A DNA stretch of 58,916 nucleotides from a bacterium. GTDB taxonomy: Bacteria; SZUA-79; Acidulodesulfobacterales; Acidulodesulfobacteraceae. The number at the start of each line of letters is the position of its first letter. Position 1 is the stretch's first letter. The stretch spans positions 1 through 58,916 of the forward strand of contig JAJYQS010000013.1 in the NCBI GenBank assembly GCA_021794475.1, read 5' to 3'. Made by a program: the position numbers and the translations under genes. This document shows, one piece after another, positions 1 through 58,916 of this stretch. The notes beneath the pieces are model-generated. The model was not told the DNA's origin. It did no database searches and saw nothing but the letters and a program-made list of their open reading frames with translations.

Positions 1-1522
1 CAAAAATAACCTTTGTTCCTACCAGAGAAGTAAAAAGATTAATAATAATACCTAATGAAAGAGTAACTGCAAAACCTTTAACCGGACCTGAACCGAAATA
101 AAATAAAACGGCAGCCGTTATTAATGCCGTAACATGCGAATCAAGTATAGTAAAGAACGCTTTATTATAGCCATTTTCTATTGCAATAGGAATCGGTTTA
201 TTTTCTCTGAGCTCTTCCCTTATTCTTTCAAATATAAGAACGTTTGCATCGACAGCCATACCTATAGTGAGAATTATACCTGCAATGCCGGGCAGCGTGA
301 GCGTTGCGCCGAAAAGAGACAGCGCTGCCATAAGAAAAAGAATATTTTCTATCAAAGCAAAATCTGCAATAAGCCCTGATAATTTATAATAAAATATCAT
401 AAACCCTATAACAAGGAGAAGTCCGACTACTGCCGCTACAATACCGTCATGTATAGAATCAGCGCCAAGCGTAGGTCCTATTGTCACATCCTGCATTATT
501 TTTACCGGAGCCGGCAGAGCGCCCGAACGCAGCGCTATAGCAAGGTCATTTGCTTTCGCCATAGTAAAATTGCCTGAAATAGTAGCGTTTCCTCCTGTAA
601 TAGGTTCTTCTATAACAGGAGCGGAATTTACATTGCGGTCTAAGATGATGGCAAGTCTTTGTCCTGTATATTTTGTAGTAACAGCTGCAAATTCTTTCGT
701 TCCTTTAGAATTAAATGAAATTGCGACTATCGGCTGATTATACTGATTTATTTGGACATTGGCGCTTGAAATATTAGTTCCGCTCATTAAAACCGTTTTG
801 TTAATAAGATAAGGTCTTTTTATAGTTTTATGCGTGTATTTATTGTAAGTAGTATGGTATAAAATTTCATCTCCCGGAGGTATATCGCCGGACAGCGCTT
901 TTTTTAAGCTGTCTTTATCATCTACCAGCTGAAAGGTTAATCTGGCAGTTTTGCCTATCAGACTGACAGCCTGTTTTACATTCTTCACACCGGGGAGTTC
1001 AAGAACGATAGTATTTTTACCCTGTCTTGCGATATTAGGATTTACTAAACCGAACTGGTCTATTCTGTTGCGCATAACCTCTAAAGCGCCGCTGACGGCT
1101 TCTTTTTTAAATAAAACTACGGACGATTTTTTGAATACTATTTTATCTCCGACAAGTTTTAAAGAGGGATGGCGTTCGGAAATAAATTTCATTAAAAATG
1201 GTTTGTTTTTTAGCAGTTTTCCTTTAACGGATAAATAGCTTTTACTGTAAGCAAGGTTGTTTTTATCGTATCCTTTCGAGACGGTAAAAGCCGCAATATC
1301 AGAATAATCTTTGTACAATTTTTCATTAATAGCTTTGTTAGTCTGGACTTTTTCAACAAGATAAAGACCGCCTTGAAGATCTAATCCAAGATGCATTTCG
1401 GCGTTTCCGATGGTCGCTTTCCACCATGAAGGCGTGTTGGGGTAAATTGACGGAACTATTGAAAATAAAGATACGATAATTAAAACGGTTATAAGAATTA
1501 CTCTTGTTTTAACAGGTTTCAT
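1..1522 (-). CDS. secD: Protein translocase subunit SecD (3' end cut by window edge)
   Basis: SecD is the inner-membrane partner of SecF that uses the proton-motive force to help preproteins out of SecYEG. Reading the minus strand from ATG at 1522 gives an open frame of 507 codons to the window edge. It has an N-terminal membrane segment (residues 8-23), then the GLDLQGG signature (46-52), a periplasmic region, and near the end GMAVDANVLIFERIREE followed by membrane segments ending in TSLVGTKVIF. By comparison with E. coli SecD only about the last 20 residues are missing. An AGAGGA Shine-Dalgarno lies rather far upstream (about 16 nt), so the start is slightly uncertain. It is the last visible gene of the queA-tgt-yajC-secD run; secF would be expected just outside the window. 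Confidence 0.95.
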   Translation of the reverse strand, partial: MKPVKTRVILITVLIIVSLFSIVPSIYPNTPSWWKATIGNAEMHLGLDLQGGLYLVEKVQTNKAINEKLYKDYSDIAAFTVSKGYDKNNLAYSKSYLSVKGKLLKNKPFLMKFISERHPSLKLVGDKIVFKKSSVVLFKKEAVSGALEVMRNRIDQFGLVNPNIARQGKNTIVLELPGVKNVKQAVSLIGKTARLTFQLVDDKDSLKKALSGDIPPGDEILYHTTYNKYTHKTIKRPYLINKTVLMSGTNISSANVQINQYNQPIVAISFNSKGTKEFAAVTTKYTGQRLAIILDRNVNSAPVIEEPITGGNATISGNFTMAKANDLAIALRSGALPAPVKIMQDVTIGPTLGADSIHDGIVAAVVGLLLVIGFMIFYYKLSGLIADFALIENILFLMAALSLFGATLTLPGIAGIILTIGMAVDANVLIFERIREELRENKPIPIAIENGYNKAFFTILDSHVTALITAAVLFYFGSGPVKGFAVTLSLGIIINLFTSLVGTKVIF

Positions 1523-1600
1523 AATATTGAAAAATAATCCTCTTTAATATTTAGTATTAAATTCATTTTATCTGTCAAATTAAATTTACGGCAAATAAGT

Positions 1601-1942
1601 TTAAGATGCCTTAGTCGCTATCGTGTTTTTCGCAACTTTAATTTTAACATCTTTTGCTATTTCAAGTGTAAATACCTGGTCTGCAATTCCGGCAACGACT
1701 CCGTAAATACCGCCGTTAGTTATCACCTGGTCGCCTATCTTTAAAGAATCAATCATTTTTTTATGGTCTTTTGTTCTTTTTTGCTGCGGTAATATTACAA
1801 GAAGATAGAATATAACTACTATTGCGATTAGCGGAGCAAAACTCCAAATTTCCGACTGGAGAGAACTTCCTCCGATGGCTGCTCCTGCTGCATAAGCATT
1901 TGTGGGATAAAATAAATTTAATACATCAGATAGAATTTTCAT
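1601..1942 (-). CDS. yajC: Sec translocon accessory subunit YajC
   Basis: Small single-pass inner-membrane protein that associates with SecDF and SecYEG. The 113 residues show the expected layout: a short N-terminal region rich in Ala/Gly, one membrane helix at about residues 33-52 (SFAPLIAIVVIFYLLVILPQ), then the QQKRTKDHKKM basic stretch and the family's SH3-like domain with GDQVITNGGIYG. AAGG sits eight nucleotides upstream of the ATG. secD follows 78 nt downstream on the same strand and tgt lies upstream, the usual yajC-secD arrangement. The N-terminal segment before the helix is a little longer than in E. coli. Confidence 0.95.
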   Translation of the reverse strand: MKILSDVLNLFYPTNAYAAGAAIGGSSLQSEIWSFAPLIAIVVIFYLLVILPQQKRTKDHKKMIDSLKIGDQVITNGGIYGVVAGIADQVFTLEIAKDVKIKVAKNTIATKAS

Positions 1943-2241
1943 TTTTTTACCTTTTTATTTATTGATTAGATTAAATTAATAGATTAAATTAATATAATTT
2001 ATTATATTTTGATTTATTATTCTATTCAAATTTTTAATTAAAGTAAAGGGTAAATCTAAAAAATAAGTGTTAAATTATAAAAATTAGAAAAATTAAGGAC
2101 AAATGCCGTTTTTAGAAATTATAACCGAATTATTTACATTATGTACCGAAAATTGCCGTAAAGCCCCTTGCTTATAGCTCTGAGGATATCGGGGAGCATG
2201 TCAATTTAGAAATACCGGTTTGAATAATTTTTTATTCATTA
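1943..2241. other. Intergenic region between tgt and yajC
   Basis: About 300 bp separate tgt from yajC. The part next to yajC is almost pure A/T. The stretch at about 2100-2220 is visibly richer in G/C and holds a possible 24-codon plus-strand frame (2103-2177, ATG preceded by AAGGA) against the direction of the flanking genes. No convincing promoter, hairpin terminator or RNA gene was recognised. Confidence 0.4.
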
Positions 2242-3375
2242 TTATAAAGATGTATCTTCCGGCAGTGAGGCTGTTTGTTGTCTTTTTTCTAAAAAATCAT
2301 TTTTATAGCTTGTGAAGCTGCCGTCATTTATAGACCGTCTAATATTTAATATCATATTTTGATAAAAATGAAGATTATGTATCGTCAAAAGTCTCTGTGA
2401 AAATATTTCTTTGCTCATGAAAGCGTGTCTTAAATAAGCCCTTGAAAAATTTAAACAGGCGTAGCATCCGCATTCATCGTCTATGGGCTGTTTTTCAAAT
2501 TTATGAACAGAATTCTTAATATTTAAATTACCTTTAGATGTAAATGCAAATCCGGTTCTTGCGTTTCTTGAAGGCAAAACACAGTCAAACATATCAACGC
2601 CGAGGCTTACGGCTGTTATTATATCTTCAGGAGTGCCGACGCCCATCAGATATCTCGGTTTATTTTTAGGCAGTTTAGAAACTGAAATACCAAGCATATC
2701 ACGCATTGTTTCTTTATCTTCTCCTACTGCAAGACCGCCTATGGCGTATCCGTCGGCATTCAGTTCGGATAAATATATTGCCGATTTTTCTCTCAAATCA
2801 TCAAAGAAATTACCCTGAGATATTAAAAAAATTAAATTGTTTTTTTCTTTATCCTTTGCGTCAATTGAACGTTCAGCCCATTTTAAAGTTATGTCGAGGT
2901 CTTTTTCGGCTATTTTTTTTGATACGCCCGGACCTGAGAAAACATCTAAGGGCATTATTATATCAGAATCAAAAGTTTCCTGCAGTTTAACAACTCTTTC
3001 AGGCGTAAAAATATGGACTGAGCCGTCGATGTGAGACATAAACTCTGCGCCGCCGCTGCTGATTTTTGCAAATTTGGATAGACTGAATATTTGAAAACCA
3101 CCTGAATCCGTTAATATCGCGCCTTTATAATTTGTAAAATTTCTTAGAGAGCCGAATTTTTCAATAACTTCCATACCGGGACGCAAAAAGAGATGGTAGG
3201 TATTTGAAAGCATTATTCTAAAGCCTTCATTGTAAAGTTCTAAAGGGGAGACGGACTTTACAGTACCTAACGTTCCGACCGGCATGAAAACAGGCGTATC
3301 TATTGTTTCGTTTTTTGTGCGAAGCGTGCCGGTTCTGGCATTGCTTAAGGGGTCTTTTTTTATAATTTCAAACAT
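2242..3375 (-). CDS. tgt: Queuine / preQ1 tRNA-guanine transglycosylase
   Basis: Exchanges guanine-34 of GUN-anticodon tRNAs for preQ1, which QueA then converts towards queuosine. The 377 residues match the bacterial family in length. Visible active-site elements are Asp90 in ILTDSGGFQIFSL, the substrate-pocket motif GGLAVGE, the nucleophile Asp264 in FDCVLPSRNARTG, and a zinc site made by Cys302, Cys304, Cys307 and His333. The C-terminus has about 25 polar residues beyond the conserved core. queA lies 149 nt upstream on the same strand, so the two queuosine steps are probably co-transcribed with yajC-secD. Confidence 0.96.
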   Translation of the reverse strand: MFEIIKKDPLSNARTGTLRTKNETIDTPVFMPVGTLGTVKSVSPLELYNEGFRIMLSNTYHLFLRPGMEVIEKFGSLRNFTNYKGAILTDSGGFQIFSLSKFAKISSGGAEFMSHIDGSVHIFTPERVVKLQETFDSDIIMPLDVFSGPGVSKKIAEKDLDITLKWAERSIDAKDKEKNNLIFLISQGNFFDDLREKSAIYLSELNADGYAIGGLAVGEDKETMRDMLGISVSKLPKNKPRYLMGVGTPEDIITAVSLGVDMFDCVLPSRNARTGFAFTSKGNLNIKNSVHKFEKQPIDDECGCYACLNFSRAYLRHAFMSKEIFSQRLLTIHNLHFYQNMILNIRRSINDGSFTSYKNDFLEKRQQTASLPEDTSL

Positions 3376-3524
3376 ATATTGTTATTTGTTATATAGTATT
3401 TATATAGTATATATAGATATCTCTAGAAATAAATCAGAATGTTTTTTAATGTATTTTTAATTTTTTAAGTTATTTTTTGCTTTAATTTTTCATTATTACG
3501 TTTTTAATGTTCTGTCATATCATG

Positions 3525-4715
3525 TTATATATTATATAAAAACATTGCATCGCCGTAACTAAAAAATTTATAGTCGTTATTCATTGCTTCTTCATATAAT
3601 ATTTTCATTTTATCTAAGCCTATTAATGCGCTGAGCATAATAAAAAGAGAGGATTTAGGCTGATGAAAATTAGTTATCAAATTCTTGGTTATTTTAAATC
3701 TATAGCCGGGGTATATATATAATGATGTAATCGCATCGCTTTCGGGATTAACAGTACCGTCATCGCCCGTTGACGACTCTAAACATCTCACGGAAGACGT
3801 TCCCGTGGCTATCAGCTTGTTCCCGTGTTTGAGCGCATTGTTGATTATGTTTGCCGTTTTTTCAGAAATCTTATATCTTTCTTCATGCATATTATGGTTC
3901 TCAATATTTTTTTCACGCACCGGCGCAAATGTTCCTAATCCGATATTCAATGAAATATCTGTAAAAATGCCGCCCTTATCTTTTATTTTATTAATGAGAT
4001 TTTCTGTAAAATGCAGTCCGGCAGTAGGGGCTGCAACTGAAAAACCGGAATCTTCCTTTGCATATATCGTTTGATAATAAACTTCATCGTCCTTATCGGT
4101 TTGTCTTTTTATATATGGAGGCAGCGGAACGGCGGCGCAATTGTCAAATATAAAATTATAATCGTCCTCATTTTGAATTATTATTTCCCACGTGTTTTCT
4201 CCAAGGCGGTTTGCAGCGGTAATAAAAAAATTATTATATTGGTTACCGTCGTTATAATTATTATAATCATCGCAGCAGCCATGCTCATTTCTTACGTTCT
4301 TATTTTCTTCAAAATTGGAATATTCTGATGTGTGCTGATTGTAATCGACACTGTTTTTTTCACTGTTTGAAGGCAAAACTGTAATTCTTTCATTTTTTTT
4401 TATTTTTTTATGTGTTTTAAACAAACATTGCAAGGTAAGGGGAAAAGTAATTTTGTTCGGAAAATCCAGTATAAAAATCTCAACCTTTCCGCCCGTCTCC
4501 CTTTTGCCGAATATACGCGCTTTTTTAACATAAGAGCTGTTAACGGTTATTACATCGCCGGGATTGATATAATCAATAATGTCGTAAAATTTTTTGTGCT
4601 CTATCGTGAATTTTTTTACGTTAACGGCAAGAAGCTTCGATTCGTCTCTATTTTTAAGAGGATATTTTGCAATAAGTTTTTCGTCAAAAAAATAATTAAA
4701 ATCTTCTAAATTCAT
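3525..4715 (-). CDS. queA: S-adenosylmethionine:tRNA ribosyltransferase-isomerase
   Basis: Transfers and isomerises the ribosyl group of S-adenosylmethionine onto preQ1-tRNA to form epoxyqueuosine. Family hallmarks are the N-terminal DFNYFFDEKLIAKYPLKNRDESKLL, the central SVAAPTAGLHFTENL, and the C-terminal GTSSVRCLES and TNFHQPKSSL. At 396 residues it is longer than the usual 340-360. The excess is an Asn/Asp/Tyr-rich segment at about 117-163 containing GCCDDYNNYND, inserted between conserved strands and unlike the rest of the protein. It heads the queA-tgt-yajC-secD run. The coding sequence continues through the insert without stop or frameshift, so it is presumably translated. Confidence 0.95.
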   Translation of the reverse strand: MNLEDFNYFFDEKLIAKYPLKNRDESKLLAVNVKKFTIEHKKFYDIIDYINPGDVITVNSSYVKKARIFGKRETGGKVEIFILDFPNKITFPLTLQCLFKTHKKIKKNERITVLPSNSEKNSVDYNQHTSEYSNFEENKNVRNEHGCCDDYNNYNDGNQYNNFFITAANRLGENTWEIIIQNEDDYNFIFDNCAAVPLPPYIKRQTDKDDEVYYQTIYAKEDSGFSVAAPTAGLHFTENLINKIKDKGGIFTDISLNIGLGTFAPVREKNIENHNMHEERYKISEKTANIINNALKHGNKLIATGTSSVRCLESSTGDDGTVNPESDAITSLYIYPGYRFKITKNLITNFHQPKSSLFIMLSALIGLDKMKILYEEAMNNDYKFFSYGDAMFLYNI

Positions 4716-4882
4716 ATATTTTCAGTTATGTTGGGTTATTATATTTAAATCTTGAATTTTTTGTATTATATCATAATAACCATAAATATATAACTATAAA
4801 TAATTGCTATGTTAATAATTATTATAATGTCTATAATAAAATAGCTTTACCTATATTATACAATAACTTGATGGTGGTTCTC

Positions 4883-4907
4883 AAGTTTCTAACGGTGATT
4901 TAAGGTA
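4883..4907 (+). repeat. Left copy of the island-flanking direct repeat
   Basis: The 21 bases from AAGTTTCTAACG to TGATTTAA are identical to 22460-22480, and the match extends over GTA after one mismatch. It is followed four bases later by six copies of TATTG. The second copy is 17.6 kb away in the same orientation at the other end of the glycan island. Confidence 0.9.
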
Positions 4908-4937
4908 TATTGTATTGTATTGTATTGTATTGTATTG
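4908..4937 (+). repeat. (TATTG)6 pentanucleotide microsatellite
   Basis: Six perfect tandem copies of TATTG, ending about 20 bp before the -35 box of the promoter for the first glycosyltransferase. Copy-number slippage here would not move the promoter relative to the gene, but could alter upstream spacing. Confidence 0.95.
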
Positions 4938-4956
4938 TATTATATTAAAAAATTTA

Positions 4957-4986
4957 TTGACGAAGGAAACAGTTAAAAAACATAAT
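4957..4986 (+). promoter_or_regulatory. Putative sigma-70 promoter for the glycan island
   Basis: TTGACG (4957-4962), an 18-bp spacer and CATAAT (4981-4986) match the -35 and -10 consensus at 5 of 6 positions each. The start point would fall just before the first gene at 5012, leaving a very short leader. It contains AAGGA and a six-codon mini-frame (4995-5015) whose TGA overlaps the ATG of the gene. Confidence 0.55.
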
Positions 4987-5011
4987 ACAAGGAAATGAAT
5001 TCACAAAAACA

Positions 5012-5764
5012 ATGAAATTATACAAAGGTAAAATATCTATACTCATGCCCGCCTACAATGAAGGTGGAAAAATATATCAAAATTTAATTTATTCTTATAA
5101 AATATTTAAAAAATTTAGATTTCCGTTTGAAATTATTTTAATAGATGACGGAAGTTCAGACAATACTAAAGATATGGTTCTCAAAGCTTCAAAAGAACAT
5201 AATGAAATAAAATTAGTTTCAAATCCAAAAAATATTGGCAAGGGTTTTGCGTTAAAGAACGGTTTTGATAATTCCACAGGTGATTTAATTGTGTTTTTAG
5301 ACAGCGATCTCGAAATAAACCCTTTTCAAGTCGGGAAATTGCTTAAAACAATGAGAGATCAAAACGCTGATGTAGTGGTAGGTTCAAAAAGGCATAAAGA
5401 TTCAAATGTAAAATATACTTTTCAAAGAAAAATATTAAGTTTCGGATACTATCTGATGATTAAATTTCTATTTAATCTTAATTTAACAGACACGCAAGCC
5501 GGCATAAAAGTATTTCAAAGAAAGGTTTTAGAAGATATTTTTCCTAAAGTATTATGTAAAAAATACGCTTTTGATGTGGAAATTCTTGCAGCAGCGGCTC
5601 AAAAAGGATTTAAAATCGTTGAAGAACCGATTGATGTTATTTTCTCGCGAAATACTGCTTGGGGAAGGATCAAAATTAAAGATATAATAGATGTCGGTTT
5701 GGATACTGTTGCTATTTTTTATCGTATGAGAATTTTACGCTACTATACATATAACAAAAAATAG
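5012..5764 (+). CDS. GT2 glycosyltransferase, dolichyl/polyprenyl-phosphate mannosyltransferase-like
   Basis: A GT-A-fold transferase likely to load a sugar onto polyprenyl phosphate at the inner face of the membrane. The 250 residues begin with the nucleotide-binding strand ISILMPAYNEGG, then IDDGSSDNT, the DxD-type FLDSDLEI (metal and nucleotide-sugar binding) and VVGSKRH. The later TDTQAGIKVFQRKVL and FDVEILAAAAQKG are typical of the DPM1-like branch. No membrane anchor follows the catalytic domain. It is the first gene of the island, and a promoter and mini-frame lie directly upstream. The sugar and acceptor cannot be read from the sequence. Confidence 0.88.
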   Translation: MKLYKGKISILMPAYNEGGKIYQNLIYSYKIFKKFRFPFEIILIDDGSSDNTKDMVLKASKEHNEIKLVSNPKNIGKGFALKNGFDNSTGDLIVFLDSDLEINPFQVGKLLKTMRDQNADVVVGSKRHKDSNVKYTFQRKILSFGYYLMIKFLFNLNLTDTQAGIKVFQRKVLEDIFPKVLCKKYAFDVEILAAAAQKGFKIVEEPIDVIFSRNTAWGRIKIKDIIDVGLDTVAIFYRMRILRYYTYNKK

Positions 5765-5801
5765 AACGATAAGGAGCATATTAATATTTATAATAGCGTA
5801 A

Positions 5802-5865
5802 TTTTTTTATGCGGTAGATGAAAACTAATTAACAAATTTCACAAATTAAAAACCGCATTAAAAAA
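5802..5865. repeat. 14-bp inverted repeat (hairpin or MITE-like)
   Basis: TTTTTTTATGCGGT at 5802-5815 is the inverse of ACCGCATTAAAAAA at 5852-5865, pairing at 13 of 14 positions with a 36-bp A/T-rich loop. It lies in the 214-bp gap between the first glycosyltransferase and the flippase. It lacks the terminal T-run of a classical terminator, so it may be a stable RNA hairpin or the remains of a small mobile element. Nothing else was recognised in this gap. Confidence 0.6.
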
Positions 5866-5978
5866 CAAAAATAATCACAATAATTAAAATTTTCTATCGT
5901 TTTATATCGGCAATTTTGAGCTTTACTTATTTTAATTATTTTAATATGTTAGACGTATCATAAATACATGCAGGATAA

Positions 5979-7289
5979 ATGAAAAATATATTAAACGACA
6001 GTTTATTCAAAAATGGAATTTATATCTTCATCTTTTCCATGTCGGCTAATTTTTTCAATTACCTCTTTCAAATCGCAATGGGTCGTTTATTAACGGTATC
6101 TGAATACGGCATATTAAATTCATTATTTTCCATCCTTTTGATAATTTCGGTTCCCGCAGGCACCATAACTATAATAGCCGCAAAAAATATATCTCATAAC
6201 CTGGCAATTTCTAAATTCAATGAAGTTAAGAAATTTATTAAAAACATATTCTTCAAGGTTCTTCTTTTTGGAATGTTCGTTCTTATCGTTTATTTTATTT
6301 TTGTCCCGTATTTAATGGATTTCATGAAGATAAATGTTTTTTTATATTATGCTATATTAGGCGTTGTGTTGTTGATAAGTTTTTTTTTCTCATTGCTAAT
6401 GGGCATACTTCAGGGAGCAAAAATGTACGGCATCTACGGAGTGACGGGAGGTCTGTCATCCGCCGCCAAATTTGTTATCGCCGTTGTTTTAGTATTATTG
6501 GGTTTGAATATAGCGGGTGCTCTTCTTTCAACTTTTATAGCGCAGATTGCCGTTTCATTAATAGCCGTTATATTTATATATAGTTATTTTAAAAAAATCG
6601 GCTCAAAACAGGTTCTCGATGAAAATAACGACGATGTTTCAAATAATGTTCTAACGATTAAATATTTCTTGCTTGTGCTTTTTTCCTTGTTTTTTTACAC
6701 TTTTTTTACAAATATCGATTTAATTATGGTAAAGCATTTTTTCCCATCAAAAGAAGCCGGCATTTACGCAGTAAGCGCTTTACTCGGAAAAATTATATTA
6801 TACCTGCCTGCCAGTTTCGCGGTCGTAATGTTTCCCGAAGTTTCTCACGCGCACGCTTTAAATAATAAAACTAAAAGGATTTTATTTAAAACTATTCTTA
6901 TCACGGCTTTATTGTGCCTTTTTGGTGAAATTTTCTATATACTTTTTCCTGATTTTATAATATCTGTTCTAATGGGAACTAAATATTTAAAAGCCTCTCC
7001 TTTATTAAGTTTATATGGATTCAGTATGTTTTCTTTTGCTATTTTAAGTATAATGGTTAATTATTATATGGCTGTACAGAAATATTTACTTGTATTTTTA
7101 ATGTTCTTTTTTGCAATATTTGAGGTTGTTTTGATAAGCTTGTTTCATCAGACAATGGTTTCGGTTATATTTTGCGTAATGGCAACGGGATATTCGCTTG
7201 CATTTATATCATTAATAAATATTTTTTATATTGATATACTTATTCTTATAAAAAGGATATTTCAATTGCCTGTTCCAAAAAAAATATAA
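5979..7289 (+). CDS. Wzx-like oligosaccharide flippase (MOP superfamily)
   Basis: Polytopic inner-membrane protein of 436 residues with about 12-14 hydrophobic segments spread over its length. It starts with the typical NGIYIFIFSMSANFFNYLFQIAMGRLLTVSEYG region of polysaccharide flippases, and a second half at about 225 resembles the first. Such proteins move undecaprenyl-linked oligosaccharides across the inner membrane. Its place among glycosyltransferases supports that role, and the charged NENNDDVSNN loop at about 210-220 probably links the two halves. No O-antigen polymerase was recognised nearby with confidence, although the DUF2079 or GT-C-like proteins of the island are candidates for later steps. 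Confidence 0.85.
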   Translation: MKNILNDSLFKNGIYIFIFSMSANFFNYLFQIAMGRLLTVSEYGILNSLFSILLIISVPAGTITIIAAKNISHNLAISKFNEVKKFIKNIFFKVLLFGMFVLIVYFIFVPYLMDFMKINVFLYYAILGVVLLISFFFSLLMGILQGAKMYGIYGVTGGLSSAAKFVIAVVLVLLGLNIAGALLSTFIAQIAVSLIAVIFIYSYFKKIGSKQVLDENNDDVSNNVLTIKYFLLVLFSLFFYTFFTNIDLIMVKHFFPSKEAGIYAVSALLGKIILYLPASFAVVMFPEVSHAHALNNKTKRILFKTILITALLCLFGEIFYILFPDFIISVLMGTKYLKASPLLSLYGFSMFSFAILSIMVNYYMAVQKYLLVFLMFFFAIFEVVLISLFHQTMVSVIFCVMATGYSLAFISLINIFYIDILILIKRIFQLPVPKKI

Positions 7290-7321
7290 AATAATTTAAT
7301 GCGTCTTTATTAGTTTAAACA

Positions 7322-8380
7322 ATGAATACTTTCAGCAGTAAAAAAACTTATATCAATAATAAAAATAATATTGGCGGATCGCCTGCATCGCCGTTTAACG
7401 ATTACAATTATTTTGTATCAATATTAATACCGTTATCTGATATGAACGATTATCTTTTGGAAACTTTAGACCATATATTTAAAATGGATTTTAAGAATTT
7501 TGAGGTTATTATTTTGCCCGACGATAAACTTGAGCTTAATTATCCAAACACAACTATAATACCGACCGGAAAAGTTAGTCCTGCAAAAAAGAGAGATATA
7601 GGCGCCGGGTATTCTAAGGGCGATATCCTGGCATTTATTGACGATGACGCATATCCCGATAAAATGTGGCTTACAAATGCCCTGCCATTTTTTAATGATG
7701 AAAATGTCGGAGCCGTTGGAGGTCCTGCTGTAACACCGGATGGCGACGGTTTTTGGCAGAAAGTCTCCGGAGCTGTATTCCTTACTAAATTAGGCGGCGG
7801 CAACCCTGAAAGATATTTATCCATAGGCAAGGTTAAAGAAATTGACGACTGGCCAAGCGTCAATCTGCTGATTAAAAAAGATTTATTTGACAAAATAAAC
7901 GGATTTGATTCAGAATATTGGCCCGGTGAGGATACTAAATTATGTTTAGACGTTATTAACGGCGGAAAAAAAATTATATACGCTCCGGACGTTCTTGTCT
8001 ATCATCACAGAAGACCCGGTCTTATAAAACACCTTAGACAAATTGGCAGCTACGGTCTGCATAGAGGATATTTTGCAAAAAGGTACCCTAAAAATTCTTT
8101 TAAGCTTTATTATTTTTTCCCTACATTTTTAGTTTTATATTTTATTTTGTTTTTATTCCTTGCAATTATCAATAAAAAGTTATTATTGCCTTTTTCAATT
8201 GGTTTGTTAATATATATATTAGCTTTATGCTTCGCTTTTTTTGATATTTACAAAAAAGTCAAAAATTTAAGAATTTCATTTGTTTCTATTTATTACATTT
8301 TTTTAACGCATATCTGGTACGGTATAAAGTTTTTTTACGGTTTTTTTATTTTAAAGAATTTAAAGAGCAAATTAAGATAA
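7322..8380 (+). CDS. GT2 glycosyltransferase with C-terminal membrane segments
   Basis: A cytoplasmic GT-A domain anchored in the inner membrane. After a polar N-terminus of about 30 residues come the nucleotide-binding strand FVSILIPLSDMNDYLLE, the acidic metal-binding motif AFIDDDAYPDKMWL, AVGGPAVTP, and the acceptor-side motif FWPGEDTKLCLD-like EYWPGEDTKLC. The last 90 residues hold two to three hydrophobic helices separated by short basic loops, ending at about 340. The gene starts 32 nt after the flippase stop, so the two are probably co-transcribed. Donor and acceptor are unknown. Confidence 0.85.
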   Translation: MNTFSSKKTYINNKNNIGGSPASPFNDYNYFVSILIPLSDMNDYLLETLDHIFKMDFKNFEVIILPDDKLELNYPNTTIIPTGKVSPAKKRDIGAGYSKGDILAFIDDDAYPDKMWLTNALPFFNDENVGAVGGPAVTPDGDGFWQKVSGAVFLTKLGGGNPERYLSIGKVKEIDDWPSVNLLIKKDLFDKINGFDSEYWPGEDTKLCLDVINGGKKIIYAPDVLVYHHRRPGLIKHLRQIGSYGLHRGYFAKRYPKNSFKLYYFFPTFLVLYFILFLFLAIINKKLLLPFSIGLLIYILALCFAFFDIYKKVKNLRISFVSIYYIFLTHIWYGIKFFYGFFILKNLKSKLR

Positions 8381-8479
8381 TAATATAAAACAACAATAAC
8401 AATATAAAATGACAATAACAATAATAACAGTTAAGTCGGAAAATTAATAAAGATTTTAATATCATTAAATATAATAATT
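8381..8479 (+). repeat. AACAAT/ATAACA simple-sequence tract
   Basis: The gap before the radical SAM gene contains two imperfect copies of ATATAAAA(C/T)(A/G)ACAATAACAAT (about 8384-8430), an A/T-rich simple repeat of the kind seen in several other gaps of this window. No promoter or hairpin was recognised. Confidence 0.6.
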
Positions 8480-10024
8480 ATGAAAATATCGATATCTTAT
8501 CCGCCCTTAGAATCTGGAAAAGGAATACCGTTGCTGTCTCAAAATAGGCAGTTTCAATGGTTTAAGAATCCGACTTATATATATCCCGTAGTTCCGGCTT
8601 GCGCAGCTACTCTTTTAAACAAAAACGGTTTTGAAGTGTTTTGGGACGACGCCATAGCCGAAGGACTTTCTTATAATGAATGGCTATCCCGCATTTTAAA
8701 AGAAAAACCTGACGCAATAGCAATAGAAACAAAAACGCCTGTGGTAAAAAGACACTGGAAAATAATTAACGATATAAAAGAAAACTTTAAAAAAACATAT
8801 GGCGATAAATTTATTCCTGCGGTTATTTTAATGGGCGACCATGTAACCGCTCTTCCGGAAGAATCATTAAAAAATTCAGATGTTGATTTTATTATAACCG
8901 GAGGCGATTATGATTTTTCTTTGCTTGGTTTATGCAAAAGCCTTAAAACTTGCGGCGGAGTCAAAGGATTTATTGATTTTATCGATAATGCAAACAAGCA
9001 GGGGTTGCCTTCTCTCAAAAAAGTTGATTTACCTAAAGGCGTTTATTATCGCCTGAACAGTGAAATTAAAAATACGGGTAAGGTTGACATAACGGAAAAT
9101 GATTTAAATTTATTGCCGTTTATTGACAGAAATCTTACAAAATGGAAACTCTACGCATATAAAAACGGCAATTTTAAATTTACTCCAGGCGCTTATATGA
9201 TGGCTGGACGGGATTGTTGGTGGGGAAAATGCAAATTTTGTTCATGGACTACGCTTTATCCTTCAAAAACATTCAGAACTTTACCAGTAAAAAGATATTT
9301 AGACGAAACAGGCTATCTTATCAATGATTTAAAGGTTAAGGAAATATTTGACGACAGCGGATGTTTTCCCCGCGGAAAATGGCTGAAAGAATTTTCGTTG
9401 GAACATATTGAAAGAGGATACAACAAAAAAGTTGTAATGGGCTGCAATATGCGGGTTGGAGCGCTAAACGATGAAGAATGGAAACTTTTAAAAAAAGCAA
9501 ATTTCAGATTTGTTTTAATAGGTCTTGAATCTATGACCCAATCGACTTTAGACAGGTTAGACAAGGGAATAAAAATTGAACAGATTGAAGAAACCGTAAA
9601 ATCCGCTAAAAAAGCGGGGCTTGAGCCTCATATTACGACTATGGTGGGCTATCCGTGGGAAACGAAAGAAGATGCGGTTAAAACTATTGAATTTGCGAAA
9701 TATTTATTTAAAAAGGGCTATATAGATACGCTTCAGGCAACAATCGTAGTCCCGTATCCGGGAACCCCGATGTTTGAAGAAGCAAGGCAAAACGGCTGGC
9801 TTTTGACGGAAGACTGGGACAGGTATGATATGAAAGAATCCGTCTGGAAAAGTCCCGTATCAAACGACGATATTTTAAAATTTACCCAGTCGCTTTATAC
9901 ATCGGCGCTTAATCCGGCGTTTGTAATAAGGAAAGTTTTTTCTGTCAGGAATATTTCGGATATTAAGTTTTTGTTTAAAGCAGGTAAAAAACTAATGGCT
10001 CATTTTACGGATTTTAAGGGGTAA
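8480..10024 (+). CDS. B12-binding-domain radical SAM enzyme with C-x4-C-x2-C motif
   Basis: The 514-residue protein has the layout of class B radical SAM enzymes: an N-terminal cobalamin-binding-like domain (about 1-170, starting MKISISYPPLESGKG) and a TIM-barrel radical SAM domain (about 230-430). The cluster cysteines are Cys246, Cys251 and Cys254 in DCWWGKCKFCSW, one residue wider than the canonical CxxxCxxC. Further family marks are VLIGLESMTQSTLDRLDKG and TTMVGYPWETKEDA. Such enzymes mostly methylate or rearrange unreactive carbons, often in lipids, antibiotics or peptides. The next gene begins two nucleotides after its stop, coupling it to a glycosyltransferase, so a glycan or lipid-carrier modification is the likely job. 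The substrate is unknown. Confidence 0.85.
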   Translation: MKISISYPPLESGKGIPLLSQNRQFQWFKNPTYIYPVVPACAATLLNKNGFEVFWDDAIAEGLSYNEWLSRILKEKPDAIAIETKTPVVKRHWKIINDIKENFKKTYGDKFIPAVILMGDHVTALPEESLKNSDVDFIITGGDYDFSLLGLCKSLKTCGGVKGFIDFIDNANKQGLPSLKKVDLPKGVYYRLNSEIKNTGKVDITENDLNLLPFIDRNLTKWKLYAYKNGNFKFTPGAYMMAGRDCWWGKCKFCSWTTLYPSKTFRTLPVKRYLDETGYLINDLKVKEIFDDSGCFPRGKWLKEFSLEHIERGYNKKVVMGCNMRVGALNDEEWKLLKKANFRFVLIGLESMTQSTLDRLDKGIKIEQIEETVKSAKKAGLEPHITTMVGYPWETKEDAVKTIEFAKYLFKKGYIDTLQATIVVPYPGTPMFEEARQNGWLLTEDWDRYDMKESVWKSPVSNDDILKFTQSLYTSALNPAFVIRKVFSVRNISDIKFLFKAGKKLMAHFTDFKG

Positions 10025-10025
10025 T

Positions 10026-10976
10026 GTGCATTCTTTAGTTTCGATTATAATAACGACAAAAAACGAAGAAAAAAATATTGGGCTATGTCTTAAAAGTATA
10101 AGATGCCAATCGTATGACAATATAGAAATTATCGTGGTGGATAACCGGTCGAGCGATAAAACAAAAGAAATTGCAGCTGAATTTACCGATTTGATTTACG
10201 ATAAAGGACCTGAAAGGTCGGCTCAAAGAAATTACGGCGTCAGCGTAAGTCATGGAGAATATGTTATATATATAGATGCGGATATGATTTTAGCGCCGTT
10301 TGTTATAGAATCTTGCGTCGCCGCATTTAAGAACAGCCTTTTAGTCGTCGGATTATATATACCTGAAATAATACTGGGCAACGGGTTATTTTGCAAAACA
10401 AGAAGATTTGAAAGGTCTTTTTATAACGCTACTCCTATAGATGCAGTAAGATTTGTGAAAAAGGATATTTTCATTAAAATAAACGGTTTTGATGAAAGTT
10501 TTTCAGGACCGGAAGATTGGGATTTTAACAGAAAAATTTCAAGTTTTGGTGAGCTTAAGCTTATAAGCGGTTACAAAATTTTATCTGAAGAAAAAGAGGT
10601 AAGGGAATGGAAGAAAAATGGTTTTTCAAAAGAAATTACAAATTTTTTAATTTCAAACGGGATTAGCCCTAATGATTTAAATAATAAATATAATAATGTA
10701 ATATTTCATAATGAAACAAACGTAAATTTATCAAAATATTTTAGCAAAAAATCTTATTACATGAAGAGTTTTGACATTTATATAAATAAATGGGGCAAAA
10801 ATGATATTATAATTAAGAAACAATTTGGCTTATATTACAGATATATTGGAGTTTTTATAGAAAACGGCAAATGGAGAAAATTATTTAGACATCCGCTGTT
10901 AACGGTTTATATGTATTTTTTAAAAGGCGCGGTAGGGGCTGTATACATTAAGCATAAATTATTAAAAAATAGTTAA
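10026..10976 (+). CDS. GT2 glycosyltransferase
   Basis: The 316-residue transferase starts at GTG 10026, two bases after the radical SAM stop. That start puts the nucleotide-binding strand VSIIITTKNEEKNIG at the very N-terminus, as usual. VVDNRSSDKTKEIA and the DxD-type YIDADMIL follow, and GFDESFSGPEDWDFNRKI carries the acidic ED motif near the acceptor site. The C-terminal 100 residues are basic with weakly hydrophobic patches and may contact the membrane. Together with the radical SAM gene it forms a tightly spaced pair. Donor and acceptor sugars cannot be deduced. Confidence 0.86.
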   Translation: MHSLVSIIITTKNEEKNIGLCLKSIRCQSYDNIEIIVVDNRSSDKTKEIAAEFTDLIYDKGPERSAQRNYGVSVSHGEYVIYIDADMILAPFVIESCVAAFKNSLLVVGLYIPEIILGNGLFCKTRRFERSFYNATPIDAVRFVKKDIFIKINGFDESFSGPEDWDFNRKISSFGELKLISGYKILSEEKEVREWKKNGFSKEITNFLISNGISPNDLNNKYNNVIFHNETNVNLSKYFSKKSYYMKSFDIYINKWGKNDIIIKKQFGLYYRYIGVFIENGKWRKLFRHPLLTVYMYFLKGAVGAVYIKHKLLKNS

Positions 10977-11043
10977 TTGCGGCAGGAACAATACTGGATT
11001 AAACGCAGTATCTTAGATAATATTAATTAGCGAGAAATATGAA

Positions 11044-11945
11044 ATGAAAAAGAGTATATATAAAAAAATAGAAGAAAGACTGATATCGCTTGTTGCCAAA
11101 AATAGACGTACATATAAAATTGCAAGATTTTTTGGTATCCCAATGCAGAAATTTTTCATTTTTCCAAAATATTTTATAATAAAAAATATTTTATAATATT
11201 TATAATAAAGGATTTTAATTATGAATTAAAAATACTAACCATTAAAAAAACAGACGAAAGTTTTTATGTTAGAAAAAATAATTTTTTTAATGATATTCTG
11301 GATATTTATGAAATCTTTATTAATAAAGAATATGAGACAGGCTTTTTCAATTATTATGATGGAATTATAGGGGAGGGGGAGTTAATTATTGATATTGGTG
11401 CATTTATTGGCGACACAGCTGTATTTTTTGGTAGAAAAGGTGCTGTAGTTTATGCTTATGAACCCTCTAAGGAACTTTATGAAACAGCCAAAAAAAATAT
11501 TGAGCTAAATAACATTAACGCAAAGATTTTCAATGTGGGCATAGGCAATAAGAATACTAATGTTAAGATGACCCACAATCAAAAAGATATAGCTGACGCA
11601 GGAAGTTTTGTTATATTCGATAAATTTGAGTCTATAGAGAAAACTCATAAAGATAGATTTCTATTCACCGAAGAAATAAAACTTATTTCTTTAGATGAAG
11701 TTTTAGAACAGTTTGAATCGGTTTATTTATTAAAAATGGATTGCGAAGGATGCGAGTTTCCGGCAATTTCCTCTGTAAAAGATGAAAATTTGCAAAAAAT
11801 AAAATATATCATAATGGAACTTCATTTTATAAATGTATTTGACCCTGGTGTTATAGCTTCTAAACTGGAAGCTAATAATTTTGAAGTCTTTTTTGATAAT
11901 AAAAATGGTATTTATGGTATGCTATACGCTAAAAATTTATCTTAA
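11044..11945 (+). pseudogene. FkbM-type methyltransferase gene interrupted by a 17-bp duplication
   Basis: Two reading frames together make one FkbM-family SAM-dependent methyltransferase. The first runs from ATG 11044 to TAA near 11188 (residues ending FPKYFIIKNIL). The second is open from before 11163 to the stop at 11945, holding SAM motif I (IDIGAFIGDTAVFF), AYEPSKELY, and the FkbM-like MDCEGCEFPAISSV. Between them, 16 bases at 11166-11181 recur at 11183-11198, a 17-bp period. Deleting one period joins the frames exactly, reading FPKYFIIFIIKDFNYELK. A shorter C-terminal product from GTG 11535 (136 residues) would lack motif I. The gene may be dead, or be switched by slippage. Confidence 0.85.
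11166..11198 (+). repeat. 17-bp-period tandem duplication causing a frameshift
   Basis: Positions 11166-11181 and 11183-11198 are identical over 16 bases (AAAATATTTTATAATA). Because 17 is not a multiple of three, the extra unit throws the methyltransferase reading frame out of phase and brings a TAA into frame. Confidence 0.9.
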
Positions 11946-12001
11946 ATTCTTTAATATTATAAATAAAAATGCACAACTATTTATAATTAAATAATTAATT
12001 C

Positions 12002-13075
12002 ATGGAAATAATTAACAAACCAGTTCTAACGGAAGACTTAAAATTCAGTATTTTGATGCCCACTTATAATGGTTCTAAATGGGTAAGGCAGACAATAAAC
12101 AGTATTTTGAGACAATCTTATTCTAATTTTGAATTAATTATTTCTGACGACTGTTCAACGGATAATACGCTTGATATTGTAAAAAAGTATAAAGATAATA
12201 GGATAAAAATATTTAAAAATGATGTCAATTTTGGTTATCCAGGAAATCTTGAAAAAGCTCGTATGTTATCTTCAATGGATTCTGATATTCTTTATTTAAT
12301 GGGACAAGATGATATACTTGCAAAAGATGCTCTATTGAAAACATATAAAGCTTTTAAAATCGGCGAAGAAATAGGTGTTGTTAGCAGAGCATATTATCAT
12401 TTCACCGGAAATAATTTTCAGGCAGGGAATAGAAATTCGGCTAAACCTATTAGCTCTGAAACGATAACTATAATAAATTCATTTGATGACTTTATTAAAG
12501 AAAATAATTCTAAAAAAGATGAAGAAATTTTAAGTTATACTACTTTAATATCTTCAATTGGTCAACTTTCAGGACTATCATATCGTAAATGCTGTATAGA
12601 TATTCCTTTTCATAAAGATATTTTCGTATCTCATATCTATCCATTTTTAAGTATATTAAAAAAATATAAAGCGGTATATTTAAATGATTATATTGTTGCC
12701 GTTAGAATCGAAAGCTCCCAATGCATCCATGTTTCTTCAATCTATAAAGTCTCTCCTCTAAAATCTTGGGTCGATATGTTTAATAATATTTTTAATGATA
12801 AAAAATATGATAATTTAAGAAAAATATTAATTAACGATTCATCTAAAAAGATTGAAGGTATTTTGCAGATTAAGAATTTTGGGCAAACAAAATATTATTA
12901 TAGAGAAATATTGCTTTATATAAAATATAGACCCGAAAATTTAATTTCCATTAGGTTTTGGACATATACCTTAGGTTCTTTAGTTATGCCAAAACGATTG
13001 CTAATTAAAATAATAGGTTATTATAAAAATAACATTCTCGCTAAAGGTATGAAAAATGTCAAAATTAAATACTAA
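12002..13075 (+). CDS. GT2 glycosyltransferase
   Basis: A 357-residue GT-A-fold transferase. It opens with FSILMPTYNGSKWVRQTINSI, followed by ELIISDDCSTDNT and the DxD-like YLMGQDDILAKDAL. The C-terminal half is less conserved and ends in a strongly basic tail (KNVKIKY). It overlaps the next methyltransferase gene by 20 bp, pointing to translational coupling. Base composition here is even more A/T-rich than in genes before 10.9 kb. Sugar specificity is unknown. Confidence 0.86.
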   Translation: MEIINKPVLTEDLKFSILMPTYNGSKWVRQTINSILRQSYSNFELIISDDCSTDNTLDIVKKYKDNRIKIFKNDVNFGYPGNLEKARMLSSMDSDILYLMGQDDILAKDALLKTYKAFKIGEEIGVVSRAYYHFTGNNFQAGNRNSAKPISSETITIINSFDDFIKENNSKKDEEILSYTTLISSIGQLSGLSYRKCCIDIPFHKDIFVSHIYPFLSILKKYKAVYLNDYIVAVRIESSQCIHVSSIYKVSPLKSWVDMFNNIFNDKKYDNLRKILINDSSKKIEGILQIKNFGQTKYYYREILLYIKYRPENLISIRFWTYTLGSLVMPKRLLIKIIGYYKNNILAKGMKNVKIKY

Positions 13076-13751
13076 CGATAAACCATTTGATAAACTGTAT
13101 TCTGCTTTATACCATAATAAATTTTTGGAGAAAATATTCCATACAACGGTATATAATTTAAAAAGAGATTTGAAAGATTGTAAATCTGTTTTAGATTTAG
13201 GATGCGGAAAAGATTCGCCTTTACAATATTGTAAATCGATTAAATATAGCGTGGGGGTTGAAGCCTTTAAGCCTTCTTTAGAGGCATCAAAATCAAAAAA
13301 AATACATTCAAAGTATATTAATGAAAATATATTAAATGTTGATTTTGAAGAAAATTCTTTCGATGCTGTTATTATGATAGAAATTATTGAGCATCTTAAT
13401 AAAGAAGATGCTGTAAATTTAATAAAAAAAGCAAATGAATGGGCTAAAAATAAGCTTATACTTACAACACCTAATGGATATTTGCCTCAAAATGAATATG
13501 ATTCCAATGTTTTGCAAAACCATTTATGTGGTTTTAATATAAACGAATTAAAAAGTTTAGGATTTAAAGTATATGGCTCAGCAGGTCTGAAAATTTTATA
13601 CAGTGAACAGAAAAACAAAAATGATAATGAAATAGGTTGGATTAGAAAACCGGTAGTTTTTTGGACAATTATAGCTGGCGTAAGTAGATTATTTACTTAT
13701 TATTTACCTATTTATGCGTTTGAATTATACGGGGTGAGAAACAAACAATAA
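13056..13751 (+). CDS. Class I SAM-dependent methyltransferase
   Basis: A 231-residue Rossmann-fold methyltransferase. Motif I is visible as VLDLGCGKDSPLQY (about residue 43), the acidic strand-2 end as VGVEAFKPSLE, and motif IV as FDAVIMIEIIEHL (about 108). The C-terminal 40 residues contain a hydrophobic segment (FWTIIAGVSRLFTYYLPIYAF), suggesting membrane contact. Its start lies inside the end of the preceding glycosyltransferase and the next gene starts two bases after its stop, so the three form one translational unit. A likely role is O- or C-methylation of a sugar or lipid of the glycan, which is inferred from context only. Confidence 0.8.
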   Translation: MSKLNTNDKPFDKLYSALYHNKFLEKIFHTTVYNLKRDLKDCKSVLDLGCGKDSPLQYCKSIKYSVGVEAFKPSLEASKSKKIHSKYINENILNVDFEENSFDAVIMIEIIEHLNKEDAVNLIKKANEWAKNKLILTTPNGYLPQNEYDSNVLQNHLCGFNINELKSLGFKVYGSAGLKILYSEQKNKNDNEIGWIRKPVVFWTIIAGVSRLFTYYLPIYAFELYGVRNKQ

Positions 13752-13753
13752 TT

Positions 13754-14884
13754 ATGTTAAATAATAAGAAATCAAATAAAAAAATATTTGCTTTTATGAA
13801 TTCATATTCTTCAGGAAAAAGTGGCGGGGACGTTTTATTTTTGGAACTTTGTAAATATTTTAATCAATATGCTGAAATAACCGTCATCACTTCATGTTTA
13901 GGCAAAAAACTTGCCTTAGAATACTGCGATAATTTAAATTTTATTATCACTGATAAACGAAAACATTTTAAAAATATTATTTTTACATACCTCTTTAGAG
14001 GAATTAAAGCGCTATTCTTTAGAATTAAATTAAAAATCGGGGATGTCCTTTATGGGACTTCAGATTTCCTGCCTGATGTACTTCCTATATTTTTTTACAA
14101 ATTATATAATAAAAAAGTTATGTGGGTGCAAAAAATATATCATATAATACCCAGTAATAGAAAATTTTCATCCTATGCACAAAATTTTAGTTTTTTTTTG
14201 ATAAAATTATTGTGTAATAAAATTATAGTAATAAATAGTAATGTTAAAGAATATTTAATAAAAAAAGGTTTTGATGAAAAAAAAATTGAAATAATTTATC
14301 CGGGCATTAATTTAAATGATATTCGAAATAAAAAATATAAAGATTGCACTAATTATAGTGCTGTATTTGTCAGCAGATTGACAGAATCCAAAGGAATATA
14401 TGAACTTATAGAGATTTGGAGTTTAGTTTGTAAGAAAATAAACAATGCCAAGCTTGCGGTTATTGGCTCAGGAGATACAGAAATTATTAACGGACTGGCA
14501 GGACTGATAAAAGTCAAAAATCTTGAAAATAATATTAACATGCTTGGTTATCTAAAAAATAATGACATGTATTCAATTATCCAATCAAGCAAGTTATTTG
14601 TATTTCCAAGTCACGAGGAGGGGTTTGGTTTGTCTATTGCTGAAGCAATGGCTCTTGAGACTCCTGTTATAGTTTATAATTTAGATGTTTATAAAGAAAT
14701 ATATGAAGATTCAGTTACTTATGCTGAACTTCTAAATACTGCCCAATTTGCTGATAAAATTGTTAAATTATTAAATGATGAAAAATTATTGGCTTATTAT
14801 TCAAAATTGGGGTTAGAGATTGTAAAAAGATATGATATATCAAAATGTGCAGAAAAAGAACTTACAATAATGGGATTTATATAA
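13754..14884 (+). CDS. GT4-family glycosyltransferase (GT-B fold)
   Basis: The 376-residue protein has the two-domain layout of retaining GT-B transferases. The N-terminal acceptor domain (to about 190) begins KIFAFMNSYSSGKSGGD. The C-terminal donor domain begins SAVFVSRLTESKGIYELI. It carries the nucleotide-sugar signature KLFVFPSHEEGFGLSIAEAMALETPVI, in which the E-x7-E motif contacts the donor. It is directly downstream of the methyltransferase and 17 nt before the large GT-C-like gene. It probably adds a sugar to the lipid-linked oligosaccharide on the cytoplasmic side; the sugar is unknown. Confidence 0.87.
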   Translation: MLNNKKSNKKIFAFMNSYSSGKSGGDVLFLELCKYFNQYAEITVITSCLGKKLALEYCDNLNFIITDKRKHFKNIIFTYLFRGIKALFFRIKLKIGDVLYGTSDFLPDVLPIFFYKLYNKKVMWVQKIYHIIPSNRKFSSYAQNFSFFLIKLLCNKIIVINSNVKEYLIKKGFDEKKIEIIYPGINLNDIRNKKYKDCTNYSAVFVSRLTESKGIYELIEIWSLVCKKINNAKLAVIGSGDTEIINGLAGLIKVKNLENNINMLGYLKNNDMYSIIQSSKLFVFPSHEEGFGLSIAEAMALETPVIVYNLDVYKEIYEDSVTYAELLNTAQFADKIVKLLNDEKLLAYYSKLGLEIVKRYDISKCAEKELTIMGFI

Positions 14885-14901
14885 TATTGATATATAATTG
14901 A

Positions 14902-17610
14902 ATGTTGAAATTTAAAAATAAAATTATAGAAAAAATAAATTATCACAAATTCCCTATAATTATTTTCATTGTATTATCTTTTGTCCCTTTTTTATGGTTA
15001 TACAATAAAAATGGGACATTTTTAGGGATGGGTGATTTTGGGCTACTTTTTGTGTTTTATCATACTAATTATTTATTAAAAATAGCCCCCTATTTAATTA
15101 CTTCAGATAGTGCTATACCTGTTTTTAATGTGATATATTACCCATTTGCTGCAATATTTTCTTTTATTTTTTATATTTTGGGCAGTAATTATCAAAACTC
15201 TCAAATATTATTTTTTAGTTTAATTTTATTTATTGCAATATTTTATTTTTATTTATTTAGTCTAGCAGTTTTTGAAATGCTTGATTTTATTCCTAATAAA
15301 AAAGCTGCATCAATTTCAGCTATTTTTTATATCTTTAATTTTTTTATATTAATATTTTTTATATTTATACCATGGGCTATTTATTTACTGCCTATTGTTA
15401 GTATTATTCTTTATTATTCCATTGAAGCAGTAAAAAAACAAAAAATATCTTTAATATTATTAATTTCGTTATTTTTTTCATTATTTATAATTAATTTAGA
15501 TCTTGTTCAATATTACTATCAATTAATTTTTTTAACTTTATTTTTTATTTTTTATTATTTACTTAATAAAGAAAACATATTTGATTACTTAAACAAAAAT
15601 TTAAAATTTTTATTAAAAACATTTTTTATAATTATATTTATAAATATATGGTGGCTATTACCATTTCTTAACTATTCTCTGGGAACATATTTGCATATCA
15701 AAAAAAGTGCGGTTAGTTTTAGACATGCATACACAGCTTTGGCTTCATTTTCACACATAACTAATATATTAAGTTATTTAAGAAATGTAGGATATAGACC
15801 ATCGTTTTTCTGGTTTTTTAAGCAACGACATTATGGATGGGATAAGATTTATTATTCAACATTCTTTATTTTTTTGGGATTCTTAATTACTTTTATAATA
15901 TTAATCCCAATAATTAAAAATCCCAAAAAATTCTTTATAATTTTAATGCTTTATTTGACAAGTATTTATTTTGCGACGGGATACAATAACCCTTTTAAAA
16001 ATTTAAAATTATGGATATTGCAACATATACCATTTTCATTTATGTATTTTAGCGGCAATGTATTTCTAATTTACATCATTGTATCCGCATCTATTTTATT
16101 CGGTGCAGGTATAACTATAATATATGAATTTATTAAACTTAAATCAGGAAAGAAATTAAGTATAATTATTTTATCTATTATTATGTTAACTACTTGTATA
16201 ATATATGCTTTCCCTATGTTTTCTTATAATATATTTAATGGATATTATAATATGGAGGGCAAAAGAAGTTATTTGATAAAAATCCCATCTTATTATGCCC
16301 AATCAAAAAATTATATTCATAAATATAAAATAAATTCTAATATATTATCATTACCACTTGTTAGTCTTACCTTTTTTTATAAATGGCACCATGGGTACGA
16401 AGGTGCAGTTTACGATGACCTGCTTTTTAGCCATAGCGTAATTATCGCGAATTATTCTATTCAAGGCGATCTGCTTCGATATATACAAGATTACAATTAT
16501 TCTAAAATGTCACATATTTTAGGTATGTTTTCAGTAAAGCATATAGTACTTCAAAATGATATAATATTACCTAAAAGTAATTATATCGCTCTTAATTTTT
16601 ATAGCTCTTATATGAAATATTTATCAAAACCAGAATTAAAATCCATTTTAAACGCCTCAAAAGGCCTAAAATTAGCAAGAAAATTCGGTAAACTTGACAT
16701 ATATAAGCTATCCGATAAATATTTCATGTTCAAAGTATGGACGCCTAAAAGAGTAATATTTGTAAATCATGAGTTAAAATTGCATGATTTAGATAACTAT
16801 ATGATGCCGATTATAATGCAAAATAGCTTTAAAGTCAGAACGGCAGTATTTGCAAGGTTATTTTCTCCAAACAGGCACTCGGAAAGAATAAAAAACTATG
16901 AATTAAATAATATTGCAGACAAATATTCAAAACAATATTCATTAACCAATAAAATATTGGATATTCCCGTTTCTGATAAAATATTAAAAATATCCGAAAC
17001 AGTTAAAAAAATTAATGCGCCTGCTGTTGAATTTAAAGAAATTAACCCTTCAAAATACGCGGTTATAGTGCATAATGCAAAAGCAAGCTTTCCTCTTATC
17101 TTTAATCTAATGTATTTAGCAGGCTGGAATGTTTACCCTCAGATTTATCCTAAAAGAACGGAGGTTAATCGTTCTGAAAATAATTATAATCATAATAATA
17201 ATGCAGGCGATATATCAAAGCAGACTAATGCCGATGCACATAAAAACATAACATTCACGGGTAATAAATTTATTTCCAAAGACATAAACGGAACCGTGCA
17301 GAATAACAATATCCCTGACGGACATATCCTGCAGACTTTGTTTGAAAAACCACTGCCCGCTAAATATCACTTTGTGGCTGACGGTTATTCAAACTCATGG
17401 TGGATTAATCTTAACTATATTAAAAAATTAGGACCGCAGTATTATAAAGTCAACAAAAACGGAACGGTTGATTTTGAACTGATAATTGATTACTGGCCTC
17501 AGAGATTGCTGTATATCGGTTTGATTATTTCCGGTTCATCGCTGTTTATTATAATAGCTTTTCTGATTTATGATGCCGTAAAAAAAAGAAAAAATAAAAA
17601 AAGCGAGTAA
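14902..17610 (+). CDS. Large polytopic membrane protein, probable GT-C-type glycosyltransferase
   Basis: I do not recognise a precise family. The first 430 or so residues of 902 contain about 11-12 hydrophobic helices. An early loop, FLGMGDFGLLF (about 36-46), carries an acidic residue where GT-C enzymes have their catalytic Asp. A periplasmic-type region of about 430 residues follows, with an Asn/His-rich insert at about 755-800 (NNYNHNNNAGD). A final helix (about 870-892) ends in a basic cytoplasmic tail. The layout resembles YfhO-like and AftD-like (DUF3367) proteins that use polyprenyl-phosphate sugars outside the membrane. The DPM1-like gene at 5012 could supply that donor. Base composition becomes less A/T-rich after about 17000, as if the gene were mosaic. 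Confidence 0.6.
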   Translation: MLKFKNKIIEKINYHKFPIIIFIVLSFVPFLWLYNKNGTFLGMGDFGLLFVFYHTNYLLKIAPYLITSDSAIPVFNVIYYPFAAIFSFIFYILGSNYQNSQILFFSLILFIAIFYFYLFSLAVFEMLDFIPNKKAASISAIFYIFNFFILIFFIFIPWAIYLLPIVSIILYYSIEAVKKQKISLILLISLFFSLFIINLDLVQYYYQLIFLTLFFIFYYLLNKENIFDYLNKNLKFLLKTFFIIIFINIWWLLPFLNYSLGTYLHIKKSAVSFRHAYTALASFSHITNILSYLRNVGYRPSFFWFFKQRHYGWDKIYYSTFFIFLGFLITFIILIPIIKNPKKFFIILMLYLTSIYFATGYNNPFKNLKLWILQHIPFSFMYFSGNVFLIYIIVSASILFGAGITIIYEFIKLKSGKKLSIIILSIIMLTTCIIYAFPMFSYNIFNGYYNMEGKRSYLIKIPSYYAQSKNYIHKYKINSNILSLPLVSLTFFYKWHHGYEGAVYDDLLFSHSVIIANYSIQGDLLRYIQDYNYSKMSHILGMFSVKHIVLQNDIILPKSNYIALNFYSSYMKYLSKPELKSILNASKGLKLARKFGKLDIYKLSDKYFMFKVWTPKRVIFVNHELKLHDLDNYMMPIIMQNSFKVRTAVFARLFSPNRHSERIKNYELNNIADKYSKQYSLTNKILDIPVSDKILKISETVKKINAPAVEFKEINPSKYAVIVHNAKASFPLIFNLMYLAGWNVYPQIYPKRTEVNRSENNYNHNNNAGDISKQTNADAHKNITFTGNKFISKDINGTVQNNNIPDGHILQTLFEKPLPAKYHFVADGYSNSWWINLNYIKKLGPQYYKVNKNGTVDFELIIDYWPQRLLYIGLIISGSSLFIIIAFLIYDAVKKRKNKKSE

Positions 17611-17612
17611 TT

Positions 17613-20267
17613 ATGGATATAGATAAAAAAATCATTACAGACATAAAGGCGATACTTTCAGCGCTGTTTAAAATGGGTTTAAACTTATGGGAAAATAAGC
17701 TTAAAATCGTTAAATGGCTTGTCATTATTCTTGCCCTGTTCCTTGTTTACAGAGTTTATAAAATTTTAACGGTTCATAAAGCAGTAATTCAAAACCATGT
17801 CGTATCTAAAATAATCCGCATAAAAAAATCCGGTTATTACAAGCTCGCGGTCTATATTAAACCAAAAACGGTTTACTTTCATAAAAGGCAAATACTTGTT
17901 CAAACAAAAGGATTTAAACCGCTTTCGCAACTAACCGTACATCATTATCTGTATGGGTATAAATCTGAAGTTTTACTGAATAAAAAAAACATAGACGGAT
18001 TTAAAAAAGACAGATACCGGCATTTAATATTCAGAGCTAAAATAATGGGAAAAGGAAGCTCTCCTTTCGTTCTATTTTATCTTTCTTTTTCTAATCCTGA
18101 TTTAGCTGGCAGAATCTTATATACCCCGATTAATATTCCCGCAAAAAATATACTTAAAAACTATACTATATTGGGAAAATTCAGAAAAAACGGATACATT
18201 AAACTGACCAAGAACCCCAATAAGAAAAAGCCAAGAGTTCAGATAAATAAATTTTTATACCTTTATCCTCAATTTGCTATAAAAGGCAAAATAAAATATA
18301 TAAAAGCTTATATTGAATACAAAATTAAACATAAAAAATATTTTTCCAAGCATTTTAATCTATCAAACGGCGGTTTAATAAATCTTTACGGCGTACTTAA
18401 AAACAAAAAAATTAAGCGCTGGAGAGACGCTAAAATTGTTAAAATTTATTTTGTCGTAAAAAAATATAAAAAGATAAAAGGTTCCATTAAGATTGCCAAC
18501 TTGGGCTTAATATATCCGAATTATGAGCCTTTAAAAAAGGCATTTAAACAATTCATATACAAAAGATATTTTATAAGTTTCATGAAAAAAAGCAGATTGT
18601 TTCATAAAGTACTTTTAAAAGATATCAGGCAGGCTAAAAAAAGCAACGCATTGGAATTAAAATCTTTTAATTTTGTTTCAAAAAGAATAATAAAACAGGC
18701 TTTAATTCATGATATATTAGATGAAATATTTTCAGTTGATTATAACACTAAGATAAGGCATATTAGTCATATTAAAAATAAAATAGTCAGACATTTTTAC
18801 AGATTTGTATATAAAAAATACTTGACGGAACAAAATTTTTTCAGTCTTTTATTGTCGCATTTCAATAAACCAAAGCATTTTTATAAAAATATTTTAATCC
18901 CCGTAGGCTCAAAAGGGATTAAAATAAAAACAAGGAAAGAATTTAACGGCAATACATCTTATTACAATAAAACAACTTATATATATGTTAATTTTAATAA
19001 AATAAAATTTTATAAATATTGGCCAGCGCATAAACATATTTTAAAGAAAATACTGAAAAACTACATTTACAATAACATTTATGAACGCAATTTACATTTT
19101 CTTAAGGCGAATAATTCGCCCAAACCTTTTAAACCTTTTGTATTAAGGGGCAATAATGAAGATTACTGGCACGGCAAGCATTATTACAGGCACTATCCCA
19201 TATTAAAAAGTTTAAAGGTTTTTGCTTTTGACAAAAAAATAAATAAAATCAACGGATATTTTTATTATAAAAGCCTTCCCTTTAAATATCCAAAATTTTT
19301 AAGTTTTTCAAAAAATGTACACTTAAATAACGAAAATAAAATAAATTTTTTAAATCTGATTTCAAATAAATTTACTTATAAAAATCAGTTAAAACTTATA
19401 AATTCTTTTAATTTAAATCCTGCAGTTTTTTTAAAGAAGCCGTTTTTTACTTCAATAACCTTAACAAAAAAAAGCATAATTAATACCATAAATAAAAACG
19501 TAAGCTTTGAGCGTATCGGTTCTGGTCATGTCAATGGATTATTTTACCCCGTTATGAGTAAAACAGGTTTCAATATAAGAAGGTTTGTTCTGAAATTCAT
19601 GAATATAACCTTTATCAACCTTCGTTACGGCTTAATAAAATTTCATATTAACGGGACATATAATGAAAAATTGGCAAAAAATTTTTTAAAGTTAAGATGC
19701 CGTTTGATTAATTTTAATAAGACGAAAAACGTTGAAGTTCCTGTAAAATATTATTTATTGAACGGCAATTTATTTTTTGCGCTTAACTTAAAACATATTA
19801 ATTTAAAAAATGTCAATGAAATTATCATCAGTTTCAAACAAAAAGAAATGGTTGTTTATTATAAATATAATTTTAGAATAAATAAAAATATTTATTTTAT
19901 TCATTATGCAAAATCGCGTATGCCCTCACTAGATAATATTATAAAAAACGACCCTTTGTTTAAGTTAAATAACAACAAAATATTCTTAAATAATTTTAAA
20001 CTCTCGTTTAAAAGATTTAACAAAATTTTTAAAAACGGCGGCAGTTTTATTTCGCAAAAAATTTACCTTAAAAAAGGTAATTATAATATTGAGAAAGTAT
20101 TAAACGAAATCTTTAAAATCCAAATACTTTCTTTGCAAAAAATTAAAAACAACAGAATTAAAAACAACAACATTAAAAATGCAAAATTAGATTTAAATAA
20201 AACCAATAAAGCTAAACCGGCAAAGAAAATTATAACAAATAAAATTAAAGAAAAAAGAACATTATAA
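17613..20267 (+). CDS. Unknown, strongly basic single-pass envelope protein (884 aa)
   Basis: No family was recognised. The N-terminus has about 33 polar residues and one membrane helix at about 34-50 (KWLVIILALFLVYRVYKI), after which some 830 residues are presumably periplasmic. That part is extraordinarily rich in Lys, Asn, Ile, Phe and Tyr and poor in acidic residues. Phrases such as KIKHKKYFSKHF and KNKKIKRWRDAK recur, while the regular strand-like pattern argues against simple disorder. The last 60 residues are low-complexity Lys/Asn. It starts two bases after the GT-C-like gene and ends four bases before a small membrane protein, so the three should act together. A role in binding anionic glycan, or as a scaffold in an acidic periplasm, is speculation. 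Confidence 0.55.
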   Translation: MDIDKKIITDIKAILSALFKMGLNLWENKLKIVKWLVIILALFLVYRVYKILTVHKAVIQNHVVSKIIRIKKSGYYKLAVYIKPKTVYFHKRQILVQTKGFKPLSQLTVHHYLYGYKSEVLLNKKNIDGFKKDRYRHLIFRAKIMGKGSSPFVLFYLSFSNPDLAGRILYTPINIPAKNILKNYTILGKFRKNGYIKLTKNPNKKKPRVQINKFLYLYPQFAIKGKIKYIKAYIEYKIKHKKYFSKHFNLSNGGLINLYGVLKNKKIKRWRDAKIVKIYFVVKKYKKIKGSIKIANLGLIYPNYEPLKKAFKQFIYKRYFISFMKKSRLFHKVLLKDIRQAKKSNALELKSFNFVSKRIIKQALIHDILDEIFSVDYNTKIRHISHIKNKIVRHFYRFVYKKYLTEQNFFSLLLSHFNKPKHFYKNILIPVGSKGIKIKTRKEFNGNTSYYNKTTYIYVNFNKIKFYKYWPAHKHILKKILKNYIYNNIYERNLHFLKANNSPKPFKPFVLRGNNEDYWHGKHYYRHYPILKSLKVFAFDKKINKINGYFYYKSLPFKYPKFLSFSKNVHLNNENKINFLNLISNKFTYKNQLKLINSFNLNPAVFLKKPFFTSITLTKKSIINTINKNVSFERIGSGHVNGLFYPVMSKTGFNIRRFVLKFMNITFINLRYGLIKFHINGTYNEKLAKNFLKLRCRLINFNKTKNVEVPVKYYLLNGNLFFALNLKHINLKNVNEIIISFKQKEMVVYYKYNFRINKNIYFIHYAKSRMPSLDNIIKNDPLFKLNNNKIFLNNFKLSFKRFNKIFKNGGSFISQKIYLKKGNYNIEKVLNEIFKIQILSLQKIKNNRIKNNNIKNAKLDLNKTNKAKPAKKIITNKIKEKRTL

Positions 20268-20270
20268 AAA

Positions 20271-20666
20271 ATGAGAAATATATTTAACAATATAGTCTTT
20301 GTTGCGATTCATGTTATAAGTTTTATATTCGCAATAGATTTGATATTCAGGATTGCCCATGGTAAAGTAGGTTTCGGTTTTCAATGGCTTGGGTTGATTA
20401 TTGTTATTCTATACGGGTTATGGGTGCGCTATATATTAAGAGAAAAATATTTTAGTAAAATTGAATTTTTCAAAACAAGGCTGTCCGCTCCGTATTCTTT
20501 GGGGGCGGTTTTCATGCTTTTCATAGCTATGATTATTGATTTAGCGGGAAACGAAAGACTTGCCAACGGTTTTGCGATTATTTGTTTTTATTTTTTAATT
20601 GCAACGGTTGTTGTAGAAGGCATAGATTCGCTTAAACAAAGATTTATTCGAAAACAGAAGGGTTAA
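20271..20666 (+). CDS. Small polytopic membrane protein of unknown function
   Basis: A 131-residue protein with four predicted membrane helices (about 5-25, 35-53, 72-90 and 97-117) and basic loops, ending in a positively charged tail. No family motif was recognised. The ATG is four bases after the stop of the basic 884-residue protein, giving strong evidence of co-translation with it. It could be a membrane partner of that protein or of the neighbouring GT-C-like enzyme. Confidence 0.65.
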   Translation: MRNIFNNIVFVAIHVISFIFAIDLIFRIAHGKVGFGFQWLGLIIVILYGLWVRYILREKYFSKIEFFKTRLSAPYSLGAVFMLFIAMIIDLAGNERLANGFAIICFYFLIATVVVEGIDSLKQRFIRKQKG

Positions 20667-20833
20667 AGGTTCTATACTTATTTATATGCATTAGCAGCAT
20701 ACAATAACCCATTGACATATAGATAGTATAAAATATCTACAACATTAAATACAAATATAAGTATAATTAGCGCATACAACTTTAATGGACGCAAGGGGCC
20801 AATTCTATTTTACGATTTACAATTATCTCTATA

Positions 20834-22351
20834 ATGCCTTTAAAACAAATTAAGCAAAAAATTAAAGAAATATTAAAAGACAATTATACGCCTTTAGTTT
20901 TTTGTATAATTTACACCGCTATATTTTCTGCAGCTACAATCTTAAGATACGAGACATTTCATTCCTCTTTCATGGATCTTGGAGTAGAAATGCAAGCTAT
21001 TTATGATATTGCCAATGGCCATTTTACTTATTACAAATCCAATATTATTATTGGAAGCAGCTATATTGAACCTTTTTATTTTATTATGGGTTTATTGTAT
21101 AAGCTTGCGCCCCATGTTTCTTTTTTCTTAATACTTCAATCATTTGCGATAGGTATTAGCGGATTTCCTTTTTACTGGATATATAAAAAATTAATTGGCA
21201 ACAATGGCGCTTATATTGCTCCGCTATTATTGCTTCTAAACCCTCAAATACATACAGGAAATATGTTTGATTTTCATATTTCTATGTTCTATGTTCCTTT
21301 TATATCATTTGCATTATATTTTGCAATGAGTAGAAAATATTTTTTATTATATTTATTTTCTTTTCTAATTCTATTTACAAAAATAGATTCTTTTATTTAT
21401 CTATCGGCAATTTGCCTTTATATGATATTAATTGATTATAAAAATAAACATAATTATATTTTGCTTGCCATTTCAATTGTTTATGGTTTATCTGGTATTT
21501 TTATTGTATTGCCGCTAATAAATCATACTGCGTATAACCTGATTTTCGGCAATGGAACGTCTGATTTTGGTCCTTTAAGATATCCTGTTTTAAGTTACGG
21601 AATAAAAGATTTATTAAATTTAAATATTTTAGGATTTTTAAAAACATTATTTGTACCTTTTTCGCAAAATATCTATATATATTTTAAATTTATCTTATAT
21701 TTTTTAATAGCTTTATTGTTTTTGCCGCTTTTTTCTGGAAAATATTTATTAATCGTTATCCCTTCATTTTTGGTAAACTACTTAGTAAATTACCCGTTTC
21801 AATCAATGATAATGCTCCAATATGTATATTACATGATTCCATTTTTTGTCTTAGCAAGTATTTATGGAATAAAAAATATAAAAAGCAAAAGAATGTTTAA
21901 TAAAATTGAAAACAAACCAAATAACAAATATTATTTTAATATTTTATTGTTATTTCTTCTTATAGGTGCCACATTTATAATCCAAAATTATTCCGAAATT
22001 AATCCCGATAAAAATGTCAATATCTTTGATGTTCAAAATTACATCTATTATAAAAAACTTTATGCGGAAGATTATACAAATGCTTTAAAAAAAATACCAA
22101 AAAATGCAACAGTCAGCATAAGCGAATTTGCGTACCCATGGGATTATATGCAAAAACATGTTTATTTATTTCCGCAAGTTGGCAAAAATACACAATATAT
22201 AGTTGTTTCAACTTGCGTTAAGGAGCAATTATATGGCAACAAAGACGAGAAAAGGCTTGAAGTATTAAAACATATTATTAACAAAAAAAAATTTACAATA
22301 ATTTACAATAAAGGATGCAGCGTAATTCTAAAAAAATTATTTAAATCATAA
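20834..22351 (+). CDS. DUF2079 polytopic membrane protein
   Basis: The 505-residue protein fits the DUF2079 family of GT-C-like membrane proteins. After a cytoplasmic N-terminus and first helix comes RYETFHSSFMDLGVEMQAIYD, with the family's Asp-Leu-Gly after the first helix, then about nine more helices. A short extracytoplasmic C-terminus holds the family-like ISEFAYPWDYMQKHVYLFP. Function is not established for the family; a lipid-linked sugar transferase or polymerase is a reasonable guess. It is separated from the preceding gene by 167 bp, in which no promoter was recognised, and closes the glycan island. It is very A/T-rich. Confidence 0.75.
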   Translation: MPLKQIKQKIKEILKDNYTPLVFCIIYTAIFSAATILRYETFHSSFMDLGVEMQAIYDIANGHFTYYKSNIIIGSSYIEPFYFIMGLLYKLAPHVSFFLILQSFAIGISGFPFYWIYKKLIGNNGAYIAPLLLLLNPQIHTGNMFDFHISMFYVPFISFALYFAMSRKYFLLYLFSFLILFTKIDSFIYLSAICLYMILIDYKNKHNYILLAISIVYGLSGIFIVLPLINHTAYNLIFGNGTSDFGPLRYPVLSYGIKDLLNLNILGFLKTLFVPFSQNIYIYFKFILYFLIALLFLPLFSGKYLLIVIPSFLVNYLVNYPFQSMIMLQYVYYMIPFFVLASIYGIKNIKSKRMFNKIENKPNNKYYFNILLLFLLIGATFIIQNYSEINPDKNVNIFDVQNYIYYKKLYAEDYTNALKKIPKNATVSISEFAYPWDYMQKHVYLFPQVGKNTQYIVVSTCVKEQLYGNKDEKRLEVLKHIINKKKFTIIYNKGCSVILKKLFKS

Positions 22352-22459
22352 ATGAGTTTAAATTATAACATAAAAAAACAATAAGACTTTGCTATCTAAT
22401 CTATAATTAATCACCAAAAATAATAAAAAACGATAAAAACTATTTAAAATTAAATTGTG

Positions 22460-22484
22460 AAGTTTCTAACGGTGATTTAAAGTA
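22460..22484 (+). repeat. Right copy of the island-flanking direct repeat
   Basis: Bases 22460-22480 are identical to 4883-4903 and in the same orientation; after one mismatch GTA also matches. The bases on the 5' side differ between copies, so the shared unit is sharply bounded on that side. Confidence 0.9.
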
Positions 22485-22505
22485 GAATAAATAAAATAAA
22501 TAAGA

Positions 22506-22535
22506 TAAAATAAAATAAAATAAAATAAAATAAAA
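22506..22535 (+). repeat. (TAAAA)6 pentanucleotide microsatellite
   Basis: Six perfect copies of TAAAA starting 25 bp after the 21-bp repeat, mirroring the (TATTG)6 tract after the left copy. It lies about 35 bp upstream of tmk. Confidence 0.9.
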
Positions 22536-22570
22536 AATAAGACAAAATAAATAACTCACGATGAATAATA

Positions 22571-23314
22571 ATGCGTAAGGACAATAATCTATTTATAACT
22601 TTAGAAGGGATAGACGGCTGCGGGAAAACAACCGCGGGGCATGAACTAAAAAGCAGACTTGAGAAAAAAGGCTACAGTGTTTTCTACACTATGGAACCGA
22701 CGGATGAACCTCTGGGCGTTTTTATTAAGAAACATATTTTAGAAGAAAGTCAAAATGATGATGATACAGACAACAATAACAATATAGGCAAATATTGTAA
22801 TGATAAAAAAAACAAATCGCTGCATGAATATATTAATACTTTAGATAAAATTTCTTATAAATTAATTTGCCTGTTTTTGTTTTCATCTGACAGAGCGGCT
22901 CATTTGAGCAGTATTAAAAATAAAATTAAAGATTATGACATTGTTATATGCGATAGATTTACAGATTCTACATTTGCCTATCAAAGTTTTGATGAAATAG
23001 AAGATAAAGCTAAAATAGACAAAGCTAAAGAATTTATTCTCAAAGTAAACAGTTTTATTCTTGATATAAATGGTATTGAAATAGATAGAACTTATCTGCT
23101 TGATATAGACCCTGAAATAGCCGGCAAAAGAATATCGAAAAAAGATGTCAAGAGCCTGTACGATGTACAATCCGCCGATGTTTTTTCAAAAATAAGGGAA
23201 AACTATCTATATCTTTATGAAAGATATAGAAATAGAATAGGGCTGATAGACGCTTCTCAAACTACGGATGAAATAGTGTCGAAAATTTTATCGGACATGG
23301 ATTCTTTATTGTAA
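22571..23314 (+). CDS. tmk: Thymidylate kinase
   Basis: Phosphorylates dTMP to dTDP for DNA synthesis. The P-loop LEGIDGCGKTTAG is at residues 11-23. The DRFTDSTFAYQ motif supplies the catalytic Asp-Arg, and DIDPEIAGKRI starts the LID region. The 247 residues exceed the usual 205-215 because of an Asp/Asn-rich insert at about 59-84 (DDDTDNNNN), before the helix that carries HEYINTLDKISYKL. tmk is followed 35 bp later by holB, a neighbour pair common in bacteria. An ATG ten bases upstream is out of frame. Confidence 0.95.
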   Translation: MRKDNNLFITLEGIDGCGKTTAGHELKSRLEKKGYSVFYTMEPTDEPLGVFIKKHILEESQNDDDTDNNNNIGKYCNDKKNKSLHEYINTLDKISYKLICLFLFSSDRAAHLSSIKNKIKDYDIVICDRFTDSTFAYQSFDEIEDKAKIDKAKEFILKVNSFILDINGIEIDRTYLLDIDPEIAGKRISKKDVKSLYDVQSADVFSKIRENYLYLYERYRNRIGLIDASQTTDEIVSKILSDMDSLL

Positions 23315-23349
23315 AGTAAAGATATTAAATTAAAGATATTAATATTATT

Positions 23350-24798
23350 ATGAATAATTTTCCTTATGGATTTTCAAAGGTACTTGGACACAAAAGTGAA
23401 CTGGCTTTTCTGAATAATCTGATTTTACAGGACAGAATTCCATCAGGTCTGATATTTTACGGTCAGGAATCGATAGGAAAAAAATTTGCCGCTTTCTCAT
23501 TCGCCTCATCTGCGCTGTGCTTAGATTTTAATTTAGATTTAAATTTTAATAGCGGCAATAGTAAAAAATTAACCGGCAGCGAAGAGAGCAATGGCGGCTG
23601 CAGCAGTAATTTAAATAATTCCTCTTCAGCATTGTTTGAACCGTGCGGAGAATGTTCATCCTGCGTTGGAATACTTAATAAAACAAATTCCAATATAATT
23701 TATATAGAGCCTGAAAAAGGACTGATAAATATAGACAAAATTAATGGATTAGCAAGGTCTCTTTCGCTTTTGCCTGCGAACAATACGCATAGATTTGTTA
23801 TTATAGACGATGTTTCTAAAATGAATGCAGGCGCAATGAACTCAATCTTAAAAATTTTAGAAGAACCTCCGGAAAAAACGGTTTTTATTTTAATAGCGGC
23901 AAATTTAAATAGTATTCTGCCTACCATAATATCACGATGTATGATTGTAAATTTTAAACCTATAAATGAAAAAATATTATTAGGCTATGCTAAAAGTTAC
24001 TATAATGCCAATGACAACCGAAATAATAACGACGATAACAATGGCAATAATAATGACAATAATGATGACGATGTCAATGAAAACAACATAGCCGGCAAAG
24101 AAGATAGAGAAGATAGAGAAGATAGAGAAATTAAGGGGTTTAATAACAACGGCGATATACTAACTGCGTATGTAAGACTCGCAAGAGGCAGTATATCAAA
24201 TTTAGCTAATTTAATGTCAGGCAATTATATAAAACTCAGAAATGAGATTTTTGATATTTTTATCAGTGAATCATTTAACAAAAAATTACCTTTTTATAAT
24301 TATAATATGTCCGATAAATTTAATAATATTATAAAAAATTATAAAGAAAACGGAAGCAAAAGCAATAAGTCAGGCAGCAAAACCGGCATTAAAACAAGAA
24401 AGGAAAACTTGATTAAATCTGATAATATGCAAGGGGCGCTTAATCAAAATAATTATAAAAATAATTATTTGAATATTGATAACGGTATACATCCAAATAA
24501 TCTAAAGCTAAATTCCGGTCTAAATATAAATATAGATAATGCAGATATAGATGAGAGCTATATTTTTGAAATTATACTTGTCATATTAAGAGACATTTTA
24601 GTTTATTTAGTTACAAAAAATATAAAATTAATATATAATGTAGATGTTTACGAAGAAATAAAAAAAATAGCTATGCTTGATAATTTTGATGAAGAAAAAA
24701 TTTCTGAAATGCTCGAAATTACCTTAAGCCATATTAACGGTCTCAATTACAATTTAAATAAACATATTTCTTTAGACAGATACTTTTCGGCGATATGA
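23350..24798 (+). CDS. holB: DNA polymerase III delta' subunit
   Basis: Clamp-loader component that helps load the sliding clamp. Recognisable core elements are FYGQESIGKKFAAFSFA (a degenerate Walker A), the zinc-module cysteines in ALCLDF and CGECSSC, FVIIDDVSKMNAGAMNSILKILEEPP and IISRCMIV (the SRC motif of AAA+ clamp loaders). The 482 residues exceed the usual 320-340. The surplus is low-complexity: a Ser/Asn stretch at about 60-97, an Asn/Asp stretch at about 217-264 that ends in three EDR repeats, and a Lys/Asn stretch at about 315-385. The degenerate P-loop fits delta' rather than the ATPase subunit tau/gamma. Confidence 0.88.
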   Translation: MNNFPYGFSKVLGHKSELAFLNNLILQDRIPSGLIFYGQESIGKKFAAFSFASSALCLDFNLDLNFNSGNSKKLTGSEESNGGCSSNLNNSSSALFEPCGECSSCVGILNKTNSNIIYIEPEKGLINIDKINGLARSLSLLPANNTHRFVIIDDVSKMNAGAMNSILKILEEPPEKTVFILIAANLNSILPTIISRCMIVNFKPINEKILLGYAKSYYNANDNRNNNDDNNGNNNDNNDDDVNENNIAGKEDREDREDREIKGFNNNGDILTAYVRLARGSISNLANLMSGNYIKLRNEIFDIFISESFNKKLPFYNYNMSDKFNNIIKNYKENGSKSNKSGSKTGIKTRKENLIKSDNMQGALNQNNYKNNYLNIDNGIHPNNLKLNSGLNINIDNADIDESYIFEIILVILRDILVYLVTKNIKLIYNVDVYEEIKKIAMLDNFDEEKISEMLEITLSHINGLNYNLNKHISLDRYFSAI

Positions 24799-24954
24799 CG
24801 TGGATATATATAACAATATATATAACGATAGGAATAGATAATAAAAAAAATAGATAATAATAAAATTTACTAATAATAAAATTGAAACAATAATAGAAAT
24901 AGAAAATAATAATAAAATTTATTAACAATAAAATTGAAATAAAATATAAAAAAT
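24799..24954 (+). repeat. Imperfect 52-bp tandem duplication upstream of ricT
   Basis: The segment around 24852-24895 (AATAATAAAATTTACTAATA, then ATAAAATTGAAA) recurs with a 52-bp period at about 24904-24946 with a few differences. It fills most of the gap between holB and ricT and ends just before the start codon. No promoter was recognised. Confidence 0.7.
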
Positions 24955-25656
24955 ATGAGAACAGTAAAAATAAAACTTTATGAAGGCGCCGAACCGGAAG
25001 AATTCAACGCATGCGCTTTAAATATTACAGGCGGGGACAGGGTTCTGGTTAAAAAAAAAGGTAAAATTTTTCTCGGTATTGTATCAGAGGCGCCTGAAAT
25101 TAAAGATAATAAGCAGGACTTGCCGAGCAGTGCGGAGCAGATGTCTCTGGTATTAAGAAAAGTCAACGGCAATGAAGACGTAAGTGCGTTTCAATATCAT
25201 CCCAAAGAAGATGAAGGATTTGTTTTTTGCAATCAACGAGTTAAGGAATTAGGCTTGTCGATGAAACTTCTTAAGGTTAAATATCTTCCCTCGGAAAATA
25301 AGATGATTTTTTATTACAGCGCCGAAGAAAGAGTTGATTTTAGAGAGTTAGTCAAGATTATGGCGGCAAAATTTCATTTAAGGATAGAGATGCGCCAGAT
25401 AAATATACGCGATGAGTGTAAACTTTTAGGCGGGATAGGTCTGTGCGGCAGAATGTATTGCTGCAATTCAGTCATAAAAGAACTTGCGCCTATAACTCTT
25501 AAGGCTGCAAGCGCCAAATTTCAAAAACAGAATTCAGGGAGAATGATAGGTTCCTGCGGCAGACTTTTATGCTGTTTTATGTTTTGTTCCTCTGATGATG
25601 ACGGATGCGGATGCTGCGACAGCACAGGGATTAAAGAAGATATTCCGGTAATATAA
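24955..25656 (+). CDS. ricT: PSP1-domain protein RicT (YaaT family)
   Basis: Member of the PSP1/YaaT family, which in Bacillus is part of the Ric complex affecting RNase Y and RNA maturation. It commonly sits next to holB and metG, as here. The 233 residues contain the C-terminal PSP1 domain with FYYSAEERVDFRELVK and the conserved cysteines of CKLLGGIGLCGRMYCC, GSCGRLLCC and CGCC. Those cysteines bind iron-sulfur clusters in the Bacillus complex. Partner proteins RicA and RicF are not in the window. The acidic Cys-rich tail (SSDDDGCGCCDS) is typical. Confidence 0.88.
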   Translation: MRTVKIKLYEGAEPEEFNACALNITGGDRVLVKKKGKIFLGIVSEAPEIKDNKQDLPSSAEQMSLVLRKVNGNEDVSAFQYHPKEDEGFVFCNQRVKELGLSMKLLKVKYLPSENKMIFYYSAEERVDFRELVKIMAAKFHLRIEMRQINIRDECKLLGGIGLCGRMYCCNSVIKELAPITLKAASAKFQKQNSGRMIGSCGRLLCCFMFCSSDDDGCGCCDSTGIKEDIPVI

Positions 25657-25695
25657 ATATAAATTAGTACAAATAAATCAATAAAAATAAAAAAA

Positions 25696-27330
25696 ATGAA
25701 AAATAAAGGCAATTTCTTTTATATAACCACGCCTATATATTATGTTAACGATGTACCGCACATAGGACATGCTTATTCTACGGTATCCGCCGACATACTT
25801 GCAAGATTTAAGAGACTTTCAGGGTTTAACGTACTGTTTTTAACCGGTACGGATGAGCATGGATTAAAAATAGAAAAAGAAGCTCTATCAAGAGGCATAT
25901 CTCCCAAAGAACTTGCGGATAATGTCCATATAAAATTTAAAGAACTTTTTAATTCTTTAGATATTTCTTACGATAGGTTTATTAGAACTACCGATGAAGA
26001 CCACATTAAAACCGTACAAAAAGTTTTTTCAGAACTTATTTCTAAAGGAGATATATATCTTTCGGATTATGAAGGCTGGTATTGTACCCCATGCGAAACT
26101 TTTTTAACCGAGAAATCTCTTTTAAACGGAAATTGTCCGGAGTGCGGGAGACCTGTTGAAAGAATAAAAGAAAAAAGTTATTTTTTAAGATTGAAAAAAT
26201 ATGAAGAAAAACTATTAGAATACATTAATGAGAATCCCGATTTTATCAAACCGTCTTTCAGAAAAAATGAAGTAGTAAGTTTTATCAAAGAAGGATTAAA
26301 CGATTTAAGCGTATCAAGAACGTCTTTTAAATGGGGAATCCCGGTAAGCGGAGACGACGAGCATGTTATTTATGTATGGTTTGACGCTCTGATTAATTAT
26401 TTGACCGGAGCGGGCTATTTAAATTATCGAAAGGATGACGAGTATGATACGGAAAATGATTTGACTGATGCCGGCGTTAATGTTAATGCCAATGCCGATG
26501 CAGATAATGAAAATAATTTCATTAATTATTTTGACAATCTTCATCATATTATAGGAAAGGATATACTTAAATTCCATACGGTATATTGGCCTATTATGCT
26601 GTTAGCGTTGGACATTCCTCTTCCGAAGACGGTTTTTGCCCACGGATGGTGGCTCATGGACGGCAAAAAGATGTCGAAATCGTTAGGCAATGTTGTTAAT
26701 CCGGTTGAAGTTATAAATACTCACGGAGAGGATCCATTGCGCTATTATCTGATGAGAGAGGTTACTTTCGGTCTTGACGGGGATTTTACGCTAAAAAATT
26801 TTATAACAAGATATAATTCAGAGCTTGCTAATGATTTAGGCAACTTAGTTTCAAGGCTTTTAGCAATGCTCAGGAAATACAGAAACGGTGTTGTGCCGAT
26901 ATCTTCGGAAATAAATGCGGACTTAATTGATTATGCCTTAAATTTGCGAGATTCTTTGGATAAAAGATACGAAAATTTTGAATTTTCCAAAATTTTAGAA
27001 GATGCTTTTTTATTTATAAATAAAGTTAATAAATATATAAATGACAGCGCTCCATGGAAAATAGACGTCAATAATGAAACTGAAAACAAATTTTTAGATT
27101 CGGTATTGAGAAGTTCTATTATTTCGGTATATTATATTTCTTATTTTATTTATCCGTTTATGCCGGGAACATCGGATAAAATAAATTTTATGCTGAATGT
27201 CAAGCGCTTTTCAGACGGCGGTAAATTTCTCATACCGGATGATATATTTAAAGAAGGTTTTAAAATATCGGATGAAAGCGTTATGCTTTTTCCCAGATTA
27301 AATATATCCGGCAGTAAAAATCAGGGATAA
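25696..27330 (+). CDS. metG: Methionyl-tRNA synthetase
   Basis: Charges tRNA(Met) with methionine. The HIGH-type motif is HIGH at 22-25 in PIYYVNDVPHIGHAYS, the zinc knuckle is CTPCETF...CPECGRP (about 130-152), and KMSKSLGN is at about 325. At 544 residues it is the short form without the C-terminal tRNA-binding (EMAP-like) domain. An acidic low-complexity insert lies at about 246-275 (VNANADADNENN), between the catalytic Rossmann halves. It follows ricT by 39 bp and precedes the TatD fusion, a common holB-ricT-metG-tatD order. Confidence 0.96.
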   Translation: MKNKGNFFYITTPIYYVNDVPHIGHAYSTVSADILARFKRLSGFNVLFLTGTDEHGLKIEKEALSRGISPKELADNVHIKFKELFNSLDISYDRFIRTTDEDHIKTVQKVFSELISKGDIYLSDYEGWYCTPCETFLTEKSLLNGNCPECGRPVERIKEKSYFLRLKKYEEKLLEYINENPDFIKPSFRKNEVVSFIKEGLNDLSVSRTSFKWGIPVSGDDEHVIYVWFDALINYLTGAGYLNYRKDDEYDTENDLTDAGVNVNANADADNENNFINYFDNLHHIIGKDILKFHTVYWPIMLLALDIPLPKTVFAHGWWLMDGKKMSKSLGNVVNPVEVINTHGEDPLRYYLMREVTFGLDGDFTLKNFITRYNSELANDLGNLVSRLLAMLRKYRNGVVPISSEINADLIDYALNLRDSLDKRYENFEFSKILEDAFLFINKVNKYINDSAPWKIDVNNETENKFLDSVLRSSIISVYYISYFIYPFMPGTSDKINFMLNVKRFSDGGKFLIPDDIFKEGFKISDESVMLFPRLNISGSKNQG

Positions 27331-27408
27331 TAGATTACAGCTGCGGCAAATTCACATTTCGGACTTAATTTATAACGTCAGTTAATGCAGTAATATAGGA
27401 TTACAGTT

Positions 27409-28842
27409 ATGATAGATTCGCATTGCCATTTAGAGATGAAAGATTTTGATGCAGACCGTTCCGCTGTATTCGAAAATATGGAAAAATTTGGTATAACCCA
27501 TGCTATATCCATAGGTTCTTTAGCAGAAAACGAAAGGTTGGAAAAAACGATTCAGATTGTCAATGAGCACGGTAATATATTTACGACTCTTGGAGTTCAT
27601 CCAAAAAGTGAGTATAAGAGTGTTGGCGATATAAAAAATTTGTTTGAAATAAATTTTTCAAATTTAAAAGAAAAGGTTGTCGCGATTGGAGAGATAGGGC
27701 TTGACTATTTTGAAGACGGCGAAAAAACGATAGATAAAAAAAAGCAGGAAGAGCTGTTCAGATTTCAGATTGAGCTTGCGTTAGCCAATAAACTTCCCAT
27801 TGCCATTCATATAAGGGATGCTTACGACGAAGCATATGAAATCTTAAAAAGCTATCACAATTCCGATTATTTATTTTATGGAGGAGTCATTCACTGTTTT
27901 TCAGGTAAAAATATTGAAGAAGCTGATAAATTTTTAGACCTCGGATATTTTATTTCAATAGCCGGCAAGATAACGTATAGAAAAAATCAGCACTTAAGAG
28001 ACATAGCGAAAGTTCTTCCTGATGAAAAAATATTAATAGAAACAGACAGCCCTTTTCTTGCTCCCCAAAAATACCGCGGAAAAAGAAACGAACCGTCTTA
28101 TGTAAGATTTATAGCTGAAACAATAGCAAATGAAAAAAATATTGAATTGGAAAAATTTAAAGAATTAACGGTGCAGAATACCGTGAATCTGTTTTCTCTT
28201 AGCGGTGTAGATAATTTTTATCCTGCCGTAGCCTATAAAATCAGAGATTCAATTTACGTTAATCTTACGAATAAATGCACGAATCAATGTATTTTTTGTC
28301 CTAAATATCAGAACGGCGCGGTCAATTTTAATGTAAAAGGATATAATCTTGAATTAAAACATGAACCATCGGAAACCGAAGTTTTATCATCTATTTTTCA
28401 TTATTACAATTTTAAAGAAGTTGTATTTTGCGGACTGGGAGAACCGACTTTGCGTTTGGACGTTCTTAAAAAAGTAGCGGCGGAGCTTAAAAATAAAGGA
28501 ATTTATGTAAGACTTGATACCGACGGGCTTGCTAATGCCGTTTACAACCGGAATGTAGCGAAAGAGCTGGGAGAATATATAGACAGTATAAGCATAAGTC
28601 TTAATGCCGCCGACAGCGATTATTATAATGCAGTTTGCAGACCAATGCTCAAAAAAAATAGCGGTTTAAACATTAATCCTTTTAACTCAATTTTAGAATT
28701 TATAGACGAATCGAAAAAATATATAAATGATGTTGCGGTTTCGGCAGTCGGGTTAAAAGATTTAAATATAGAAAAAGTAAAAAAAATTGCGGAAGAAAAA
28801 ATGGTAAAATTTAAATTTCGTAAATATAATGATGTGGGATAA
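27409..28842 (+). CDS. TatD-family hydrolase fused to a radical SAM domain
   Basis: One 477-residue frame joins two enzymes. Residues 1 to about 262 are a TatD metal-dependent nuclease: HCH near residue 6, GEIGLDY with its metal-binding Glu (about 95), HIRDA, HCFSG and ETDSPFLAP. From about 275 a radical SAM domain follows, with Cys290, Cys294 and Cys297 in NKCTNQCIFCPKY and the SAM-binding region VFCGLGEPTLRLD. It matches what I recall as the TatD-associated radical SAM family, usually a separate neighbouring gene. The join (about 262-280) has no stop and no internal start with a clear ribosome site. Substrate and purpose of the radical SAM part are unknown. tatD is often next to metG, as here. 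Confidence 0.88.
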   Translation: MIDSHCHLEMKDFDADRSAVFENMEKFGITHAISIGSLAENERLEKTIQIVNEHGNIFTTLGVHPKSEYKSVGDIKNLFEINFSNLKEKVVAIGEIGLDYFEDGEKTIDKKKQEELFRFQIELALANKLPIAIHIRDAYDEAYEILKSYHNSDYLFYGGVIHCFSGKNIEEADKFLDLGYFISIAGKITYRKNQHLRDIAKVLPDEKILIETDSPFLAPQKYRGKRNEPSYVRFIAETIANEKNIELEKFKELTVQNTVNLFSLSGVDNFYPAVAYKIRDSIYVNLTNKCTNQCIFCPKYQNGAVNFNVKGYNLELKHEPSETEVLSSIFHYYNFKEVVFCGLGEPTLRLDVLKKVAAELKNKGIYVRLDTDGLANAVYNRNVAKELGEYIDSISISLNAADSDYYNAVCRPMLKKNSGLNINPFNSILEFIDESKKYINDVAVSAVGLKDLNIEKVKKIAEEKMVKFKFRKYNDVG

Positions 28843-28959
28843 AAAATTTAATTTTTGCCTGTTTATTAATTTTGTTAATTTAATAAATTAAACTAACTTT
28901 TATTTTATTTCGTTTATTTTAATTTTAAATATTATCTCATTGGTTATATTGGTTGTGTA

Positions 28960-30276
28960 ATGAATCAAAACGCTATCTATATTGACTGTTTCAGCGGCAT
29001 ATCGGGCGATAAATTTCTGAGCGCTTTATATAATTTAGACTTAATCAAAGAAAAACAATTATGCGATGCAGTAGATAATTTAAATATACAGAATTTTTCT
29101 TCAAAAGATATTCTTTTCGAGGAAACGCAAAAAAAAGGTTTTCGCGGGTTATTGCTGAGAATAAATCAAGATAAGCTATCTGTAAAATTCAAAACAATAA
29201 ACGAAGTAAATAAGCAGATTGATTTAATTAATTTTAGAAATGATATTAAAAACGATATACGCCTGATTTACAATATTTTATTTGAGGCAGAAGGATATAT
29301 CCACGGAAAATCTTTAAAAGAACTGCATCTTCATGAAGTTGCAAGCATCGACACACTTATAGACGTATCATTGTCCGCCTTTATTATTAATGAACTTAAT
29401 TTAAAAAATAACGGAAATTATAATATAATCTGTTCTAAAATAAACTTAGGTTCAGGCATTATAGATATCTCGCACGGTACTTTATCGGTACCGCCTCCTG
29501 CAGTTTCCTATATATTAAAAGAAGTACCTGTTTACGGTTTTGGCGATGATACCGAGTTAACCACGCCCACCGGAGCTGCGCTTATTAAATATTATGCCGG
29601 CGGATTCAGCGAAAAAATACCCTCAATGGAAATTATTTCAGAAGGTTACGGCTGCGGGTCGAAAGACCTGAACAGATTAGCGAATATTTTGAGAATTTTT
29701 TACGGAAAATTAAATAAGCATTCTTCTTTTGGTTATAGTTATAGCTTTTACAATAATGCTAACTGCGCCGGCAGCGGTAATTACAAAAATAATATTGACG
29801 GCGGCAATAATCCGCAAATCCCAGATATGATGGATATGATGAATTATGGAGAAATCGTTGAAATGCAGTGTAATATTGACGATATGAATCCGGAGATATA
29901 TGATTTTGTAATCGAAAAATTATTTAAAAACGGAGCAGTAGATGTTTTTCTCACACCGGTAATAATGAAAAAAAATAGACCCGGCATTGTTTTAAATGTT
30001 TTATGCGATGTTCCGTCAATAAAGAAATTATCGGCGGTTATAATGGAAGAAACCACGACTATAGGGGTCAGAATAGCAATAAAAGATAAAATTTATATAG
30101 ACAGATTTACGGAAGAGCTCAATACTCCGTATGGTACAATTAAGGTTAAAGTATCTAAATCGGGAAATAAAATCCTAAATAAAAAACCCGAATATGAAAA
30201 CTTAAAAAAAATAGCGCTAAGCAATAATGTTTCTTTAAAGGAAGTTTATAATGCCATCAATAAAATAATCAAATAA
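28960..30276 (+). CDS. larC: Nickel-pincer-nucleotide cofactor nickel insertase LarC
   Basis: Inserts nickel into the pincer nucleotide used by lactate racemase-type enzymes. The 438 residues begin AIYIDCFSGISGDKFLSAL, and later show ELHLHEVASIDTLIDV, DISHGTLSVPPPA, LTTPTGAALIKYY and QCNIDDMNPEIYDFV, all family signatures. In some lactobacilli larC is split by a programmed frameshift; here both halves lie in one frame. A low-complexity stretch with MMDMM and NNIDGGNN at about 253-296 sits exactly between the two halves. larB (34493) and larE (36393) complete the known cofactor pathway in the same window; larA is not seen. Confidence 0.93.
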   Translation: MNQNAIYIDCFSGISGDKFLSALYNLDLIKEKQLCDAVDNLNIQNFSSKDILFEETQKKGFRGLLLRINQDKLSVKFKTINEVNKQIDLINFRNDIKNDIRLIYNILFEAEGYIHGKSLKELHLHEVASIDTLIDVSLSAFIINELNLKNNGNYNIICSKINLGSGIIDISHGTLSVPPPAVSYILKEVPVYGFGDDTELTTPTGAALIKYYAGGFSEKIPSMEIISEGYGCGSKDLNRLANILRIFYGKLNKHSSFGYSYSFYNNANCAGSGNYKNNIDGGNNPQIPDMMDMMNYGEIVEMQCNIDDMNPEIYDFVIEKLFKNGAVDVFLTPVIMKKNRPGIVLNVLCDVPSIKKLSAVIMEETTTIGVRIAIKDKIYIDRFTEELNTPYGTIKVKVSKSGNKILNKKPEYENLKKIALSNNVSLKEVYNAINKIIK

Positions 30277-30327
30277 GTGCAAAATAATTAAATGAATGCA
30301 AAATAAATAGTTTTATTTTATCTTAAC

Positions 30328-31293
30328 TTAAATTAAATATGACTTTGAATCTAGAATGTATCTGTCTAAATGCTTTGAATAATTGCTCCAGTAGGATATT
30401 TTTGCGGTTTCTTCGGTTAAACCTTCAAATTGATTTACCCTTGCATCCATATTGTCTATAAAATGTAATATAAGTGCTTCAATAGTCTTGGGTCTTTTAG
30501 GTGAACCGAATTCTAATTCTCCGTGATGCGAAGCGATAGAATGTAAAATAATAATTTTTAAATTTTCAGGGAAGTCTTTTATAGTTTCCATTCTTTTACT
30601 TATGCAGTTGATACCTAATACTATATGCCCTAGAAGTCTCCCTTCATCAGAATATTCCGTAATATTTTTATTAAATCTCAATTCCTGTATTTTACCGGCG
30701 TCATGCAAAAAACAGCTTGCCAGCATTACATCTTTATTTACGGAATCTTTGTAGTGCATAGACATTAATAGACCGGCTTTTACAATACTGAGAGTATGCT
30801 CCAGAAGACCGCCTATATATGCATGGTGTATAGATTTAGCCGCAGGCAGAGATTTTAATTTATTCGTATAATGTTCATCGTTAAGAAATGAATTTATGAG
30901 TTCGCCGATATATTTATCTTTAATATTTTCTCTCAATATAGCGCATAACTCTAAATACATATCATCTATGTTAAACTTTGAAGACCTGAGGAAAAGGCAT
31001 AAGTCGCCGCCGGTAATGTCTATTTTTTCCGCATCTGAAATATTCAGTTGTAATTCATTTTGAAAAATGCTGGTTTTTGATTTAATTCTTATAAAATCTC
31101 CGGCTTCAAAAATATTTGCAAATTTTTGAGTATTGTCCCAAATATTGGCTTTTATATCGCCGGTTTTATCGGATAATTTAAGAGATATATAATCTTTCCC
31201 TGTTTTCCCTTTCAGTAATGATTTATTTTTTACTAAAAAAATTGAATCTGCTTTTTCATTTTCTTTTAAATCTGATATAAATAATTTATCCAT
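30328..31293 (-). CDS. OB-fold/HD-domain protein, YhaM-like 3'-5' exoribonuclease
   Basis: The 321 residues combine an N-terminal OB-fold nucleic-acid-binding domain (about 10-100, with SDKTGDIKANIWD) and an HD phosphohydrolase domain. The HD domain has HHAYIGGLLEHTLSIVK (about 157), FLHDAGKIQEL (about 198) and later HSIASHHGELEFGSPKRP. This is the architecture of Bacillus YhaM, which degrades RNA and single-stranded DNA from the 3' end. It is alone on the minus strand, convergent with larC (51 bp apart) and divergent from mreB. Whether it is a nuclease here rather than another HD hydrolase is likely but unproven. Confidence 0.82.
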   Translation of the reverse strand: MDKLFISDLKENEKADSIFLVKNKSLLKGKTGKDYISLKLSDKTGDIKANIWDNTQKFANIFEAGDFIRIKSKTSIFQNELQLNISDAEKIDITGGDLCLFLRSSKFNIDDMYLELCAILRENIKDKYIGELINSFLNDEHYTNKLKSLPAAKSIHHAYIGGLLEHTLSIVKAGLLMSMHYKDSVNKDVMLASCFLHDAGKIQELRFNKNITEYSDEGRLLGHIVLGINCISKRMETIKDFPENLKIIILHSIASHHGELEFGSPKRPKTIEALILHFIDNMDARVNQFEGLTEETAKISYWSNYSKHLDRYILDSKSYLI

Positions 31294-31616
31294 GATAAGT
31301 AAAGATGTTTGATGTTTGGTATTTATATTTTAATAAGTAAATATTTTTGATATTTATATTTTTAAAAAGTTGAAGAAAATAATTTATAAAAATCTCTGAT
31401 TTAATAATCAAATTTAATGATAACAGATAATTTTAAAAAAATCAAAGTAATGGACAAATTTTTATTTTTTTAATTTTTTTGTTGCTAAAAACGGTAATAA
31501 TCTGATATAACATTAAATTACCATATAAAAATTAATTTCATTTATTCCGGATTTATTTATTCTTTTTTACTATTAATATGCTTATTGTTAATATAATATT
31601 TGTTGTATAGTCTAAG

Positions 31617-31645
31617 TTGACCTTAAAGTTCAATGTAATAATTAT
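31617..31645 (+). promoter_or_regulatory. Putative sigma-70 promoter of mreB
   Basis: TTGACC at 31617-31622, a 17-bp spacer and AATTAT at 31640-31645. The -35 is good and the -10 only moderate (4 of 6). In so A/T-rich a region -10-like sites are common, so the -35 is the main evidence. Confidence 0.4.
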
Positions 31646-31678
31646 ATACATATATAAATATATATATATTTAAAATTT

Positions 31679-32839
<1,161 letters not shown>

Positions 32840-32915
32840 TGTAAAAATAGTCATTAATATTCAATAGTCATTAGTATTTATTAATTAAAAAATCAATAAA
32901 ATTCACCGCAAATAG

Positions 32916-33049
32916 ATTCTAATAACTATAGGTTTTAAAATACCGACAATATAATAAAAATATCAATGCAAAAAGGGTTTTAAATTCTAATAACTATAGG
33001 TTTTAAAATACCGACAATATAATAAAAATATCCATGCAAAAAGGGTTTA
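32916..33049 (+). repeat. 68-bp tandem duplication over the mreC start
   Basis: The unit starting ATTCTAATAACTATAGG at 32916 recurs at 32984, period 68, almost perfectly. It includes upstream sequence, start codon and the first five codons of mreC. The upstream copy reads ATGCAAAAAGGGTTT followed by TAA (32966-32983), giving a five-codon peptide MQKGF; the downstream copy opens the real gene at 33034. Confidence 0.92.
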
Positions 33050-33858
33050 AAAAATTTTTTAAAAAAAATAAAGATATTTTTTTGCTAATATTAGTCGTGA
33101 TTATTGCCGCCGTCATATTTTTAGCTCACTTGAACAGCAAGAAATATAACGGTGTTTTGTCTGGACCTATTTACGGCAGTGTATATTTTATTTATAAAAT
33201 TGCGGATTATCCGGTAAAGTTATCTACTAATATTTTTTCGAACTATATTGATTTAATATCTGTAAAAAAAGACAATAAAATTCTTTTGAAGCAAAATAAT
33301 ATTCTTAAAGAAAAACTCTATAAATTAAATACGTATAAAATAGAAAACAGTGAGCTTAGAAAACTTCTTAATTTAAAAAGAAATATTATTTCAAAAAAAA
33401 CTATATCTGCAGTTATCACAATTCACGGCATACAATCGTGGTTCAGGAGTTTTTATATAAACAAAGGGCAGCATAGCGGAATTAAAATCGGAGAAGGAAT
33501 TGTTTCGTACAGCGGAGTTATAGGAAGAATTATTAAAGCAGGACGCTATTCTTCAAAAGCTATCGCTATTACAAATCCAAAATGCGCATTCTCGGTAGTT
33601 GATGCCAAAACCGGGGTTGTAGGTATAGCGAAAGGTGTAGGAAACGGATATTTAAAAATTAAATTTATTTTTTCTACCCAGAAGGCTTATATCGGGGATA
33701 CTATTTTAACTTCCGGGTTAGGCGGGGTGTTCACGGCAGGATTGCCCGTCGGTCATATAATTAAGGTTATAAGCAAGCCTAACGATATATTTAAAAAAAT
33801 AATAGTAGAGCCTCATAAAAATTTATTTAATTCAAAAAATGTTCTCATTGAGAGATAA
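33034..33858 (+). CDS. mreC: Rod-shape-determining protein MreC
   Basis: Bitopic inner-membrane protein that links MreB to the periplasmic wall-synthesis machinery. The 274 residues show a basic cytoplasmic N-terminus (MQKGFKKFFKKNK), one helix at about 17-35, a coiled-coil-like segment with ILLKQNNILKEKLYKL, and then the family's beta domain with AVITIHGIQSWFRSFYINKGQHSGIKIGEGIVS. The periplasmic part is markedly Lys-rich. The start is fixed by the frame, but the start region is tandemly duplicated. The end overlaps mreD by 20 bp. Confidence 0.93.
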   Translation: MQKGFKKFFKKNKDIFLLILVVIIAAVIFLAHLNSKKYNGVLSGPIYGSVYFIYKIADYPVKLSTNIFSNYIDLISVKKDNKILLKQNNILKEKLYKLNTYKIENSELRKLLNLKRNIISKKTISAVITIHGIQSWFRSFYINKGQHSGIKIGEGIVSYSGVIGRIIKAGRYSSKAIAITNPKCAFSVVDAKTGVVGIAKGVGNGYLKIKFIFSTQKAYIGDTILTSGLGGVFTAGLPVGHIIKVISKPNDIFKKIIVEPHKNLFNSKNVLIER

Positions 33859-34375
33859 AATAATAAGAAATGTTTATATAACCCTATTTTCTCTTCTATT
33901 GCTTATCCTTACCCTGATTTTTTCCAATTATTTTGAGAACCCTTTTATTTTACCTAATTTTGCGCTTATTGCTATTATTTATTTTGCTCTTTATTTTAAT
34001 ATTTTTAATGGGCTCATCGCATCTTATTTATTTTTTTACGTATATGGATGTTTTACCGCTATGAACCCGTATACTTATGCTATGGCAGGTGTTATCATTT
34101 TTACCTTTGCTTTTTATTTATGGAAAAAATTTTTATCGGATAATATAATTTACGAAATTTTTATAACGTTTATATCATCTGCGCTCTATTATTTTTTAAT
34201 ATTTGCTATAAGTTTTATTTATTTTAAGTACAGATATAACTTGATTTATTATGTTTTATTTTATCTGCTGCCGGTTAGTGCTGTTACTTCTATGGTATCC
34301 CCGATAGTCTTTTATTTTTTTAGAAAAATAGATTATTACAGATATAAACGAGCGCAAACAGGATTAAAAATTTAA
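33839..34375 (+). CDS. mreD: Rod-shape-determining protein MreD
   Basis: A polytopic inner-membrane partner of MreC and PBP2. The 178 residues are almost entirely hydrophobic with five to six helices, including IFSNYFENPFILPNFALIAI and the family-like FNGLIASYLFFYVYGCFTAMNPYTYAM. Sequence conservation in MreD is low, so identification relies on length, topology and the position directly after mreC, which it overlaps by 20 bp. Confidence 0.85.
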   Translation: MFSLRDKIIRNVYITLFSLLLLILTLIFSNYFENPFILPNFALIAIIYFALYFNIFNGLIASYLFFYVYGCFTAMNPYTYAMAGVIIFTFAFYLWKKFLSDNIIYEIFITFISSALYYFLIFAISFIYFKYRYNLIYYVLFYLLPVSAVTSMVSPIVFYFFRKIDYYRYKRAQTGLKI

Positions 34376-34389
34376 CCGACATTGCCGAG

Positions 34390-34419
34390 AAGTCCCATGC
34401 AATAAGATAGTGGGCACTT
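34390..34419. terminator. Possible bidirectional terminator between mreD and larB
   Basis: AAGTCCCA (34390-34397) pairs with TGGGCACTT (34411-34419), eight base pairs with one bulged C and a 13-nt loop, between the convergent ends of mreD and larB. There is no clear T-run, so termination is only suggested by position. Confidence 0.35.
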
Positions 34420-34492
34420 CACTAATATCTAATAATCAAGTAATAGGTAATAAAGTAATAAATAATTAAATAATTAAAAACTAAACGGTTGA

Positions 34493-35266
34493 TTATTTAA
34501 TCTTTTTATTAATGATGCTTGCTGCCACGCCGGCGCCGAATCCGTTGTCTATGTTTACCGTTAATAAACCTCCGGAGCAGCTGTTAAGCATAGAAAGAAG
34601 AGCCGATATTCCGTTAAATCCGGTTCCATAACCATTAGACGAAGGAACTGCGATGACCGTTGCATCGACTAAACTTGAAATAAAAGTAGGAAGCACGCCG
34701 TCCATTCCGGCAACGGCTATGATAACGTTAGCCGATTTAATTTTGTCTATATTGTCAAAAATTCTGTGAGTTCCGGCAACTCCTATATCGTAAAGTTTAG
34801 ATATTTTATTCCCCAAAACTTCTGCCGTAACTGCGGCTTCTTCGGCAACCGGTATATCAGATGTACCTGCGGTAACGATAAGAATATTTCCTTTAAGTTT
34901 GCATTCCTCCGGCTGCAGCGGATTTAATACTATAATTTTTGCTTTGTCGTAGTATATTGTTTTTTTGCAGTTTGAAAGAAGGATATTTTTGATTTTATAA
35001 TTTACTCTCGTAAAAATGACGTTATTTGCAATCCTTTCTAATGTTTTTGCTATTTTTAAAATCTCTGCCGGGGTTTTTCCGTCGCATAAAACTGCTTCAG
35101 GCTTGCCTGCTCTTTTTAGACGGTTAATATCTAATTTTGCAAAATGCAGGTTGATATAATTCGTGTCGGCGCAGGTATTATTGTCTGTGAAATTTTTGTC
35201 AAAAGGCTCCATAAAATTGCTCTTTAATTTAACCTTTAAATTATTTTTTATTTGCATTAAAAACAT
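34493..35266 (-). CDS. larB: Pincer nucleotide synthase LarB (NAMN carboxylase/hydrolase)
   Basis: First enzyme of nickel-pincer-nucleotide synthesis: it carboxylates nicotinic acid adenine dinucleotide and releases AMP. The 257 residues contain PEAVLCDGKTPAEILKIA, ILIVTAGTSDIPVAEEAAVTAEVLG, the PurE-like YDIGVAGTHRIF, and AVAGMDGVLPTFISSL with IAVPSSNGYGTGFNG. The N-terminal 40 residues are divergent, and a later start (Met19) is possible. It lies on the minus strand, divergent from the SurA/PpiD-like gene (58 bp) and convergent with mreD. larE is 1.1 kb away, larC 4.2 kb on the other side. Confidence 0.92.
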   Translation of the reverse strand: MFLMQIKNNLKVKLKSNFMEPFDKNFTDNNTCADTNYINLHFAKLDINRLKRAGKPEAVLCDGKTPAEILKIAKTLERIANNVIFTRVNYKIKNILLSNCKKTIYYDKAKIIVLNPLQPEECKLKGNILIVTAGTSDIPVAEEAAVTAEVLGNKISKLYDIGVAGTHRIFDNIDKIKSANVIIAVAGMDGVLPTFISSLVDATVIAVPSSNGYGTGFNGISALLSMLNSCSGGLLTVNIDNGFGAGVAASIINKKIK

Positions 35267-35324
35267 AAGACGTATAAAATTATATATTATATTTAATTTT
35301 AAAAAATTAAAAGAGGATTTATTT

Positions 35325-36350
35325 ATGCTTGAGTTTTTAAGAAGATTTTATGGTTCTTTATTTGGCAAGATAGTGACAATAGTTGTAGGGTTTTTATTTA
35401 TAGTAGGTTTTAGCTTTTTACCGTATATTGTGGGAGGAGGCAGCGCTATATCTCCGCAGAATGTAGCCATGGTTGACGGGAAACCTGTCACAGTAGCGGC
35501 ATTTTATAGATATTACGGTAATCTTGAAAATTATTACAGAGAATTATACGGCAAAAACATTAATAAGACTATGAAAAAATATATAGCCGGCAAAGCATTA
35601 TCTTCTATTGTCGCAGATAAAGTTTTAGAAAATAGAGCTAATAATTTTGGGGTCAGCGTTTCCAAACATTATCTCGCAAATAAAATAGCGGGTATTTACG
35701 CATTTCAAAAAAACGGAAATTTCAGCAATAAAATTTTTACCTCTGTCCTTGCGCAGAATCATATGACGCAGGCTATTTTTGAAAAACATTATAAACACGA
35801 AATTAACAGGCATTTTATGCGTGCGATTATTCAGAGTTCTTTTAGTTTTAATAAACAGCAGATTGCGGATAATTATAGATTGCAGAATAAATCAGTTGCT
35901 TTTGAAGCAGCTATTTTCAAAACTAAAAACGTTGCCTACAAGTTCATTAAAAAAATTGTTCTTTCTAACAGCGGATTTAAAAAATTGGCAATTCAATTTA
36001 AAGCCAATATTGTTAATTTTCCATTACAGACGGATACTCAATTGATTGCTTCGAAGAAATTTAAAAAATATAACTTCAACGGGACTGTGCTGAGAGCAGC
36101 GTCATCCGGTATTCAAGGCAAGATTTCATTAGTTCCTATTTCCATAAAATCCGGATTTACGGTGTTAAAAATAAAACATATTCACTTCCCTGCTTTTAAA
36201 CTTACGCCGCAAAAAAAGTTTGCCGTATACAGAAATTATATGTTTGAGAAACAGACTGAATTTTTAGATGATTACGTAACATATCTTGAATCTAAATCGC
36301 ATATAAAATATAATGTTCAATTAATAAATAAAATAATGCAGCGTGTTTAA
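35325..36350 (+). CDS. SurA/PpiD-like periplasmic chaperone without a PPIase domain
   Basis: I place the start at ATG 35325, preceded by AAAGAGGA. The open frame extends further upstream, but without a ribosome site and into the divergent larB gene. The 341-residue product begins MLEFLRRFYGSLFGKIVT, has one N-terminal helix (about 15-32), and then the SurA N-like chaperone segment with VAMVDGKPVTVAAFYRYYGNLEN. This resembles PpiD, a membrane-anchored periplasmic folding helper. The parvulin signature is not visible in the C-terminal half, which is Lys-rich and divergent, so it is probably a chaperone without isomerase activity. larE follows 42 bp later. Confidence 0.75.
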   Translation: MLEFLRRFYGSLFGKIVTIVVGFLFIVGFSFLPYIVGGGSAISPQNVAMVDGKPVTVAAFYRYYGNLENYYRELYGKNINKTMKKYIAGKALSSIVADKVLENRANNFGVSVSKHYLANKIAGIYAFQKNGNFSNKIFTSVLAQNHMTQAIFEKHYKHEINRHFMRAIIQSSFSFNKQQIADNYRLQNKSVAFEAAIFKTKNVAYKFIKKIVLSNSGFKKLAIQFKANIVNFPLQTDTQLIASKKFKKYNFNGTVLRAASSGIQGKISLVPISIKSGFTVLKIKHIHFPAFKLTPQKKFAVYRNYMFEKQTEFLDDYVTYLESKSHIKYNVQLINKIMQRV

Positions 36351-36392
36351 TAATGAATTACGGGGATATAAAAAATAAAAAATGCAAACGAT

Positions 36393-37220
36393 ATGAATAC
36401 TGATATAAATACAATAGATAAAGATTTATTGCAAAAAATAGAAAAGATTCAATTGATTCTCGGCAGTGAAAAAAAAATTGCCGTTGCATATAGCGGAGGA
36501 GCAGATTCAACTTTTCTATTATTTATTGCCGGAAAAACGCTCGGCACCGAAAATGTATTGGCTATTACAGGTAATTCCTTTACAATACCTGGCAGGGAAG
36601 TTGAGTTTTGTAAAAAAAAAACGTTTGAATTAGGCGTAAAGCATATTATAGTTAAAACTAAAGAGTATTTAGACGAATCATATTTAAAAAATGATTATTT
36701 AAGATGTTATTTTTGTAAAATTGCATTATTCAAGACCATAAGACCTTATATTCCCGAGGACTACAAATTATCCGTCGGAACTAATGCCGAGGACGAGGCT
36801 AACTTTAAAGATAGACCGGGAATGAAAGCCGAAAAAGAATTTAATGTCATATCCCCTTTAAAAGAAGCCGGTTTTTTTAAAAATGATATAAGAAATGCTT
36901 CTAAATTTTTTGGGCTTGATACGTGGGATAAACCTCAAATGGCTTGTCTGGCTTCAAGAATACCGTTTGGCAGCATTGTAACGGAAGAAAAAATTAAAAT
37001 GGTTGAAAGGGCTGAAGATGTGCTGATGCAAAACGGATTTAACGAAGTAAGGATAAGACATTATGGAAAACTGGCAAAAATTGAAGTTCCTGCTGCGCAA
37101 ATTAATAATCTAATGCAATATGAATCATTATCTGATATTATATCAAAAATAAAAGAAATAGGATTTAAAACAGTTGCGGTAGATATTGAAGGAATAAATC
37201 ACAGCGGACTGAATTTATAA
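36393..37220 (+). CDS. larE: Pincer nucleotide sulfur transferase LarE
   Basis: Adds the two sulfur atoms of the nickel-pincer nucleotide. The PP-loop AVAYSGGADSTFLL (about 30-43) binds ATP. GTNAEDEANFKDRPGMKA and PQMACLASRIPFGS complete the family picture, the latter with Cys185, equivalent to the sacrificial cysteine. Cys105 and Cys108 in LRCYFCK plus Cys185 form a three-cysteine set. As I recall, cluster-carrying LarE proteins use such cysteines to bind a [4Fe-4S] cluster and recycle sulfur instead of sacrificing the residue; that assignment is an inference. The 275-residue length is normal. It sits between the SurA-like gene and mrdA. Confidence 0.93.
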   Translation: MNTDINTIDKDLLQKIEKIQLILGSEKKIAVAYSGGADSTFLLFIAGKTLGTENVLAITGNSFTIPGREVEFCKKKTFELGVKHIIVKTKEYLDESYLKNDYLRCYFCKIALFKTIRPYIPEDYKLSVGTNAEDEANFKDRPGMKAEKEFNVISPLKEAGFFKNDIRNASKFFGLDTWDKPQMACLASRIPFGSIVTEEKIKMVERAEDVLMQNGFNEVRIRHYGKLAKIEVPAAQINNLMQYESLSDIISKIKEIGFKTVAVDIEGINHSGLNL

Positions 37221-37412
37221 ATTTTATTTAATCTTATTAAATTTTATTATAATAAATATGCGATACGCCGCAGCTATAAAGATATTGCGGAGATATTGCT
37301 AAAATATTGTCGTGTTTCTGTTTAGTCCCGATTAAGAAAATTTGCCCTTTTTTAAAATTAAATACATTTTTATATTTTATTTTTTATATTTTATTATTGA
37401 CTATATCTTTAT

Positions 37413-39311
37413 ATGTCTTCTGCATTTAACGAAAACGGGATATTTAATAACCAGAAAAAAAGATTAAATTTTATTGCATTGATTTTTTCGGTAATATGTC
37501 TATTGATTATTGCAAGAATATTTTTTTTGCAGGTTATCAATGGAAATTATTATTATTATCTTGCTAAAAATAATGCTACAAGGATAATGTATCTGCCGGC
37601 ACCGAGAGGATATATATTATCTAATGCAGGCAAGATTATGGTTGACAATGAATCGTCTTTCAATATTGCCGTAACTATAGCTCATGCAAAGTCATTAAAA
37701 AGAGAACTTCATTTAATTGCTTCAATGTTTCATAAAAAATATTCCAGATTATACAAAATAGTAAAAAAAGAAGAATTTATACCTGATTATGATTCAATAG
37801 TTTTGATAAGAAATTTGTCTATAAAAAATTTATCTATTTTTGAAGTTAATAAACTCTATCTCCCCGGTTTTTTTATAGAAAAAATCCCTATAAGACATTA
37901 TAAATATGGAGATATGGGAGCGCAAATATTCGGCTACGTCGGTTTAGTCTCTTCTGAACAATTAAAAGAGAAAAAATATTCGTATGTTAATCCTTCCGAT
38001 ATTATCGGAGAAACAGGATTGGAATATTATTATCAAAAATATTTACACGGAAAAGACGGAGAAAAAAGGGTCGTAGTAAATTCGTTCGGCAAAACTGAAG
38101 GAAAAGTCGTGGTTGAACAACCTAAAATGGGGGATAATATATATACTACGCTCAATCTTACTTTAGAAAAACTTGCATATAAACTTATGAAAAATAAAGA
38201 GGGCGCCGTAATTGCAATGAATCCGAATAACGGAAAAATCCTTGCTATGGTATCCACTCCTTCTTTTAATCCTGTTTATTTTTCTAAAGGTATTTCAACA
38301 AAAGAATGGGATAAAATTATAAATAACGACGAACATCCTCTTCAAAATAAAGCCATACAAAATTCTATGGCGCCGGGCTCCACGTTTAAAATTGTCGGTG
38401 CTCTGGCGGGTCTTGAAACGCATCTGATTACACCAGATAAAAAGATTTTTGCAGGTCCTACTTTTAAACTGGGAGACGCAGTATTTTATAACTGGAATCC
38501 CAATCAGGATTCAAAAATAAATTTATATACCGCATTAGAAGAATCCGTAGACACTTATTTTTATTCTATTGCCGTCAGGCTTCATATTTCTCAGATAGCC
38601 TATTATGCGCATTTACTTGGATTCGGCAAAAAAACAGGAGTTGACCTGCCTGCGGAAAATCCCGGATTTATTCCTACAAGGAAATTAGTTTATAAAGTTT
38701 ATCATAGAAGATGGTATAAAGGTTCAACATTATCCTCTATAATCGGACAGAGTTATGTTTCCGTTACGCCTATACAGCTTATTGAGGCGTACAGCGCTAT
38801 CGCAAACGGCGGCTATCTTTACCGGCCTTATATAGTAAGCAGGATTGTATCGAGTTCGGGCAGGATAGTAAAACAGATTAAAAGCAGATTAATAAGACGG
38901 ATTAAGTTAAAAAGAAGTTATGTAAAAGCTATAAAAAAAGGTCTTTACGAAGTAGTAAACGGAAAAAACGGAACTGCCACTAATGGAAGGATAAGAGGCA
39001 TTTCATTTTGCGGCAAAACCGGAACTGCGCAGATAATCTCAAAAACTTATTCTATTTACGATGCAAAATATATTCCGAGAAAAGACAGGGATAACGCGTG
39101 GTTTGTTGGATTCGCTCCGATGAATCATCCAAAGATTGCCGTAGTGATTCTTGAAATGCACGCAAAATTTCTTGGAGCGCATGCAGCGGTCGTGGCAAAA
39201 AAAATAGTTGAAAAATATCTTGAACAGAAAGGCATGTGGAAACCGTCTCTTAAAAAAAGAAAAAATAATAAAAATAAAAATCTTCCAAGTTTTATTTATA
39301 CAAGTTTTTAG
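37413..39311 (+). CDS. mrdA: Penicillin-binding protein 2 (elongasome transpeptidase)
   Basis: Cross-links peptidoglycan during rod elongation together with RodA. The 632 residues have a single helix at about 20-42, a pedestal domain with PAPRGYILSNAG (about 62-73), and the transpeptidase domain. Active-site motifs are SxxK at Ser323-Lys326 (APGSTFK), SxD at Ser378-Asp380 (ESVDTYFY) and KTG at 535-537 (CGKTGTAQ). The tail is basic (KKRKNNKNKN). rodA starts 67 bp downstream; mreBCD lies about 3 kb upstream, separated by larB, the SurA-like gene and larE. A 192-bp gap precedes it, with a weak CCGCA/TGCGG inverted repeat at 37268-37290. Confidence 0.95.
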   Translation: MSSAFNENGIFNNQKKRLNFIALIFSVICLLIIARIFFLQVINGNYYYYLAKNNATRIMYLPAPRGYILSNAGKIMVDNESSFNIAVTIAHAKSLKRELHLIASMFHKKYSRLYKIVKKEEFIPDYDSIVLIRNLSIKNLSIFEVNKLYLPGFFIEKIPIRHYKYGDMGAQIFGYVGLVSSEQLKEKKYSYVNPSDIIGETGLEYYYQKYLHGKDGEKRVVVNSFGKTEGKVVVEQPKMGDNIYTTLNLTLEKLAYKLMKNKEGAVIAMNPNNGKILAMVSTPSFNPVYFSKGISTKEWDKIINNDEHPLQNKAIQNSMAPGSTFKIVGALAGLETHLITPDKKIFAGPTFKLGDAVFYNWNPNQDSKINLYTALEESVDTYFYSIAVRLHISQIAYYAHLLGFGKKTGVDLPAENPGFIPTRKLVYKVYHRRWYKGSTLSSIIGQSYVSVTPIQLIEAYSAIANGGYLYRPYIVSRIVSSSGRIVKQIKSRLIRRIKLKRSYVKAIKKGLYEVVNGKNGTATNGRIRGISFCGKTGTAQIISKTYSIYDAKYIPRKDRDNAWFVGFAPMNHPKIAVVILEMHAKFLGAHAAVVAKKIVEKYLEQKGMWKPSLKKRKNNKNKNLPSFIYTSF

Positions 39312-39378
39312 AAAAATTAATATAAAACAAAAATTATAAATATATATAATATAAATTAAAAGTATAACTGATATTTAA

Positions 39379-40485
39379 ATGAAATTATCGGATAACATTA
39401 AAAATTTTGATTTTATTTTATTCTTTACGGTAATAATAATTGCTTTTTTAGGAATAGTTAATCTGCTTGGTTCATTAAGTCTTAATCATCATGAGTTGCT
39501 TAACTCTTATGTTATGAAACAGATTATATGGTTCGGAATTTCTTTTTTTGTGATGTTTGCAATAATATCAATAGATTATAATACTCTTATAGATATTGCA
39601 TACTACATTTACGGCATTGTTCTGATTTTAATAATTATAGTTTTAATAAAGGGGAAAATATCACACGGCGCATCAAGGTGGATTTCTTTAGGATTGTTTA
39701 CAATACAGCCTTCAGAACTTATGAAAATAGCGTTAATTCTTGCTTTAGCAAAATATTTTACAAATGCTAAAAAAAAATATTATAAATTAACCGATTTAAT
39801 GATTCCTTTTTTAATAATTATTATACCTGTTTTACTTATAGCTAAAGAACCGGACCTTGGAACATCGCTTATCGTTTTTTTTGTCGGATGCATTATTGTT
39901 TATCTTGCAGGCATCAAAAGAGTTTCAATGGCGATAGCCTTATTTTTTGTCATGGTTGTATTGCCTGTTATATGGGGACATCTCAAAACTTATCAGAAGA
40001 GCAGAATTCTTATATTTTTGCATCCGGCGAAAGCATCCTTAGGCGCGGGTTATAATATTATACAATCTGAAATAGCAGTCGGCGCCGGAAGAATTTTAGG
40101 CGACGGATTCAGGCGCGGCAGTCAGAGTGTATTAAATTTTTTGCCTGCCAAACAGACGGATTTTATATTTTCTACCTATGCGCAGCAGTTCGGATTTATC
40201 GGTTCGATAATTTTAATCGGATTATATTTTATTTTAATCATAAGAGGATTCAAAATAGTCTATAATACTAAAAGGCTGCCGGCATTTTTACTAGGTTCGG
40301 GAGCTTTATTCATAATTACGCTTCACACGGTTATTAATATTGCTATGGCTATCGGTTTATTGCCGGTAGTGGGCGTTCCGCTCCCATTTTTTAGCTACGG
40401 AGGAACTTCGCTGATTGTAGATATCTCTGCCGTAGCAATATTATTAAACATATCAATGCGGCGATATAAATATCAATCCGGATAG
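39379..40485 (+). CDS. rodA: Peptidoglycan glycosyltransferase RodA
   Basis: SEDS-family glycan polymerase working with PBP2. The 368 residues contain about ten helices. The SEDS landmarks are SRWISLGLFTIQPSELMKIALILALA, AKEPDLGTSLIVF, the catalytic-Asp loop LPAKQTDFIFSTYAQQFGFIG, and VGVPLPFFSYGGTSLI near the end. The catalytic Asp is present. The acidic pair that usually follows it (AEELG in E. coli) is replaced by Gln-Gln. It directly follows its partner mrdA, so both are probably co-transcribed. Confidence 0.95.
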   Translation: MKLSDNIKNFDFILFFTVIIIAFLGIVNLLGSLSLNHHELLNSYVMKQIIWFGISFFVMFAIISIDYNTLIDIAYYIYGIVLILIIIVLIKGKISHGASRWISLGLFTIQPSELMKIALILALAKYFTNAKKKYYKLTDLMIPFLIIIIPVLLIAKEPDLGTSLIVFFVGCIIVYLAGIKRVSMAIALFFVMVVLPVIWGHLKTYQKSRILIFLHPAKASLGAGYNIIQSEIAVGAGRILGDGFRRGSQSVLNFLPAKQTDFIFSTYAQQFGFIGSIILIGLYFILIIRGFKIVYNTKRLPAFLLGSGALFIITLHTVINIAMAIGLLPVVGVPLPFFSYGGTSLIVDISAVAILLNISMRRYKYQSG

Positions 40486-40568
40486 TAAAAAAAATTTTTA
40501 AATAGCTGTTACTATTATTTCCGAATTAATAGAACAAAGCATGATATAAAAAGCAGGGTATAAAAATA

Positions 40569-41060
40569 ATGGATAAAAATAAAAATTTTTTAGACAGCGT
40601 ATCTATATTTTTTGCAACTTTCTTTTATGTCGGGTATTTTCCGTACGGTCCCGGAACTGCCGGAACTTTTGCCTCTATGGTTTTATATTTTTTCTTTTTT
40701 CATTACCTAACCTTTTCAGGTTATATTATATTATGTATTGTGTTGTTTTTTGCGGGAATATTTTTTTCTTCAAGAGCAGAAAAAATTATTGGTAAAAAGG
40801 ACCCTTCCGAGGTTGTAATAGATGAAGTTGAGGGTTATTTAATCACTATGCTCGGAGCTTTTTGGGCACCTTTTTCAATACTATATATTTTAATAGGATT
40901 TTTATTATTCAGAATTTTTGATATAATTAAACCGTTTCCTATCGGCGCCGCAGACAAACGTATCGGCGGAGGTATAGGCATCATGCTTGACGATGTCATA
41001 GCCGCGGTTATTTCCGCAGTGCTTTTAAGACTGATAATTGTTATAATTGTAGGTCTGTAA
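40569..41060 (+). CDS. pgpA: Phosphatidylglycerophosphatase A
   Basis: Dephosphorylates phosphatidylglycerophosphate to phosphatidylglycerol in the inner membrane. The 163 residues contain the family's YFPYGPGTAGTFAS start, the acidic PSEVVIDEVEGYLITML and FRIFDIIKPFPIGAADKRIGGG followed by GIMLDDVIAAV, with three or four helices. Length is as expected. It begins 83 bp after rodA, and cinA follows after a repetitive gap. A pgpA-cinA-recA order is seen in many bacteria. Confidence 0.93.
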   Translation: MDKNKNFLDSVSIFFATFFYVGYFPYGPGTAGTFASMVLYFFFFHYLTFSGYIILCIVLFFAGIFFSSRAEKIIGKKDPSEVVIDEVEGYLITMLGAFWAPFSILYILIGFLLFRIFDIIKPFPIGAADKRIGGGIGIMLDDVIAAVISAVLLRLIIVIIVGL

Positions 41061-41284
41061 AACTGAATATTATAAAGAAGCTATATATCTATATATAATG
41101 TACTAAAAAAATGAAAAATGATTTATTAAATAAAAAATAAATAAAAATAAATAGATAGGTAAATAAATAGATAGACAAATACATAAATATATATGTAGAT
41201 AAATAGATAGATAAATAAATAATATATATAAATATATAATAAAAATATACAGAATATATATTTAAAATAATTTCCTATAACTTA
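41061..41284 (+). repeat. GATA/AAATA microsatellite region between pgpA and cinA
   Basis: Most of this 224-bp gap is a degenerate run of ATAAATAGATAGA-type tetranucleotide units (about 41135-41240), with stretches of TATATA. No promoter, ribosome site or hairpin was distinguishable; cinA starts at its end with a poor ribosome site. Confidence 0.8.
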
Positions 41285-42538
41285 ATGGATGATATTAAGA
41301 TATTAATTATTGCCGATAATTACGATTTTAAAAAAGCAGGCGAGGTTCTTTTAAATTTTTCGGATATGCTTGCCGATTATAATTTAAAATTTAAAGAGGC
41401 GGTATGTCTTCCTGACGACTCGTCAGACAGTATTTATAAAGTATTATCATATATGCTGACGGGAGATTCCTCGGCAATATTGGTTTGCGGCGGTTTAAAA
41501 GAAGATTTGAATATTACGTCTGAAATGGTATCAAATGTGTTAAAAAAAGAAATGATAAAAAGCAAAGATGCGCTGGATTTAATGAAACTTGTATATGAAT
41601 CCAAAGGTAAACTGTATAAATCTGCCTATGAAAAATCATGCTATTTTCCAAAAAACTCATTTGTTATTCCTAATCAAAATTCCGGACTTTCCGGTTTTTA
41701 CTTGACCGAACCTGTTTTTTTTGCCGCTATGCCGTTAGAACCGGATGATGCAAAGGCAATGTTTAAAAATCATGTTCTTGGAAAAATGATAGGGAAGTTG
41801 GGAATATCTTATTTTATAAAAAAAAGAAAATATAAATTATTCGGTCTTAAAGAAAAAAAATTTGAAAATCGTCTAAAGCGTATAAGCGACAAATTTGCAG
41901 ATTTAAAATATTCATTTGAATTTTCTTATGGTGAAATTATTCTAAGTATTTACGTAAAGGGCATTACAACTCAAAAACTTCAAGACGCTATCAAAGTAAT
42001 AGACGATATTGTACTTGCAGAGTTTAATAATTTTATTTACGGATATGACGACGATGAATTAGAAACGGTTTGCGCAGTTTTGCTAAAAAAAAACCAAATT
42101 ACCGTCGCTATTGCGGAGTCGCTCACCGGAGGCTATATTTCTAACAAATTAACTAATCCGCCCGGGGCTTCTGCTTATTTTATTTTAAGCGAGATAGTAT
42201 ACTCCAATTTTGCGAAGATAAATGAACTGGGCATTGATGAAGATATTATAGAAAAAAATGGAGCGGTATCTTCGGAATGTGCTATTCTAATGGCAGAAAA
42301 TATAAGAAAAAAAGCCTATTCCGATATAGGAGCTGCAGTAACCGGTTTTGCAGGACCCAAAGGAGAATCGGACAACTATCCCGTCGGAACGGTATTTATA
42401 GCTTTATCTTCCGACAATATTCAGGAGGTCAGAAAGTATAATTTTTCAGGCACAAGAAATGAAATAAAGATTTATACCGCCAAAATGGTTTTATTCTGGA
42501 TTTATAGACTTATGGCATATGCAGAGACGGATAAATAA
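41285..42538 (+). CDS. cinA: CinA-like protein: divergent MoaB-like domain plus PncC amidohydrolase domain
   Basis: The C-terminal 160 residues of 417 are a clear PncC domain, which deamidates nicotinamide mononucleotide: VAIAESLTGGYISNKLTNPPGAS, GAVSSECAILMAENIRK and AAVTGFAGPKGESDNYPVGTVFIAL. The N-terminal 250 residues occupy the place of the MoaB-like COG1058 domain of CinA, with AILVCGGLKEDLNIT in place of the usual glycine-rich TGGLGPT(X)DD. The domain keeps the length but has lost most signature residues, so its pyrophosphatase activity is doubtful. The pgpA-cinA-recA context supports the name. Confidence 0.85.
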   Translation: MDDIKILIIADNYDFKKAGEVLLNFSDMLADYNLKFKEAVCLPDDSSDSIYKVLSYMLTGDSSAILVCGGLKEDLNITSEMVSNVLKKEMIKSKDALDLMKLVYESKGKLYKSAYEKSCYFPKNSFVIPNQNSGLSGFYLTEPVFFAAMPLEPDDAKAMFKNHVLGKMIGKLGISYFIKKRKYKLFGLKEKKFENRLKRISDKFADLKYSFEFSYGEIILSIYVKGITTQKLQDAIKVIDDIVLAEFNNFIYGYDDDELETVCAVLLKKNQITVAIAESLTGGYISNKLTNPPGASAYFILSEIVYSNFAKINELGIDEDIIEKNGAVSSECAILMAENIRKKAYSDIGAAVTGFAGPKGESDNYPVGTVFIALSSDNIQEVRKYNFSGTRNEIKIYTAKMVLFWIYRLMAYAETDK

Positions 42539-42569
42539 TAAAATGCTCCGGAAACGAAGTACAGCGAAG

Positions 42570-42595
42570 CCTCATCCTTTGCTTTAGCAATGAGG
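42570..42595 (+). terminator. Hairpin in a GC-richer patch between cinA and recA
   Basis: CCTCAT (42570-42575) pairs with ATGAGG (42590-42595), and the inner TGC/GCA adds three pairs with a four-base bulge. The surrounding 42544-42620 is clearly richer in G/C than any other gap here. There is no downstream T-run, so it may be a terminator for cinA, an mRNA structure, or a relic of another sequence. Confidence 0.35.
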
Positions 42596-42680
42596 GAGTA
42601 TCGCAAGGCGTAACGTTCATGTAATAATATTGTAAATATAATGTAGCAATAATGTAATCTATTTTTAAAATTATTTTAAC

Positions 42681-42712
42681 TTGATATTATAAAATTTATA
42701 ATATAATATCAA
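42681..42712 (+). promoter_or_regulatory. recA promoter with an 11-bp palindromic site
   Basis: TTGATATTATA (42681-42691) and TATAATATCAA (42702-42712) are perfect inverses separated by 10 bp. The right arm contains a perfect TATAAT -10 box (42702-42707) and the left arm a TTGATA -35-like box at a short 15-bp spacing. The symmetry over the promoter core suggests a repressor operator, plausibly for the SOS response, about 37 bp before recA. Confidence 0.5.
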
Positions 42713-42748
42713 ATAATTAAATATATATTATTGAGGATAAATTAAATC

Positions 42749-43852
42749 ATGGCTGCTAAAATTAACAATTCCGATATTCCGGAAGAAAAGGACAAAGAAA
42801 AAGAAGACAAATACAAAGAAAAAGAGAAAGAAAAAAACAAAGATATTGCAAATCCAATCAACGAACAAAAGAAAAAAGCGCTTGAGTTAGCTATTTCTCA
42901 AATAGAAAAGCAGTTCGGCATGGGGTCTATTATGAAATTAGGCGGTAAACCGATAGTGGAGAACATACCGTCAATTTCAACCGGCTCTCTTTCCTTAGAC
43001 ATAGCTCTCGGAATAGGCGGTATACCTCAGGGCAGAGTTATTGAAATTTTTGGACCGGAATCTTCGGGAAAAACTACTTTGACTTTGCAGATAATTGCCG
43101 AGGCTCAAAAAAAAGGCGGCATAGCTGCTTTTATTGATGCAGAACATGCCTTAGATTTAAATTATGCGAAAAAAATAGGCGTCAATGTAGACGATCTTTT
43201 AGTCTCACAGCCGGGAACAGGTGAAGAAGCTTTAGAAATAGCCGATTCTCTTGTGAGGTCTGGTTCAGTAGATGTTCTTGTTATCGATTCCGTTGCTGCG
43301 CTTGTTCCGAAAGCGGAGATAGAAGGGGATATGGGCGATGCCCATATGGGACTTCAGGCAAGATTGATGTCTCAGGCGCTGAGAAAACTTACTTCAGCTA
43401 TATCAAAATCAAATACAGCCGTGATTTTCATTAATCAAATCAGAATGAAAATAGGTATTATGTTTGGTTCTCCCGAAACTACAACCGGAGGGAACGCTCT
43501 TAAATTTTACGCTTCGGTACGTATTGATATTAGGCGGATAGGTTCTATCAAAAAAGGGGATGAAGTAGTAGGTTCTCGTACAAAAGCAAGAATAGTCAAA
43601 AATAAAGTTGCCCCTCCGTTTAAGGAAGCGGAGTTTGATATAATATATAACAGCGGTATATCTACCGAAGGCGATATAGTAGACATAGGCTCCGAAAGCG
43701 GAATCATCGACAAAGCGGGAACATGGTTCAGCTACGGAAAAGAAAGACTGGGTCAGGGAAGGGAAGCCGCTAAAGAATTTCTTAGAAACAACCCGGCTAT
43801 AAAAAATGAAATAATGGGGAAAATAATGAAGCATTTTAATTTAAAACCGTAA
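42749..43852 (+). CDS. recA: Recombinase RecA
   Basis: Central recombination and SOS protein. The 367 residues include Walker A GPESSGKT (102-109), Walker [19 protein letters not shown], the MAW-like [11 protein letters not shown], and loop L2 region [17 protein letters not shown]. The conserved core starts only at about residue 39. Before it lies a highly charged Lys/Glu/Asp extension (residues 10-30, with [14 protein letters not shown]). The C-terminus lacks the long acidic tail of E. coli RecA, ending [11 protein letters not shown] palindromic promoter lies upstream. pilT and recX follow. Confidence 0.97.
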
Positions 43853-43908
43853 AAAAATTCAACTTAACGGAATGCTAAAGTCTAATTAAAGTCTAATCAT
43901 GGATTGAT

Positions 43909-45111
43909 ATGGAAACTGATAATATAAATAATACAGATAATATTAATAGCAATCAGAGTAATATTGCTTTAGAACAGCAGAAACAATCTCTTACATTTAT
44001 CGAAAAAATTCTGACGTTTTCAGTGAATAAAAAAGCTTCAGATGTTCATTTGAAAGTTAATTCCGCTCCTATTTTCAGAATTAACGGAGAATTAGTTGTT
44101 CAACCGGATTTTGGGGTGCTTTCAAAGGAAATTATAGATAAGATTGCTTTCAGTATGATAGATAAGTATCAGATGAAAGTTTTTCAAGAAAATAAAGATG
44201 TTGACCTCGCATATAGTCTCGCCGATGTCGGCAGATTCAGGGTAAATATTTTTTCTCAGAGAAACAGTTTAAGTATAGCCATGAGATATATACCGTTCAG
44301 CGTACCTTCCATTGATACGCTGAGTCTGCCTCCTATTGTCAAATCGGTTGCATTAAAAGAAAGGGGTCTAATTTTAGTAACAGGCATTACTGGAAGCGGA
44401 AAATCCACGACGCTGGCTTCAATGATAAATTATATCAATGCTAATAAGTCGGTTCATATAATTACCATAGAAGACCCGATAGAATATCTTCATAAAGATA
44501 TTAAATCCATAGTAAACCAGCGTGAAATAGGTATGGACGTGTATTCATTTTCCCACGGGCTCAGAGAAGCGTTAAGGCAGGATCCTGATGTTATTCTTGT
44601 AGGAGAAATGCGAGACCTTGAAACTATAGAAACCGCAATTACCGCTGCCGAAACAGGACATCTTGTTATGAGTACATTGCATACGTTAGACGCTCAGGAA
44701 ACTATTAATAGAATTATAGCCGTTTTTCCTCCGTACCAGCAAAAGCAGATAAGAATACAATTAAGCAGTGTTATTACTGCCGTTATATCCCAGCGCCTTA
44801 TCCAAAGAGCAGACAAGCAGGGCAGACTTCCTGCTGCAGAGATATTAATAGGCACTGAAACGATAAAGGATTGCATACTGAATGAAGACAAGACTTCAGG
44901 TATCAGGGATTATATAAAAGCAGGAAATGCGCAATACGGTATGCAGACATTTGACCAGTCATTATACGGTTTTTATAAAAACAATCTGATTACTTATGAG
45001 GATGCATTAGCCGAATCGACCAGTCCTAACGACCTGGCTCTGCTTATATCCGGTGTAGACTCTGCTTCAGGTTCCGGGTCTTCAAACCAGTCCGTATGGG
45101 AAACAAAATGA
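43909..45111 (+). CDS. pilT: PilT-like type IV pilus retraction ATPase
   Basis: A hexameric motor ATPase that depolymerises type IV pili. The 400 residues show the N-terminal PAS-like domain (SDVHLKVNSAPIFRINGEL), Walker A GITGSGKSTTLA, the Asp box with ITIEDPIEYLHKD, Walker B DPDVILVGEMRDLETI and the His box AAETGHLVMSTLHT. The AIRNLIRE motif characteristic of PilT retraction is replaced by TSGIRDYIKAG, so assignment to PilT rather than the related PilU is likely but not certain. No other pilus gene is nearby. It separates recA from recX, and its end overlaps the recX start. Confidence 0.88.
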   Translation: METDNINNTDNINSNQSNIALEQQKQSLTFIEKILTFSVNKKASDVHLKVNSAPIFRINGELVVQPDFGVLSKEIIDKIAFSMIDKYQMKVFQENKDVDLAYSLADVGRFRVNIFSQRNSLSIAMRYIPFSVPSIDTLSLPPIVKSVALKERGLILVTGITGSGKSTTLASMINYINANKSVHIITIEDPIEYLHKDIKSIVNQREIGMDVYSFSHGLREALRQDPDVILVGEMRDLETIETAITAAETGHLVMSTLHTLDAQETINRIIAVFPPYQQKQIRIQLSSVITAVISQRLIQRADKQGRLPAAEILIGTETIKDCILNEDKTSGIRDYIKAGNAQYGMQTFDQSLYGFYKNNLITYEDALAESTSPNDLALLISGVDSASGSGSSNQSVWETK

Positions 45112-45584
45112 AAGTACTAAAAAGCAATACCGAAAAGCTTCCTATGGATCATGCTTTAAAACTTCTGGCAATTAAATCATATTCAGAAAGTTCAATGGCT
45201 CAAAAATTAATTAAGAAAGGATTTTCTACTTCATCTATAAGCCAAACTATAAAAAAGCTGAAGGATTTAAATTATATAAACGATGAAAGCTACGGCGAAA
45301 ACATGATAAGAGTCGGCAAATTGAAAATGGTGGGTAAAATGAAATTAGCCTATCAGATGCATACTAAAGGAATAAACAGTTCGCTAATAAATAATCTTTT
45401 AGAAAGCCTATATACTTCGGAAGAAGAAAAGCAGATTGCCGAAAAAGCCCTTGAAAAAAAGAAACCCGCTTTAATAAAATATAAAGAAGACAGAATAATA
45501 TATAAAAAAAAACTGTATGATTTTTTGCAGAGAAGAGGTTTTTCTTCCGACGCTGTTGAAGATATAATAAATGGGAAATTCTAA
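45096..45584 (+). CDS. recX: RecA regulatory protein RecX
   Basis: Binds RecA filaments and modulates their activity. The 162-residue protein is helical and Lys-rich, with the RecX-type repeats DHALKLLAIKSYSESSMAQKLIKKGFS and RMGxxKL-like NMIRVGKLKMVGKMKLAYQMHTKGI, and a third near FLQRRGFSSDAVEDII. The start could be ATG 45096, or ATG 45108 that overlaps the pilT stop as ATGA; I keep the longer frame. Position one gene after recA supports the call. RecX is weakly conserved, hence the moderate confidence. Confidence 0.82.
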   Translation: MGNKMKVLKSNTEKLPMDHALKLLAIKSYSESSMAQKLIKKGFSTSSISQTIKKLKDLNYINDESYGENMIRVGKLKMVGKMKLAYQMHTKGINSSLINNLLESLYTSEEEKQIAEKALEKKKPALIKYKEDRIIYKKKLYDFLQRRGFSSDAVEDIINGKF

Positions 45585-45643
45585 ACAATATAAAAATATA
45601 AATAAATAAAATAAACGACGGCAATAAAATAAAAAAATAAAAA

Positions 45644-45655
45644 GGTGCCTGTCCC
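45644..45655 (+). repeat. Solitary GGTGCCTGTCCC element
   Basis: GGTGCCTGTCCC is the only GC-rich word in an otherwise pure A/T gap of 91 bp before alaS. From memory, this word (with its inverse GGGACAGGCACC) is frequent in deltaproteobacterial genomes near REP-associated or IS200-like transposases. No transposase is in the window. Confidence 0.5.
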
Positions 45656-45675
45656 TAATAAAGGATTAATTTTAT

Positions 45676-48378
45676 ATGAAATATCTACTTTCTAACGAAC
45701 TTCGGGAATTATTCATTGCTTATTTCAAAGAAAAAGGACACAAGCATATTCCGAGTTCGTCTTTGATTCCTGCAGGCGATGATTCAATAATGTTTACCAA
45801 CGCCGGTATGGTGCAGTTTAAGGATTATTTTACAGGGATTTCCAAACCGTCTTTCAACAGAGCCGTAACTGCTCAAAAATGTATGCGTGCAGGCGGTAAG
45901 CATAACGACCTGGAAAATGTAGGGAAAACTACAAGGCACCACACTTTTTTTGAGATGCTCGGTAATTTTTCATTTGGAGATTATTTTAAAAATGAAGCGA
46001 TTAGCTTTGCGTGGGATTTTCTCATTAACGAACTTGAGATGGATGCCGAAAAACTTTATATAACTGTTCATAGAAAAGACGAAGAAGGATATCTGATATG
46101 GAAAGATAAAATAAAAATTGATGAAAAAAAAATATATAAATTGGACGATGATACTAATTTATGGCAGATGGGAGATGTCGGTCCGTGCGGCTATTCAAGC
46201 GAAATTTTTTTTGATACGGGATTTTCCGAATGGGGGCATACAGAGTGCGATGTAACCTGCGATTGCGGGAGATATTTAGAAGTATGGAATTTGGTATTTA
46301 TGCAGTTTGAAAGAGATAACAACGGAAAACTTTCAAATTTACCAAAACCTTCAATAGACACCGGTATGGGGCTTGAAAGAATGGCAAGAGTCCTTCAGAA
46401 TGTTAAATCAAATTATGATTCCGATGTTTTTATGCCATATATTAGTGAAATTGAAAATATAACCGGAATAAAATATCAGGACGGGAACAATCTTTATGAT
46501 ACGGCGGCGAGGGTTATAAGCGATCATATAAGAACTTCCGTTTTTCTTTCCTCCGAGTCAATTTTTCCGTCTAATGAAGGAAGAGGATATGTTTTCAGAA
46601 GAATATTAAGAAGATTATTTAGATATGCTTTGAAATTAAATCTTAACATTAGCAATTTGGTTTATATAGGCAATACTGTAGTCTTAACAATGGCCGCATT
46701 TTATCCGGAAATCAGGGAAAGTTTCGGCATATTTGAAAAGATTATATCAGACGAATTTGAACGTTTTAAGGGAACTTTAAATTCAGGCACAAAATTGCTT
46801 GAAGATGAAATTAACCGCCTTAAAGCTGAAAAAATAAAAACAATAAACGGCGATTTTGTTTTTAAACTATATGATACCTACGGTTTTCCGGTTGACTTGG
46901 CTATAGACGCGGCTTCCGAAAATAATTTAAACGTTGATTTGGCAGGTTTTGAAAAATTAATGCAAAATCAAAAAAATTATTCAAAGCAGAAAAAGGGTAA
47001 AATAGATTTTACGGGTCTGGATTTAAATTTAAATCCAACCGTGTTTGCCGGTTATAATAAACTTGAAGAAGAAGCAGAAATAATCGGTTTTTTAGATGAA
47101 GAGGTCAATTTATTAAATAATCCTGAAAATAACGCGACCGGATTTATAATTTCCGATAAAACGCCTTTTTATGCCGAAAGCGGCGGACAGGATGGGGATA
47201 AAGGGATAATAGAATGGCAGACAGGCTATTTTAAAGTCGATAAGACAATTAAGACAAAATCAGGCATATTTTTGCATCACGGCAGGATAACCGATAGTGC
47301 CGGATTGGAAACAGGAGCGGCAGGCAGCGGCAATGGCGGTAATTACTTACACCGCAAGGCATTCTTTAAAGTAGACGCAAAATTACGGAGAATGACCGAG
47401 TCAAATCACAGCGCTACCCATCTTCTGCACGCGGCTTTAAGAGAAGTTCTCGGAAGCACATCTTCGCAGCAGGGTTCTTATGTGGATTCTGAAAAATTAA
47501 GATTTGATTTTAATTACTCTAAACCTTTAACAGATGAAGAAATCCGCAAAATAGAAATTATAGTTAATGATTTTATATTTTCTAATTATGCGGTAGAGGT
47601 TGAAGAAACTGAAATGGAAACAGCTCTGCATTCAGGCGCGCTGCATTTTTTTGACGAAAAATACGGTGATAAAGTAAGAATTGTCAATATAGGGGGCGTT
47701 TCAAAAGAATTTTGCGGAGGAACTCATGTTAGAAGCACCGGTTCGATAGGTTTTTTTAAGATAATATCTGAATCTTCCGTTGCTTCAGGAATTAGAAGAA
47801 TAGAAGCCGTTACAGGATATAATTATCTTAATACGGTATATATTCAAGAAGATAATTTGAACAATATAATGGTCCTTTTAAATTCAAACAAAGCCGATAT
47901 TTATAATAAAATAATAAAGCTTTATTATGATTATGAGTTTATAGAAAAAGAAAATAAAGAGCTTAAGTATAGCAATTTTATGCTTAAAGCAGGTGAATTA
48001 TGCAAAGAATTTAAGAAAATAGGAAATTATTCATATTTAATAAAAAAATTAGACAGTTTTACTCCGGATGAACTTAAAGAGCTTGCAAATATGATAAAAT
48101 CAAAATATAGTTCAGGCGCGGGCGCCAATGTCAACGATTCCAACAGTAATAATTTTATTATTATATTAGGTTCATTTTATCAAAACGAAAAAATAATTTA
48201 TATTGCGGTTACCGAGGGTTCCATAGATGCAGCTAAAATAATAAAATTAATGTCGGAAGAGCTTGACGGAAAAGGCGGAGGCAAAAAAGATTTTGCTCAG
48301 GGCGGCACTTCTAATTTATCTAAATATGAGGAATTTGAAACAGACGTCGAAAGCATTATAAAAAATTATTTGAAATAA
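45676..48378 (+). CDS. alaS: Alanyl-tRNA synthetase
   Basis: Charges tRNA(Ala) and edits mischarged Ser/Gly. The 900 residues start with LRELFIAYFKEKGHKHIPSSSLIPAGDDS. Catalytic motifs include TRHHTFFEMLGNFSFGDYF and SIDTGMGLERM. The editing domain has the metal site SNHSATHLLHAAL and CGGTHV. The C-terminal domain ends with GGKGGGKKDFAQGG, the usual C-Ala signature. The order recA-pilT-recX-alaS resembles recA-recX-alaS of many proteobacteria. A short acidic/Asn stretch (SGAGANVNDSNSNN, near 825) is a mild form of the inserts seen elsewhere. Confidence 0.97.
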   Translation: MKYLLSNELRELFIAYFKEKGHKHIPSSSLIPAGDDSIMFTNAGMVQFKDYFTGISKPSFNRAVTAQKCMRAGGKHNDLENVGKTTRHHTFFEMLGNFSFGDYFKNEAISFAWDFLINELEMDAEKLYITVHRKDEEGYLIWKDKIKIDEKKIYKLDDDTNLWQMGDVGPCGYSSEIFFDTGFSEWGHTECDVTCDCGRYLEVWNLVFMQFERDNNGKLSNLPKPSIDTGMGLERMARVLQNVKSNYDSDVFMPYISEIENITGIKYQDGNNLYDTAARVISDHIRTSVFLSSESIFPSNEGRGYVFRRILRRLFRYALKLNLNISNLVYIGNTVVLTMAAFYPEIRESFGIFEKIISDEFERFKGTLNSGTKLLEDEINRLKAEKIKTINGDFVFKLYDTYGFPVDLAIDAASENNLNVDLAGFEKLMQNQKNYSKQKKGKIDFTGLDLNLNPTVFAGYNKLEEEAEIIGFLDEEVNLLNNPENNATGFIISDKTPFYAESGGQDGDKGIIEWQTGYFKVDKTIKTKSGIFLHHGRITDSAGLETGAAGSGNGGNYLHRKAFFKVDAKLRRMTESNHSATHLLHAALREVLGSTSSQQGSYVDSEKLRFDFNYSKPLTDEEIRKIEIIVNDFIFSNYAVEVEETEMETALHSGALHFFDEKYGDKVRIVNIGGVSKEFCGGTHVRSTGSIGFFKIISESSVASGIRRIEAVTGYNYLNTVYIQEDNLNNIMVLLNSNKADIYNKIIKLYYDYEFIEKENKELKYSNFMLKAGELCKEFKKIGNYSYLIKKLDSFTPDELKELANMIKSKYSSGAGANVNDSNSNNFIIILGSFYQNEKIIYIAVTEGSIDAAKIIKLMSEELDGKGGGKKDFAQGGTSNLSKYEEFETDVESIIKNYLK

Positions 48379-48489
48379 AGATTTAAATTTTAATAATAAA
48401 CATATATAATAGAAATAGGAAGTGTAATAACTTTGTTGTATGGGCAATTGCCGCCGTACATACGTGCATATTTTGTCTGCATCAATTAT

Positions 48490-48580
48490 AAGATAACTTA
48501 TGAAAGCCATTAGATAACTTGGATGTTCTGGTATAAGACAATAGATAATATAAGATAACTTATGAAAACCATTAGAATAT
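48490..48580 (+). repeat. 62-bp-period duplication over the glutaredoxin-like gene start
   Basis: ATAAGATAACTTATGAAA is found at about 48487-48504 and again at 48549-48566; similarity continues beyond in diverged form. The first copy reads ATG AAA GCC ATT AGA TAA (48500-48517), a five-codon frame MKAIR that mimics the real gene start MKTIR at 48562. Confidence 0.85.
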
Positions 48581-48795
48581 TCGGACGCTCTGATTCAAAA
48601 AAATGCAATGAAGCTATACGCGGGTTGATTCTTAAAAGAATAAATTTTAAACTTTACAATATAGAAACAGATAAAGATGCTTATAACGAATTTTTAATAA
48701 TTGCGGGACATAATGCCGAAGTGCCTTGTATTATCGATGAAAATAATCGCAATATAACATTAGACGAAATAACATTCAATGAAGCTATTTTTTAA
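48562..48795 (+). CDS. Small glutaredoxin-like thioredoxin-fold protein
   Basis: The 77 residues follow the glutaredoxin pattern: a first strand KTIRIFGRSD, an active-site-like turn, a helix, the strand INFKLYNIETDKDA and the cis-proline motif VPCIIDENN. The usual CPYC motif is replaced by SDSKKC, keeping only one cysteine near the active site (Cys15), while another Cys follows the cis-proline. Redox activity is therefore uncertain. Its 3' end overlaps the lipoprotein gene by 17 bp. The start region is duplicated upstream. Confidence 0.6.
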   Translation: MKTIRIFGRSDSKKCNEAIRGLILKRINFKLYNIETDKDAYNEFLIIAGHNAEVPCIIDENNRNITLDEITFNEAIF

Positions 48796-49681
48796 AATAT
48801 TTGCTGTATGCCTCATCGTTTCCGCGTCATATTTTTTAACAGGGTGCGCTTATAATAATATTAAAGAGAGGACCATTCCTATACGCAAAAGTCATATTTT
48901 TATTCCGGAAAAAACCGTTATAAAAAAAGTGGCTGCAAATTATAAAGGATTTAAGAATATTTCAGGAAGAGCAAAAATGCTGTATTATTACGATGGAACG
49001 CCTTACGAGGAATCAGTATTCTATAAGTATTTAAAAGGAAAATGCCTAAAATTTGCAATTATGGATATGTACGGAAATGTTGTCTTTTCGTCTAAAATTA
49101 ATAATAATGGAGCAATTTTTACCAATACATACAAGACTAAAAAAAATCCAAATTCTATAATAAAGGTTTTATTTAATAAAAAATATAAAATTAAAAGCAT
49201 TAATTCTTACAAAAGAATATTCAAATCGGTCAGATTGCTTCTTAACTTGGAGAATACCGAGAAAATAAATAAATCGGATATTTTTTATAATACTGAAAAC
49301 GGATATTTTTTTGAATATAAACATGCTGATAACGGCGGCGGGTATACCGTTAAAAATACCGTTTTTAACGGCAATAATCCGCAGGCATCCGATATGAACG
49401 GAATACATAAAACACATGCAGAAAAGACGGCAGCCGCTATTGCAGGAACAAAACAAAAATACTATTATATTTACGTTAATAACAATTTTCTTATAAATAA
49501 AATTGCGGCTATAAGAAACAAAAAATTCATTGAAACAATTACGTTTAGCAGATATATAACGAAAAGCGGCATTTATCTTCCGTTGAAAATTGATATTGAC
49601 GATTATTTATATAATGTTAAAATGATTATCAAACTTTCAAAAGGAAGCAAATTAACATTAAGTAAAAACTTTAAAAATTAA
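48779..49681 (+). CDS. Outer-membrane-type lipoprotein, LolB/DUF4292-like
   Basis: A lipoprotein signal peptide is clear: basic MKLFFK, hydrophobic core, and lipobox LTGC with Cys23. The 300-residue protein continues with FKNISGRAKMLYYYDGTPYEESVFYKYLKGKCLKF, a strand-rich pattern similar to LolB and DUF4292 lipoproteins, which handle lipids or lipoproteins. The mature part is strongly basic, with an Asn/His-containing loop at about 200-220. It overlaps the glutaredoxin-like gene and precedes bamD by three bases, so a role in outer-membrane assembly is likely. The exact family is not certain. Confidence 0.65.
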   Translation: MKLFFKIFAVCLIVSASYFLTGCAYNNIKERTIPIRKSHIFIPEKTVIKKVAANYKGFKNISGRAKMLYYYDGTPYEESVFYKYLKGKCLKFAIMDMYGNVVFSSKINNNGAIFTNTYKTKKNPNSIIKVLFNKKYKIKSINSYKRIFKSVRLLLNLENTEKINKSDIFYNTENGYFFEYKHADNGGGYTVKNTVFNGNNPQASDMNGIHKTHAEKTAAAIAGTKQKYYYIYVNNNFLINKIAAIRNKKFIETITFSRYITKSGIYLPLKIDIDDYLYNVKMIIKLSKGSKLTLSKNFKN

Positions 49682-49684
49682 AAT

Positions 49685-50428
49685 ATGAAAAAGTTAAAAA
49701 TTGTATTTCTTTTTACTATATTCGCTTCTATTATTTCTTTTTCTTTTATGCTTTCGGGGTGCGCTTCTAAAAATACCAAAAAGATATTACCCCCGCAGGT
49801 TTATTATAAAAAAGCTCTATATGAAGCAAAAAATAAAAATTATTCCGCCGCTGCAAAAAATTTTAAATCTCTTATAACTAACTATCCGTCATACCGCAAT
49901 ACAAGAAAGGCTGAATTAAAATTGGGCGATATTTATTATTCTGCGGGGAAATATATTGAAGCCGCAGGAGCATATACTGATTTTTTAGTTCTTCATCCAC
50001 GTTCTAAAGAGGCTTCGTTTGCAATGTTTTATATAGGCATGTCGCATTATAAAAGAATTATGGCAGTCGGAAGATCTCAAAATCAGGCAAAAAAAGCCAA
50101 AGCTGAATTTGAAAAACTTATTTCTAAATATCCTTACAGTAAATTCTCAAAAGAGGCATTAAAACTGATAAAAGTTATCAATATACATCTTTCAAAAAAT
50201 ACATTTTTTACCGGATTATATTACTTTAATGCCGGAATGTGGAAACAGGCGGCTTATATGTTTAAAATTGTTTTAAAACAATATAGAGGATATCCTGTAA
50301 TTCCTAAAGATTTATACTATATCTATGTATCTTATAAGAATTTAAAAAATAATACGGAAGCCGATAAATATAAGGAAATTCTTCTGTCCCATTTTTCCGG
50401 AAGTATATATTCGAAAAGAATAGCATGA
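49685..50428 (+). CDS. bamD: Outer-membrane assembly lipoprotein BamD
   Basis: A TPR-containing lipoprotein of the Bam complex that inserts beta-barrel proteins. It has a signal peptide ending in lipobox LSGC (Cys26), and then TPR repeats: YYKKALYEAKNKNYSAAAKNFKSLITNYP, AELKLGDIYYSAGKYIEAAGAYTDFLVLHP, and FYIGMSHYKRIMAVGRSQNQAKKA. The last gives the YRxx-type central region of BamD. The 247 residues match the family, and the mature protein is very basic. The gene follows the other lipoprotein directly. Confidence 0.9.
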   Translation: MKKLKIVFLFTIFASIISFSFMLSGCASKNTKKILPPQVYYKKALYEAKNKNYSAAAKNFKSLITNYPSYRNTRKAELKLGDIYYSAGKYIEAAGAYTDFLVLHPRSKEASFAMFYIGMSHYKRIMAVGRSQNQAKKAKAEFEKLISKYPYSKFSKEALKLIKVINIHLSKNTFFTGLYYFNAGMWKQAAYMFKIVLKQYRGYPVIPKDLYYIYVSYKNLKNNTEADKYKEILLSHFSGSIYSKRIA

Positions 50429-50445
50429 ACGGTTATAAATCATTC

Positions 50446-50475
50446 TTGACAATTTATATCGAATTATGTAATAAT
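50446..50475 (+). promoter_or_regulatory. Strong sigma-70 promoter of the infC-rpmI-rplT genes
   Basis: A perfect -35 TTGACA (50446-50451), an 18-bp spacer and AATAAT (50470-50475), with an extended -10 TG one base before it (50467-50468). It is the best consensus promoter in the window and leaves a leader of about 110 nt before infC, where L20 autoregulation might act. Confidence 0.65.
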
Positions 50476-50593
50476 CCTTAGAATAAATATTTATATTATT
50501 ATATTAAATGTGTTTTGCCGTAAATAAAGCCGTCAATATGATTTAAGTATTACAAATAAAATAATTATAAAATTAGAAGAGAGGGATATTAAT

Positions 50594-51139
50594 ATCCAAA
50601 AAAAATTCGATATCAATGAAGAAATTAAAGCTAAAGAAGTCCGCGTAGTTAATGATGAGGGCGGACAATTAGGTATAATCGGTTTAGCGGACGCTATTAA
50701 ACTTGCCAGAGAAAAATCTTTAGACCTGGTTGAAGTTTCAAAAAATTCAACGCCTCCGGTTTGTCGTATAATGGATTATGGAAAATTCAAATACGAGCAG
50801 AACAAAAAGGACCAGCTGGCAAAGAAGAAACAGGTTATTATTCATACTAAAGAAATAAAATTCAGGCCTAATACCGATGACCACGATTATAATTTTAAAT
50901 TAAAAAATATTATTTCTTTTCTTAAAGAAGGAAATAAAGTTAAGCTGACCATTGCTTTTAAGGGCAGAGAGATAATTCATACTGACCTTGGTGTAAAGGT
51001 GCTGCAGAGGGTTATTGAAGATATTAAAGATATAGGAGCACCGGAATCACCAATTAAGCCCGATGCAAAAAGAACGTTCAGCACAATAGTCGCTCCGTTG
51101 AAGAATACGCCGCGTACCCAGACTAAGCCGCAAGATTAA
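50594..51139 (+). CDS. infC: Translation initiation factor IF-3, AUC start
   Basis: Binds the 30S subunit and checks start-codon selection. The reading frame continues upstream of the first ATG (50771), which would delete the N-terminal domain. The true protein reads IQKKFDINEEIKAKEVRVVN from ATC 50594 or, less likely, ATT 50588. GAGAGGG at 50579-50585 is eight bases from ATC but only two from ATT, so I choose ATC, giving 181 residues. Rare AUU/AUC starts are known for infC because IF-3 represses them; Myxococcus uses AUC. Later motifs PPVCRIMDYGKFKYEQ and KEIKFRPNTDDHDY are standard. Confidence 0.9.
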   Translation: MQKKFDINEEIKAKEVRVVNDEGGQLGIIGLADAIKLAREKSLDLVEVSKNSTPPVCRIMDYGKFKYEQNKKDQLAKKKQVIIHTKEIKFRPNTDDHDYNFKLKNIISFLKEGNKVKLTIAFKGREIIHTDLGVKVLQRVIEDIKDIGAPESPIKPDAKRTFSTIVAPLKNTPRTQTKPQD

Positions 51140-51267
51140 TTTGACTAATGATGTCAATAAGATTGCGTGTGCTGTGCATTTCTTGTAAATAATATGTAAA
51201 TAATAGAAGTCGTCTTGAAACTTAATATTAAATTTTAAAAATAATATATTTAATAGAGGATATAAAA

Positions 51268-51471
51268 ATGAAAAAAATAAAGATTAAAACCAGCAAGGGA
51301 GCAAAAAAAAGATTTAAAATTACCGGTACCGGTAAAGTCATGCACTATAAAGCCGGCAAAAGCCACATATTGACATCAAAAGCGCATAAAAGAAAAAAAA
51401 GATTGGCTAAGCAAGGGGTCGTCAACGCAGTCGATTCTTTAAATATAAAGAAATTAATACCTTATTTATAA
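51268..51471 (+). CDS. rpmI: 50S ribosomal protein L35
   Basis: A 67-residue basic protein of the large ribosomal subunit, with [23 protein letters not shown] and the family's [16 protein letters not shown]. Length and lysine content are normal. AGAGGA lies nine bases before the ATG. It sits in the conserved infC-rpmI-rplT order, separated from infC by 128 bp. Confidence 0.97.
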
Positions 51472-51555
51472 TTTATTATTAATCAATTATTAAAATAAAT
51501 AATAGCAGTAATTATTTCAAATATCTAAAATAAAACTAAATTTAATAATTAAAAA

Positions 51556-51563
51556 TAAAGGAG
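51556..51563 (+). promoter_or_regulatory. Orphan strong Shine-Dalgarno 130 bp before rplT
   Basis: AAAGGAGG is a textbook ribosome site but no ATG/GTG/TTG frame follows at the right distance. Meanwhile rplT at 51693 has no recognisable ribosome site of its own. The bases after the orphan site (CGTCAAAATAAAATATTTTG) resemble those before the rplT start (TGTCAAAAAATTTTATTTTA), as if the leader had been duplicated and diverged. Confidence 0.5.
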
Positions 51564-51692
51564 GCGTCAAAATAAAATATTTTGTTACGGTGTATAGTAA
51601 ATATTAATTTGAATAAATAATTTGAATAAATAAAAATTCAATACTAATTATTTGTTATATATTGTCAAAAAATTTTATTTTACGATTTAGTA

Positions 51693-52049
51693 ATGCCGAG
51701 AGTTAAAAGAGGGATTTCCGTAAGAAAAAGACATAAAAAAGTATTGAAACAGGCTAAAGGCTATTATGGCGCAAGGCACAGACTTTTTAAAACTGCACAG
51801 GAGGCTGTCGATAAAGCCTTAAAATATTCATATAGGGATAGGAAAGTTAAAAAAAGACAATTTAGAGCGCTATGGATTGTGCGTATTAATTCCGAATGCA
51901 GAAAAAATGGAATTTCTTATTCCGTTTTTATGAATATGCTGAAGAAAAATGATATATTATTAAATAGAAAGGTTTTATCGGAACTTGCTTTGTCTGACCC
52001 GGCAGGATTTTCAGAAATTGTTAAAACCGCAGCTGCTCAGTCAAGATAA
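51693..52049 (+). CDS. rplT: 50S ribosomal protein L20
   Basis: A 118-residue protein that binds 23S rRNA and autoregulates its operon in many bacteria. It starts [20 protein letters not shown] and continues [23 protein letters not shown], with [27 protein letters not shown]. Length is standard. It lacks an obvious Shine-Dalgarno; a strong one lies 130 bp upstream. pheS and pheT, which often follow rplT, are absent and ihfA comes next. Confidence 0.97.
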
Positions 52050-52101
52050 TTTTCTAAAAAACTTATTTTAAGAATTTTATTTTAAAATTTTAAGCAAGAA
52101 G

Positions 52102-52132
52102 CCTATCAACTCCTTATCAACTCATTGATAGG
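52102..52132 (+). terminator. 8-bp hairpin between rplT and ihfA
   Basis: CCTATCAA (52102-52109) and TTGATAGG (52125-52132) form a perfect eight-base-pair stem with a 15-nt loop that carries a second TATCAACTC. No T-run follows. It may terminate or attenuate the ribosomal protein transcript before ihfA. Confidence 0.5.
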
Positions 52133-52181
52133 TAGTTCACAAATAGTCTAATTATAAATTTATATAAAATAAAAATAAAAA

Positions 52182-52481
52182 ATGTCTTTAACAAAATCAG
52201 AAATTTCTTCAAAAGTTCATGAAAAGGTTGGAATTTCCCATAATGATTCGCTTAAATATGTAAATTCTTTTTTTGATATGGTTAAATCTGAAGCCGAAAG
52301 AACCGGATTGCTAAAATTTTCCGGCTTCGGAAATTTTGCGGTGAAAGAAAAGACTAAGAGAAAAGGCAGAAATCCCCAAAACGGCGAGGTAATGTACATA
52401 AGCGAAAGAAAGGTTCTCAAGTTTAAACCTTCTAATGTATTAAAAAATAAAGTAAACAGACAAAATGGATTGGAAGGATGA
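52182..52481 (+). CDS. ihfA: Integration host factor alpha / HU-family DNA-binding protein
   Basis: A 99-residue DNA-bending protein. It begins LTKSEISSKVHEKVGISHNDSLKYVNSFFDMVK, the dimerisation helices, and has the beta-arm signature LLKFSGFGNFAVKEKTKRKGRNPQNG with the DNA-intercalating Pro. The sequence fits IHF alpha better than HU, and its place between rplT and a MerR gene matches the ihfA locus of other proteobacteria. It overlaps the MerR gene by 17 bp. Confidence 0.9.
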   Translation: MSLTKSEISSKVHEKVGISHNDSLKYVNSFFDMVKSEAERTGLLKFSGFGNFAVKEKTKRKGRNPQNGEVMYISERKVLKFKPSNVLKNKVNRQNGLEG

Positions 52482-53043
52482 AAAGGAAAAAGTTTATTAT
52501 AAGATTGGAGAGGTAGCCGATATTTTAAAGGTCGGAACTTATGTCATAAGATATTGGGAAACAGAATTTAAATTTATTAAGCCTTTAAAATTAAACAGTT
52601 CTCACAGGCTATATTCTAAAAAAGAGATAGAGAAACTTTTAGTCATTAAAGATTTACTTTATGACAAAAAATTTACTATCAAAGGCGCAAGGAATGCTTT
52701 AAAATCAGGCTCTTACAAATTAATCGGAGCTGATTCCGTTAATAATGGCGCCGCCGATACTTCAAAATGTCCGAATAATATTGTATCGCAGAATAATTCG
52801 GCGGCAATAAATTGCGTATCATTTGACAATGCGGAAAATAATAATAATAGCAGCGGCACAGACACCGCAGATATTATAAATATTGAAGATACTGAAGGTA
52901 GAAATAAAAACCAAATTGTTTATGCCGATTATAACGGTAAAGTGAGTGGCTGTGTTGAAAATTCAGGACTCATAAACGTAGGTGAAATTATCGAAGAGTT
53001 GAAAATAATTAAAAATATTTTATTCCAAAATATCCATAAATAA
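52465..53043 (+). CDS. MerR-family transcriptional regulator
   Basis: The N-terminal 75 residues of 192 form a MerR winged helix-turn-helix: YYKIGEVADILKVGTYVIRYWETEF and SSHRLYSKKEIEKLLVIKDLLYDKKFTIKGARNAL. This variant regularly follows ihfA in deltaproteobacteria. The middle (about 90-145) is Asn/Ser/Asp-rich low-complexity sequence with NNIVSQNNS and NNNNSSGTD. The last 20 residues (GEIIEELKIIKNILF) look like a dimerisation helix. No effector-binding cysteines are visible. The target is unknown; the overlap with ihfA shows coupling. Confidence 0.87.
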   Translation: MDWKDEKEKVYYKIGEVADILKVGTYVIRYWETEFKFIKPLKLNSSHRLYSKKEIEKLLVIKDLLYDKKFTIKGARNALKSGSYKLIGADSVNNGAADTSKCPNNIVSQNNSAAINCVSFDNAENNNNSSGTDTADIINIEDTEGRNKNQIVYADYNGKVSGCVENSGLINVGEIIEELKIIKNILFQNIHK

Positions 53044-53110
53044 AAGATAAATCTAACATCTAACGATATTAATAATCTCGCTGCTGCTTTTAGAGAGATT
53101 ATCCCAATCA

Positions 53111-53920
53111 ATGAACATTCTTATTTCAAACGATGACGGAGTTTTTGCATCAGGAATAAATATATTGCTGGATGAATTTAAATCCTCTGGAAAAAATTTT
53201 AATACCGTCGTTGTAGCTCCGGATAGGGAAAGAAGCGGCAGTTCGCATTCCCTTACCCTTGACAGACCGTTGAGAGTTCATGAGATTAAACCAGGAATTT
53301 ATTCAGTTGACGGTACTCCGACCGATGCCGTTAATATCGGCGTCAATTCAATATTAAAATTTAAACCCGACCTGATTGTGTCCGGCATAAACTACGGCGG
53401 AAATATCTGCGACGATGTAACATATTCCGGTACGGTTTCCGCCGCTATGGAAGGCGCTATAATGGGTATAAAATCAATAGCTGTTTCCTTAGTCGTAAAT
53501 AAAGGCGGCGGCTATCTTCTTAAAGACCCTGCTTTAGAAGACGATCTTGAGCTTTCTTTCAGAAAAGCCGCAAAATTTACAGTCAGTCTTGCCAATATAG
53601 TAGCGGCAATAGAACTTCCTAAGTTTACTTTTTTGAATGTTAATATTCCGCAGACAATTATACAATCACCGGATTTTGAATATAAAATAACAAGGCAGGG
53701 CAAAAGATACTTTGAAGATTTTGTTGTAGAAAAAGAAGACCCGCGCGGCAGGAAATATTATTGGATAGGCGGTAAAAATATAAAATTTGAAGATATTGAG
53801 AACAGTGATTATGAAGCAGTTCATGCAGGTTTTATTTCTATAACGCCTATCCAGATTGACCTGACAAATTATAACGCTATTGAAAAGTTTAAAAATATAG
53901 ATTTTTCGTTTAAAGATTAA
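53111..53920 (+). CDS. surE: 5'/3'-nucleotidase SurE
   Basis: A metal-dependent phosphatase acting on nucleoside monophosphates, tied to stationary-phase survival. Metal ligands are the Asp pair in ISNDDGVFASG (residues 8-9), Ser in RERSGSSHSLTL and Asn in VSGINYGGNICDDVTYSGTVSAAMEG. VDGTPTDAVNIG is also diagnostic. The 269 residues match the family. pcm follows 43 bp downstream and an RpoS-like sigma gene next, the classic surE-pcm-rpoS order. Confidence 0.96.
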   Translation: MNILISNDDGVFASGINILLDEFKSSGKNFNTVVVAPDRERSGSSHSLTLDRPLRVHEIKPGIYSVDGTPTDAVNIGVNSILKFKPDLIVSGINYGGNICDDVTYSGTVSAAMEGAIMGIKSIAVSLVVNKGGGYLLKDPALEDDLELSFRKAAKFTVSLANIVAAIELPKFTFLNVNIPQTIIQSPDFEYKITRQGKRYFEDFVVEKEDPRGRKYYWIGGKNIKFEDIENSDYEAVHAGFISITPIQIDLTNYNAIEKFKNIDFSFKD

Positions 53921-53963
53921 TTAATCGGAAATAATTTATTATTTTAATTTTATATTTTTATTT

Positions 53964-54608
53964 ATGGCAAATTATAAAAATTTGATTGAAAAAATGATTA
54001 ATTCATATATTATATCTAAAGGTATCTGCGATGCCGATATTATAGGAGCGATAAGGTCCATTCCGCGTCATATTTTTGTTGAAGAATCTTTTAGCGAATT
54101 GAGCTATAGCGATGCTCCGCTGCCGATAGGGCATAAGCAAACAATATCGGGAATATATACGGCTGCATTGATGACTTCAGTTCTTGAACTCAATAAAAAT
54201 CATAAAGTATTAGAAATAGGAACAGGCTCCGGTTATCAAACTGCAATCCTTTCAAATCTGGCGTCGGAAGTTTATACTATAGAAAGAATCAGAGAGTTAT
54301 CTTTAAAATCGCGGACAATCCTTGACGGTTTAAATTGTAAAAATATAACCTTTATAATCGGCGACGGCTCTATAGGTTTCAAGGAATATGCCCCTTATGA
54401 CAGAATTATTATTACCGCATGTTCTCCTGAAATACCCAAACCGCTGCTCGACCAGCTGAAAGACGGAGGCGTTATGGTAATGCCGCTTGAGCTCGACCGC
54501 AAGCAGAATATTTATGTAATTAGAAAAAATAGCGGCAAGATAGAAAAAAAAATTATAGCGCCGGCAAATTTTGTAAAACTCATAGGTAAATCAGGTTTTG
54601 CAGGCTGA
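53964..54608 (+). CDS. pcm: Protein-L-isoaspartate O-methyltransferase
   Basis: Repairs isoaspartyl residues in aged proteins with SAM. The 214 residues contain IPRHIFVEESFSELSYSDAPLPIGHKQTIS (substrate site), SAM motif I VLEIGTGSGYQTAILS, and YDRIIITACSPEIPKPLLDQLKDGG (post-II and motif III). Length and order are normal. It lies between surE and the sigma factor, all on the plus strand, consistent with a stress-survival operon. Confidence 0.96.
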   Translation: MANYKNLIEKMINSYIISKGICDADIIGAIRSIPRHIFVEESFSELSYSDAPLPIGHKQTISGIYTAALMTSVLELNKNHKVLEIGTGSGYQTAILSNLASEVYTIERIRELSLKSRTILDGLNCKNITFIIGDGSIGFKEYAPYDRIIITACSPEIPKPLLDQLKDGGVMVMPLELDRKQNIYVIRKNSGKIEKKIIAPANFVKLIGKSGFAG

Positions 54609-54797
54609 TTTAATTATATTGCTTATATTAAAAATTAAATACATTATATTAATTTTTAATTCTAATTTTAATTGTATCGCAATAATTATTTTGTCAAAAA
54701 AATAAGCAAGAAATTTTTAGCCTCTTAGTAGGGAGCAGTTCGCTAATATAATTAAACAGAATTGAAATTATAAAAAACAATAATAATATAAAATATT

Positions 54798-55691
54798 ATG
54801 GCAGACAATAATAATACAACATATTCTGATGAGCCCAAAACTGATTATCAGGAACTTAATAATAATAATATTTATACCCAATACTTCAAAAATATTCATA
54901 AACACCCGCTTTTAACTAAAGACGAGGAATATGAGCTCAGTTTAAAAGCTCAGAACGGCGATAAAGAAGCAAGAGATTTGATGATACAGTCAAACCTCGG
55001 ACTGGTAATTCAGGTTGCGAAAAGATTTCTCGGAAGAGGTATTTCTTTTGAAGACTTAATAGAAGAAGGAAATATCGGACTTATGAAAGCGGTTGAGAAA
55101 TTTCAGCCGTCTAAAGGATTTAGATTTTCGACTTACGCCACTTGGTGGATAAGGCAGGCTATAGAAAGGGCAATATTAAATTCTGCGCGTCTCATCAGGA
55201 TTCCGATACATATTTCCGAAAGTATGTTTAAAATTTCAAAAGCCTCAAAAAATTTAGAAAAAGAAAATGGTTATGAACCGAATACTGATGATATTGCAGA
55301 ATATATCGGCATTAATTCCGATAAAGTTGAAAAAATTTACGGATCTATTGCTAATATAACATCATTAGACTATTCAATGTCGCAGAATGAAGACGACCAG
55401 AATATGTCTTTAAACAATGTTGTTAAAGAAGACGAGGAACGTACATCTCCCTATGAAATATTAAATAAAATAGAAACTATAAATTTATTAAACAGCTGGC
55501 TTTTTTCACTAAAAGAAAACGAAAGAAAAATTATTACGCTGAGATACGGATTGAATTATGAAAAACCTATGACATTACATCAAATTGCCGGTATTTTTAA
55601 TCTTACTAAAGAAAGAATAAGACAGATTGAATCAAAAGCTATGGATAAATTGCAAAAAATGGCTAAAGAATCAGGCGTGTTGGAAAAATAG
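54798..55691 (+). CDS. rpoS: Group 2 sigma-70 factor, RpoS-like
   Basis: An alternative housekeeping-type sigma factor. The 297 residues lack region 1.1. Region 1.2 (LLTKDEEYELSLKAQNGDKEARD) is followed by region 2 (SNLGLVIQVAKRFLGRGISFEDLIEEGNIGLMKAVEKF, then GFRFSTYATWWIRQAIERAI), region 3, and region 4.2 with MTLHQIAGIFNLTKERIRQIESKAMDKL. The Asn-rich start (NNNTTYSDEPK) is low-complexity. Position after surE-pcm makes RpoS the best name; sequence alone would allow another group 2 sigma. A 189-bp gap precedes it, with no promoter recognised. Confidence 0.88.
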   Translation: MADNNNTTYSDEPKTDYQELNNNNIYTQYFKNIHKHPLLTKDEEYELSLKAQNGDKEARDLMIQSNLGLVIQVAKRFLGRGISFEDLIEEGNIGLMKAVEKFQPSKGFRFSTYATWWIRQAIERAILNSARLIRIPIHISESMFKISKASKNLEKENGYEPNTDDIAEYIGINSDKVEKIYGSIANITSLDYSMSQNEDDQNMSLNNVVKEDEERTSPYEILNKIETINLLNSWLFSLKENERKIITLRYGLNYEKPMTLHQIAGIFNLTKERIRQIESKAMDKLQKMAKESGVLEK

Positions 55692-55730
55692 CGGCTAAAC
55701 AGCGCATAACTTTAAAGTTTTGTTAATAAA

Positions 55731-57626
55731 ATGCAGGATATAGATATACTAAATAGCTATGAAATAAATAGCGCAGATGTTATTAAAGCCATTATAAAGT
55801 TTGAAAAAAAACCGATAAATTCCGATGACATTAATCAAATAAAAGTTATCGAAACTCACATTTCGTCAATCTATCTCACCCAAAAATTCGCATATAAACA
55901 AAAGAAGAAAGTTAATTTCGGATTTTTAGACTACACGTCTTTAGAAAAAAGAAAATTTTACTGCAGAAAAGAGCTGTCACTTAATAGAAGGTCGTGTGCC
56001 GGAATATATCTTGATATGCCTGAATTAAGGCTAAAGAATGACGGCAGTCTGCTATTGGGATATAAAAAAGGAAAAATTGTCGATTATTTGGTAAGGATGA
56101 AACGTGTTGCAGAGGATAAATTTTTAGACGTTATTCTTGCTAAAGAGAAAGATACTTATACCGATATTGATAAAATTCTGCAAAAAACAGCTAAAAGGAT
56201 TTATCTTTTTCATAAAAACGCAAATAGTTCAAAAAGAATTTCCATGTTCGGAAAGATTGATGTACTAAAAGAGAATTTTGACGATAATTATTCAGCCGTC
56301 TATAATTTTATCAGCGAAGAAAAAGAATTAAATAATCAGAATAATCTTAAAAAATTGAAAAATATTTTTTATGATTTTATAAATTCCGATGAATTTGCAC
56401 AATATATAACATTAAGAATGAGCAAAGGTTTAGTTAAGGATTGCCACGGCGATTTAAGAATGGAACATATAGTTATCGAAAATATTTCTAAAATCAACGG
56501 AATATGTATTCTGGACTGTGTAGAATTCAGCGAAAAATTAAGGTTTCAGGATGTTTATTTAGATTTTGCCTTTCTGTTGATGGATATGGAGCATAGAGGA
56601 TATTTTTATGAATCAGGTAAAATATTTGAATATTACAAAAATTATTTTAGCGCCGGTTTAATTAATCTATTTCAGGAATATGAATTTAAAGTAATTTTAA
56701 CATATAAATTGTACAGGGCTCTTGTCAGATGCAAAATCGCTATTCTGCAAACACACGGTGAAAATAATAAGACAGAGCAAGGTAGCGCGGCTCAAATAAC
56801 ATCATATAAATATAATAAAAATAATAAGATAAAAGAAAACAGTGCGGATAAACTTAATGAAGCAGTCAATTATTTTAATTTAGCTATGTTTTATGCCGAG
56901 TTATTGGCAAAACCCGTTGCTATAATGAATGTAGGGCTTCCCGGAAGCGGAAAAAGCGCTCTGTCTTTTCTTTTAAGCCGATATTTAAATGCTTCGCTGT
57001 TCACTTCCGATAAAATAAGAAAAGAATTATTTGCATCAAAAGACGTATATTTATATGACAAGTCTATAAGCAGGAGGGTTTACGAATATATATTTGTGGA
57101 ATCCAAGAAAGCTGTCGAACTTAAAAAAAGCGTTGTCATGGATGCAACATTTTTGGAAGCCGAGCATAGAAAAATATTTATTGATTATTTTACTAAAAAA
57201 TACTGTAATTTTATTGTTATTTACTCTAAAATATATAAAGAAAAGGAAAATATAATTATTGAGCGGCTTAAAAACAGAAAGACAAAATCTGATTTTAAAT
57301 CTGCAGAGTCTTCAGAGTATTTAAAATCTTCAGAGCATGCAGAGTCTTCAGAGTATTTAAAATCTTCAGAGCATGCAGAGTCTTCTGATTACCCTGTTGA
57401 CTGCAGCCTTCATACAGACTGTCAAACCGCCGAGAATTCTAAATCAAACGATTTTACTAAAGATTATTCAGATGCAGATGAAGAAGTCTATTTGAGAATG
57501 AAGAAAACCCTCGACGAACCGGTTTCACAGTCTAGCGGCGCAGCTGTTTTGACGATAGACGCGTCTATCGAATTAAAAGACAGATATAACTGCGTATTAG
57601 CGCAATTACTTAAGATGCGGGGTTAA
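55731..57626 (+). CDS. Two-domain protein: APH-like kinase plus P-loop kinase (COG2187/COG0645)
   Basis: The 631-residue protein matches the family of fused aminoglycoside-phosphotransferase-like and zeta-toxin-like ATP-binding domains, of unknown substrate. The N-terminal part (to about 390) has the Brenner-type motif KDCHGDLRMEHIVIE, with His replacing the usual catalytic-loop Asn, and ILDCVEFSEKLRFQDVYLDFAFLLMDME. The C-terminal part begins with a perfect Walker A, MNVGLPGSGKSALSFLLSRYL (about 400), and continues with SDKIRKELF. A 12-residue repeat, AESSEYLKSSEH, occurs twice and partly a third time at about 525-553. The repeat lies in the LID-like region before the end of the kinase domain. 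It follows the sigma gene by 39 bp. Confidence 0.82.
   Translation: MQDIDILNSYEINSADVIKAIIKFEKKPINSDDINQIKVIETHISSIYLTQKFAYKQKKKVNFGFLDYTSLEKRKFYCRKELSLNRRSCAGIYLDMPELRLKNDGSLLLGYKKGKIVDYLVRMKRVAEDKFLDVILAKEKDTYTDIDKILQKTAKRIYLFHKNANSSKRISMFGKIDVLKENFDDNYSAVYNFISEEKELNNQNNLKKLKNIFYDFINSDEFAQYITLRMSKGLVKDCHGDLRMEHIVIENISKINGICILDCVEFSEKLRFQDVYLDFAFLLMDMEHRGYFYESGKIFEYYKNYFSAGLINLFQEYEFKVILTYKLYRALVRCKIAILQTHGENNKTEQGSAAQITSYKYNKNNKIKENSADKLNEAVNYFNLAMFYAELLAKPVAIMNVGLPGSGKSALSFLLSRYLNASLFTSDKIRKELFASKDVYLYDKSISRRVYEYIFVESKKAVELKKSVVMDATFLEAEHRKIFIDYFTKKYCNFIVIYSKIYKEKENIIIERLKNRKTKSDFKSAESSEYLKSSEHAESSEYLKSSEHAESSDYPVDCSLHTDCQTAENSKSNDFTKDYSDADEEVYLRMKKTLDEPVSQSSGAAVLTIDASIELKDRYNCVLAQLLKMRG
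57303..57385 (+). repeat. In-frame 36-bp tandem repeat
   Basis: Two perfect 36-bp units (57303-57338 and 57339-57374) and the first 11 bases of a third. Each unit encodes the 12 residues AESSEYLKSSEH, so copy-number change keeps the reading frame. Confidence 0.95.
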
Positions 57627-57696
57627 TAGGAATTTAATCGATAATAAATAAAAAAATAAATAAAAAGTCGGTATCAAATAAAATTAAATATAAATA

Positions 57697-58916
57697 GTGA
57701 GAAATTTGAAGAATATTTTTAAAAAAATAAATATAATAGGCGATGCGGCAGAAGAAAAGTCCAATGAAATTTTAGATTATTTAGAGTCATATAAATTTGA
57801 AATATGGCTTGTAATTTTATCAATTATCGCTTTTTTTATCCATGAGCATCTTGCCGCTACTTTAAATCTTGGAAATGACGAGGCACACTATTATGTATGG
57901 TCGCTTCATCCCTCAGCCGGTTATCTTGACGATGCCCCGCTTGTTGCATACTGTATTTATTTTTTTACGCATATTTTTGGCAAAAGCGAACTGACGGCGA
58001 GATTAACCGCTATTATATTTTCTTTTTTTGACGGTTTTTTAATATATTATTTCAGTTATCTGTTATTTAAAGATAAACGAGCCGCTTTTTTTGCATTCTT
58101 ATTTTTTTTATGCTCCCCTATCTTTGGTCTTGTGCTCTCAGTGATGATTTTGCCTGATACCCCGCTGCTGTTCTTTTATATGCTTTTTTTAATAAGTTTT
58201 TATATTGCGGTAAACAAGACAGCGAATAATAACAACAGAATTGTTAATAATAAGATTGATGATAATAAGATTAATAATAAGGTTAATAATAATAAGATTA
58301 ATAATGATATTAATAATCATAGTATCAAGAAAAATATCAAGTGGTGGCTCATAGCAGGTATTTTTCTTGGTTTATCATTTTTGAGCAAATATACTGCGGC
58401 TTTAATACCGCCTTCCGCATTGCTGTATCTTTTATTTTCTAATAAAAACCGATACCTGCTTAAAACAATTTATCCATATTTTACTCTTATAATAGCTCTT
58501 ATTTTCTTCTCTCCGGTAATATACTGGAATATGGAACATAATTTTATTTCCTTTAAATTTCAGCTGTCGCACGGTTTTTCCAGTCCTGTCCCTAATGCCG
58601 TTTTATTTTTTCAAAACTGGCTCGAACAGTTTATTGCCATAAGTCCTTTAATATATATTGCTTTATTTTTTGTTTTCATCTATTTCATTATTTTCATTAT
58701 TTATAATAAAAACATTTTCAATGAAAGTATATTGTATGCCCTAAGTATGTCGGTGCCTGTACTTGTTTTTTTTATCGTAAACGGCTATTCTCACAGGATA
58801 CTGTTTCACTGGCCTGACATCGGTTATTTAGCCGCTTTTCCGCTTGCAGGTTTTTTCGCAAGTTCCTTTATAAAACGTTATGAAAATTCTGCAAAGCCGC
58901 ATAAGGGCGGCAATAT
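57697..58916 (+). CDS. GT39-type (ArnT/PMT-like) membrane glycosyltransferase, 3' end cut
   Basis: The frame opens at GTG 57697 (MRNLKNIFKKI) and runs off the window, giving 406 residues so far. The first helix is followed by LNLGNDEAHYYVWSLHPSAGYLDDAPLVAY. This is the acidic first loop of GT39 enzymes that transfer sugars from polyprenyl phosphate to lipid A or protein outside the membrane. At least eight helices are visible. Between helices, about residues 172-208 (DNA 58217-58335), lies an Asn-rich insert built of NNKI/NNKV units. No good ribosome site precedes the GTG, so the start is uncertain. Target and sugar are unknown. Confidence 0.85.
   Translation, partial: MRNLKNIFKKINIIGDAAEEKSNEILDYLESYKFEIWLVILSIIAFFIHEHLAATLNLGNDEAHYYVWSLHPSAGYLDDAPLVAYCIYFFTHIFGKSELTARLTAIIFSFFDGFLIYYFSYLLFKDKRAAFFAFLFFLCSPIFGLVLSVMILPDTPLLFFYMLFLISFYIAVNKTANNNNRIVNNKIDDNKINNKVNNNKINNDINNHSIKKNIKWWLIAGIFLGLSFLSKYTAALIPPSALLYLLFSNKNRYLLKTIYPYFTLIIALIFFSPVIYWNMEHNFISFKFQLSHGFSSPVPNAVLFFQNWLEQFIAISPLIYIALFFVFIYFIIFIIYNKNIFNESILYALSMSVPVLVFFIVNGYSHRILFHWPDIGYLAAFPLAGFFASSFIKRYENSAKPHKGGN

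Follow-up and report, generated by a model that had tools for sequence, protein, structure and literature searches.

A phylum-restricted family of basic, membrane-anchored envelope proteins encoded beside GT-C-like proteins in surface-polysaccharide loci

Results

Gene order at the locus

The window analysed here is a stretch of DNA of 58,916 nucleotides. On its forward strand, an ATG-initiated gene encodes an 884-residue envelope protein (884; positions 17613-20267), which was aligned as a family of nine. A gap of 2 nt separates it from the upstream gene for a 902-residue GT-C-like membrane protein (14902-17610, +), placed in the AftD/YfhO superfamily by profile homology. Downstream, after 3 nt, lies the gene for a 131-residue protein with four hydrophobic segments (131; 20271-20666, +). 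A previous sequence-only reading of this DNA had given these spacings as two and four bases; the first figure stands, and the second must be corrected to three. The next gene encodes a 505-residue DUF2079 membrane protein (PF09852, E 4.5e-35; 20834-22351, +). The head of the locus is formed by a GT2 glycosyltransferase resembling polyprenyl-phosphate sugar synthases (5012-5764, +) and a MOP/Wzx-type flippase (PF01943; 5979-7289, +).

The genes for the GT-C-like protein, 884 and 131 form a near-invariant genetic unit. Their co-occurrence, which the sequence-only reading had proposed to check, extends to nine loci from eight genomes. The 131 gene directly follows the 884 gene in all nine. The junction is a gap (3 or 16 nt) in some loci and an overlap (4 or 11 nt) in others. 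A large GT-C-like membrane protein is encoded upstream of 884 in 9/9 loci and directly adjoins it in eight; in the exception (genome G022), it is a 912-residue version, 25% identical, located one gene further upstream. In genomes of the phylum where profile searches found no 884, they found no GT-C-like protein either. In G025, the head genes lie at a contig end, so a cassette may simply be absent from the assembly.

By their layout, the nine loci are surface-polysaccharide loci. All of them start with the same series of genes, namely the GT2, the MOP-type flippase, a second GT2 and a radical SAM protein, followed by a variable middle part in which additional glycosyltransferases are encoded along with methyltransferases and sugar-nucleotide enzymes. 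A DUF2079 homologue is found at one end of every locus. In seven it is the next gene downstream (inverted in G002), and G001 and the C10 locus of G006 have it at the other end, next to the head GT2. The best NCBIfam matches of the head GT2 were PgfS, ArnC and PpgS, the latter two being polyprenyl-phosphate sugar synthases going by their names. All three matches were far under the cut-offs, and the protein is therefore described here only as similar to such synthases.

Two gene models in these loci deserve mention. In the window, an FkbM-type methyltransferase gene at ~11040-11945 is apparently frameshifted, with its start in another frame than the annotated GTG open reading frame at 11535. In the C10 locus of G006, two overlapping open reading frames (L086:5235-6312, - strand) take the place of an intact homologue of the GT2 at 7322.

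The 884-residue protein

The single hydrophobic segment of 884 spans residues 28-55 (17694-17777, +) and represents an N-terminal membrane helix, the N-terminus of the protein being probably cytoplasmic. The protein has a pI of 10.3 and is rich in Lys (17.2%), Ile (11.3%), Asn (10.7%), Phe (7.8%) and Tyr (7.0%), and the part beyond the helix is basic and rich in Lys, Asn and Ile. Both the solitary helix and the dominance of these five residues had been recognised in the sequence-only reading. Compared with its nearest relative, the gene has dN 0.14 and dS 0.73 (dN/dS ~ 0.2). It is a real gene under purifying selection, and more than a product of chance, because nine copies are preserved at 38-75% identity with this dN and dS. 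Selection and conservation together rule out an origin as a low-complexity artefact of AT-rich DNA.

The ectodomain probably lies outside the cytoplasm, judging by its high net charge, its few cysteines and the charge asymmetry around the helix. The flank of the helix is more positive on the N-terminal side in eight of the nine family members. The ectodomains contain 0-4 Cys per ~840 residues and have net charges of +13 to +17.5%; in proteins lacking a membrane helix, Cys averages 1.1% and the median net charge is +1.8%. The window's other single-helix envelope proteins (MreC-like, PBP-like and two lipoproteins) also carry net charges of +7.6 to +12.1%, compared with an average of +1.5% in proteins that lack any membrane helix. 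The 884 family is the extreme of an apparently lineage-wide envelope trait of an acidophile.

A few polar residues are invariant in the ectodomain, among them Arg92, His137, Arg191, Asp376, His383, Arg393, Arg512 and Asp517. There is no invariant Glu, Asp376 and Asp517 are the only invariant Asp, and the invariant positions are mostly aromatic, Lys, Asn or Gly. Residues 186-306 (18168-18530, +) are strand-rich and possibly form a β-sandwich, according to a low-confidence model that the fold search did not confirm. The following residues 305-406 (18525-18830, +) are predicted, also with low confidence, to be helical, and the alignment places the invariant Asp376, His383 and Arg393 here. The C-terminal tail (residues 845-884; 20145-20264, +) is rich in Lys and Asn and is missing or shorter in the relatives. 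Comparison of cut pieces of 884 with one another and with the soluble part of the GT-C-like protein revealed neither internal repeats nor likeness beyond the overlaps of the pieces.

Structure prediction and a fold search had been suggested in the sequence-only reading as a way to place the ectodomain. AlphaFold modelling from four-sequence alignments gave a pLDDT of 37 for the complete protein and 36 for residues 56-310, too low to be usable. In the second model, poor overall, only residues 221-294 exceeded pLDDT 50 (54-73), and this part was strand-rich. A Foldseek search of an 884 fragment against the PDB returned nothing significant (best E 0.57). No fold was obtained for 884.

Homologues and distribution

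The absence of a known domain, already stated from the sequence, persisted in database searches. The 884 sequence had no match at E < 1 in Pfam or NCBIfam, and neither it nor its family profile had a match of note among PDB sequences of solved structures. The nine members had no meaningful match in Pfam, with BcsB and Wzz absent at E < 1. No carbohydrate-binding module (CBM) family matched 884, and no relation of its sequence to any CBM was found.

The profile search for homologues that had been proposed earlier detected nine copies in 8 of the 30 genomes of the phylum to which the window belongs (Ca. Acidulodesulfobacterales and kin). No credible copy was present in 356 more distant genomes. 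Beyond the set of nine, 884 and 131 gave only marginal short matches (E 0.002-0.007), which we regard as chance. No relatives of either protein were detected in the 44 genomes of the phylum of G116, in a search run without a positive control. Viral contigs contained no relatives. A short-pattern scan of 84,980 species genomes gave at least three loci, and those listed apparently come from genomes already in the set; the family may nevertheless occur more widely. One named carrier of the 884 gene is Ca. Acididesulfobacter diazotrophicus, whose lineage inhabits acid mine drainage (PMC6776010). This habitat and the basic nature of the other envelope proteins support the earlier suggestion that the charge of 884 suits an acidic periplasm. 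The range restricted to one phylum, the company of GT2, MOP flippase and DUF2079 genes, and the conflicting trees described below go beyond what had been read from the sequence. Overall, 884 is a new protein family within a known kind of system.

The GT-C-like protein and its conflicting history

In the 902-residue protein, some ten hydrophobic segments are accompanied by a long soluble region and a final helix. It has no Pfam match itself, and its nine relatives had no relevant match at E < 1, PF11847 (GT-C_AftD) included. The family profile, on the other hand, finds large membrane proteins of other phyla (783 to 1430 residues) with E-values down to 1e-50. Among these, proteins from G384 and G116 passed PF11847 with 46.1 and 31.6 bits (cut-off 26), and weaker relatives passed the cut-off of PF09586 (YfhO). 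The earlier description as GT-C-like is therefore supported at the superfamily level. Asp45 in the first outer loop, a candidate for the catalytic base of GT-C enzymes, is Asp in six of the nine proteins and His in three.

One relative, in the distant genome G122 (1430 residues; L065:6096-10388, - strand), contains a large soluble insert, for which no full-length relative except itself was found in 145 genomes. The idea that 884 is a detached CBM block of such a longer GT-C was rejected, as the 884 profile matches the insert no better than it matches shuffled sequences.

The two halves of the GT-C-like protein differ in conservation. Between the window and same-genus relatives, the C-terminal half (residues 571-902; 16612-17610, +) is strongly conserved, with 68-86% identity, whereas the N-terminal membrane half (residues 1-570; 14902-16611, +) is only 40-49% identical and is either fast-diverging or exchanged. 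The N-terminal halves pair G002 with G003 (81%) and the two G006 copies with each other (77%). In the C-half tree, the G006 pair is rejected (AU p 0.004) and the G002/G003 pair is not (p 0.096). The trees of 884 (p below 1e-13) and 131 (p below 0.001) reject both pairs, and they have in common one fully supported split into two groups. Whole GT-C genes, or only their N-terminal halves, thus seem to have changed loci without 884. Rapid divergence of the N-terminal half could not by itself account for the pairings. Given the conflict with the 884 tree, GT-C and 884 are not tightly co-inherited, and such independent movement would mean that 884 is not bound to one GT-C specificity. In the window's GT-C gene and its homologues in L038-L044, the conserved C-terminal half, the divergent N-terminal half and their conflicting trees suggest that the catalytic half was exchanged between loci.

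Discussion

Comparison with known systems

As reported for the GtrABC-type three-component systems (C. youngae O1/O2, with a GT136 GT-C), the GT-C carries a CBM and acts in the periplasm, where it transfers a sugar supplied on a lipid, and the system's flippase belongs to the MATE family (PMC11127046). The nine loci resemble these systems, since all combine a synthase-like GT2, a MOP/MATE-type flippase beside it and a GT-C downstream. They differ in the additional, lineage-specific 884 and 131 and in the DUF2079 protein. The size and helix number of 131 are reminiscent of GtrA (PF04138) four-helix flippases, but it matched nothing in Pfam, the profile comparison by hhalign gave a probability of 0.1, and GtrA was found in none of the 30 phylum genomes in a search that detected its controls. 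We therefore rejected 131 as a GtrA.

The mycobacterial AftD-type arabinofuranosyltransferases (PF11847, with fused CBMs) offer a second comparison, given that homologues of the 902-residue protein pass the PF11847 cut-off. In both cases, a GT-C that acts outside the membrane, as would be expected here, has a large periplasmic part next to the catalytic membrane part. In contrast to AftD, the 902-residue protein itself has no Pfam match, and the glycan-binding module, if 884 is one, would be separately encoded and separately anchored in the membrane, with no CBM kinship found in its sequence. YfhO and DUF2079 are related to the set in another way, as DUF2079 is its fourth gene and weaker relatives of the 902-residue protein are YfhO members, but the 902-residue protein, 884 and 131 match neither family.

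A possible role of 884

We tentatively propose, with somewhat less than even confidence, an accessory role for 884 in the periplasm: anchored in the membrane, it would assist the GT-C in dealing with the acceptor glycan, as a subunit of an extracytoplasmic glycosylation system by which a surface polysaccharide is built or decorated. Judging by family resemblance, the GT2 at 5012 would load a sugar onto polyprenyl phosphate. Bringing this lipid-linked sugar, or a lipid-linked glycan, to the periplasmic face would then fall to the MOP protein at 5979 or, with lower probability, to 131. There, the GT-C at 14902, perhaps together with the DUF2079 protein, may transfer the sugar outside the membrane, as its homology to the AftD/YfhO superfamily suggests. 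The 884 ectodomain could hold or position the growing acceptor, with the N-terminal helix and 131 keeping the ectodomain next to the GT-C. Acceptor glycans are bound by the CBMs of GT-C enzymes both in a described three-component system and in AftD/EmbC (PMC11127046), and 884 might be the in trans counterpart of the CBMs that are fused in cis to AftD and Emb enzymes. The sequence-only reading had likewise imagined a periplasmic glycan-handling complex of the three proteins. This proposal is favoured by the 9/9 conservation of the unit and of the GT2 and MOP head, by the homologues that pass PF11847, by purifying selection, and by the low Cys content and high charge of 884. It is weakened by the lack of a fold and of a CBM match, the unmatched G122 insert, the conflicting N-half tree, the divergence in G022 and the replacement of Asp45 by His in 3/9 proteins.

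Alternatively, 884 could be an export or length-control scaffold, comparable to BcsB or a polysaccharide co-polymerase, which guides or measures the periplasmic polymer and gives no help to the GT-C. Its size, its membrane anchor, its probable periplasmic location and the presence of a MOP flippase in the same polysaccharide locus agree with this. That 884 is inherited with 131 and not strictly with a particular GT-C half would fit such a role. Wzz-type proteins, however, carry helices at both termini, and the anchor of BcsB is C-terminal, whereas 884 has one N-terminal helix; neither family was matched by the nine members, and a GT-C precedes 884 in every locus. We consider this scaffold improbable. 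The positive charge could also mean that 884 binds an anionic polymer, such as an acidic polysaccharide or LPS, and that its main function is that of an acid-stable scaffold at the surface or in the periplasm. Its charge indeed exceeds that of the window's other single-helix envelope proteins, but, since those are also strongly basic, much of it would be a general envelope trait that need not indicate anionic-polymer binding, and the Lys-rich tail is not conserved. We consider a primary role in polymer binding distinctly unlikely. The few invariant polar residues of the ectodomain could alternatively belong to an active site, with 884 itself acting on the glycan as a hydrolase, lyase or transferase. 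With no enzyme family matched, no invariant Glu, just two invariant Asp and mostly aromatic, Lys, Asn or Gly invariant positions, a catalytic 884 seems more doubtful still.

The accessory-subunit proposal has a bolder form, in which 884 and 131 act together as conserved adaptors, through which a single periplasmic glycosylation machine working under extremely acidic conditions can accept interchangeable GT-C catalytic halves. We regard this extension as unlikely; if true, it would define a dedicated, phylum-specific class of subunits for GT-C enzymes, with a fold unseen so far. GT-C enzymes acting outside the membrane are usually described as solitary or with fused binding modules, and an obligate, separate subunit pair would alter that picture for one group. 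To our knowledge, the building and diversification of surface polysaccharides in acid-mine bacteria have been little studied. The nine loci, in which different GT-C halves stand beside the same kinds of 884/131 pair, provide a natural swap set for probing the role of the partners. One genome of the set, G006, carries two complete loci, C10 (L041) and C101 (L042), with different types of 884; either the locus is genuinely duplicated or the assembly combines two strains.

Follow-up and report, generated by a model that had tools for sequence, protein, structure and literature searches.

Does a TatD nuclease joined to a radical SAM domain in one reading frame represent a real protein, and would its two halves work together? 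The question is raised by a gene (27409–28842, + strand) in a 58,916-nt stretch of DNA, here called the window, from a bacterium of the Acidulodesulfobacteraceae (contig JAJYQS010000013.1). The gene encodes 477 aa plus a stop. On translation of the window all 477 codons were open, with no internal stop, and both domains scored above curated cut-offs, as expected from the original prediction of a single uninterrupted frame carrying both. That the two-domain architecture is real is, in our judgement, practically certain.

Two genes joined by an assembly or sequencing error at about 28200 had been named as the alternative, and separate frames were sought in relatives. In a protein search of 41 genomes, residues 1–477 were matched in one stop-free frame by the window's own genome and by 23 of 24 same-family relatives (58–97% identity). 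The match in the 24th relative (G005, residues 1–437) reached base 5002 of a 5003-base contig, the remainder lying on another contig. Of the 16 genomes outside the family in the same search, three (G029, G034 and G037) matched near full length in one frame, and in the other 13 the best row covered TatD only. The fusion is also present in 71 of the best 80 of the confirmed loci described below. An error could draw some support from forms in which the two genes are adjacent, two in Elusimicrobiota (L091 and L095) and the others in six further genomes, but the two Elusimicrobiota loci belong to distant lineages and so give no hint of an error in the window gene. The same-family relatives thus ruled out a sequencing error as the source of the fusion, and we regard it as extremely improbable.

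The TatD domain (residues 1–263; 27409–28197, +) scored 247.4 bits with the NCBIfam model TIGR00010 (cut-off 206) and 245.5 with PF01026 of Pfam (cut-off 27). It is of the YcfH type, with the HxH motif of Group II. The metal motif DSHCH (27415–27429, +), including H5 and H7, aligned with that of YcfH (1yix) and was kept in 82 of 84 aligned fusions, the other two rows being gapped there. The further ligands E95 (27691–27693), H134 (27808–27810), H162 (27892–27894) and D213 (28045–28047), all on the + strand, were present in 84 of 84 rows, and on alignment to 1yix and 1j6o the two-metal site was complete. Sequence comparison showed the canonical YcfH positions to be common to fused and unfused TatDs. 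The best solved relatives by sequence were 1j6o, 1yix and 2gzx, which superposed in VIA at Z 35.0–37.6 (rmsd 1.4–1.9 over 250–255 residues); the ten best solved TatDs gave Z 33–38. In the window assembly (92% complete), the fusion carries the sole TatD found. According to PMC10085689, Group II TatD nucleases are defined by the HxH motif, E. coli TatD, YcfH and YjjV are 3′-5′ exonucleases with AP-endonuclease activity, and E. coli without these enzymes is H2O2-sensitive. By analogy, the fused TatD half is most likely a two-metal exonuclease/AP endonuclease.

The radical SAM domain (residues 274–474; 28228–28830, +) scored 233.6 bits with TIGR04038 (cut-off 129.7) and 67.9 with PF04055 (cut-off 29.5). 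TIGR04038 is named "tatD_link_rSAM", in agreement with the earlier statement that TatD is here joined to a radical SAM family recognized as a tatD neighbor. The [4Fe-4S] motif CxxxCxxC (C290, C294 and C297; 28276–28299, +) and the sequence GLGEPTLR (residues 342–349; 28432–28455, +), a GGEP-type SAM motif with a family-specific Arg349, lie exactly where they had first been placed, as do the TatD metal residues. The Cys triad was kept in 84 of 84 fused rows and in all 131 rows of a wider set of fused, adjacent and solo radical SAM forms. G342, G344 and E345 were present in 84 of 84 aligned fusions, P346 in 79 and R349 in 83. Y283, T287, the Cys triad, G342, G344, R368, G373, S397 and R471 were equally conserved in solo and adjacent forms, suggesting that the covalent link is not needed for the chemistry of this core.

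The protein stops at the end of the barrel, leaving a radical SAM domain of ~200 residues without an auxiliary-cluster extension. Modeled alone, this domain had a pLDDT of 93.2 and a pTM of 0.90. Its fold matched NifB (Z 16.8), PFL activase (16.3), TYW1 (15.1), RlmN (14.8), viperin (14.7), MoaA (13.6) and QueE (12.7), with rmsd 2.5–3.5 over 168–187 residues. A sequence profile of the same half found RlmN (1.3e-6), MoaA (1.1e-5), a sactipeptide-type radical SAM domain protein (1.5e-4; so typed from the title of 5why), PFL activase (8e-4) and TYW1 (0.0046–0.0057). In these models the order of the closest folds is tied and not selective. As the nearest enzymes mix several with nucleotide or RNA substrates (MoaA, viperin, RlmN and TYW1) with NifB and PFL activase, they provide only a lean towards a substrate class. 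Membership of the characterized families was not found with NCBIfam: three MoaA models gave 37.9, 35.7 and 28.9 bits (cut-offs 325.25, 231 and 284.05), viperin gave 30.1 (cut-off 180), and no QueE model was among the matches of the window protein. The C-terminal segment of RlmN, which holds its methyl-carrying Cys355, was sought and was absent, the VIA alignments stopping at RlmN residue 314, where the window protein ends.

Between the halves lies a linker of ten residues (264–273; 28198–28227, +). A two-domain AlphaFold2 model from a 74-row fusion alignment had a mean pLDDT of 94.5 and a pTM of 0.91, and its linker blocks were well predicted (block-mean pLDDT 94 over residues 261–280). The 74 rows were a further selection, as were those of a 49-row alignment; the 84-row alignment itself had dropped L043, L048 and L078 of the 71 fused loci and several same-genus copies. 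D249 and R252, on the last TatD helix, occurred together in 97 of 107 fusions; among non-fused TatDs, D249 was absent from all 8 adjacent ones and present in 2 of the 20 unlinked ones. R279 was carried by 93% of the 107 fusions and 38% of the 16 solo rows, and by none of the 8 adjacent rows. From these counts D249–R252 and R279 are read as a fusion-specific domain contact near the joint. This reading is weakened by the window's own family, which has lost the D–R pair and makes up 8 of the 10 exceptions, and by shared ancestry, which inflates such counts.

A third domain was sought in 19 long frames, and only low-complexity or out-of-frame-looking extensions were seen. Three fusions have long basic R/G-rich tails before TatD, e.g. 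RRRRGRRFGRGG, at L096:2852-3241, L179:1742-2131 and L184:1918-2211, each preceded by a candidate start codon (ATG or GTG). Many RNA-binding proteins carry R/G-rich tails, and judged by composition these look like putative nucleic-acid-binding extensions.

A survey of domain architectures for TatD-radical SAM fusions had been proposed, and it showed the fusion to be recurrent across many phyla and widespread. In the window's phylum set, TIGR04038 was above cut-off in 29 of 30 genomes, the one without it being 59% complete (G044). Outside the family it was found in 84 of 356 genomes (386-genome survey, E <= 1e-25). Sixty-eight of these matches lay in frames of at least 453 aa, 15 in frames of 200–323 aa and one (G060) at a contig end. 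For 26 of the 68 long frames the fused call rests on frame length; TatD in the same frame was checked for the other 42 (27 in L108–L137 and G187, 12 in L178–L189 and G034, and G037). TatD adjoined six of the 15 short-frame matches, and nine had no TatD in the fetched stretch; all nine of these genomes had TatD elsewhere, in one case (G203) on the same contig at a distance of ~8 kb. The family was also detected in Methanosarcina acetivorans (1 of 14 control genomes).

A scan of genome contigs gave at least 588 confirmed TIGR04038 loci. The best 80 of these, picked by similarity and with flanks of up to 4 kb, comprised 71 fused, two adjacent (L091 and L095) and seven radical SAM-only loci, from Nitrospinota, Nitrospirota, Planctomycetota, Omnitrophota, Desulfuromonadales, Bacteroidota/Ignavibacteria and others. 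Some TIGR04038 matches contained in-frame stops: G342:C3 (TGA), G131:C13 (TGA) and G371:C444 (TAG and TAA). These are possibly pseudogenes, frameshifts, matches ending past a stop, or cases of recoding. A viral origin was considered and rejected, no relative being found in viral_contigs with patterns drawn from the one protein.

The relation between fused and separate forms was examined in two trees. The radical SAM tree had 131 rows (107 fused, 8 adjacent and 16 solo), once close same-genus copies, duplicates and the truncated L043 and L078 had been left out. Fused versus not fused required 8 changes on this tree, against a mean of 22.3 after shuffling, and solo rows were interspersed with fused ones, six gammaproteobacterial solos, for example, standing beside the window's family in a 96* set. 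The TatD tree (107 fused and 28 unfused) also required 8 changes, at least 2 of them by well-supported branches. Both trees were built by a quick method and are poorly supported at many branches, 44 and 47 forks being left open. Across the 107 fusions the pairwise distances within one domain tracked those within the other (mirror r 0.773, against at most 0.104 in 500 shuffles); shared ancestry alone can yield such a correlation, so it indicates co-inheritance and not contact. Together the trees suggest an old fusion that was split repeatedly, and several independent fusions would also be compatible with the weak branches, because of which repeated splitting is a reading and not a proof.

The position of the gene "next to metG" had been taken as a hint of function. 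The order holB-ricT-metG lies upstream of the window fusion and in many other loci. Near the radical SAM gene, a metG/ricT cluster was seen in 41 of 108 loci, some loci being too short to show it; the other neighbor clusters were holB-type (23), tmk (7) and a mixed both-strand cluster (22), of which an example resembled a response regulator by eye. A search of the 108 loci for another recurrent partner gave no further cluster in more than seven loci. Unfused tatD stood in the order holB-ricT-metG-tatD in L091, L095, L138 and L139, as it does in Bacillus subtilis. Since unfused tatD occupies the same place, the neighborhood belongs to TatD and not to the fusion, and proximity to metG, with the cluster in just 41 of the 108 loci, was dropped as evidence of function. 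Assigning a function from context was likewise rejected, as the 108 loci show mainly the four clusters above.

Downstream of the window fusion lie larC, a YhaM-like exoribonuclease gene on the other strand and mreBC. Of ten window neighbors scanned with NCBIfam, nine belonged to housekeeping or cofactor families and one had no match. The nickel-pincer cofactor genes larC (28960–30276, +), directly 3′ of the fusion, and larB (34493–35266, −) are on opposite strands, ~4 kb apart, with mreBC between them. HolB (23350–24798) is a 482-aa protein with long N/D-rich low-complexity inserts, its best TIGR00678 stretch covering only residues 85–216 at a score below the cut-off. Two very long adjacent frames were also noted, 14902–17610 (902 aa) and 17613–20267 (884 aa), the latter K/N-rich with a hydrophobic N-terminal stretch. 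Around the solo radical SAM genes, inspection of ORF starts by eye showed neighbors that varied between lineages. In the gammaproteobacterial loci L083, L098, L102 and L106 (Sedimenticola/Thiodiazotropha type) the solo gene (~3900–4600) follows a similar gene in each case, which by eye we take to be HDOD-like; it is followed, in L102 and L106, by another gene that by eye is radical SAM-like.

What the protein does was considered on this basis. Our preferred reading, offered tentatively and with somewhat less than even confidence, is a coupled two-activity enzyme whose halves act on the same nucleic acid. The radical SAM half would cleave SAM to a 5′-deoxyadenosyl radical, which would abstract hydrogen from nucleic acid or from a nucleotide, within DNA or RNA or cut from it, so that a residue is modified or a damaged residue repaired. 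The TatD half would hydrolyze the same nucleic acid beside that residue, trimming a 3′ end or cutting at a lesion, and the nuclease and radical steps would be coupled by hand-over of the substrate between the halves. Considered in its favor were the R/G-rich tails, the profile matches to RlmN, MoaA and TYW1 and the similarity to viperin and MoaA; activases and NifB score as well, so the radical SAM half leans only weakly towards nucleotides. Against it stand the solo radical SAM genes with the same core, which in 16 of 131 rows have no TatD nearby, so coupling would not be obligatory; all nine of these rows that were checked came from genomes with TatD elsewhere. Also against it are the loss of the D249–R252 pair in the window's own family and the scarcity of recurrent partner genes other than holB-ricT-metG. 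The original prediction that the two halves serve the same substrate or complex therefore stands in part. A functional linkage is likely from the recurrent fusion, the adjacent forms (8 of 131 rows), the co-inheritance and the fusion-specific residues; a strict "one complex" does not fit the 16 solo rows, which are without TatD in the fetched stretch. A further-reaching reading, that the protein belongs to a new class of radical SAM enzymes for repairing nucleic acids or processing their ends, seems rather unlikely; in it the radical SAM half would install or reverse a nucleotide modification, and TatD would cut at, or trim to, that residue. Spore photoproduct lyase is a radical SAM DNA repair enzyme; the new class, if real, would resemble it but have a nuclease built in, and would be a coupled system of long standing in many bacterial phyla.

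Three other roles were weighed against the coupled one. The radical SAM half might make a metabolite or cofactor on which, in place of nucleic acid, the TatD barrel acts as a metal-dependent amidohydrolase or phosphoesterase. TatD does belong to a superfamily with many hydrolases, phosphotriesterase-like lactonases and isoaspartyl dipeptidases are further fold matches of the TatD half (Z about 19–21), and the fold neighbors of the radical SAM half include small-molecule enzymes of the MoaA and QueE kinds. The ten best TatD matches nevertheless scored far above those other hydrolases, the full YcfH consensus of the unfused nucleases is retained, and the genome's QueC and separate QueE-like gene mean that the protein is not a missing QueE; such a pathway is improbable, at a level we would set beside that of the new repair class. 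Somewhat more doubtful is an activase-like role, in which the radical SAM half would modify a protein (TatD or a partner in translation or RNA processing, such as RicT or MetG) and TatD would be mainly a targeting domain or partner. PFL activase, which acts on a protein, was the top Foldseek match of the radical SAM domain and within 0.5 Z of the best fold match; the domain is small and without an auxiliary cluster, like activases, and many loci have the ricT-metG neighborhood. Yet the NCBIfam activase models scored far below cut-off (PFLA 28.1 against 231.75, NrdG2 26.9 against 131.15), many fusions lie away from ricT and metG, and mere docking is hard to square with a TatD half whose catalytic residues persist across the 84 rows.

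The least probable of the three, quite unlikely in our view, is a join of convenience, a chance read-through of neighbors kept for co-expression without a common substrate. The repeated apparent splitting into adjacent or unlinked genes (8 changes), which shows the covalent link to be dispensable, speaks for it. The tight linker and the fusion-specific residues speak against it, and the fusion is kept in 68 of the 84 outside-family matches by frame length, from Nitrospinota to Bacteroidota, a retention so deep across phyla that it would be unexpected for a neutral join.

A role in defense and one as a substitute for QueE were tried and rejected. A defense island was not apparent: the PADLOC matches were limited to QatD (71.7 bits) and pVip (29.7 bits), no Qat genes were found among the ten neighbors scanned with NCBIfam, and nine of these neighbors were of housekeeping or cofactor type. 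The idea of a QueE substitute came from the pairing of QueC with TatD in Qat, but both QueC and a gene resembling QueE are present in the genome; the QueE-like gene (G000:C63) is distinct from the fusion and scores under the TIGR03365 cut-off. Two QueC-family genes were seen (G000:C102:6463-7191 and the weaker-scoring G000:C100:706-1275), and in several genus members the match to the main QueC was broken in two inside a single frame, which would fit an insertion.

TIGR04038 is a large radical SAM family whose NCBIfam name carries no function, and about a fifth of the outside-family genomes (68 of 356, judged by frame length) have it joined to a nuclease of DNA-repair type. With both active sites in one protein, a hunt for the substrate can start from known TatD substrates. 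The fusion is an already catalogued, widespread and co-inherited family with an ordinary architecture, to which the window copy adds one lineage and no new arrangement. No description of a TatD-radical SAM fusion was found in the limited paper collection searched, and the available portions of PMC10085689, PMC3478167, PMC13329287 and PMC3130047 describe none.

Compared with known systems, the window TatD half shares all metal ligands and the HCFSG and RGKRNEP blocks with YcfH/YabD-type (Group II, HxH) TatDs, at 29–42% identity over 250–255 residues to 2gzx, 6l25, 1zzm, 1j6o and 1yix; the protein differs from them by its C-terminal radical SAM domain and is otherwise canonical. QatD of the Qat anti-phage system is a TatD-family nuclease like this half, but the window protein scored 82.5 bits with the NCBIfam QatD model, against a cut-off of 230. 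The radical SAM half shows remote sequence and fold similarity to RlmN, TYW1, MoaA and viperin over the core barrel. It differs in scoring far below the cut-offs of these families, where listed, and in ending before the C-terminal segment of RlmN and the C-terminal auxiliary-cluster region that MoaA has. The closest other NCBIfam radical SAM model, TIGR04100 (rSAM_pair_X), matched the same stretch at 164.2 bits, below its cut-off of 262. Residues 274–474 belong instead to TIGR04038, typed "subfamily_domain" in NCBIfam; its full name there, TatD family nuclease-associated radical SAM protein, already points to TatD. Within it, the window's family shows no major departure; it differs from most fusions by the missing D249–R252 pair and has small insertions near residues 302–305 and 415–417, and shares with them the fusion to TatD in one frame.
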